NCBI GenBank assembly: GCA_902763655.1
Contig: CACWSW010000011.1
Span: 1 to 32,305 of the forward strand
DNA: 32,305 nt
Origin: an uncultured bacterium
GTDB taxonomy: Bacteria; Verrucomicrobiota; Kiritimatiellia; RFP12; UBA1067
Direction of reading: 5' to 3'
Of this stretch, positions 1 through 32,305 are shown one piece after another (within the stretch, counting starts at the first letter, position 1; every line of letters begins with the position of its first letter). The notes below the pieces were generated by a model that saw only the letters and a program-made list of their open reading frames with translations, was not told the origin of the DNA and ran no database searches. A program made the position numbers and the translations under genes.

Positions 1-1854
1 GATGACGTCGGCGTAGGCTACCTTGTCGGAGTCGGTGTCGTACTCCACGCGTGTGCCGAACGAGGTCTTCTTGGTGGGGTTGAGGCGAACGCGCGCACCA
101 GGCACGACGTTCCCGCGCTTGTTGTAGTGCGGATCGTCGTTGTCCTTCGCGTAGCCGTGCCACACGCCGGCGTCGTTCCCGTAGCGGCTGTAGCTTTCGA
201 AGGGAATGGCCGCGTATATGTCGGTGTCGAGGACGGCGTGCGAGTTTCCGTCGTCGTCCGTGCGCCGGAAGAAGTTCCTGATGCCGGGACGGATGCCGTG
301 CCAGTTGTAGGGAAGTCCGCGCCCCTCAAACCCGAACTGGTCGAGCCACTCGGTGGCACCGTCGTAGCTGTCGAAGACATATGCGCGGCGCGAACGGCCG
401 TTGGCCGTCTCCACGGCCTGATAGGAGTAGTCGAGGTACGGCTCCACCGTGTGGCGCCAGCGCTCGGAGAGCCAAGCGCTGCCGCGAGCGCTGGCCGTGA
501 AGCCAAACTCGCCGATGTTGCGGTATATGGCGTCGCCGGAGGCGACGCTGCGGCCGCCTTCGTCGATGAGCAGCGCACGTGCGTTGCCGCTGTCGCTCCA
601 GTATGTGCCGCGATATGTCACGCGTGGCACGACGGCTATGACGTCCAGCATCTTGAACGGCATCGTGACGCGGTGCGCGGTGTCGGCACGGAACGCCTGA
701 TAGTCTGCGCCGCGGCCATCTGGGCCAAGGTACGGGAGGTAGCGGAACATGGCGTCAGAGGCTCCAGGGTATTTGGCATAGTCGCGGTTCAGGTAGCCGG
801 CGCGAGTCTGCGATTCGTAGTTTGCGGGCAGGTCCCAGATCGGCTGTGGCGAGATCGCCAGCCAGCCTTCCGGAAGGCGCGCTGTTCCGCCGAAGAAGTC
901 GTTGATGGGGCCGGACACGGAGCCGCCGAATGCCCAATTGTTCTCGCGATGCTCGTATGCCGCCTCGTTGGCGGGAATGCTCTCGCCGCGCTCGTCCCTC
1001 TGGAAGAAGTCGCGCATGACCCACGAGTCGGAGAGGTATACGGCGTGGATACGCATCGCGTCGCGCTCGGTGATGTCGGCATTGTGGTCGAACACTATGC
1101 GGTAGCGCTCGCGGTCCACGTCGCTGCCCCAGTTGCGGTAACGGTGCCTGTCGTCGTTCCAGCGGTGCTCGTACTTGTCGTAGTTCATGTCCCAGGCATT
1201 GTACGCCTTGATCTTGCCGACGCCGAACTCCTTGAGGTTCCAGCGCAGAGTCTGGCCCACCGCGAACCCGTTCCTGGTTCGGTAGTCGGCATAGGTGGAA
1301 CCTCCGAGGGAGGCGCTATCGGGCTTGCCCTCGTTTATGAGGTCATAGACGTATCCTGTGAGAATGTAGCCGCCCCAGCGCGACGTGTAGCCCGGCATGA
1401 ACCGGAAGCCGTAGTCGGTGTTCAGCGGATAGTACCAGTATGGCACCCACAGCACGGGGATGTCCCACAGGCGGACCCAGGCGTCCTTGACCGTGGCCGA
1501 ATGCTGCTCGCGGTACGCGAACTCGCCGGACAGGCACCAGTGGAGGCAGCTGTCATCGTTCGTGCAGGTAGTCATCAGCGTATTGCCGCTTAGCTTGTAG
1601 AAGCCGTCCGCGCTTCGGCTGATGCTGTCGGCGCGAAAACGGTACGGGCTTGCGACTGCCTCGACCCTGCCGCTGGCGACAAGTTCGCCGGTGGCGCGGC
1701 TGGCCGACATGTATTCTCCGCGAACGACGAGCTCCTGCGGAGTCTTCCTGCTGGCCTCCTCAACGTTCTCCGGTCCGTAGAGCAGGGACTCGAGAAGTTG
1801 CGCCTGCGCAATCGCCGCGCAAAGTACCAGGATGGTGGCAAGTGTCTGTCTCAT
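1..1854 (-). CDS. lptD: LptD-like LPS-assembly outer-membrane protein, C-terminus cut by window edge
   Basis: This reading frame stays open to the window edge (618 codons seen). It begins with a signal peptide (MRQTLATILVLCAAIAQA, then QLLES). Residues about 41-145 fit the periplasmic OstA/LptD jellyroll: short beta repeats of the type ELVASGRVEAVASPYRFRADSI, a TTC motif (Cys97, with Cys103 and Cys107), then IPVLWVPYWYYPL, which matches the conserved 'vPvfYlPyf' segment before the barrel. The rest is rich in aromatic and charged alternating strands, as in a beta-barrel. In the family, LptD inserts lipopolysaccharide into the outer leaflet together with LptE. It starts 13 bases after the RNase gene and is probably co-transcribed with it. 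A long frame on the opposite strand (127-1593) is a shadow. The family call is by motif and not tested by alignment; cysteine pairing with the C-terminal part cannot be judged. Confidence 0.78.
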   Translation of the reverse strand, partial: MRQTLATILVLCAAIAQAQLLESLLYGPENVEEASRKTPQELVVRGEYMSASRATGELVASGRVEAVASPYRFRADSISRSADGFYKLSGNTLMTTCTNDDSCLHWCLSGEFAYREQHSATVKDAWVRLWDIPVLWVPYWYYPLNTDYGFRFMPGYTSRWGGYILTGYVYDLINEGKPDSASLGGSTYADYRTRNGFAVGQTLRWNLKEFGVGKIKAYNAWDMNYDKYEHRWNDDRHRYRNWGSDVDRERYRIVFDHNADITERDAMRIHAVYLSDSWVMRDFFQRDERGESIPANEAAYEHRENNWAFGGSVSGPINDFFGGTARLPEGWLAISPQPIWDLPANYESQTRAGYLNRDYAKYPGASDAMFRYLPYLGPDGRGADYQAFRADTAHRVTMPFKMLDVIAVVPRVTYRGTYWSDSGNARALLIDEGGRSVASGDAIYRNIGEFGFTASARGSAWLSERWRHTVEPYLDYSYQAVETANGRSRRAYVFDSYDGATEWLDQFGFEGRGLPYNWHGIRPGIRNFFRRTDDDGNSHAVLDTDIYAAIPFESYSRYGNDAGVWHGYAKDNDDPHYNKRGNVVPGARVRLNPTKKTSFGTRVEYDTDSDKVAYADVI

Positions 1855-1867
1855 GTCGGGTTCCTTT

Positions 1868-3586
1868 TCACATGGTGGTCGTCGGGCCGCCGGAAGAGTA
1901 TAGCACTTGCCCCGACTCCGCGTCCAGTATGGAATAGGACTCGGGGTGGCGATGCAGCTCGGAAACGAACGTCAGCTTCGTGCTGAACTTCGCCTGCAGC
2001 TCGGCGAGGATCTGCGCGTCCTCCGTGCGCAGACGGTTCATCACCGCCGGGGATATCACGATCTTCGGCACGAACGGGCGCTTCTCCTCCTCGCTCTTCC
2101 TGAGGAGCGTGGTGAGCTGGCGCTGCAGCTCGATCGAGATGGCGAGCGGACTCTTCACGTGCCCGTAGCCGTGGCAACACGGACAGGCGGAGCTGAGCTT
2201 CGAGAGGATGGACTTCTCGTGGCGCTGGCGGCTCATCTCGAGCAGGCCAAGATCGGAGATGTTGAGCACGCGCGTCCTCGCTCGGTCGCGCTTCAGCGCG
2301 GACTTCAGCTCCTTGACGACCTGACGCTGGTGCTTCATGCTCTTCATGTCGATCAGGTCAAGCACCACGAGGCCGCCGATGTTGCGCAGCCGCAGCTGGC
2401 GCGCCACCTCCACCACGGCCTCCTTGTTCACCTCGAGGATCGCCTGCTCCTGCGCATCCTTGCCCGTCCCCTTGCTCTTGTGGTGGCCCGTGTTCACGTC
2501 CACGGCGATGAGCGCCTCGGTCTCGTCGATCACGAGGTACCCGCCAGACTTCAGCCGCACCTGGCGGCGGAATGCGGCGCCCAGCTGCTTCTCCACGCCG
2601 AAGTGGTCGAAGATGTTGAGCGGACCGTCGTAGCGGCGAAGCTTGTTGCGGGCGCGGCGGGAGATCTTGCTCGTCACCTCGCGCATCTCGTCGAAGGTCT
2701 TCTCGTCGTCGATCACCACGCACTCGATGTCCTCCGTGAGCCAGTCGCGAACGACGCGCTCCACGAGGCCCGGCTCCTGGAATACGCAGCACGGCGCGAG
2801 GCGCGTCTTCACGTTGTGCTGGAGCTCGTTGTACTCCTCCAGCAGGTTCCGCAGGTCGCGCGCGATCGCTTTCGGCGTGGCGCCCGAGGCAGCCGTGCGC
2901 GCGATGATGCCGACCTCGGCGGGGATTGGCAGACGGTCGAGTATCTTCTTCAGCCGCTTGCGCTCCGCATCGTCTCCAATCTTCTTCGAGACGCCGCGCG
3001 TGCCTGCGCCGGGCATCATGACGAGATAGCGGCCGGGGATGGAGAGGTTCGCGGTCACGCGCGGCCCCTTCGTCGAGATCGGATCCTTCGTCACCTGCAC
3101 GGTGATGGGCGTGCCAGGCTTGAACATCTCGTGGATCTGCTCGTTCGTGAGGCGGTTTGAGCGGCGTTTCTTGCCGCCTTTCCCCTTGCCGCCCTTCCCT
3201 CGGCCCTTGCCGCTCTTGGCGGGCTTCTCGTCCTCGTCGTCATCATCATCGTCGTCGAGGTCTATTTCGTCAAGGAACGCCTCAGCGTCAGGAGTCATGT
3301 CCCAGTAGTGGAGAAACGCGTTCTTCTTGAGCCCGATGTTGACGAACGCCGCCTGCAGGTCGTCCTCCAGGTTCTGGACGACGCCGCGGAAGACCGACCC
3401 GACGAGACGCTCCTCCTCTGGGTGCTCCACCATGTACTCCTCGAGCTTGTCGTTCTCAAGTACGGCAACGCGCGTCTCGAGCTTTTCGACGTTGACGACT
3501 ATCTCTCGCTTGAGCGTCTTCTTCTTGAACCAGTCGGTGATGGTTCCCGCCACCGTCTCGATTATCGCCTTGATTCCTATAGCCAT
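1868..3586 (-). CDS. rng: Ribonuclease E/G family endoribonuclease
   Basis: 572 residues, single-strand-specific RNA endonuclease for mRNA decay and rRNA processing. The S1-type RNA-binding region is at about 35-185 (LVGSVFRGVVQNLEDDLQAAFVNIG). The catalytic core has the two metal-binding aspartates in AVDVNTGH (Asp363) and DLIDMKSMKHQ (Asp413). CPCCHGYG at 468-475 is the zinc-link CPxC motif that pairs subunits. Inside the S1 domain (residues about 109-142) is a low-complexity insert: a run of Asp/Glu followed by a Gly/Lys-rich stretch. There is no long C-terminal degradosome scaffold, so it is closer to RNase G in layout. The ATG is preceded by AAAGGAG. The leader carries a 31-bp imperfect hairpin (3625-3692). 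It lies between rodA and lptD. Confidence 0.93.
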   Translation of the reverse strand: MAIGIKAIIETVAGTITDWFKKKTLKREIVVNVEKLETRVAVLENDKLEEYMVEHPEEERLVGSVFRGVVQNLEDDLQAAFVNIGLKKNAFLHYWDMTPDAEAFLDEIDLDDDDDDDEDEKPAKSGKGRGKGGKGKGGKKRRSNRLTNEQIHEMFKPGTPITVQVTKDPISTKGPRVTANLSIPGRYLVMMPGAGTRGVSKKIGDDAERKRLKKILDRLPIPAEVGIIARTAASGATPKAIARDLRNLLEEYNELQHNVKTRLAPCCVFQEPGLVERVVRDWLTEDIECVVIDDEKTFDEMREVTSKISRRARNKLRRYDGPLNIFDHFGVEKQLGAAFRRQVRLKSGGYLVIDETEALIAVDVNTGHHKSKGTGKDAQEQAILEVNKEAVVEVARQLRLRNIGGLVVLDLIDMKSMKHQRQVVKELKSALKRDRARTRVLNISDLGLLEMSRQRHEKSILSKLSSACPCCHGYGHVKSPLAISIELQRQLTTLLRKSEEEKRPFVPKIVISPAVMNRLRTEDAQILAELQAKFSTKLTFVSELHRHPESYSILDAESGQVLYSSGGPTTTM

Positions 3587-3624
3587 TTTCTTTTCTCCTT
3601 TAAGAGGTTAATAAGTTGTATGAC

Positions 3625-3692
3625 AGGACAAAGGACAGAGGACAGAGGACAAAGGATAAAACCTCTGTCCATTGTCTTTTGTCCTTTGTCCT
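3625..3692. repeat. Inverted word repeat (GGACAAA/GGACAGA) between rodA and rng
   Basis: The left arm 3625-3655 repeats AGGACAAAGGACAGAGGAC-like words. The right arm 3662-3692 is its reverse complement at 26 of 31 positions by hand count; the outer 12 bases pair perfectly. The loop is 6 bases. It starts a few bases after the rodA stop and ends 38 bases before the rng start codon, so on the transcript it is a long hairpin in the rng leader. There is no T-run behind it, so it is not a standard intrinsic terminator. Confidence 0.8.
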
Positions 3693-3699
3693 AAAATTC

Positions 3700-4878
3700 T
3701 CATTCTTCGGCTCCTCCATGCACCGCCACGCTCTGCAAAAGCCCGAGCGCCGCCATGATGACGACGAGGAACGTGCGCCCCGCGCTGACCAGCGGCAGCG
3801 GCAGGCCCGTGATCGGCATGAGTCCGATGGACATCGCGATGTTCACGTAGACGTGTGAAAACACAAGCGTGCATATGCCTATCGCCAGTAGCCGTCCTCT
3901 GTCATCCTGGCATCGCCACGCCACGCGCAGGCCAGACAGCAGTATCCCCAGATAGAGCAGCAGGAGGCTCAGGCATCCCATGAACCCCAGCTCTTCGGCA
4001 AGCACGGCGAAGATGAAGTCGTTCATGGAGACAGCTGGCGGCAGGTAGCCGAGCTGCTTCAGCGCCCCCTTGCCAAGGCCCTTCCCCCACCACGATCCAG
4101 ACCCGATCGATATGCGGGCCTGCCGCAGGTTGTAGCCGTCGCCGTGGATGTCCCTGTCCGGGAACAGGAACACGCGCAAGCGCTTGAGCTGATGCTCCTT
4201 GAGCGGGATGCGGCTGTAGATCCGCGCCTTGTCTTCGGGCCGGGACTGCCGCTCGGCCACGTACACGGTGCCCAGCATCAGCCCAGCAACCAGCAGTCCC
4301 GTCAGCAGGATCGTCACCAGCGCCTTCGTCCAGACGCGCGCTGCGAGCAACATGATGAACGCCGTAGGGACAAGCACAAGCGCCGTCCCCAGATCCGGCT
4401 CCGCGAGGATCAGCGCGGCCGGCACGCCGAAGATCGCCAGTCCGCACAGTCCCCCGCGCCAGCCAAAGCGACGCGGCGCGACCTCCTCGTCCGTCGGTCT
4501 TCCGTACACGTGGGCCAGAAGAACGATCACCGCCAGCTTCGCGAGTTCGCTCGGCTGGAAGAACCACAGCCAGCGCCTGCCGCCGTAGCGTACCGCCCCG
4601 AAGGCCAGCACGGCCACCAGCATGGCGCACGCGACCGCGAAGACCGGGCCGGCGCACCAGTCCAGGAGCTTCCTGTAGTCTACCACCGTCAGGACCGCAT
4701 AGACCACGAAGCCGATGGCGGCAGTCCAGGCGTGGACCGTCCAGAGGTCGTTCAAGGCGGCGGATGTGCGCGCCCCGCCGGCCGACTGGATGAGCCGCAC
4801 GCCCATGTACACCAGCACGAGCATGCACGCGAGCATCGTCACGTCGATGCGCAGGTACTTGGAGAGGAAGGCCCTCAC
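3700..4878 (-). CDS. rodA: RodA-type SEDS peptidoglycan glycosyltransferase
   Basis: 392 residues, polytopic inner-membrane protein that polymerises lipid II during side-wall growth with its partner PBP2, encoded just upstream. The GTG start at 4878 overlaps the PBP2 stop codon (GTGA), which fixes the start; a longer open frame to 5088 is only read-through into the PBP2 gene. Family marks: EPDLGTALVLVP, WWGKGLGKGALKQLGYLP, and MNDFIFAVLAEELGF, whose Asp corresponds to the catalytic Asp of RodA. The signature near the C-terminus reads GLMPITGLPLPLVSAGRTFL; most SEDS proteins have SYGGS where this one has SAGRT. The rest of the chain is intact and in a complete mre operon, so I take it as functional. 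Confidence 0.94.
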   Translation of the reverse strand: MRAFLSKYLRIDVTMLACMLVLVYMGVRLIQSAGGARTSAALNDLWTVHAWTAAIGFVVYAVLTVVDYRKLLDWCAGPVFAVACAMLVAVLAFGAVRYGGRRWLWFFQPSELAKLAVIVLLAHVYGRPTDEEVAPRRFGWRGGLCGLAIFGVPAALILAEPDLGTALVLVPTAFIMLLAARVWTKALVTILLTGLLVAGLMLGTVYVAERQSRPEDKARIYSRIPLKEHQLKRLRVFLFPDRDIHGDGYNLRQARISIGSGSWWGKGLGKGALKQLGYLPPAVSMNDFIFAVLAEELGFMGCLSLLLLYLGILLSGLRVAWRCQDDRGRLLAIGICTLVFSHVYVNIAMSIGLMPITGLPLPLVSAGRTFLVVIMAALGLLQSVAVHGGAEE

Positions 4879-6695
4879 AGCCGCTGCCCTCCTTCCTTGC
4901 GCCCGAATATCCTCGAGAACACGGCGTTGACACGAGGCGCAACGGTCTTGCCGCCGGACTCGCCGCGCTCCACCACCATGGCGATTGCCACAGTCGGCTT
5001 CTCGAACGGAGCGAAGGCGATCACCCACGTGTTCTTGCGGCGCATCTCGCCCTTGCCGATCTCCGCAGTGCCGGTCTTGCCTGCGCATGTGACCGCAAGT
5101 CCGCTCGCGATCTTCTTGCCGGTACCATGCAGGACAACGTCTAGCATCCCCTGCCGCACAAGCTCGATGCTGTCTTCAGAGAACGGCACCCGCCGCCCGC
5201 TCTCTGCTCCGCTTTTTTTGTGCAGATACGGCTTCACCACCGTCCCGCCGTTCGCCAACGCAGCCGCCACAACCGCCATCTGCAGCGGCGTCACAAGCAG
5301 CATGCCCTGCCCAATGGACATCTGGCACGTGTCGCCCGGATACCATGGCTCGTTGTAGTACGTCCGCTTCCATGTCTCGTCCGGCACCACCCCCGGCGTC
5401 TCGCCGCCGATGTCGATGCCAGTGCACGAGCCGAGGCCGAAGTCGTGGGCTGCCTCTATAAGCGCGTTCGTGCCGATCGCCGAGCCGATGTTGCAGAAGA
5501 ACGTGTTGCAGCTCTGCTCCAGCGCCTGGCGCAGGTTGAGCGGGCCATGGCCGTAGTAGTCCCAGCAGCGGAGCTTCCACTCTCCGAGCTGGTATACCCC
5601 TACGCAGTCGTACTCGTCGTCCGGCAGCCAGCCGGTCGCCAGCGCGGCGAGCGCCGTGATGGGCTTGAACGTTGAGCCTGGAGCGTAGGACTCGGAAATG
5701 GCGCGGTTCTGCCCGCGCTTGGCCGGCGCGTTCGTGAGCGAGGCGTAGACGTCAGGAGTCAGGTGCGGGATGCACGTGTTGGGGTCGAATGTCGGCGCCG
5801 ACGCCATGGCAAGCACCGCGCCGTCGCGAGGATCCAGCACCACGCCGGCGCCGGTGACATCGGCAAGCTGACGCTCAAGCTCGGCCTGTATGTCTATGTC
5901 GAGCGTCAGCTCAAGGTCAAGCCCGTCCGCCGGCGCCACGTCGTCTGCCGCCGCGTCGGCCAGCTCCTTGCCGGCGCGCTTGCGCGGACGGAACCCGCGC
6001 GCGTCCACGAGCTGGAAGCGCTGGCCCGGGAATCCTGCGAGGTAGCGGTTGTAGAATCCCTCCACGCCCTTGCGCCCCTTCATCTCCAGCTCCTCGAAGA
6101 AGTGCGCCTCGCGCGCGCCGGCCTCCTGCGCGACCGAAGGCTCGTCGCCGCCCGGACGGCCGCGCCCGGTGTAGCCGATCACGTGTGCCGCCAGCGTGCC
6201 GTACGGGTAGCGCCGCTCGGCGCGCACCGCCAGCTCGAACCCAGGGAATCCGTCAGCTCGCTCCGCGAACCGGGCGAAGGTCCGTTCGTCGAGATCGCGC
6301 CACACTGTGAGCGGAAGCGCGCTCGCGCGCGCCACATGGCGAGCCACCTGCTCGCGCGTTACCGCTCGTTCCAGGCCGAGCGCGGACGCGAGGGCGTCCA
6401 CCGCCGCGTCGACGGCGTTGACGGTGTTGGACCAGTTGCCGCGCTGCTGCAGCTCTTCCAGGTTGCAGACTATGCAGCGGCTGGGGCGGCAGTCCGCCAG
6501 CACGTGTCCCGAACGGTCGAGGATGCGGCCGCGCTGCGCAGGGATGCCGATGCGACGCGTGGTCTGCGTGGTCTCCACCTCGGCGAACTCGCCGGCCTTC
6601 ACGGTCTGCAGGCGGTAGAGAGTGACGCCCAACACCGAGAAGGCAAAGAGGAACAGGCATCCCAGCCCGACGATGAACCACGCGGAGACCCTCAT
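4875..6695 (-). CDS. mrdA: Penicillin-binding protein 2, elongasome transpeptidase
   Basis: 606 residues, single-pass inner-membrane peptidoglycan transpeptidase (class B PBP). The N-terminal anchor is at about 5-30; the pedestal has the conserved RGRILDRSGHVLA at 56-68. The transpeptidase domain carries all three active-site motifs: SxxK as Ser341-Thr-Phe-Lys344, SxN as Ser395-Cys-Asn397, and KTG at 540-542. A Cys/Asp/His-rich stretch (DCVG...LRCWDYYGHG, about 363-384) precedes the SxN motif, as in PBP2s reported to bind zinc in that region; whether the ligands match is not checked. Its ATG overlaps the mreD stop (ATGA), and its stop overlaps the rodA GTG, so the three genes are translationally coupled. 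Confidence 0.96.
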   Translation of the reverse strand: MRVSAWFIVGLGCLFLFAFSVLGVTLYRLQTVKAGEFAEVETTQTTRRIGIPAQRGRILDRSGHVLADCRPSRCIVCNLEELQQRGNWSNTVNAVDAAVDALASALGLERAVTREQVARHVARASALPLTVWRDLDERTFARFAERADGFPGFELAVRAERRYPYGTLAAHVIGYTGRGRPGGDEPSVAQEAGAREAHFFEELEMKGRKGVEGFYNRYLAGFPGQRFQLVDARGFRPRKRAGKELADAAADDVAPADGLDLELTLDIDIQAELERQLADVTGAGVVLDPRDGAVLAMASAPTFDPNTCIPHLTPDVYASLTNAPAKRGQNRAISESYAPGSTFKPITALAALATGWLPDDEYDCVGVYQLGEWKLRCWDYYGHGPLNLRQALEQSCNTFFCNIGSAIGTNALIEAAHDFGLGSCTGIDIGGETPGVVPDETWKRTYYNEPWYPGDTCQMSIGQGMLLVTPLQMAVVAAALANGGTVVKPYLHKKSGAESGRRVPFSEDSIELVRQGMLDVVLHGTGKKIASGLAVTCAGKTGTAEIGKGEMRRKNTWVIAFAPFEKPTVAIAMVVERGESGGKTVAPRVNAVFSRIFGRKEGGQRL

Positions 6696-7225
6696 CCCTC
6701 CACCTCCTCTCGCAAACCGGCGAATCGCTCGATCTTCGGCAGGATCGAGAAGAGGATCGCACCGGCTACGGCCGCGGGAAGCGCGCTCGCCACGAAGCGC
6801 ACGAAAGCAGAACCTCCCCCGTACGTGCCCCAGGCGCTAAGCCAGGCTTCCTGCAGCGGCGCAAAGACCGCGGCTACGACTAGCCCAAGCGATGCGGACG
6901 ACTGGACTTCTTCGCCGGTCCTGAGCAGGAAGCGCACGATGGCGCAGACCGGAAGCATGAAGCCGATGCAGCATCCGAGCGGCAGTCCGCTCAGCGCCTC
7001 GACGAGGTAGCCTGCGGCGCATGCCGTCCATATCCAGCGCGTAACGGGACGTGCCCCCTTGCGGCTACGTTGCGTTCGGCCCGAGGCGGTAAGAGCCACG
7101 TAGAGCGCGAACACCAGCAGGAACGGCGGCTTCGCCCCGCAGAACGGCGGAACCATGTCCTGCAGCGCAGCTAGCAGGATCAGGCCTATCGCGAGAAAGA
7201 CAATCTGGACATGGTCAGTCTTCAC
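6692..7225 (-). CDS. mreD: Rod shape-determining membrane protein MreD
   Basis: 177 residues, almost all hydrophobic, with about five or six predicted membrane segments (for example IVFLAIGLILLAAL near the N-terminus and VAGAILFSILPKI near the end). MreD is a poorly conserved inner-membrane partner of MreC in the elongasome, so the call rests on size, hydrophobicity and position between mreC and mrdA. The start is taken as GTG at 7225, overlapping the end of mreC by 11 bases; the stop overlaps the mrdA start by 4. Confidence 0.88.
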   Translation of the reverse strand: MKTDHVQIVFLAIGLILLAALQDMVPPFCGAKPPFLLVFALYVALTASGRTQRSRKGARPVTRWIWTACAAGYLVEALSGLPLGCCIGFMLPVCAIVRFLLRTGEEVQSSASLGLVVAAVFAPLQEAWLSAWGTYGGGSAFVRFVASALPAAVAGAILFSILPKIERFAGLREEVEG

Positions 7226-8048
7226 GGCGGATGAACACGCTTTCCAGTGCGGGGAAGTTTACGGCGGATATCACGTCGCCTTCTCGCTCCAGCCTTGTAT
7301 CGTCTGCGCTCTGTCCGTCAAGCAGGAAGCCGACAACAAGACCGCGCGGGAAGACCCCGCCGAGTCCGCTAGTGATGATCTTGGCGCGCGGCGGCAGGTC
7401 GGGCCGCTGCTGCAGGTGGCGAATGCGAAAAGGATTGACGACATAGAGTATGGACGCGTCGGCCTCGGCTGCGACGCACGTGGCGCCCCCGCCGTAGAGG
7501 ATGCCGTAGATGGGACCGAACGAGGGGTCGGGCGACTCGATCTCGCACGAGACGCGCATGGCAGGATCGATTACGAGCCGCACGTCGCAAGTGTGGGGAG
7601 TGACCGTGAGGACACGCCCCACCAGACCTTCCGGCACGGCCACGGTCGCTCCGGGCTTGACGCCAGCCAGCGACCCCTTGCCGACGCGCAGGTATCCGCC
7701 CACTCCTGCCGTCCCGCTTCGGCTCAGCACCGGTGCCGCTATCCAGTTGGTCAAGAACGCCACCTCCCTGGCGTCATCATGGGGAGCCTCCATCTTGGCG
7801 GCGTTCCCCCTACTCGCCAACTCCATGCGAAGGGCCGCGTTCTCCTCCTTGAGACGACGGTTCTCGACTGCAAGATCCAAGCGAGTGAACAGACCGCGCA
7901 CACGCGTTCCGATGTGACGGGAGAACCAGTTGCGACCGTTCTCGACAGGATATACGGCCTCCGCCGCCGTGCCGCGAACGCCGCACACGATGAGCGTTAT
8001 CGCGCCCAACGCGGCCGCAGCAATGACTATTCCTGTTGTTCCTTTCAA
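7215..8048 (-). CDS. mreC: Rod shape-determining protein MreC
   Basis: 277 residues. One N-terminal membrane anchor (about 6-24), a short coiled coil with the pattern LAVENRRLKEENAALRMEL (about 58-77), then the periplasmic double beta-barrel domain containing GLVGRVLTVTPHTCDVRLVID and the family hallmark TSGLGGVFPRGLVVG. MreC links the MreB filament to PBP2/RodA in the periplasm. It starts 35 bases after mreB; the ATG lies behind GAAAGGAACAAC, a fair ribosome-binding site. Confidence 0.95.
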   Translation of the reverse strand: MKGTTGIVIAAAALGAITLIVCGVRGTAAEAVYPVENGRNWFSRHIGTRVRGLFTRLDLAVENRRLKEENAALRMELASRGNAAKMEAPHDDAREVAFLTNWIAAPVLSRSGTAGVGGYLRVGKGSLAGVKPGATVAVPEGLVGRVLTVTPHTCDVRLVIDPAMRVSCEIESPDPSFGPIYGILYGGGATCVAAEADASILYVVNPFRIRHLQQRPDLPPRAKIITSGLGGVFPRGLVVGFLLDGQSADDTRLEREGDVISAVNFPALESVFIRRED

Positions 8049-8083
8049 AATCCTTCCTCAGTACGGAAGGATTGCCGTCCCCG

Positions 8084-9115
8084 TCACCGTCTCTTGTTTC
8101 GTGCGAGGAAATCGAGTTCGCTCATCACAACGCCCGTCCCCTCGGCCACCGCCGACAAGGGATCGTCCGCCAATGTCACGGGCAGTCCCGTCTCCTGAGC
8201 GAGGAGCTTGTCCAGCCCGCGCAACTGCGAACTGCCGCCTGAAAGCACGATTCCGCGGTCCACCAAATCAGCCGCAAGTTCAGGCGCGCAGTTCCCCAGC
8301 GTGTTGCGCACGGCGTCCACGATGTTGGAAACGGGTTCGTTGAGCGCGTCACGGATTTCCTCCGAAGAGATCGTCATCGTCTTCGGCAATCCCGACACAA
8401 TGTCTCGCCCGCGCACCTCCATGGTCTGTTCCTGACCCGTCGGGTACGCGGACCCTATCGTCATCTTGATCGACTCGGCGGTGCGTTCGCCAATCAGCAG
8501 ATTGTAGACGCGCCTCATGTGGTTCACGATGCACACGTCCATGGCGTCACCCGCCGAACGGACGCTACGCGAATGAACGATGCCGGCAAGCGAGATGATC
8601 GCCACCTCGCACGTGCCGCCGCCGATATCCACAATCATGCTGCCCGCCGGCTCTGATACCGGCAGGCCAACCCCGATCGCCGCCGCCATGGGCTCCTCGA
8701 CCAGGAAAACCTCTCCTACCCCGGCCGCATGCGCCGCGTCCTCCACCGCGCGCTTCTCGACCTCCGTGATGTCGCCGGGCACGGCGATCACAACTCGCGG
8801 CTTGGCGTACTTGCTCCAGAACCGCTTAGGGCAGACCTTGTTGATGAAATAGCTGAGCATCGCCTCCGTGATGTCGAAGTCGGCTATGACGCCGCTCTTC
8901 ATCGGGCGGATGGCCATGATGTTTCCAGGCGTTCTGCCAAGCATGCGCTTCGCCTCGTCGCCCACAGCGAGCACGCGCTTCGACCCCTCCTCAATCGCGA
9001 CAACGGACGGCTCTCGCAGCACGATTCCCCTGTCCTTCGCGTACACGAGGGAGTTCGCCGTGCCGAGATCGATACCGATATCGGTGGAAAAGAGTCCTCT
9101 GAATTTGGAAAACAT
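8084..9115 (-). CDS. mreB: Actin-like cell-shape protein MreB
   Basis: 343 residues, the usual length. Actin-fold ATP-binding motifs are all present: phosphate-1 DIGIDLGTANS at 12-22, phosphate-2 DIGGGTCEVAI, and adenosine motif GIVLSGGSSQLRG near the C-terminus; EEPMAAAIGVGLP is also typical. It polymerises on the inner face of the membrane and guides side-wall synthesis. The start at MFSKFRGLFS is the standard MreB start. It is the first gene of the mreBCD-mrdA-rodA unit and has a strong promoter directly against its start codon, with no ribosome-binding site between. Confidence 0.98.
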   Translation of the reverse strand: MFSKFRGLFSTDIGIDLGTANSLVYAKDRGIVLREPSVVAIEEGSKRVLAVGDEAKRMLGRTPGNIMAIRPMKSGVIADFDITEAMLSYFINKVCPKRFWSKYAKPRVVIAVPGDITEVEKRAVEDAAHAAGVGEVFLVEEPMAAAIGVGLPVSEPAGSMIVDIGGGTCEVAIISLAGIVHSRSVRSAGDAMDVCIVNHMRRVYNLLIGERTAESIKMTIGSAYPTGQEQTMEVRGRDIVSGLPKTMTISSEEIRDALNEPVSNIVDAVRNTLGNCAPELAADLVDRGIVLSGGSSQLRGLDKLLAQETGLPVTLADDPLSAVAEGTGVVMSELDFLARNKRR

Positions 9116-9170
9116 GCCGCTATTATAACCGAACGCGGCGGAAAGCGCAATACCACGAAAAAATAATTTT
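9116..9170 (-). promoter_or_regulatory. mreB promoter with UP-like element; predicts a leaderless mRNA
   Basis: On the minus strand: TTGCGC (9150-9145), 17 bases, then a perfect TATAAT (9127-9122), six bases AGCGGC, then the ATG. By normal spacing the first transcribed base would be the A of ATG. About 10 bases upstream of the -35 is AAAATTATTTT (9170-9160), which fits the UP-element core AAAWWTWTTTT with a 2-base offset. There is no Shine-Dalgarno sequence. Confidence 0.75.
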
Positions 9171-9178
9171 CGCGGAAT

Positions 9179-9793
9179 TCAGCGCGCAAACGTGGCCGCG
9201 CGGGTCTTGAGGGTCGCGCGGGAGCCCTCGAACTCGACGACATGCGCGCAGCAGTTGGGCTGCGGCCCCTCCCAGAAGCCGGATAGCGGCAACCCCGCCA
9301 CAAGCCGCAGCACCGTGCGCAGCACGCCGCCGTGCGCAACCACGAGAACGCGCGAGGCCGTGCCCGAGAGAGGAACAAGGACCTCGTCCATGAATTCGCG
9401 CACGCGCACAGCCACCGCATCGAACGGTTCGGCGCCGTCCCGGGCCACGTAAGCGGGAGGATCCATGAAGCATGCACGTATGTTGTCGTCGGAGAAAAGC
9501 CCCTCCCCGTAACGCGTACCCTCGTACGGACCGAAGGATATCTCGCGCAGCCGGCTATCGACCACCGGCTCCAGGCCTAGTCCAGCACCTATGATCTGCG
9601 CAGTATGCAGAGCGCGCCGATACGGACTTGAATATAGCCGGTCGAAGGAAAGTCCTGCGGCAATCATGCCGTCGCGCGTGGCCTCGGCGAGTCGCACGCC
9701 CTCATCCGTGAGGTCGGTCCACTCCGTGGAGCCCTGGATCCGCCGCTCCCGGTTCCACTCCGTCTCCCCATGCCTCAGGAAATATGCCTCCAT
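9179..9793 (-). CDS. Histidine phosphatase (phosphoglycerate-mutase-like) family protein
   Basis: 204 residues. Phospho-acceptor motif LRHGETEWN at residues 5-13, YSSPYRRALHTA in the middle and the second catalytic histidine in VVAHGGVLR. It also has the RLREISFGPYEG segment common to the cobC/gpmB-like branch. The reaction is phosphomonoester hydrolysis through a phosphohistidine; the substrate cannot be told from sequence, and there are no cobalamin genes near. I chose the ATG at 9793, behind GGTGGG; a GTG six codons upstream has no such site. It precedes mreB by 63 bases, but mreB has its own promoter. Confidence 0.87.
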   Translation of the reverse strand: MEAYFLRHGETEWNRERRIQGSTEWTDLTDEGVRLAEATRDGMIAAGLSFDRLYSSPYRRALHTAQIIGAGLGLEPVVDSRLREISFGPYEGTRYGEGLFSDDNIRACFMDPPAYVARDGAEPFDAVAVRVREFMDEVLVPLSGTASRVLVVAHGGVLRTVLRLVAGLPLSGFWEGPQPNCCAHVVEFEGSRATLKTRAATFAR

Positions 9794-9822
9794 ACACCCA
9801 CCAATCGACACCTACTTGACCA

Positions 9823-9945
9823 AGTGTTGCCAATATCCAATGTTGCCATTCTCATTTCTCAATTTCCATTGGTAACTGGCAACATTGACAATTGGCAACA
9901 CTTACACATTGGCAACACTTACACATTGGCAACATTCTCCAAGTT
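9823..9945. repeat. Word repeat TTGGCAACACTTACACA and inverted relatives
   Basis: A 17-base unit TTGGCAACACTTACACA occurs at 9892-9908 and 9909-9925 and begins again at 9926-9934. The opposite orientation (TGTTGCCAAT, TGTTGCCA) lies at 9825-9834 and 9841-9848, so the two sides can pair. It lies in the 293-base gap between signal peptidase and the phosphatase; no reading frame of note is seen there. Confidence 0.8.
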
Positions 9946-9950
9946 CTTTG

Positions 9951-10082
9951 GGAAACAACAGAAACAACTTGTAAAAACAACATCTTCTTTCTCGCCGCGT
10001 AACCGCGCGGCGCTTTTGAAACCGGGCGCAGTTGCGCCCAGATAACAAAAGTTGTTTTTACAAGTTGTCATGGTTGTTTCCA
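9951..10082. repeat. 132-base nested palindrome downstream of signal peptidase
   Basis: Outer arms 9951-9959 and 10074-10082 (GGAAACAAC / GTTGTTTCC) and inner arms 9964-9981 and 10051-10068 (18 of 18 complementary). Inside are two GC-rich hairpins: CGCCGCG/CGCGGCG (9993-9999 with 10006-10012) and GGGCGCA/TGCGCCC (10024-10030 with 10033-10039). The whole can fold as a stem carrying two hairpin heads. It starts four bases after the signal peptidase stop and may act as a 3' stabiliser or terminator, or be a small non-coding mobile element. Confidence 0.75.
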
Positions 10083-10086
10083 CTAA

Positions 10087-11349
10087 TCACTCAATCGGCC
10101 CCCACCTGTGGTTAATGACCGGCCAAAACACTCCGCCGGCGATGCCGCGCAGGTTCGCGGCGGGGACAGGCCCCCAGTAGCGGCTGTCGTAGCTGGACGG
10201 AGAGTTGTCGCCGCATGCGTAGTACTCGTCCGGCCCCAGCTTCACCTCGTCGCCTTCAGAGGCGATAGTGCGCCCGGGCATAGAGTAGTCGGCCCGCTCG
10301 CTCGGACGGTAACCCGCGTACGGATATTCCTTCTCGTGCCACTTCTCGCGGTTCTGTATCTGGCGGATGCGAAGAGGCTCCATCGGCACCTTGCCGTCCA
10401 CCACCAGATGCCCGTCCTTTATCGTCAGCGTCTCGCCGGGCGTGCCGGTCATGCGCTTGATATAGTGGGTTCCCTGCTGGAGTCCCTTGATGCCCGTAGT
10501 GGAGAAGATCATCACGTCGCCCCTGCGCGGGTGGCGGAAGTTCCATAGCCAGCGGTTGACGAAGAGGAAGTCTCCCGTCACCACCTTGCCGCTCCAGAGC
10601 GACTGCCCTGCGCTTACGACGCTGCCGTGCGTAAGGCCGTTCGGGAGGGCGAACGTCTGCTGACGGTACGGTCCGTCTCCGGTCTCGTGCGGATGCAGCA
10701 CGTCGGTGGGCACCAGCATCTGCTTGCTGGTACGGCCGGTCAGGCCGTTCACGACGCGCATGTCGTAGTGGCCGGTGTTGGTTGGACGGAACTGGAGCGT
10801 GCCGCTGAACGGCGCCTGGAAGTGCTCGTACATCTCGCCAGTCGCAATCCACTTCAGCCATTTGAGCGGCGTCTTGTCGAAGAAGTCCGCCTCCTTGGGC
10901 GAGCAGGATATGGAATGGTTGCCGTAGAGCGTGGGCTGCATCGAGCCGGTGGGGATGTTGAACGGCTCGTAGAAGTAGGCGCGAAACGCCATCGCCACCG
11001 AGATCGACACCACCAGGATGTCCAGCCACTCGCGTCCGGCCGCCCAGCTCTTAGGCGGATCGAGGTACTCCAGCAGGCTCTTGCATTCCGCCACGTCATT
11101 CGCCGCGTATGCCGCGCGCAGGTCGTTCATCCGCACGGCGAACTCGCCGCCGTCGCGGTAGGCAGGCAGATCCTCGTACGAGAGGATGAACGTCTGCGCC
11201 GCGCCAAGCACGAGCTTCCGCTCCTTCTTCTGGCGCGCTTTCGAGGAGAACGGCACCGTGCCCCACATCAGGGACCAGAGGCACCAAAGCACGAAGAACA
11301 CCCCGAAGAGCGTAACCGCCGCGAACAGGAAATCAGATGAGAACGACAT
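10087..11349 (-). CDS. lepB: Signal peptidase I
   Basis: 420 residues, an inner-membrane serine protease that removes signal peptides from exported proteins. Two N-terminal membrane segments (about 8-30 and 108-125). Catalytic serine in FNIPTGSMQPTLYG (Ser136) and general-base lysine in HYIKRMTGTPGETL (Lys298), followed by GDNSPSSYDSRYWGPVP, the C-terminal family box. About 160 residues separate Ser and Lys, far more than in small Gram-positive enzymes, giving an enlarged periplasmic domain. A cytoplasmic stretch of about 70 residues lies between the membrane segments. The ATG follows AAGGAACAAGC. It lies 55 bases after the GH92 gene; that gap holds a weak TAGTTGRT-like word repeat. Confidence 0.95.
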   Translation of the reverse strand: MSFSSDFLFAAVTLFGVFFVLWCLWSLMWGTVPFSSKARQKKERKLVLGAAQTFILSYEDLPAYRDGGEFAVRMNDLRAAYAANDVAECKSLLEYLDPPKSWAAGREWLDILVVSISVAMAFRAYFYEPFNIPTGSMQPTLYGNHSISCSPKEADFFDKTPLKWLKWIATGEMYEHFQAPFSGTLQFRPTNTGHYDMRVVNGLTGRTSKQMLVPTDVLHPHETGDGPYRQQTFALPNGLTHGSVVSAGQSLWSGKVVTGDFLFVNRWLWNFRHPRRGDVMIFSTTGIKGLQQGTHYIKRMTGTPGETLTIKDGHLVVDGKVPMEPLRIRQIQNREKWHEKEYPYAGYRPSERADYSMPGRTIASEGDEVKLGPDEYYACGDNSPSSYDSRYWGPVPAANLRGIAGGVFWPVINHRWGPIE

Positions 11350-11404
11350 GCTTGTTCCTTAAGTTGGTAGTTGATAGATGTTAGTTGGTGGCAGCAATGG
11401 GATG

Positions 11405-13660
11405 TTAGCGTGGAGAGGACGACATCTCGAACACGAGCTCGCCGCCGGCCATGATGTCGGCATGCTTCAGGATGAACGAGCCCAACGGCTTGCCGTTCAG
11501 CGTCACGGACTTCACGTACTTGTTCTCCTTCGAGAAGTTCTTCGCGACGATGGTGAACGTGCGGTCACGCGGGACGCGTGACCCTACCGTCTTTGCGGTC
11601 GCAACAAGTTGCGACCCTCCCGCCGCCCCCCCGTTCCCCATTCCCCGTTCCCCGTTCCCCAAGCGAAGCGCCACCTTCGGCACCTGCGGCGCGCCGATGA
11701 CGTAGTCGCCGCCGCACGGGTTGAACGGATAGAAGCCCATCGCGCTGAACACGTACCACGCGCTCATCTGCCCGCAGTCGTCGTTGCCGCAGAGGCCGTC
11801 CGGCTTCGGCAGGTAGAACTTGTCGAACACTTCGCGCACAACCTCGGCCGTGCGGTCGGGACGGCCAGCGAACTGATAGAAGTAGGCCACATGGTGGCTA
11901 GGCTCGTTGCCGTGCGCGTACTGCCCGATGAGGCCCGTCACGTCCAGCACGAATCCCGCGCCCTCCGTCTTTTGCGGCTGCGTGAAAAGGGAATCGAGCT
12001 TCTTCACGAACTCATCTCTGCCGCCCATCGCGGCGATGAAGCCCATTGGATCCTGCATCACGTGCCACGTGTACTGGAAGGCGTTTCCCTCGGTGAAGTC
12101 GTTGGCCGTGCCGGCGCCGTGCCCGAGCCTGAACGGGTCGAACGGATCGCGCCAGTTGCCCTTCGTGTCGCGCCCGCGCACGAAGCCGATCGTGCGATCG
12201 AGCACGTTGGACCAGTTGCCGGCGCGCTTCGAGAAGAACGCCGCGTCCTCCGTCTTGCCGAGCGCGGCGGCGAACTGCGCCGCGCACCAGTCGTCGTAGG
12301 CGCACTCCAACGTGCGCGAAACGCTCTCGCCCTTGATCTCGTCGAACGGATAGTAGCCGTACTTGTCGAGCAGGTCCCAGCGCTCCTTGCGGCGGTGGTC
12401 GTGCTTGACGGTGAGCGAGTCCTTCACCTGCGCGTAGGCCGCCTCCCAATCGACGGTCGCGCAGGAGCGCGACCCTCCCGCATGGGACTTGAGGAACCAG
12501 TCGACGATCGCGGGGACCGAGTGCGTGCCGATCATGCACTGGTTGTCCTTGCCCCAGAGCGTCCACACTGGCAGGAATCCCGTGCGGCGCCCCTGCTCGA
12601 GCATGGAGTTGACGAACCCGTCCACCTGCTCCGGCACGAGGATCGTGTAGAGCGGATGCGCGGCGCGGAACGTGTCCCAGCACGAGAACGTGGAGTGGAA
12701 CGGCGTCGCGCCGACGTCCGCCAGGTTGTTCGGCTGGATGTAGAGGTGGTAGAGCGCGGTGTAGAAGCTCGTCTTCTGCGCGGCGTCGCCTCCCACGGCC
12801 ACGCGGCCCAGCACCTTGTTCCACGCGGCCGTCGCCTTCGCGCGAACGTCCGCGAAATCCCACGAGGGAATCTCGACGGTGAGGTTCTTCCACGCGGACT
12901 CCACGCCGTTCTCGGCGGAGAGCCCGACCTTCACCATGAGCGTGCCGCCCTCAGGCACGTCGAACGTGAACACGTAGCGCGGCGCCTTCTCCGCGGGATG
13001 GCGCGGCGGAAGCTTGGTGACGGACGCGAACGGCCGGTCGAACTGCACGGCGAACGCGTATGTGCGATCCACCCAGCATCGGCGGCGAACCGTTCCTGCG
13101 ATGCCCGTCCGGCCGTCCAGGCGCACGTCGCTCGCGAGGATCTGCTTGAACGCGTCGCCGCCGATGCCGTACTGGCAGTCGACGAGGAGCTTGGCTGAGC
13201 CGCCCTTTCCGTAGACGAAGCGGTAGATGGACGCGTGGTGCGTCGCCGTCACCTCGGCCTGCACGCCGAAGTCGTCGAGCGTGACGGCGTAGTAGCCGGG
13301 CTTCGCGGTCTCGGTCTCTTTCCTGAACACGCTGCGGAAATCGTTCGTGCCGCCGGTTCCGGTGAACGGCTGGAGCCGCACGTCGCCGAGGTCGGGCACG
13401 CCCGTCCCGCTGATGTGCGTCTGGGAGAAGCCCATGATCGACGGATCCTCGTAGCGGTAGCCTCCGCAGTAGTTCCATCCCTTGTTGCCGGTGTCCGCAC
13501 CGGCCTGCACGAGGCCGAACGGGACGCACGCCGCCGGCGTGCAGTGGCCGTTGTCTGTGCATCCGATGAACGGGTTCACCCAGTCGGCCGGCGTCTCCTG
13601 CGCCATGCCGGCAAGGCCCAGCGCGAACGCCGCCAGAATTCCGATTCCGATCTGCTTCAT
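11405..13660 (-). CDS. GH92 family alpha-mannosidase, secreted
   Basis: 751 residues. Signal peptide MKQIGIGILAAFALGLAGMAQ, so periplasmic or outer surface. Family landmarks in order: TDNGHCTPAACVPFGLVQAG, GYRYEDPSIMGFSQTHISGTG, TFSCWDTFRAAHPLYTI, EGNAFQYTWHVMQDPMGF, HGNEPSHHVAYFYQFAGRP, GNDDCGQMSAWYVFSAMGFYPFNP and YVIGAPQVPKV. GH92 enzymes are calcium-dependent exo-alpha-mannosidases acting on N-glycans and similar mannosides; linkage preference cannot be predicted here. I start at 13660 (behind AAAGGAAC); the open frame to 13765 only translates an inverted repeat. Residues about 671-699 are a 29-residue insertion of repeat DNA between LRLGNG and RTFTIVAKN, which are adjacent in a normal family member. 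A second small repeat (AGGSRSCAT) is coded at 12455-12481. Confidence 0.93.
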   Translation of the reverse strand: MKQIGIGILAAFALGLAGMAQETPADWVNPFIGCTDNGHCTPAACVPFGLVQAGADTGNKGWNYCGGYRYEDPSIMGFSQTHISGTGVPDLGDVRLQPFTGTGGTNDFRSVFRKETETAKPGYYAVTLDDFGVQAEVTATHHASIYRFVYGKGGSAKLLVDCQYGIGGDAFKQILASDVRLDGRTGIAGTVRRRCWVDRTYAFAVQFDRPFASVTKLPPRHPAEKAPRYVFTFDVPEGGTLMVKVGLSAENGVESAWKNLTVEIPSWDFADVRAKATAAWNKVLGRVAVGGDAAQKTSFYTALYHLYIQPNNLADVGATPFHSTFSCWDTFRAAHPLYTILVPEQVDGFVNSMLEQGRRTGFLPVWTLWGKDNQCMIGTHSVPAIVDWFLKSHAGGSRSCATVDWEAAYAQVKDSLTVKHDHRRKERWDLLDKYGYYPFDEIKGESVSRTLECAYDDWCAAQFAAALGKTEDAAFFSKRAGNWSNVLDRTIGFVRGRDTKGNWRDPFDPFRLGHGAGTANDFTEGNAFQYTWHVMQDPMGFIAAMGGRDEFVKKLDSLFTQPQKTEGAGFVLDVTGLIGQYAHGNEPSHHVAYFYQFAGRPDRTAEVVREVFDKFYLPKPDGLCGNDDCGQMSAWYVFSAMGFYPFNPCGGDYVIGAPQVPKVALRLGNGERGMGNGGAAGGSQLVATAKTVGSRVPRDRTFTIVAKNFSKENKYVKSVTLNGKPLGSFILKHADIMAGGELVFEMSSSPR
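11563..11650. repeat. Composite repeat inserted in frame in the GH92 gene
   Basis: Three modules in a row: palindrome GGTCACGCG-GGA-CGCGTGACC (11563-11583), palindrome GGTCGCAAC-AA-GTTGCGACC (11597-11616) followed by CTCCCGCC, and the word repeat GTTCCCCATTCCCC (about 11631-11660). Together they match an extra 29 residues in an otherwise conserved C-terminal region, with the frame kept. Confidence 0.75.
12455..12481. repeat. GGTCGC palindrome with CTCCCGC flank, second copy in GH92 gene
   Basis: GGTCGCGC-AGGA-GCGCGACC followed by CTCCCGC. It has the same outer arms and flank as the copy at 11597-11623, but the inner arm bases differ on both sides so that pairing is kept. It is read in frame as AGGSRSCAT. 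Confidence 0.65.
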
Positions 13661-13676
13661 CTCTTCTGTTCCTTTC

Positions 13677-13682
13677 TTTATA
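13677..13682 (-). promoter_or_regulatory. Possible -10 element of the GH92 gene
   Basis: TATAAA on the minus strand, just outside the inverted repeat and 16 bases before the GH92 ATG, with AAAGGA in between. No convincing -35 is seen because the upstream bases belong to the repeat. Confidence 0.3.
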
Positions 13683-13760
13683 CCACGAAATACACGAAAC
13701 ACACGAAAGTGTTGCCTCGCACAGATCAGACTTTTCGTGTATTTCGTGTGTTTCGTGGTT
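13682..13760. repeat. Inverted word repeat CACGAAAYA between obg and GH92
   Basis: Left arm CCACGAAATACACGAAAC followed by ACACGAAAG; right arm CTTTTCGTGTATTTCGTG followed by TGTTTCGTGG. The arms are about 28 bases with two mismatches, loop about 21 bases. It lies between two genes on the same strand, 27 bases after the obg stop. It is the DNA behind the 'HTKYTK...FRVFRVFRG' peptides that appear in spuriously extended frames. Confidence 0.85.
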
Positions 13761-13786
13761 TGCATGACGGGGGGGATGGGTTCAAG

Positions 13787-14995
13787 TCAGTGGATGTTGC
13801 CGCGCGAGGGATGCGACTTCTTCTTCGGCGCGTCGAGCTTCAGGAAGGTTGCGAACCTCAGCGCCTCGGCGGGAATCTCGTCGCCTGTCGTGTCCGGCAT
13901 CTCGTGGAGCGGTGGTGGCGGCTCCTCGAGGTGCTGGTGCGCGCGCGGCTTCGGGTTCACGAGCCGGCGCAGCTCGGCGCGGAACGCGTCCATGCCCACG
14001 GGACCGGCGTAGCCCTTCAGGTCGGCGTACTCGCGCAGGTCCTTCAGCGACGGCTCGCACGAGAGCGCGATGGGCGATTCGCCCGTCTCGCGCACGAACC
14101 TTGCGAGGTTCTTGCGCGCGGCCGCGCGGTCCATCTTGTTAGCCACCACAAGGCGCGGACGCTCCGCCAGCTCGGGACTGTACGCGGCGATCTCCTTCTC
14201 CAGCACCTTGAAGTCGTCCCAGGGCTTGCGGTTGTCCGTGCCGGCCATGTCGATGACGTACACGAGCACGCGCGAGCGCTCGAGGTGCTTCAGGAAAGCG
14301 AGCCCGAGGCCCACGCCGTCCGACGCGCCTTCGATGATGCCCGGCACGTCCGCGATGCGGATCTGCGCGTAGTCCTCGCACGTCATCGTACCGACGATCG
14401 GGTTGAGCGTGGTAAACGGATAGGAGGCGATCTTCGGCGTGGCGCTCGAGACTGCCGTGATAAGCGAGCTCTTGCCGGCGTTGGGGAAACCAAGGAGGCC
14501 TGCGTCCGCTATCGTCTTCAGCTCCAGCTTAAGGCGCATCTCCTCCGCAGGGCCGCCGGCCGTATGCTCCGTTGGGGCCTGGTTGACTGCGCTCTTGAAG
14601 TGGACGTTCCCGTAGCCGCCTGCGCCACCCTTCGCGATTACGACGCGCTGGCCAGGAGACGTGATGTCGGCCACGAGGAGACCGGTCTCGGCGTCCGTGG
14701 CGAGCGTGCCGCACGGCACGTCAACCACAAGGTCCTTCCCGCGCCGACCGAAGCAGCGCCCGCCGGAGCCGGGCACACCATCCTCCGCGAATAGGCGCGG
14801 CTCGAAGAAGAGGGAGATGAGCGAGTTGACGTGCGTGGAGCCGCGCAGCACCACGTCGCCGCCGCGGCCGCCGTCGCCGCCGTCCGGACCGCCGAACGGC
14901 ACCAGCGCCTCGCGCCGGAACGATGCCGCGCCATCGCCCCCCTTGCCGGAGCGCACCTGCACCTCGACCTGGTCTATGAACGATCTTGTCTTCAT
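13787..14995 (-). CDS. obg: GTPase Obg/CgtA
   Basis: 402 residues, ribosome-assembly and stress-linked GTPase. The glycine-rich Obg fold is at 1-160 (SGKGGDGAASFRREALVPFGG, then GGDGGRGGDVVLRG). The G domain has Walker A GFPNAGKSS at 169-177, switch-region TTLNP, DVPG at 216-219, NKMD at 286-289, and a G5-like ALSCEPS near 310. The C-terminal about 70 residues are basic and proline-rich, without a clear OCT domain. No ribosomal-protein L21/L27 genes are adjacent. The start MKTRSFIDQV is the usual position. A -10 element TATACT ends 11 bases before the ATG. Confidence 0.97.
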   Translation of the reverse strand: MKTRSFIDQVEVQVRSGKGGDGAASFRREALVPFGGPDGGDGGRGGDVVLRGSTHVNSLISLFFEPRLFAEDGVPGSGGRCFGRRGKDLVVDVPCGTLATDAETGLLVADITSPGQRVVIAKGGAGGYGNVHFKSAVNQAPTEHTAGGPAEEMRLKLELKTIADAGLLGFPNAGKSSLITAVSSATPKIASYPFTTLNPIVGTMTCEDYAQIRIADVPGIIEGASDGVGLGLAFLKHLERSRVLVYVIDMAGTDNRKPWDDFKVLEKEIAAYSPELAERPRLVVANKMDRAAARKNLARFVRETGESPIALSCEPSLKDLREYADLKGYAGPVGMDAFRAELRRLVNPKPRAHQHLEEPPPPLHEMPDTTGDEIPAEALRFATFLKLDAPKKKSHPSRGNIH

Positions 14996-15006
14996 GGTTT
15001 TCGCCT

Positions 15007-15012
15007 AGTATA
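15007..15012 (-). promoter_or_regulatory. obg promoter -10 element
   Basis: TATACT on the minus strand with 11 bases (AGGCGAAAACC) to the ATG, so a leader of about five bases is predicted. The -35 (TGGAAC at 17 bases) is weak. It is divergent from the pilin promoter in the 84-base gap. Confidence 0.5.
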
Positions 15013-15043
15013 TCAGATTCTCGCGCCTCGTTCCACTTTGCGC

Positions 15044-15072
15044 TTGCATTGCGGCGGAGAATCGTGGATAAT
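15044..15072 (+). promoter_or_regulatory. Promoter of the plus-strand pilin-like gene
   Basis: TTGCAT (15044-15049), 17 bases, GATAAT (15067-15072), then 7 bases to the ATG at 15080. No ribosome-binding site is present. The expected start of transcription is at or one base before the ATG. Confidence 0.6.
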
Positions 15073-15079
15073 ACGTGCC

Positions 15080-15994
15080 ATGAAAACTACAGGAAAATCA
15101 GCTTTCACCCTTCTCGAGATGCTCGTGGTCATCGGCATCATCGGCATCCTGATGGGCGTAGCCCTCACGCAGTTCGGCGGCTCCACCGAGTCCGCCAAGG
15201 CCGCGAAGTGCGAGTCAAACATGAAAAACCTCGTCACAGCCGCCCACACGTGCGCATTGCAGCAGGATGACGGCTATTTCCCTCCAGCAGGCTCGTTCTC
15301 GTATCCAGTGGTCGACCTCAAGAAATCCGAAATCGTGTATCACAACTACCGCGTTGGCTGGATCTCCGGCTCCGAATATCGTCCCGGCGTCAGCCAGCAT
15401 GCTATCGGCTGGCAGGCAATCCCGTTCAACGCCGACGAGCTGTCCATCCGCCATGCGCTGACGAACGGCAACAGGGGGGCCATGTGGAAGGCGCTGAGCG
15501 GCAGCCGCGCCTCCTACCTCTGCCCCGTGCACTCTGAAGCCGCACGCAAGCTGATCGGGCACATGCCAGGCTGGAGCTACGCTATGAACCAAGATTTCGG
15601 CTACGAGGACACTTCTGACAAAAACCATAAAGAACGTTTTTGGGGCAAGACTAAAGACGCGGCCAACTCCTCTAGGTTACTGATGTTTGCAGAGCTCCAA
15701 GGCGCCGACATCAAAGCGCCGGGCTATGAAGAGATCAAAGCCGCAAGCTATCTCAAGGCCGGCGTACCGCTTGCAGATGCGATTCTCGACTATAAGAAAG
15801 AGAACATCGGCTTCAACCACAAGATCGGCAAGCGAGGCTTCACGGGGCACGTAGCGTTCACCGATGGCCATGTCGAGAAGCTCTTCTACCCAAAGTCCAG
15901 TGGCGGCATTTCGCTCCAGAAACTGACCGAGGCTCTCTGCCTGGGACACGAGATATCCTATGACGGCAAGGGCTACAAGGACCTGAACCAGTAA
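15080..15994 (+). CDS. Prepilin-like protein with H-X9-DG-like C-terminus
   Basis: 304 residues. The N-terminus MKTTGKSA then FTLLEMLVVIGIIGILMGVAL is a type IV prepilin signal with Glu at position +5 of the mature protein; the residue before the cut is Ala, not Gly. The C-terminal GHVAFTDGHVEKLF resembles the H-X9-DG box of the DUF1559-type pilins abundant in PVC bacteria, but the position of the first His holds Arg (His247 lies five residues earlier). Cys149 sits in SYLCPVHSE. It is likely exported and processed by a prepilin peptidase, possibly forming or decorating a surface or periplasmic fibre. It is divergent from obg and 20 bases upstream of the next gene, probably co-transcribed. Confidence 0.82.
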   Translation: MKTTGKSAFTLLEMLVVIGIIGILMGVALTQFGGSTESAKAAKCESNMKNLVTAAHTCALQQDDGYFPPAGSFSYPVVDLKKSEIVYHNYRVGWISGSEYRPGVSQHAIGWQAIPFNADELSIRHALTNGNRGAMWKALSGSRASYLCPVHSEAARKLIGHMPGWSYAMNQDFGYEDTSDKNHKERFWGKTKDAANSSRLLMFAELQGADIKAPGYEEIKAASYLKAGVPLADAILDYKKENIGFNHKIGKRGFTGHVAFTDGHVEKLFYPKSSGGISLQKLTEALCLGHEISYDGKGYKDLNQ

Positions 15995-16014
15995 GGACGG
16001 AAAACGGCAGCATC

Positions 16015-16554
16015 ATGGAACTGACAGACACGCAGAGAGAAGCGGTCGCAAGCTGGTTCGCAGACGGCGCTTCCCTAGACGAGATCCAGAAAAGGATCAA
16101 GAGCGAATTCGGCGTCCATTTGACCTACCTCGACGTGCGCCTGCTGGTGGCGGAGCTGCCGCAGCCGGAGGAGACTGAGGCTGGAGGGAGGGAGGACAAG
16201 ACCAACAAGACACCCAAGACTCCCAGGACAGAGCCTCTAGGAATGGACAGCGGGACTGAGGAGCCGCTGGGAGTGGACGATGGGAGTGGGGAACCGATAG
16301 ATGAGGCGCAAGATAGCAATGAGGCGCAGGCTGTGTCTGCGCCTACGGTCACCATCGATGCGTTAATGCTCCCAGGCACAATCGCCTCTGGCGACGTCAC
16401 CTTCAGCGATAGCAAGACAGGCAAGTGGTATCTCGACCAGATGGGCCGACTCGGCCTCGGCAATCTGCCAGAAGGCTACCGCCCATCGCCCACAGACGCC
16501 GCCCTTTTCCAGCAGCAGCTGATGGGCCTTCTACAGGCTAGAGGATTGTGCTGA
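16015..16554 (+). CDS. Uncharacterised acidic protein
   Basis: 179 residues, no named domain recognised. The N-terminal about 45 residues (LTDTQREAVASWFADGASLDEIQKRIKSEF) look helical and resemble a small helix-turn-helix-like fold. Residues about 50-105 are acidic, Pro/Thr-rich and probably disordered. The C-terminal about 70 residues (VTIDALMLPGTIASGDVTFSD, then GKWYLDQMGRLGL and a closing helix) look folded and have the feel of a conserved domain. There is no signal peptide or membrane segment, so it is cytoplasmic. It follows the pilin-like gene by 20 bases; the ribosome-binding site (AAGGACGG, distant) is poor. Its stop codon is part of the inverted repeat below. Confidence 0.72.
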   Translation: MELTDTQREAVASWFADGASLDEIQKRIKSEFGVHLTYLDVRLLVAELPQPEETEAGGREDKTNKTPKTPRTEPLGMDSGTEEPLGVDDGSGEPIDEAQDSNEAQAVSAPTVTIDALMLPGTIASGDVTFSDSKTGKWYLDQMGRLGLGNLPEGYRPSPTDAALFQQQLMGLLQARGLC

Positions 16555-16625
16555 TTGAAGATTGTAGATTGAAGATTGTAGATTTGAATCCTCAATCCTC
16601 AATCTTCAATCCTCAATCCTCAATC
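16553..16625. terminator. Inverted word repeat covering the stop codons of two convergent genes
   Basis: Arms 16553-16584 and 16594-16625 built of GATTGAAG/GATTGTAG words; 27 of 32 positions pair by hand count, loop 9 bases. The left arm begins inside the TGA of the plus-strand gene and the right arm contains the TGA of the minus-strand gene. The position suits a two-way transcription barrier; no clear T-run follows the stem. Confidence 0.6.
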
Positions 16626-19600
16626 AAACTGGTGATAGAACAGCACTCTCATGCGGTGGGGGCGGCGACCAGCTGAATACTTCTCCCGCTGCTGCTGGCT
16701 CGCCAGGCTGTCGGGATACGTGCTGTCTGGGTTGCTGCCGTCATTGTATGACATGGGCTCACGCCAGACGAGCGCCACCGCGCGTCCCCCCTGCTGGGAT
16801 GGCGTTCCCTCGCCAGGACCGCCGAGCGCCGTGGATTCCGCGCGAACGAAGATCAGGAACAGCTGCTGCTTGTTCGCGAAACAGTCGCGCCAGTAGGAAT
16901 AAAGAAACTTGCGGTCGATGGAGTAGAGCGGACAGTTGTTCAGCGTTACGCCCATGAAACTCTTGAAGCTCGCGTCTTGCTGTGGATCGAGGCCCGTGAA
17001 CCATGGCAACGCATCGTATACCTCCTCCCACGGCCGCGCGCCTCCGGCACGGAAGGCTTCAGCAAAGACACGCGTGATTGATTTCACATCCTGAGCCTCC
17101 ATCTTTGACGAGCTATCGTCGTTATTCTTGCAGAACGTAAACTTCTGGCAGTCCTTCGCATCCTTGATCACGTCTCCGGAGACCTTGCTCTTGTCTCCCA
17201 TCTTGTTCACGATCTTCTGGAGATCATCCGACAGCTTCTCTTTCCGGTTCTCAGCGCCAGCCACGATGCGCCCTGTTGTCCAGTAGTCGCAAGGCGTGTC
17301 CGAAAACACGGCCATGAGAATGGCCTCGTCGTCGGAGTACGGGTTCACTGTCTGGATATCGTCCGTGCTGCGGCCGATACCAATAAACGCACAATCGTCA
17401 TAGAAATCGCGGTCTACGGGGTAAGTGCTCCATACACAGGCCTTGTTCATGATGTTTTCTGGACCAGCAGCATGCGTTGCGCTAGCATTCTTTCCTGGAG
17501 CCTGGACGAAATTCTTGGAGCACCGGCCCGACGGCTGGTCGTTCCACTGCGAAAGACGCGGCAGGAAAGCAAATTCGCCAAGCGACTGGAGATACCCCTG
17601 GTTCGAGGCAAACATGAAGATGTCCGAATCGCGACCACTAGCATTGAAATATCCATATTGGGGATCCTGTATCTTGTCGAGCCATTTCCCGCCGTCAATA
17701 TTAGACTCGTTCCAAACGAACCAATCCTCTGGCGCGTAGTTGTAGCGCGGATCAACCGTCGCAAGCGATTTCGGCTGCCAATTAGGATCGGAGCCGTCCA
17801 GTCCCGTATAGGTCCCTGCCAGCAAATTGGCATAGGTGTAAGCCCTGGCTGGATCGTCACTGAACAGCAGGCACGCGGAAGAGTCATTCGCGCCAAATTC
17901 AAAATCCTGATACACGTCTTCATTTGCACGATTGTTCAATGCGTTGTCGTCCGCCACGATTGCCGGCGCTAGGTCATACGTCTCGTTCCCGGACGAATCC
18001 GTAATGCGTACCCACAACATCGCATATGTGCGGAACTGATCTTGCGCAAAGGCGTTGAACTGTTCCTCCGACAATTCTCCGCCGGGCACAAGTTGCCCAT
18101 CCTTGTACGGACGCAAGTTGAACCTGTATGTTGGAGGAAGCGTTACGCCAGGAATCGGCATGCCCGTTTCCGGGTTGATCTTTTTCTTTTCGATCTTTGA
18201 GAAGAACTCATGGTCTTGCATGCCCCCCGACTCGTTCCAGCGCATCACATCAATCTGCATGATGGCATCTTCCTGCGTCTTGCACTCGTTGGGGATCTTC
18301 GCCGAAACGTCGACCTTGTCGGAATAGAGCGACCAGGCAAGCGCATCTGCGTCGCTCGGATTTGTCCCATCGACGGTAAAAGCCTTGCTCGGCAGGTTCC
18401 ATTCCGCCCTGTCCTTGGGGCGCAAGCTCGAAAGCCCGTCTGCCGGACGAACCGAAACGGCTCCGGACGCCACGAACACCTTCATAGCGACCTGCACCTT
18501 GAAGCCATCTACGTTCCGGCCCGAGAAGTGCCGGAACGGAAACGCAACGAGCACCCGCGCGCCAACGGCGCCAAAATCAAAGCTTTGCTGCTTGAGAGTA
18601 TATGTCGTTGTCGTTGTCTTTATGTCGGCACCCTCGGTTCCCGGAACAGGCGTTGGATTTGCTTCCACCCTCAACTTTGCAAGACCGTTACCAACCAGCT
18701 CCACGGCAGTCACCATGGGCACACACTCCACGCTCGGCATCGCCAGCGAAATCGGCACGTCATCATGATCAAGATAGTCGTAAAAGACAGGGATGTCCCA
18801 AGTTCCCAGAATACCCCTGTCGAACATCCTTTTGAGGAACTTGTCCGTGTTTTTGACGACCATGTCGCGCAATTTCATGTTCTTGCCGCTTGTGTCGGTA
18901 TCAAAGAACGGCTGACCGCCAACCGTTGCCTGACCGTTAGGAGTTGGCGACGATCGGCCATTAAGCGTTGCGAAGTCGATCTCGTACGTCTCGTTCGTCG
19001 CGAAGGAGTCGGTAACGAACGGCTGGCGACGCGCCTGCATGGCACCATCCGCGGTCTTGATCGTACCGCCGTAGAAAAACTTGTCGTTTCCTGTATTCCT
19101 ATTATCATCGATCCAATGATAGAAGAGGGGATACAGAGGCCCAATCGCCGCGCCTGAAGACTTCTCGCCAAACGCTAGATTGTAGTCGAGCATGGAGACG
19201 TACTCGGTGGTGCCTTGCGCGGCAGATCCGGCGTTCTTGTCTGGATTTGAGTATGTCTGCCGGACAGCTTCAGGCCCCACCAGCTGCTGCCCGAGTCTGG
19301 AGAAGGTCTCCTCCGTTACGTTCTCAACCTGATTGTTGTTGGCGTGCCACATGAAGGTTCCGCGCATTGAGACGCACGAATCGAGGGGCGAAGACCGGAC
19401 ACTCACGCGCGTACGGTTGATGTCGAAGTAGTCCGACACGTTCACGGCGCAGAAAGCGAAGCGGCCTGCGTCGAACGGAAAGTTCTGCCACTTGGCTGCC
19501 CAGGAGCTGCGGCTCAGGAACCGCACGTCGTTCACGAGAGGCGGCGGGATGTAGCCGAGCGCCTCGAGGTTGAGCACGCTCACCGTCTCCGAGACAGGGG

Positions 19601-20018
19601 CAAAGCGCCATGCGAACTTGTTGAGGTCTCCAGGCTCGTTCGCGCCTTGAACCGGACTGCCGCTGTCGTCCAGAAGCCCATCAGGATCTGGCGGCATGAA
19701 AACGCGCCCGAGCCAAAGGTCCATCGAGTTGTTGCCCTCGTCGTGGTAGAAATTGGCGAAGACGTTGCCGTTCGTGTTCGCGAGGCCGGGGAACGGGTCG
19801 TTGCGGATCGCGTCGTCAACGCGCGACATGGCGTGTGCCATTGCGGCCTTCACGAGATGGCGAGTGGCGGTGTTTCGGCGAAGCGCGCTCGAGGGCACGC
19901 GCTCGGTGCGCATGTAGATGGCGAACGCCACTGCGCTGATCACCATGAACGACAGGAAGCCCAGCACCACCAGGAGCGCGCTGCCAGACTTTCTCTTCTT
20001 TCTCTCACAAAGTTTCAC
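16620..20018 (-). CDS. Very large GspK/PilX-like protein, Verru_Chthon cassette A type
   Basis: 1132 residues. The N-terminus KLCERKKRKSGSALLVVLGF, then LSFMVISAVAFAIYMRTE, is a basic head and one long membrane helix as in PilX/GspK minor pilins, followed by the RRNTATRHLVKAAMAHAMSRVDDAI helix. The remaining about 1050 residues are unlike GspK in length and match my memory of the about 1100-1300-residue 'Verru_Chthon cassette protein A' family (not checked by search). The start is taken as GTG at 20018 because GAGGA lies 7 bases upstream (20026-20030); an open frame to 20072 overlaps the previous gene. It is last in the operon, 10 bases after the GspG/H-like gene. Its job is probably the tip or organiser of a pseudopilus-like fibre; the substrate is unknown. 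Confidence 0.78.
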   Translation of the reverse strand: MKLCERKKRKSGSALLVVLGFLSFMVISAVAFAIYMRTERVPSSALRRNTATRHLVKAAMAHAMSRVDDAIRNDPFPGLANTNGNVFANFYHDEGNNSMDLWLGRVFMPPDPDGLLDDSGSPVQGANEPGDLNKFAWRFAPVSETVSVLNLEALGYIPPPLVNDVRFLSRSSWAAKWQNFPFDAGRFAFCAVNVSDYFDINRTRVSVRSSPLDSCVSMRGTFMWHANNNQVENVTEETFSRLGQQLVGPEAVRQTYSNPDKNAGSAAQGTTEYVSMLDYNLAFGEKSSGAAIGPLYPLFYHWIDDNRNTGNDKFFYGGTIKTADGAMQARRQPFVTDSFATNETYEIDFATLNGRSSPTPNGQATVGGQPFFDTDTSGKNMKLRDMVVKNTDKFLKRMFDRGILGTWDIPVFYDYLDHDDVPISLAMPSVECVPMVTAVELVGNGLAKLRVEANPTPVPGTEGADIKTTTTTYTLKQQSFDFGAVGARVLVAFPFRHFSGRNVDGFKVQVAMKVFVASGAVSVRPADGLSSLRPKDRAEWNLPSKAFTVDGTNPSDADALAWSLYSDKVDVSAKIPNECKTQEDAIMQIDVMRWNESGGMQDHEFFSKIEKKKINPETGMPIPGVTLPPTYRFNLRPYKDGQLVPGGELSEEQFNAFAQDQFRTYAMLWVRITDSSGNETYDLAPAIVADDNALNNRANEDVYQDFEFGANDSSACLLFSDDPARAYTYANLLAGTYTGLDGSDPNWQPKSLATVDPRYNYAPEDWFVWNESNIDGGKWLDKIQDPQYGYFNASGRDSDIFMFASNQGYLQSLGEFAFLPRLSQWNDQPSGRCSKNFVQAPGKNASATHAAGPENIMNKACVWSTYPVDRDFYDDCAFIGIGRSTDDIQTVNPYSDDEAILMAVFSDTPCDYWTTGRIVAGAENRKEKLSDDLQKIVNKMGDKSKVSGDVIKDAKDCQKFTFCKNNDDSSSKMEAQDVKSITRVFAEAFRAGGARPWEEVYDALPWFTGLDPQQDASFKSFMGVTLNNCPLYSIDRKFLYSYWRDCFANKQQLFLIFVRAESTALGGPGEGTPSQQGGRAVALVWREPMSYNDGSNPDSTYPDSLASQQQREKYSAGRRPHRMRVLFYHQFD

Positions 20019-20028
20019 TTGCAAGTCC

Positions 20029-20607
20029 TCAGTTGTCCGCCGGCCGGCGGTTGAAGTTCGGGAAGGCGACATACGACGTCAGCTGGTCGGATCTGTCCGA
20101 TTCCGAAGAAATCGGCTTGCCCTCCTTGATGGTCACGTAATAGGGACGCCCCCACGGGTCGCGGATCTCTCCCCCCTTGATCGAGGCGTTGTACAGCACG
20201 GGCACCTTCTGCCCGTTGACCGTCACGTCGCCGAGGATGAACGCCATGTTGGCCTCGGTGGCCGGCGTGTTGTTGTAGTTCGGCAACTTGTAGTCGTCGC
20301 CGAAATGCTCGTATGCGAGAATGGCGTTCGTCATCTCCTGAGCCTCGGCCGTGGCCTGCGCGATCTTCGCCCGGCGCTGCGCAGAGGCGACGGACGATGT
20401 GACCGCTCCCGCCAGAAGCATCAGCATGGCGATGACCACCAGCAGCTCGACAAGCGTGAATCCCCTTCGGGGATGTGAAGGGTGAAAGGTGAAAGGTGAA
20501 GGGGGAAGGGTGAAGGGTGAAAGGTGGCGGGAAGCTGGTTGACGATTGTCGGCCACAGCATTTCGCATGATACGAGAGAACAGATTGTCGGCTTTAAGGG
20601 TTATCAT
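20029..20607 (-). CDS. GspG/H-like pseudopilin, cassette D type, with repeat-encoded leader
   Basis: 192 residues from the ATG at 20607. The leader of about 49 residues (MITLKADNLFSRIMRNAVAD, then NRQPASRHLSPFTLPPSPFT) ends in HPRRG before the cleavage site; the mature part begins FTLVELLVVIAMLMLLAGAVTS with Glu at +5. The soluble part has an alpha-helix with AQRRAKIAQATAEAQEMTNAI and a short beta region ending DPWGRPYYVTI, which resembles the GspG C-terminal pattern. The leader is far longer than the usual 6-15 residues and is encoded by the repeat element at 20474-20635. A start closer to the cleavage site cannot be excluded, but the ATG has GGTGA words upstream and the leader matches two others in frame. 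Confidence 0.83.
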   Translation of the reverse strand: MITLKADNLFSRIMRNAVADNRQPASRHLSPFTLPPSPFTFHPSHPRRGFTLVELLVVIAMLMLLAGAVTSSVASAQRRAKIAQATAEAQEMTNAILAYEHFGDDYKLPNYNNTPATEANMAFILGDVTVNGQKVPVLYNASIKGGEIRDPWGRPYYVTIKEGKPISSESDRSDQLTSYVAFPNFNRRPADN

Positions 20608-20635
20608 CTTTCACCATTCACCTTTCACCATTCAC
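20474..20635 (-). repeat. Leader element, copy 1
   Basis: One arm has GGTGAAAGGTGAA-type words (20474-20528 on plus strand), then a core GGTTGACGATTGTCGG, then the start codon region, then TTTCACCATTCACC words (20608-20635). In the gene sense the order is ribosome-binding words, ATG, core, and reverse-complement words coding SPFTLPPSPFTFHPS. It fills the gap from the stop of the upstream gene into the coding sequence up to the RRG cleavage site. Confidence 0.8.
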
Positions 20636-21147
20636 TATTCGAACACCAACGGCATCGTGTTGATGTCATCGGCTGTGTTCTGCCTGCCGTCCGGCCCCCA
20701 TGAAAGGACCCCCACGATGTGCGTGTTGCCACCGTCAGACCTGAGCTGCATCTTCTTGCCGCCAACCTCCTCCCACGCCTGCGGCACGGACGACCCGTTG
20801 CTGCCCTGCGAGTCCCATTCCGGCAGGTTAAAGGGGAACTTGCCAGACGGGTATATCTCCACCGCTCTGTGGCGCGGCTTGCCGTTTCTATCCCACGCGC
20901 CAAGCGTCCGCCCGGTATGGGACGGGTTCGCAGTGTCCACGCGCGGCAAGGCATTGTCCGCAAGATACTGCGCGTACGAAAGCTTACGGCGCGCATGGCC
21001 CATCATCGCGTTGCTGGCCCGCCCGGTGCGCCAAGCGATGGCCGAGGAGTTGAACACCATCGTGAGGACGGTCATCAGCATCCCCAGCAAAAGCGACGCC
21101 ACGAGGATCTCGATCAGCGTAAAGCCGTATTTAAGTTTGCTCTTCAC
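20635..21147 (-). CDS. GspJ-like pseudopilin, cassette C type
   Basis: 170 residues from GTG at 21147, whose GTGA overlaps the stop of the preceding gene, so the two are translationally coupled; an open frame to 21363 is read-through. Short leader (M)KSKLKYG, then FTLIEILVASLLLGMLMTVL with Glu at +5. The pattern after the helix (VFNSSAIAWRTGRASNAMMG) is like GspJ/PilW minor pseudopilins. The C-terminal half has WDRNGKPRHRAVEIYPSG and a glycine/aspartate-rich end. It is probably a low-copy component of the pseudopilus. Confidence 0.82.
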   Translation of the reverse strand: MKSKLKYGFTLIEILVASLLLGMLMTVLTMVFNSSAIAWRTGRASNAMMGHARRKLSYAQYLADNALPRVDTANPSHTGRTLGAWDRNGKPRHRAVEIYPSGKFPFNLPEWDSQGSNGSSVPQAWEEVGGKKMQLRSDGGNTHIVGVLSWGPDGRQNTADDINTMPLVFE

Positions 21148-21869
21148 TCCTTCAGCTCCTTCTGGTCGCCCTGGAAGTGGACTTCCGTGTAGAATATCGG
21201 CTGGGCGAAAAGGTCGCCGGCGCGGCGGGTCGTCCGAAGGCTGATCGCCACGCGCGAGCGGTCGTCTTCCATGCGCATCGTCGTGCCGTTGAATACCGGA
21301 ATCTGCCCCCACTGCACCACGATTGCGCATCCGAGGTCGTTGTTCTGCAGCTGCTGCGGCCATGGGGGCTTGCTGCCGTCCTTGTTAATGGAAATCAACT
21401 TGTTGAACACCTTCGACAAAGCCGTACTGTTGATCTGTTCTAGCCTCTTGGGGGCGTACGAATTCTGCGTCTTGTCGCAGTAGTCCAGCCACCCCTTCTG
21501 CAATATCGCCCCCTTGATGCCCTGCTCCCAGTCGTTCCACGTGATGTTCCGCGAAGAAAGCGTGGCGGTAAGGGTATTGAGGACGCAATCCGCCACCGCC
21601 GCCGCCTTCACGTCATCCTGCGACTGTCGGCTTTCGCGGTATGCGAGAGGATAGAGCGCCACCATCGCCAGCAGCCCGACGGCCATGATGAAGATGGCAA
21701 GATTCACCTCCATGAGGGTAAAGCCCCTTCGGGGTGGTGAAAGGTGAAAGGTGAAAGGTGAAAGGTGAAGGGACGCCGGTTGACGGTTGTCGGTTGCCGA
21801 ATGTCGCACGACGCGAGACGTGAAACGCAAGACGCGAGAAAACAGATTGTCAGTTTTAAGGCTTACCAT
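21144..21869 (-). CDS. GspI/PilV-like pseudopilin, cassette B type, with repeat-encoded leader
   Basis: 241 residues from the ATG at 21869. Leader of about 49 residues beginning MVSLKTDNLFSRVLRFTSRV and ending HLSPPRRG; mature part FTLMEVNLAIFIMAVGLLAM, with Glu at +5 and the MEVNLA variant typical of GspI/PilV-type minor pilins. The helix continues into YPLAYRESRQSQDDVKAAAVAD. Compared with the leaders of the genes at 20607 and 25500 it has extra residues in the middle (FTSRVVRH), but the frame is the same. Its stop overlaps the next start. Confidence 0.83.
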   Translation of the reverse strand: MVSLKTDNLFSRVLRFTSRVVRHSATDNRQPASLHLSPFTFHLSPPRRGFTLMEVNLAIFIMAVGLLAMVALYPLAYRESRQSQDDVKAAAVADCVLNTLTATLSSRNITWNDWEQGIKGAILQKGWLDYCDKTQNSYAPKRLEQINSTALSKVFNKLISINKDGSKPPWPQQLQNNDLGCAIVVQWGQIPVFNGTTMRMEDDRSRVAISLRTTRRAGDLFAQPIFYTEVHFQGDQKELKE

Positions 21870-21897
21870 ATTTCACCATTCACCTTTCACCATTCAT
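21734..21897 (-). repeat. Leader element, copy 2
   Basis: GGTGAAA words (21734-21770), core GGTTGACGGTTGTCGG with an extra stretch, and TTTCACCATTCACC words (21871-21897). It begins one base after the upstream gene's stop codon and reaches into the next gene up to its prepilin cleavage site (CCCCTTCGGGG codes the PRRG). Confidence 0.82.
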
Positions 21898-21898
21898 C

Positions 21899-22846
21899 CT
21901 ACTTCGCGTCGTCCTTGACATCGCCTGACGAGATGCTGCCGACTTTCCTCTTGTCGGTCGTGTAGATGTTGATCGTGCTGTCGAGGGGCATCTCGTACGT
22001 GTCGTAGTTGGCAATGTCGCTCGGACAGAACGTCAGCGCGCCTGCGGACGCGATCTTGGTTGAATTCGGGGCAGTGTTGCCATAGATGAATCCGTTCGGC
22101 AACTTTAGGGATGCGATCTCCACTCCGTAGGCGTCCCCCACCTTCCACTGGAGCTTTGGGGCGCCGCCGGCGACCCTACGCCCCCATCGCACGTTGTTTC
22201 CGTTTTCATCGGTGGCGGTACCGGAAAACTTCTTGTTGTCCGAGCCCCACTTCTTGTAGTCGTTGCAGAATTCCCGAACCTTCCTGTCGTACGCGATCAT
22301 GAACTCGTCGTCGAACTTGACCGGTTCGACAGAAGTGTACACGAATGTCCGGCAACTGTTGATGCCGTTTGCGACCTCATTGGCGAGGTCGGCCATGCGG
22401 TACAGCGGGACGCCGACATCGCTGGCGCTGTGCTGGTTGGGTTTCGTCACAGGATACGACTGGTTCCAGTCTGCAAACTCGTCCACAATGATGTCGCCGC
22501 TCAAGTAGGAAATGCGCCCAGCCATCTTGATGGCAATGGCCGTGCCGGCGCTCGACGCCACGGCCTCGCCCGGCGAGTCGGCATTCTCCGTCTGCATCTG
22601 GCGGTTGTAAAACAGCACCGCCGTCGGCGTCTGGTCGATCAGGCACACCTGCATCGCCTGGCGGATGATGGAAATCGTGTCCTGCACCGCCGCGCGGTCC
22701 GTCATTCCCCGGACTGCGGCGAAATACCCGGTCACGGAAACCGTGCCAAGCATCGCCATCAGGCCAATCACGACCATCAGCTCGACGAGCGTGAACGCCG
22801 CCTTCCCTGCCGGTCTTTCTGTTGCGTGCGCTTTCATCCTCATCAT
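21899..22846 (-). CDS. Pseudopilin-like protein of unknown role
   Basis: 315 residues. Prepilin signal with leader MMRMKAHATERPAGKAA and mature FTLVELMVVIGLMAMLGTVS; Glu at +5, Ala before the cut. The globular part is about 280 residues, longer than a major pseudopilin, with cysteines in NSCRTF, REFCNDYKKWG and LTFCPSDI that could form disulfides. No domain beyond the N-terminus is recognised. Two ATGs lie side by side at the start and a third at residue 4; none has a clear ribosome-binding site, and the preceding stop is only 4 bases away, so translation is probably coupled. Confidence 0.78.
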   Translation of the reverse strand: MMRMKAHATERPAGKAAFTLVELMVVIGLMAMLGTVSVTGYFAAVRGMTDRAAVQDTISIIRQAMQVCLIDQTPTAVLFYNRQMQTENADSPGEAVASSAGTAIAIKMAGRISYLSGDIIVDEFADWNQSYPVTKPNQHSASDVGVPLYRMADLANEVANGINSCRTFVYTSVEPVKFDDEFMIAYDRKVREFCNDYKKWGSDNKKFSGTATDENGNNVRWGRRVAGGAPKLQWKVGDAYGVEIASLKLPNGFIYGNTAPNSTKIASAGALTFCPSDIANYDTYEMPLDSTINIYTTDKRKVGSISSGDVKDDAK

Positions 22847-22850
22847 TTCG

Positions 22851-23468
22851 CTATTGTTCGACAGTTACACTGTCTGACTCTGAGTTGTACTTTATGGCGA
22901 ACCGCCGGAAGTACCCATTGTCCGGACAGGAGTAGCCGAACGTCATTTCGTTCGGCTGCGGCGCGGAGCCACGCGTGCTGCCTCCCTTGAGCTTCGCCAC
23001 CCACGACTTGACCTCCTCGCCGTAGCATTTCGGCAGACCATCGTTACCCTTGGCCGCAGTTACCGACTTCCTTACGGCAGTGAAGCCGGAGACGTCCATG
23101 ACCGGATTGCCCGATGCGCTCAGGCAACGTGTCACAAGGGCGTTCATCAGGGCGTCATAGTCCTGATCTTCAAGCGTCGCGACATGCACCCCCTTGCTGC
23201 GGTATTTCGCATCGAGGCCGTTTACAGCCCAACGCTGGAGAGCCCCGTTCTTCGACCCGTTCTTGTCCGGCGGCCAAACCCCCTCCTGCTGGTAATACGT
23301 GGCGATTCCCGCCTGGAGCGTGGCGCACAACGCCTCGTTCTTGCGCGATCGCGACTTGCGGATGACCGATGTCGCCGCTGTGGACACGATGCCCACCAGC
23401 ACCGCCAGCACGGCGATGACCATCAGCATCTCGACTATCGTGAAACCTCTCTTCTTCCCAAGCTTCAT
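22851..23468 (-). CDS. GspG-like pseudopilin
   Basis: 205 residues. Leader MKLGKKRG, then FTIVEMLMVIAVLAVLVGIV with Glu at +5, and the KSRSRKNEALCATLQAGIATYYQQEGVWPP segment that recalls the alpha-spine and 'yppt' loop of major pseudopilins. The ATG at 23468 is chosen because GGAGG lies 8 bases upstream (23477-23481); a GTG five codons upstream would remove that site from the leader. It is flanked by the next gene at 4 bases. Confidence 0.84.
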   Translation of the reverse strand: MKLGKKRGFTIVEMLMVIAVLAVLVGIVSTAATSVIRKSRSRKNEALCATLQAGIATYYQQEGVWPPDKNGSKNGALQRWAVNGLDAKYRSKGVHVATLEDQDYDALMNALVTRCLSASGNPVMDVSGFTAVRKSVTAAKGNDGLPKCYGEEVKSWVAKLKGGSTRGSAPQPNEMTFGYSCPDNGYFRRFAIKYNSESDSVTVEQ

Positions 23469-23476
23469 CTTTTTTT

Positions 23477-23503
23477 CCTCCACTAACCACTAACCACTAG
23501 CAA
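23477..23503 (-). promoter_or_regulatory. Ribosome-binding site made from a GTGGTTA word repeat
   Basis: The 35-base gap reads, in gene sense, GTGGTTAGTGGTTAGTGGAGG: two GTGGTTA words and a third changed to GTGGAGG, which is the Shine-Dalgarno sequence deciding the start at 23468. Confidence 0.65.
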
Positions 23504-24184
23504 CTACTTCTTTTCCTTCGCCTTGTCCCAGCTATAGATGTCGTCGGAACGGCCTCGCTGCGCATACGGCGCAAGCACGCCATCTGCCCCTGCGCACCAT
23601 GTGATCGCCTCGGCGCGAACCTGCACATGCTGTCCGCCCACGTCCGCCTCGGTGATTCCGTCGTTATCCGTATCCACCGCGAAGTAGATTATGTGATCCT
23701 GCACCGTCCCCCCCGACGGAACCTTCGCATCGATGTTCGCATCTTCCTCTGTTCCTGTGAGGCGCTTGAGAACCGCCTCAGCCCATGGATCGACAATGCC
23801 GCAACGGCTAACGCCAATCAGCCTGTAGGTCTCTTTGCCGGAACTGTCCTTGCTCGTCTTGTAGCTGACGCTCAACAGGTTCTTCTCCGCGAATTTCCTC
23901 GCCACTTCTTTCAACATGCCCCGGCCGGTTCCGTCCCCGCCGCCGAGATTGCCGCTGATTATGCCGGGCCACGTGTTGTTGGGATTCTTCTGGCGCAGGA
24001 TCACAAGCGCCTGCGCCGCCTGCGAGACGAGTTCCGTCGCCTTGGCGCGCTGTGCCGACCTCGTCACACGCCCGAAGCCCATCATCAAGGCGCCAGAGAG
24101 GACGGCGATGATGCCAATCACCACCAGTATCTCGATCAGCGTGAAACCTCTCTTCTCTGTCTTCTGTCCTCTGTCCTTCATCAT
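23504..24184 (-). CDS. Pseudopilin-like protein with calcium-loop-like C-terminus
   Basis: 226 residues. Leader MMKDRGQKTEKRG, then FTLIEILVVIGIIAVLSGAL with Glu at +5. The segment VSQAAQALVILRQKNPNNTWPG resembles the alpha-spine and loop of GspG. IYFAVDTDNDGITEADV near residue 170 is Asp-rich (DTDNDG) as in EF-hand-like or dockerin calcium loops and as the calcium site region of GspG. The leader residues KDRGQKTEKRG are coded by GGACAGAGGACAG words, the same word as in the rodA-rng hairpin. GGAG lies 5 bases before the first ATG. Confidence 0.82.
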   Translation of the reverse strand: MMKDRGQKTEKRGFTLIEILVVIGIIAVLSGALMMGFGRVTRSAQRAKATELVSQAAQALVILRQKNPNNTWPGIISGNLGGGDGTGRGMLKEVARKFAEKNLLSVSYKTSKDSSGKETYRLIGVSRCGIVDPWAEAVLKRLTGTEEDANIDAKVPSGGTVQDHIIYFAVDTDNDGITEADVGGQHVQVRAEAITWCAGADGVLAPYAQRGRSDDIYSWDKAKEKK

Positions 24185-24188
24185 AGAC

Positions 24189-24231
24189 TCTCCAAACGTT
24201 TTAACCTTTTAACTTTTCAACCTTTCAACCT
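24189..24231 (-). repeat. Word repeat GGTTGAAA/GGTTAAAA
   Basis: In gene sense GAAGGTTGAAAGGTTGAAAA followed by GTTAAAAGGTTAAAACG fills the gap between two pseudopilin genes. The same AAAAGGTTAA word recurs at 30176-30193 and 30584-30615. Confidence 0.75.
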
Positions 24232-25500
24232 TCAATTCGCCAGATGGCTGATGTCGTCCTTGGTCCATCCGGTGATCGTCTCCTGCTCCTTCGGGCTATA
24301 TGAATCAAGGTGTTCCATCAGCCAAGGCGGAAACGTTAGGCCGTTCGGCCCCGCCGACCACAGCCTATAACTCTGATATGGCGTATCAGAGTAGTAGTAG
24401 AACTCGTGGTTCCATCCGTCCGACACCGTCATGCCGTTCAACAGATAATCGGACTTGCCGTTATACCCATTCTTGCTGATCATGTGCAGAAAGCGACAAT
24501 CTTTGCCGGTCTCGTCCGGGAGCGCGGTGTACTTTTGAGATAGCAGAAACTGCCTGTCGCCGTCGGAAGTTTCCACGCCGTAGAACTCGAGCCCACCGCT
24601 GATGATGCCATTGTTTCCATCCCGAAAATTCGGCATCCAACGCGCGCACACCGCCTGGGACGGGAGGTTGGCGACGAGGAACGACTGCTCCGCGTTGGCG
24701 CTTCCCTCCCCGTACACATACTCCTGCATCGACTCCCAAGATTCGTACTGACGGCCGGTATCGATGCGGCATGGCCGTTGGTTGTTCTTCGCCCACTGGC
24801 TATGCGGCGTGTCATACATCTCAGGGGCGCCGCCCAGCATGAAGAGGTAACGCGGAAGAAGGAACGAGAGCAGCCCGAACTGGAAGAGTTCTGCTTCATT
24901 CTCCCTGCCTATGTTAAGACCACCCACATTGCTCATAAAAGAAAAACCGTCCGTTCTCGCGGCGAGGGCATTTACCATCGTTTGCGTCTTCCCCATCAAC
25001 TTGCCGTTCACCCTGCTGTTCATGAAGAAAGGAAAGTGGACTGCGATCGGCTGCGCTCGGCAGGCGGCCTCAACCTGCTTTTTCGTCTCGTTGTCAGGGC
25101 TCGACAGACTGACCGAACTAGTATCTGACGATTTTCCCTGAACGCCATTGCCGTCCACCCTCACGTTGATGTCGCGGCTGCGATTCTGGAGCGGCACCGG
25201 CGGATAGGAGCCGTAGGCCGCGTAGTAGCCGGAAAGCGCGTTCTCGAGGCGCTGCAGCCGCGACTGTGTCAAGGACTTCTTGCGCGAGTCGCCGCCGACG
25301 CCCGCGAGGCGGAAGACGATGCCCATGAGCGTGACGATCACGACCGTCACGATCAGAAGCTCGATCAATGTGAATCCCCTTCGGTGAGATGAACGGTGAA
25401 AGGTGAAAGGTGAAAGGTGAGGGGAAGCCGGTTGACGGTTGTCGGCCACAGAATTTCGCACAACGTGAGAGAACAGATTGTAGATTTTAAGGCTTACCAT
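24232..25500 (-). CDS. Large GspG-type pseudopilin with repeat-encoded leader
   Basis: 422 residues from the ATG at 25500. Leader of about 42 residues (MVSLKIYNLFSHVVRNSVAD, then NRQPASPHLSPFTFHRSSHR) ending RG; mature FTLIELLIVTVVIVTLMGIVF with Glu at +5. Then QSRLQRLENALSGYYAAYGSYPPVPLQNRS, the alpha-spine and YPP loop of a major pseudopilin. The last third (DGWNHEFYYYSDTPYQSYRLWSAGPNG) has the 'WG.pf.Y...Y.l.S.G.DG' shape of GspG, so the middle about 250 residues are an insertion between spine and C-terminal box. It is the first pilin gene after gspF, 68 bases apart, with that gap occupied by a leader element. Confidence 0.84.
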   Translation of the reverse strand: MVSLKIYNLFSHVVRNSVADNRQPASPHLSPFTFHRSSHRRGFTLIELLIVTVVIVTLMGIVFRLAGVGGDSRKKSLTQSRLQRLENALSGYYAAYGSYPPVPLQNRSRDINVRVDGNGVQGKSSDTSSVSLSSPDNETKKQVEAACRAQPIAVHFPFFMNSRVNGKLMGKTQTMVNALAARTDGFSFMSNVGGLNIGRENEAELFQFGLLSFLLPRYLFMLGGAPEMYDTPHSQWAKNNQRPCRIDTGRQYESWESMQEYVYGEGSANAEQSFLVANLPSQAVCARWMPNFRDGNNGIISGGLEFYGVETSDGDRQFLLSQKYTALPDETGKDCRFLHMISKNGYNGKSDYLLNGMTVSDGWNHEFYYYSDTPYQSYRLWSAGPNGLTFPPWLMEHLDSYSPKEQETITGWTKDDISHLAN

Positions 25501-25564
25501 TTTTCACCATTCATCTTTCACCATTCATCTTTCACCATTCACCTTTCACCATTCACCTTTCACC
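25393..25564 (-). repeat. Leader element, copy 3
   Basis: GGTGAAA words (25393-25420), core GGTTGACGGTTGTCGG and GAGAACAGATTGTAG, then TTTCACCATTCATC/TTTCACCATTCACC words (25502-25564). The word tract upstream of the ATG is longer than in copies 1 and 2. It starts 4 bases after the gspF stop and ends at the RRG cleavage site codons. Confidence 0.82.
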
Positions 25565-25568
25565 GACA

Positions 25569-26876
25569 TCAGCCTGCCGCGCCGGAGACCTGCGAGATGA
25601 TCTTGATCATCGGCAGGAACATGGCGATGACGATCGTGCCGACGACCACGGCGAGGAAGATGATCAAAGCCGGCTCGATTGCCGCCGTCATGCCGGCGAC
25701 GGCGTTGTCCACCTCGTCGTCGTACGTGTTCGCGATGCGCGTGAGCATGTCGGGCAGCGCACCCGTCTCCTCGCCCACCTGCACCATCGACACGACCATC
25801 GGCGGGAACACGCCCGAGGAAGCCAGCGGGTCGGTCATCGACTCGCCCTCCTTCACGGCGTCGTGCACGGTCTGGATAGCCTTGCGCACAACGCGGTTGC
25901 CGGTGGTGTCGCGCACGATCACGAGCGCCTGGAGGATCGGCACGCCGGAGGAGAGCAGCGTGCCCAGCGTACGCGTGAACTGCGAGATGGCCGTCCGACG
26001 CACGAGGGTGCCGATCACCGGTATGTTTATCCTCAACTTGTCCAGCTGGTACGCGCCGAACGGCGTCTTTCCGAATACCTTGTAGATGACCACGAGCGCC
26101 GCGACGCCCGCGAATATCTGGAGGCCGTTGTGCTGCACGAACTCGGAGATGCCCATCACGAACTCGGTGATGGCAGGCAGCGACGCGCCGCCGAGGATGT
26201 CGTTGAACACCTGCTGGAACTTCGGGATCACCGTGATGAGCAGGAACGCCGTGATGCCGATGGCGGCGAAGAGGACCACTGACGGGTAGATCATCGCGCC
26301 CTTCACCTTGTTCTTGATCTTCTGCGCCTTTTCGGCGAACTCGGCCAGACGGTTCAGCACGACTTCGAGCACACCGCCCGCCTCGCCGGCCTTCACCATG
26401 TTGACGTAGAGGTTGTCGAATATCTTCGGGTAGGCAGTCAGCGCGTCGGAGAAAGTGCCGCCGCCCGCGATGTTCTCCGAGATGCCGTCAAGGCAGTCCG
26501 CCATCGCCGGCGCCATCTTCTGCTTCTTGAGCACCTCGATGCAGCGCATCAGCGGGAGCCCGGCGTTCACCAGGGTTGCGAGCTGGCGCGTGAACGACGT
26601 GAGGTCCTTTGCCTTCACCCTGCCGCGCAGGAACTTGGGCAACTTGATCTTGATGTCGATGTTGCCCTTCTTGGGAGCTTTCGCGGGAGCAGCCTTCTTG
26701 GCAGGGGTGGGCTTCTTCGCGGCAGCGCCGCCGCCACCCTTGATCTCGCCGAGAGCAGTGGGCATCAGCCCCTGCGCTCTTATGGCCGCTATGGCGCCCG
26801 ACCGGTCACCGGCCTCCACCGTACCGCGCCGTTCCTGGCCCGAGCTGTCTTTTGCGATATACTGAAATGTCGCCAT
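25569..26876 (-). CDS. Type II secretion / type IV pilus inner-membrane platform protein GspF/PilC-like
   Basis: 435 residues. N-terminal ATFQYIAKDSSGQERRGTVEA is the usual small domain, followed by an Ala/Lys/Pro-rich linker (about 48-72). Two T2SSF repeats follow: FTRQLATLVNAGLPLMRCIEVL with MVKAGEAGGVLEVVLNRLAEF, and ISQFTRTLGTLLSSGVPILQAL with MVQVGEETGALPDMLTRIA. Three membrane segments (about 200-222, 250-272, 405-428). The protein forms the rotor or platform that the GspE-type ATPase drives; no ATPase, secretin or prepilin peptidase is in the window, so they must be elsewhere. First gene of the operon, with its own promoter. Confidence 0.95.
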   Translation of the reverse strand: MATFQYIAKDSSGQERRGTVEAGDRSGAIAAIRAQGLMPTALGEIKGGGGAAAKKPTPAKKAAPAKAPKKGNIDIKIKLPKFLRGRVKAKDLTSFTRQLATLVNAGLPLMRCIEVLKKQKMAPAMADCLDGISENIAGGGTFSDALTAYPKIFDNLYVNMVKAGEAGGVLEVVLNRLAEFAEKAQKIKNKVKGAMIYPSVVLFAAIGITAFLLITVIPKFQQVFNDILGGASLPAITEFVMGISEFVQHNGLQIFAGVAALVVIYKVFGKTPFGAYQLDKLRINIPVIGTLVRRTAISQFTRTLGTLLSSGVPILQALVIVRDTTGNRVVRKAIQTVHDAVKEGESMTDPLASSGVFPPMVVSMVQVGEETGALPDMLTRIANTYDDEVDNAVAGMTAAIEPALIIFLAVVVGTIVIAMFLPMIKIISQVSGAAG

Positions 26877-26908
26877 GTCGTTATGCCTCTTGCGGTTGAA
26901 CTGCCTGT

Positions 26909-26937
26909 ATTATACCCAAAACTTCCGTCCGTGGGAA
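26909..26937 (-). promoter_or_regulatory. Promoter of the gspF-pseudopilin operon
   Basis: Minus strand TTCCCA (26937-26932), 17 bases, perfect TATAAT (26914-26909). The expected start is near 26902, giving a leader of about 26 bases with AGAGG 9 bases before the ATG. Confidence 0.7.
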
Positions 26938-26946
26938 GTGGGAAAA

Positions 26947-28017
26947 TCAACGGGACCAGCCGATGGCGCGCGGAGACTCCAGGCGGCGCCAACCGTTGTG
27001 GCGCGAAAGCTCCGTCACGGCCGTGCCGGGCGGCAACACGGCCACTACCGGCGACGCGTCCGACGGCGCGAGCCGCAACGTCACTGTCCTATCCTCGCCC
27101 CCACCGTTATCGGCCTCGCCACGCGCCGCGCCCGTCGCCTCCGTCGTCACGACCACGGCCGTGTTCTCCGTCGATGCCGCCTCTCCTGAGACGAACACCA
27201 GCGGCACCGGCCTCGCCCGCGCCACCTCGTACCGCTTCGGATGCGGATTGTAGTAGAAGAGCGAGACGAACGCCGAGTTCGTCGCCGCGACCGTGAGCGG
27301 CACCAGCATCTGCGTCCAGACGATCTTTCCATCCGTGCGCGAGATTTCCTTCGGGTCGTACGCCTTGAACTCCTTCGAGAGCCGTTCTATCGACGGCCAG
27401 ACGTTCGACGGGCAGTACCCGTCGTAGGTCAAGGTGTACGTGGCCGTAACCAGGTCGCCAGGCCGCACATGGTCCGGCGTCAGCTTCTGCTCCATCTGGA
27501 ACCGCGTGCCCACCGCCCCCGAGAAGCCTTGCGGTCGCCGGTCTGTCGGCAGCGCCTGAACCTCCATCCTGAACGGCGCCAGGCGCGTGCCGAAGCTCGA
27601 CGACGACGAGAAGCTCACCCCGCCCTGCTGGCGGCGCACCACCGCCATGCCCTGCACGACCATCGCGACTTCCTGCGTGACCGACGAAAGGAAGCGTACC
27701 GGCAGCCGGAATCTCTTCACCGTGCGCCCCTCACGTGACGAACTGCCGTCCGGCATATTCTCGAATCCTTCGCCGTACACGACCCCCGCGTCTGGCAGCC
27801 CGCTAACCTGAAGGTTCTCGACTCCGACATTCTTCTCCACGTCCAGCTCCAGCACGATCGCGCCCGGCTGTCCAACCACCACCGACGACGGCTCCATGCG
27901 GGCCTTGCCGGTCACCTCGGCGTTGACGGACGGACCCTTCTGGAAGAAGTTGAAGAACTGGGCGTCCGCCGCCAGGATCGCGACGGCCGCCGCCGCTAGC
28001 ACGCTAAGCCTGCGCAT
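26947..28017 (-). CDS. BatD-like secreted protein with C-terminal SH3-like domain
   Basis: 356 residues. Signal peptide MRRLSVLAAAAVAILAADAQ. Residues about 33-280 read as two beta-rich, BatD-type domains (QPGAIVLELDVEKNVGVENLQVSG; RPGDLVTATYTLTYDGYCPSNVW; MLVPLTVAATNSAF). Residues about 310-356 fit a bacterial SH3 domain: VTLRLAPSDASPVVAVLPPG, TAVTELSRHNGWRRLES, IGWSR. No membrane anchor is seen after the signal peptide, so it is likely periplasmic. It overlaps the preceding gene by 14 bases; the next gene (gspF) has its own promoter. In Bacteroidetes Bat operons, SH3 sits on BatE, so here the BatE parts appear spread over two genes. Confidence 0.75.
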   Translation of the reverse strand: MRRLSVLAAAAVAILAADAQFFNFFQKGPSVNAEVTGKARMEPSSVVVGQPGAIVLELDVEKNVGVENLQVSGLPDAGVVYGEGFENMPDGSSSREGRTVKRFRLPVRFLSSVTQEVAMVVQGMAVVRRQQGGVSFSSSSSFGTRLAPFRMEVQALPTDRRPQGFSGAVGTRFQMEQKLTPDHVRPGDLVTATYTLTYDGYCPSNVWPSIERLSKEFKAYDPKEISRTDGKIVWTQMLVPLTVAATNSAFVSLFYYNPHPKRYEVARARPVPLVFVSGEAASTENTAVVVTTEATGAARGEADNGGGEDRTVTLRLAPSDASPVVAVLPPGTAVTELSRHNGWRRLESPRAIGWSR

Positions 28018-30172
28018 GGACGCCTCCTTCCTCCAGCCTCTCCTCGACCATGGAGACGGTCGCCGAAATCGCCGCCGCCGCGAACACGGCGATTCCCCAG
28101 AAGAGGATGAACCTCCGCCACCAGCCCGGCGGCAGGAGGGCCGCCATCCAGAGTACCGCCCACACGCACGCAGCGAAGAGGAGCCGCGCGTCGGCGGAGT
28201 AGAGTACGTGCGGCCGCAAGAACATCCTTGCCGGCGATAGCTCCGCGCGCGGATCCTGCAGCAGGCGCGCGCGCGCCGCCACGAGTCCGCGCCTGGTGGA
28301 AGGCGTTTCTCCGCCCCAGCGCTCGGCGCGGCGGAACGCGGCCTGCGACGCCTTCGCGTCCCCGGCCATGAGGGCGCACGTGCCGTAGTCCATGAAGATG
28401 ATCGGGTTGGCCGCACCTGCCTCGATGCAGTCCGCGTACGCCGCCGCCGCCGCGCGGAAGCCAGCCTCGTCTGTTGCGCGCGTGGCCAGCACGGAGGCGC
28501 GGCGGTAGGTGAAATCAGGCGAGGAAGGCGCGGCAAGGGAAGCACCCACGCCGCCGAGAACGGCGGCGAACAAGACCACAAAGGACGTAAGCGTGGTGCG
28601 CGCGGAATATTCGGTGCGGTCCATCTCCGCGAGAGCGGCAGTCACGATCGCGATCTCTTCCGGCGAGAAATCAGGCGACATTAGACGCTCCGCGTCGGCG
28701 GCAGTCACCGCAGCACCGTTCACGCCGTAGCGCACTTCGAAGAACGTGCGGATCGCCTGCCTGCGCCTGTCGATGTCGCGTCCGCGCAATGCCTTGCGGC
28801 ATCGCGAGAACGCCGTCGCCTTGCGGTAGGCGGCGTTGCGCGCCGCCATGCGGCGCCGCACGGGCGGCGCGAGGCGGATCGCGAGGAACAGAAGCGGCGG
28901 CAGAACGAACAGCAGAATCGACAGCGCGAGATGCGGCAGGAACGGTAGGGGCGCCGCGCCGGCTGGATCGAGATCGATCCCGTCCGGCATCGGCAGGATG
29001 TCGGCCTCGCCGCCTTCCTCGTCCAGCGCGCCAAGCGTCGCCTGCGCGCCAGCCTTGACCTGTATGGGGATCTTGTCGGTACGCAAGGTGACATACGCGC
29101 GCTTGCCCAGATCGTAGTATGCAACGGAAATCGAGGGGAACTCCCCAGTCCCTGCCTTGACCGCCCGGACGCGCCAGGTGAAGCGGCGGAAGTCGGCGAA
29201 CGTGTCCGTCTTGACAGACCCCGCATCCACCCTGAAGGCGTCATCTTTCACCAGCTTGTCGAGCGCGGGCGGATAGACTGCTGCGAGATCGGCCGCACCC
29301 GAGATGTCTAGCGTGAAGACAAGCGGATCTCCCGCCGTGCACACGTTGGTGTCCAGCGTTCCGCGCACGGTGAGGTTCGAGCTCAACGCTCCGCAGAACT
29401 CCTCGGGGCGTCCCGCAGACGGCGGCCCGTTCACCACAATCTCCAGCGGCTTCGTCTCCAGTCGGACCTCGCGAAGTTCGGGCACGTGCGCGCGGCGGCC
29501 GAAGCGGTCGCGCCCCTCGCGGACCGCGACGATCATCGGAATCGAGATGCGTACGGGCGGTATCTTGACCGTGCCCTGCGATGCGGCCCGGTAGGGAGCG
29601 GTCGTGACCGTGAACTCCCACAAGTTCGTCCCGTCCACCTTGCCGTGCCGTACCGTGAACGGGAAAAGCGTCTTCTTCGGACCCAGCATTGAACGACCGA
29701 AGAAGTCGTCGTCCATCATGCCGAAGGGATCGCCCATCGACGAGAAGATGTCGTTCGAAACGTAGTTGTTCAGCGTGAACGACGGCACGTCGCCGCGCCG
29801 CCGCCGCGACTGCCCCTCGAACAGCTGCTTTGGATCGACTGCGGCCAACGGCCCTGGCGACCAGTCCGGCGACAGGAACTCCGCCTCCATGTGCGGCGCG
29901 CGCTGGTTCAGGAAAGGCGGCTGGTCGACGAAAGGATCGCCAAGGCCAGGCATCCGCAGCCGCAGCGTGATCGCCGTCTGCTCCGTCACGATCAGGTTTG
30001 TGGACGATGCCGAAATGTCGAAGGATGGAGAATAGGCGAAAAGGTGAAAGGTGAGAAGAAGAAGCAAAAGGGGAACGGGGAACGGGGAACGGGTTGGCGG
30101 GCGTCGAATGCCGAATGTCGCCAGTCGACAGATGGCAGCAAACCAGTTAGATGCTAGACAATTCCAAATCAA
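28004..30172 (-). CDS. BatD family protein with BatE-like TPR tail
   Basis: 722 residues from a TTG start (30172) behind AAAAGGTTAAGAGA. An atypical N-terminus of about 30 residues leads to a hydrophobic core PVPLLLLLLTFHLFA (32-46). Residues about 48-375 are BatD-type beta domains (ISASSTNLIVTEQTAITLRL; TVRGTLDTNVCTAGDPLVFT; FTWRVRAVKAGTGEFPSISV), with a membrane helix at 413-434. Residues 440-525 are a basic, helical cytoplasmic-type linker, a second helix is at 530-548, TPR-like helices at 565-640 (FRAAAAAYADCIEAGAANPI), and two more helices at 664-706. Bat proteins accompany MoxR ATPases and VWA proteins; those are not in this window. The start codon is uncertain: the DNA for residues 1-45 is repeat sequence. 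Confidence 0.75.
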   Translation of the reverse strand: MIWNCLASNWFAAICRLATFGIRRPPTRSPFPVPLLLLLLTFHLFAYSPSFDISASSTNLIVTEQTAITLRLRMPGLGDPFVDQPPFLNQRAPHMEAEFLSPDWSPGPLAAVDPKQLFEGQSRRRRGDVPSFTLNNYVSNDIFSSMGDPFGMMDDDFFGRSMLGPKKTLFPFTVRHGKVDGTNLWEFTVTTAPYRAASQGTVKIPPVRISIPMIVAVREGRDRFGRRAHVPELREVRLETKPLEIVVNGPPSAGRPEEFCGALSSNLTVRGTLDTNVCTAGDPLVFTLDISGAADLAAVYPPALDKLVKDDAFRVDAGSVKTDTFADFRRFTWRVRAVKAGTGEFPSISVAYYDLGKRAYVTLRTDKIPIQVKAGAQATLGALDEEGGEADILPMPDGIDLDPAGAAPLPFLPHLALSILLFVLPPLLFLAIRLAPPVRRRMAARNAAYRKATAFSRCRKALRGRDIDRRRQAIRTFFEVRYGVNGAAVTAADAERLMSPDFSPEEIAIVTAALAEMDRTEYSARTTLTSFVVLFAAVLGGVGASLAAPSSPDFTYRRASVLATRATDEAGFRAAAAAYADCIEAGAANPIIFMDYGTCALMAGDAKASQAAFRRAERWGGETPSTRRGLVAARARLLQDPRAELSPARMFLRPHVLYSADARLLFAACVWAVLWMAALLPPGWWRRFILFWGIAVFAAAAISATVSMVEERLEEGGVHAQA

Positions 30173-30193
30173 TCTCTTAACCTTTTAACCTTC
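30036..30193 (-). repeat. Relative of the leader element at the start of the BatD gene
   Basis: Contains GGTGAAAGGTGAG, then four GGGGAAC words (30070-30092), then GGTTGGCGGGCGTCGAATGC and CGAATGTCGCC, resembling the core of copy 2, then AACCTTTT words at 30176-30193. In the gene sense these code PTRSPFPVPLLLLLLTFHLF, the predicted signal peptide, and the ribosome-binding AAAAGG. Confidence 0.6.
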
Positions 30194-30583
30194 TTACTGA
30201 ATGACCACAACAGCCACGTCACGGTGCGACTGACCGGTCTTCGCCCCGGAAAGGTGCACGGAGTTGGTCGTAACCGAGGTCGGCTCGATGTTCAGCTTGG
30301 AAAGGGCGCGCTCAAGACGTTCCTTGGCGAGACGCTGCTGCCGGCTTTCCATGATCGAAATGCCGGCCAGCAGTCCGCCTGCGAAGCTGAGCGCCACCAG
30401 CAGCGCCACCACGGCAAACGCCAGAAACGGGCGGCGGCGAGTCAGCGCAAGGCGCGCCTCCTCTTCCGCGTGCTGCTTCGCCGCCTCGAGGCGCTCGCGT
30501 TCCACCGCAAGCGCCTCGCGCTCGAGCCTCAACCGCTCCTCCGCCAGATTAATGGCCGTATTGTCCAGTTCCTCGCTGTCCAT
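30194..30583 (-). CDS. Small membrane protein with N-terminal coiled coil
   Basis: 129 residues, family not recognised. Residues 8-48 are a charged heptad-type coiled coil (EERLRLEREALAVERERLEA), followed by RRRPF and a single membrane helix at about 52-76 (FLAFAVVALLVALSFAGGLLAGISI), then a second charged helix and a mostly polar tail. The positive charge before the helix puts the coiled coil in the cytoplasm and the tail outside. It sits 21 bases before the BatD gene and may be a partner of it. AAAAGG lies 4 bases before the ATG, inside a word repeat. Confidence 0.78.
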   Translation of the reverse strand: MDSEELDNTAINLAEERLRLEREALAVERERLEAAKQHAEEEARLALTRRRPFLAFAVVALLVALSFAGGLLAGISIMESRQQRLAKERLERALSKLNIEPTSVTTNSVHLSGAKTGQSHRDVAVVVIQ

Positions 30584-30615
30584 TTAACCTTTTAACTCTT
30601 TAATTTTTTAACCCT
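30584..30615 (-). repeat. Word repeat TTAAAGGG/TTAAAAGG
   Basis: In gene sense GGTTAAAGGGTTAAAAAATT followed by AAAGAGTTAAAAGGTTAA, filling the gap between uxaC and the small membrane protein and providing the ribosome-binding AAAAGG of the latter. Confidence 0.7.
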
Positions 30616-32013
30616 TTAACCAAAGAAGTACCTGTTGGCGTTCTCGTAGCAGATGCCCTTCACCAGGCTGCCGATCCACGGGATGTCGCGCGGCAGCTCG
30701 CCCGCCTCGATCTCCTTGCCGAGCATCTGGCAGAGGATGCGGCGGAAGTACTCGTGGCGCGTGTAGCTGAGGAACGAGCGCGAATCGGTGAGCATGCCGA
30801 CGAAGTTGCCGAGGCAGCCGAGAGCGCCGAGCGCCTCCAGCTGCTTGCGCATGCCGTCCTTCTGGTCGAGGAACCACCAGGCCGCGCCCAGCTGCATGCG
30901 GCCCTTCTCGGGACCGTGCTGGAAACTGCCCATGAGAGTGGCGAGCATCTCGTTGTCCTTCGGGTTGAGGGAGTAGAGGATGGTGCGCGGAAGCGCGTCA
31001 TTCATCTCAAGGCGGTCGAAGAGCCGCGCAAGCGACTCCGCCACGTTCCACTCGCCGATGCAGTCGAAGCCGGTGTCAGGACCGAGCCGCTTGAACATCT
31101 TCGTGTTGGCGTTGCGCAGGCAGCAGTAATGGAGCTGCGCCGCCCAGCCGGCCTTCGCGTCCGCCGCCAAGCCCTCGTATAGCCACGCGCTCTTCAGCTT
31201 GAGCGCCTCTTCGGGAGCGAGCGCCTTGCCGCCGCGCGCCTTCTTGAAGATGCGGCGCACTTCAGCTTCGGTGTACGGCTCGGCGAATATCTCGGTGACG
31301 CCGTAGTCGGAGATCACGCAGCCGCACTTCGCGAAGAAGGCGTGCCTCTTCGCCATCGCCTCAAGAAAATCGTCCCACGTCTTGACGGGCATCTTCGCGG
31401 CCTTCGAGAGACGGTCCATCCAGTCGTTCCAGGCCTTGAGGTCCTCCACCTTGCTCGCCTTGTCGCTGCGCCAAGCCGGCAGTATCTTCGTGCCGAACGG
31501 CTTCTTGGCTATCGCGATGTGGTGCACGAGCGAGTCCACGGGATCGTCGGTGGTGCAGACGACCTTCACGTTGGACTTCTTCATGAGTCCCTGCGCGGAG
31601 AAGCTGGGCTTCGCGAGGGCGGCGTTGCACTTCTTCCAGATCTTCTCGGCGGTCTTGCGCGAGAGGCGGTCGGTGACGCCGAAGTAGCGCGCGAGCTCGA
31701 GGTGCGACCAGTCGAAGAGCGGGTTCTTGAGGAGCACCTCCATCGTCTCGGCGAAGGCGAGGAATTTGTCGTGCCAACTGGCGTCGCCGGTGATGAGCCT
31801 TTCGTCGATGCCGTTCGAGCGCATCTGGCGCCACTTGTAGTGGTCGCCGCCGAGCCACACCTGCGCGATGTTCTCCCAGCGCTGGTCCGCGGCGATCTCG
31901 GCCGGCGGCAGGTGGCAGTGGTAGTCGATGATGGGCATGTTCTCGGCGTAGCCGTGGTAGAGTTCCCTCGCGGCCTTGGTCGTGAGAAGAAAGTCGTCGT
32001 TGATGAATGGCAT
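30616..32013 (-). CDS. uxaC: Uronate isomerase (glucuronate/galacturonate isomerase)
   Basis: 465 residues, the usual size. Interconverts D-glucuronate with D-fructuronate and D-galacturonate with D-tagaturonate, the first step of uronate breakdown, in the cytoplasm. Hallmarks: PFINDDFLLTTKAARELYHG at the start, metal-binding IIDYHCHLPPAEIA, WLGGDHYKWRQMRSNGIDERLITGDAS, CTTDDPVDSL, LSYTRHEYFRRILC and the C-terminal WIGSLVKGICYENANRYFFG. I start at 32013 because a perfect AGGAGGT lies 6 bases upstream; an in-frame ATG seven codons earlier would put that site inside the gene. No other uronate genes are adjacent. Confidence 0.97.
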   Translation of the reverse strand: MPFINDDFLLTTKAARELYHGYAENMPIIDYHCHLPPAEIAADQRWENIAQVWLGGDHYKWRQMRSNGIDERLITGDASWHDKFLAFAETMEVLLKNPLFDWSHLELARYFGVTDRLSRKTAEKIWKKCNAALAKPSFSAQGLMKKSNVKVVCTTDDPVDSLVHHIAIAKKPFGTKILPAWRSDKASKVEDLKAWNDWMDRLSKAAKMPVKTWDDFLEAMAKRHAFFAKCGCVISDYGVTEIFAEPYTEAEVRRIFKKARGGKALAPEEALKLKSAWLYEGLAADAKAGWAAQLHYCCLRNANTKMFKRLGPDTGFDCIGEWNVAESLARLFDRLEMNDALPRTILYSLNPKDNEMLATLMGSFQHGPEKGRMQLGAAWWFLDQKDGMRKQLEALGALGCLGNFVGMLTDSRSFLSYTRHEYFRRILCQMLGKEIEAGELPRDIPWIGSLVKGICYENANRYFFG

Positions 32014-32019
32014 GTCTTT

Positions 32020-32026
32020 ACCTCCT
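32020..32026 (-). promoter_or_regulatory. Strong ribosome-binding site of uxaC
   Basis: AGGAGGT on the minus strand, 6 bases before the ATG at 32013; it decides between two in-frame ATG codons. It is the only full consensus site seen in the window. Confidence 0.85.
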
Positions 32027-32045
32027 GGTGTCATGAAACGTGTCC

Positions 32046-32051
32046 ATTATA
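32046..32051 (-). promoter_or_regulatory. uxaC promoter -10 element
   Basis: Perfect TATAAT on the minus strand, predicting a leader of about 25 bases before the uxaC ATG. At 17 bases upstream is TTCCGG, a poor -35, so an activator may be needed. Confidence 0.55.
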
Positions 32052-32080
32052 GCACATTTTCCCGCCACCGGAAGTGATTC

Positions 32081-32138
32081 AGCTGCCAGCAATCAGCAGA
32101 CAGCAATCAGCAGACAACAGCCAGTAGCCAACAGCCGG
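32081..32138. repeat. Tandem word repeat CAGCAATCAGCAGA
   Basis: A 14-base unit CAGCAATCAGCAGA occurs twice exactly (32087-32100, 32101-32114), followed by looser CAACAGCCAGTAGCCAACAGCC. It lies between the regulator's stop and the uxaC promoter. Confidence 0.8.
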
Positions 32139-32149
32139 CAAAACTGTCA

Positions 32150-32305
32150 TTAGGCTAGAATTGCGACGCGTGCGCGGAGAGCCTTGACGAATGAAGCGCC
32201 GGCGGCGGAGAGGGAGACGCCGTCGCGGCGGACGATTCCCACCCGGATGGAATCATCCATCTTGAGAGGAATCGATATGATCTCGGAATTGTACGACTTG
32301 CCGTG
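32150..32305 (-). CDS. LysR-type transcriptional regulator, C-terminal end only
   Basis: Only the last 51 residues are in the window; the start lies beyond the right edge. The segment EIISIPLKMDDSIRVGIVRR, then DGVSLSAAGASFVKALRARV, is the end of a LysR effector-binding domain: the last strand, the 'r.~~~ls~aa~~F' pattern and the closing helix. It is on the same strand upstream of uxaC, with a separate promoter between them; control of uxaC by it is possible but not shown. Other periplasmic-binding-fold regulators end in a similar way, so the family call is moderate. Confidence 0.6.
   Translation of the reverse strand, partial: HGKSYNSEIISIPLKMDDSIRVGIVRRDGVSLSAAGASFVKALRARVAILA

Follow-up and report, generated by a model that had tools for sequence, protein, structure and literature searches.

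Three pseudopilin genes in the window (the whole analysed stretch of 32,305 nucleotides) begin with nearly the same DNA and continue with dissimilar mature parts. Where does this common start come from, and is it translated? The genes g1, g5 and g7 are all on the (-) strand, occupy ORFs 24232-25500, 21144-21869 and 20029-20607, and start at 25500, 21869 and 20607. Their N-terminal peptides are MVSLKIYNLFS (g1), MVSLKTDNLFS (g5) and MITLKADNLFS (g7); the leaders have DNRQPAS.HLSPFT in common, and RRG closes each before FTL(I/M/V)E. The common leader motifs and RRG ends of the original prediction are borne out by these ORFs and peptides.

DNA alignment of the three genes defines a common unit of ~140 nt, which starts just past the stop codon of the upstream gene and reaches as far as the RRG codons at the prepilin cleavage site. 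Leader DNA is 86, 83 and 79% identical in the three pairs, against 47-57% over the 150 nt with which the mature parts begin; this agrees with the predicted contrast between like leaders and unlike mature proteins. The predicted frame-preserving insertions were also found: 21 nt in copy 2 and a 21 nt extra in the copy at 20607. Since each equals three heptamers, the frame is preserved.

Each unit is built as an inverted repeat whose arms are runs of a seven-base word. A GGTGAAA/GGTGAAT arm is followed by a loop which contains the ATG, and then by a TTTCACC arm which, when read, is the second half of the leader. The leaders of g1, g5 and g7 are 42-49 residues long, up to Gly(-1). The features of the locus are:

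25503..25564 (-), upstream arm of the g1 palindrome (GGTGAAA/GGTGAAT/GATGAAT runs), a few bases past the gspF stop
25498..25500 (-), ATG of pseudopilin g1, within the palindrome loop
25390..25420 (-), downstream TTTCACC arm of the g1 palindrome, translated as HLSPFTFHRSS in the leader
25375..25377 (-), Gly(-1) codon of g1, predicted prepilin peptidase site RRG/FTLIELL (cut at the slash)
21872..21896 (-), upstream arm of the g5 palindrome
21867..21869 (-), ATG of pseudopilin g5
21736..21769 (-), downstream TTTCACC arm of the g5 palindrome, read within the leader
21723..21725 (-), Gly(-1) codon of g5, PRRG/FTLMEV
20610..20640 (-), upstream arm of the g7 palindrome
20605..20607 (-), ATG of pseudopilin g7
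20475..20526 (-), downstream arm of the g7 palindrome, translated; 21 nt (three heptamers) longer than the g1 and g5 arms
20461..20463 (-), Gly(-1) codon of g7, PRRG/FTLVEL
20635..21147 (-), pseudopilin g6, without a cassette in the window; its leader is MKSKLKYG, and its GTG start codon overlaps the stop codon of g5

In the window genome, the complete unit occurs at g1, g5 and g7 only; single heptamer runs are found genome-wide. Both these runs and the inverted-repeat structure had been missed in the original prediction.

The GGTGAAA-type arm has stop codons in every frame and the TTTCACC arm has none in any. In g1, g5 and g7, no in-frame ATG, GTG or TTG lies nearer to the cleavage site than 25-32 codons; because there is none within 25 codons, the TTTCACC arm must be read. 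This supports translation of the leader unit and its role as supplier of the start codon, unless a non-standard start is used. Gly(-1), FTLxE and the hydrophobic helix are present in all three pseudopilins. Pfam PF07963 is above cut-off in g1, g5 and g7 and TIGR02532 in two of the three; there are also partial GspG/PilV matches. In a structural model of g7, the leader is unstructured (pLDDT about 51-72) and a confident helix follows from residue 52; a Foldseek search of this model against the PDB gave nothing significant, the best match being a type IV pilus (E 1.4). The genome has two prepilin peptidase (Peptidase_A24) genes, and the leader is presumably removed by a prepilin peptidase.

Variation in the leader core is spread 11/9/11 over the codon positions, so this test gives no signal of purifying selection on the leader residues, which may be neutral. 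A frame that is held while residues drift fits a disposable sequence.

The operon is present in about 100 Kiritimatiellae genomes, with leaders of 4-15 residues almost always. Leader length over 591 operon pseudopilin ORFs has a median of 5 and a 95th percentile of 15 residues, and nearly all long leaders are heptamer-associated. Orthologues of the unit-bearing pseudopilins mostly have 4-8-residue leaders. Starts just before the cleavage site in relatives had been named as a sign that the leader region is untranslated; relatives do mostly start there, but this does not show the window copies to be untranslated, as these have no such start.

In the sister species RUG11483, the unit is on g5, g6 and g7 rather than on g1, g5 and g7; the g6 orthologue has the cassette which is missing from g6 in the window. 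Mature genes of these two genomes are 85-88% identical between orthologues and 42-57% between different genes, and leader identity is 78-88% irrespective of gene. Lineage-specific indels of the unit are common to paralogues within a species. The changed set of carriers and the paralogue-shared indels support the predicted cassette behaviour of the unit, and gain, loss and exchange between species are evident from the sequences.

More distant species have long leaders from other heptamers, which are still self-complementary. Complementary arms of other sequence include GAGTTGA (g1 of RUG11483 and of UBA3624), AACCACT (g1 of L188) and CTCAACC (g2 of L188); these differently armed cassettes may have a common origin or separate ones. 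Matched arm exchange is seen at one orthologous site, where AGCTTTA and GTGCTTG arms alternate on a fixed 35-nt core.

Heptamer-armed palindromes are also found between genes and in frame within many unrelated genes. They are units of ~70-180 bp with inverted but variable arms and varying loops. Further heptamer elements in the window are:

3625..3692 (strand.), palindrome GGACAAA/GGACAGA, between genes
16553..16625 (strand.), palindrome of GATTGAA/TTCAATC type, between genes
11629..11660 (-), CCCCGTT heptamer array, in frame in a GH92 glycosidase gene

The CCCCGTT array covers about residues 702-712, inside the Pfam catalytic domain (291-782). In-frame palindromes occur in the housekeeping genes for CoaB, DprA, LeuRS, IlvD and glycogen debranching enzyme, and the predicted inserted peptides in CoaB and DprA have the form EVKGER(R/G)KVK...SPFTFH; Pfam domains span or flank the inserts in CoaB, LeuRS, IlvD, DprA and others. 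The CoaB loop is 93 nt in the window genome and RUG11483, against 42-57 nt in most insert-free relatives, and the DprA linker has an insert in two species. No target-site duplication is evident between filled and empty CoaB sites.

Since every frame of a GGTGAAA run contains TGA, stop codons provide a footprint of translation. The 36 runs that lie inside genes have 51 in-frame slots, and TGA has been replaced in all of them (0/51 left, a count with some circularity, as a run had to lie in an open ORF to be included). TGA is kept in 149/158 off-frame slots of these runs and in 670/734 slots of heptamer runs without an ORF. An ORF-independent test is weaker: 37/95 variant pairs are congruent versus 24.9 +/- 3.2 in shuffles (z about 3.8). 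The same in-frame TGA of the CoaB insert was lost by different changes in the window genome and RUG11483. With in-frame TGA removed and off-frame TGA kept, the in-gene palindromes are evidently translated, and their frames are open. This removal of the in-frame TGA of the repeat unit alone offers a test system for repeats entering proteins.

The probable explanation is that heptamer-armed palindromic repeats, settled between and inside genes, became the start region and disposable leader of three pseudopilins. Short hairpin-forming elements, with arms made of seven-base unit runs and their complement, would settle between genes and enter genes where the reading frame stays open. In g1, g5 and g7, the palindrome fills the gap between the stop of the preceding gene and the cleavage site; its GGTGAAA-type arm would remain untranslated, the loop supplies the ATG directly behind that arm, and the second half of the leader would be read from the TTTCACC arm. 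As the leader is presumably cut off, its frame would be preserved and its residues free to drift. Copies have passed between operon genes, presumably via local duplication or gene conversion, and matched arm replacement may occur by slippage with hairpin template switching, or by conversion. As neither a transposase nor a target-site duplication came to light, mobility is suggested by distribution only. The pseudopilin leader cassette is one case of the wider heptamer-palindrome repeat.

RNA folding z-scores are -5.9/-1.9/-3.7 for the g1/g5/g7 units (g5 is weak), and the three corresponding units of RUG11483 score -4.6 to -11.7; the signal is absent for g7 of G014 and the L216 cases. An Rfam search of the window gave no match to a structured RNA family at gathering score. 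The hairpin could instead serve translational control, with ribosomes binding at the GGTGAAA arm, whose AGGTGA is complementary to the 16S tail, the TTTCACC arm masking this site, and coupling to upstream translation. Arm pairing is strong, the arm abuts the upstream stop codon, GGTGA lies 2-3 nt 5' of the ATG in cassettes and Shine-Dalgarno motifs are enriched ahead of operon starts. However, the operon shows weak GGTGA enrichment (23 against an expected 12), arms of other types lack a clear Shine-Dalgarno character, most relatives have short leaders and no hairpin, and the same palindromes also turn up within unrelated genes and in other intergenic positions; control is an unlikely main role.

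Still less likely is a mobile leader cassette specialised for pseudopilins, with its own role in their targeting or sorting. The complete cassette is restricted to one operon in two species, before pseudopilins only, and it preserves frame and ends exactly at Gly(-1); against this, drift is seen at all three codon positions, the arms belong to generic repeats that are spread over the genome and lie within enzymes as well, and orthologues manage mostly with 4-8 residues. A pilin-specific cassette was dropped as the main explanation because of the in-gene copies. Of the predicted leader cassette, translation and the supply of a start codon have held, as there is no nearer start; its dedication to pilins has given way to the wider palindrome population.

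An untranslated intergenic repeat with misjudged gene starts would account for the likeness to intergenic heptamer runs elsewhere and for relatives' starts directly before the cleavage site, but is very improbable given that the arm is read unless a non-standard start is used and that essential genes contain repeats of this kind with an open frame. An assembly or binning artefact is hardly credible: the window comes from a draft genome as one of its 465 contigs, but RUG11483, which was assembled separately, has diverged versions of the inserts at matching positions, and UBA3624 has related ones.

The nearest known parallel to the heptamer palindromes is the Rickettsia palindromic elements (RPE). 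PMC10969869 and PMC2229807 describe these and the Wolbachia protein-coding palindromes as short, and as intergenic or in frame in unrelated conserved genes; RPE families have common sequence over 105-150 bp. Like RPE (palindromic, hairpin-forming, about 100-150 bp), the heptamer palindromes (~70-180 bp) lie between genes and in frame, give an extra peptide, and occur in unrelated conserved genes (CoaB, whose orthologues lack the insert, DprA and, by Pfam, LeuRS, IlvD and others). Family-wide DNA similarity and a conserved encoded peptide were not found. Unlike RPE, they have arms of tandem heptamers that are exchangeable together as a matched pair, variable loops, stop codons lost one unit at a time, and hosts in a different phylum; with interchangeable arms and varying loops, they act like RPE and are not members. 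Translated palindromes in conserved genes, best known from Rickettsia and Wolbachia, are now seen in gut and rumen Kiritimatiellae in a different build. They may even be a distinct kind of repeat, at somewhat below even chances, with arms renewed as matched pairs, coding spread and unit-by-unit stop removal, used for pseudopilin starts and leaders in several lineages and possibly in secreted enzymes; renewal as matched pairs would give each lineage its own heptamer.

Bacterial MITEs (Correia/NEMIS, ERIC, Yersinia RU-2/YPAL) are hairpin repeats with ORFs fusing in frame, and one Yersinia MITE is part of a predicted signal peptide (PMC2229807). Unlike the heptamer palindromes, in which no fixed ends or target duplications were seen, MITEs have a set sequence for each family and mostly carry terminal inverted repeats and target-site duplications. 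The palindromic amphipathic repeat coding elements (PARCEL) have a conserved 25-residue tandem protein motif (PMC2996958); they too are palindromic DNA read as protein with signs of mobility, but lack heptamer arms.

The pseudopilin leaders resemble type IV prepilin leaders (class III signal peptides) in Gly(-1), FTL.E, the hydrophobic stretch and basic residues before the site. They differ in being 42-52 residues from repeat DNA, against the usual 4-15 in this operon; S. sanguinis pilin leaders termed very long are within 8-18 residues (PMC6497953, PMC10191384). Repeat DNA can thus take the place of a prepilin leader and leave the mature protein unchanged, which bears on the origin of new N-termini and on gene-start annotation in Kiritimatiellae genomes.

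A literature search on tandem repeats in Kiritimatiellota found no paper. Heptameric repeats are known elsewhere: TAACTGA in Beggiatoaceae and cyanobacteria, GGGAATC in Xanthomonas and GGGGA(C/T)T in Nostoc, described as mainly intergenic, each genome having a single unit sequence or a small number of them (PMC4679880, PMC4692102). The present repeats are likewise over-represented seven-base tandem units, often by start codons, with variation in 7-nt steps; unlike the known ones as described, they have matched inverted arms and are translated as leaders or in-gene inserts. Genome statistics were taken from ~0.8 Mb of window-genome contigs and 0.4 Mb of RUG11483, both chosen irrespective of hits, and additionally from targeted regions around repeat matches. 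Tandem arrays of period 7 number 35-92 per Mb, against 0-18 for the remaining periods between 4 and 15; the period-7 excess is weaker in the wider group.

The pseudopilin operon lies on one complete contig of a 4.5-Mb draft genome, the nearest relatives of which are gut and rumen Kiritimatiellae, RUG11483 (GspF 98% identical) and UBA3624 (88%). Two prepilin peptidases are encoded in this genome. Six of the seven pseudopilins in the window exceed the Pfam N_methyl cut-off; the remaining one scores just under it.

25569-26876, minus strand: gspF, then seven pseudopilin genes (g1 to g7)
Leader unit, in order along the gene: upstream stop codon; GGTGAAA/GGTGAAT run; ATGGTAAGCCTTAAAA and core; TTTCACC run; CGAAGGGG(A/C), the RRG codons; FTL.E

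Translated ORFs and DNA alignment of the three copies bear out the original prediction that g1 (start 25500), g5 (21869) and g7 (20607) share a leader, their likeness starting at the upstream stop codon and ending with the codons for RRG, ahead of dissimilar mature genes. Pairwise identity is 79-86% across the leaders versus 47-57% in the initial 150 nt of the mature coding sequence, and the frame is kept through in-frame indels of 21 nt between copies. Since the GGTGAAA-type and TTTCACC runs are complementary, each unit is a palindrome with the ATG in or near its loop. Seven is not divisible by 3, so TGA turns up in all three frames of a GGTGAAA run; a TTTCACC run is free of stops in every frame. 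The start codon must therefore lie downstream of the first arm, and the second arm is readable. In the unit-bearing genes, the last 25 codons before the cleavage site include no ATG, GTG or TTG; prepilin synthesis thus requires translation of at least part of the repeat.

Variable sites in the leader core are spread over codon positions 1, 2 and 3 (11, 9 and 11); leader residues therefore appear to drift freely under a preserved frame. In the predicted structure of g7, a confident helix follows a leader that is unstructured (pLDDT 51-72). This drift, the g7 model and the two prepilin peptidase genes fit a leader that is tolerated and would be removed by cleavage. Prepilin leaders are known to vary in length (PMC10191384); those of S. 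sanguinis have 8-18 residues (PMC6497953). Among 591 operon pseudopilin ORFs from about 100 related loci (a few genomes being counted through two loci), the nearest-start leader has a median of 5 and a 95th percentile of 15 residues.

RUG11483 carries the same unit on g5, g6 and g7, whereas the window g6 lacks it and has the leader MKSKLKYG. RUG11483 g1 has a long leader of another kind, and this leader and that of UBA3624 g1 are made up of mutually pairing GAGTTGA-type arms. In RUG12478 the arms are AACCACT-type on g1 and CTCAACC-type on g2. A 21-nt stretch is missing from both g1 and g7 of the window, and about 22 nt of the core is deleted in both g5 and g7 of RUG11483. Such indels, common to copies within one species, point to copying within the operon by duplication or conversion. 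Neither the window genome nor RUG11483 was found to have the complete unit outside the operon. The window g2 leader, MMKDRGQKTEKRG, is itself composed of GGACAGA units, and more short words in tandem (AACCTTTT-type octamers and CCACTAA heptamers) lie between pseudopilin genes at 24184-24238 and 23480-23499.

The density of period-7 arrays is 35 per Mb for the window genome and 92 per Mb for RUG11483, other periods giving 0-18. Many of the period-7 arrays consist of inverted paired arms. UBA3624 has heptamers of its own. In one palindrome group, GTGCTTA-type arms flank a conserved 35-nt core. Orthologous membrane TPR proteins of the window genome (L086:11080-11199) and RUG11483 (L124:14513-14859) have a palindrome at the same position, with this core in both but different arms on each side of it (AGCTTTA in one species, GTGCTTG in the other). 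The RUG11483 protein has a second insertion further along. An intergenic 48-nt inverted repeat in the window (9951-10081; 77% complementary, 35-nt gap) differs in make from the heptamer palindromes.

Several palindromes lie inside long ORFs and encode peptides such as EVKGERRKVKDESPFTFHPSPFT. Pfam domains that span or flank these inserts include the CoaB domain (DFP), DprA, a glycosyltransferase, the LeuRS editing domain, IlvD, PLP decarboxylase, glycogen debranching enzyme and a PreP-like protease. The CoaB loop is 93 nt in the window genome and RUG11483 versus 42-57 nt in most insert-free relatives; one identical in-frame TGA has been lost differently, as GACGAAA in one species and GGCGAAA in the other. 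In 36 in-gene GGTGAAA runs, TGA occupies 149 of 158 off-frame slots and none of 51 in-frame slots, the latter count being partly built in by the demand for an open frame. Where a run has no ORF, TGA is retained in 670 of 734 cases. In an ORF-free test, variant units are spaced by multiples of three units in 37 of 95 pairs, versus 24.9 +/- 3.2 after shuffling; 37 was attained only as the maximum among 2000 shuffles.

The claim of a mobile or gene-converted leader cassette is partly supported: it stands as regards a translated, exchangeable leader, but given the palindromes inside unrelated genes the pseudopilin unit is best explained as one product of a broader class of translated heptamer palindromes. 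Rickettsia palindromic elements are the closest parallel (PMC10969869, PMC2229807), but membership there entails family-wide sequence similarity, which heptamer palindromes lack because their arms are interchangeable. Heptameric repeats near gene starts have been described in Beggiatoaceae and Xanthomonas, though not in the translated, inverted form found here (PMC4679880, PMC4692102). A non-exhaustive search of the open-access literature found no published account of translated heptamer palindromes as leaders or in-gene inserts.

In RUG11483, a single 724-residue ORF (L133:3547-5721, contig G003:C12) joins PgpA and SBP_bac_5 domains across a GTGCTTA-armed palindrome at the junction, and may be a gene fusion created by the repeat. 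One glycogen debranching enzyme gene of RUG11483 (L311:289-4551, G003:C130) has five in-frame GGTGAAA runs, one within the GDE_C domain. In the window genome, heptamer repeats form signal-peptide-like N-termini (e.g. SPFTFHPSPFTLHLSPFIFHLPLLL) of an M28 peptidase and an N-acetylmuramoyl-L-alanine amidase (L112:7094-8140 and L029:267-1625). Paralogous proteins at three loci there (L107, L085 and L024; Pfam HZS_alpha and FGE-sulfatase domains in the first two) have a common insert at the same site, ahead of PTLVSPEDG; an insert in RUG11483 (L301) has a similar core.
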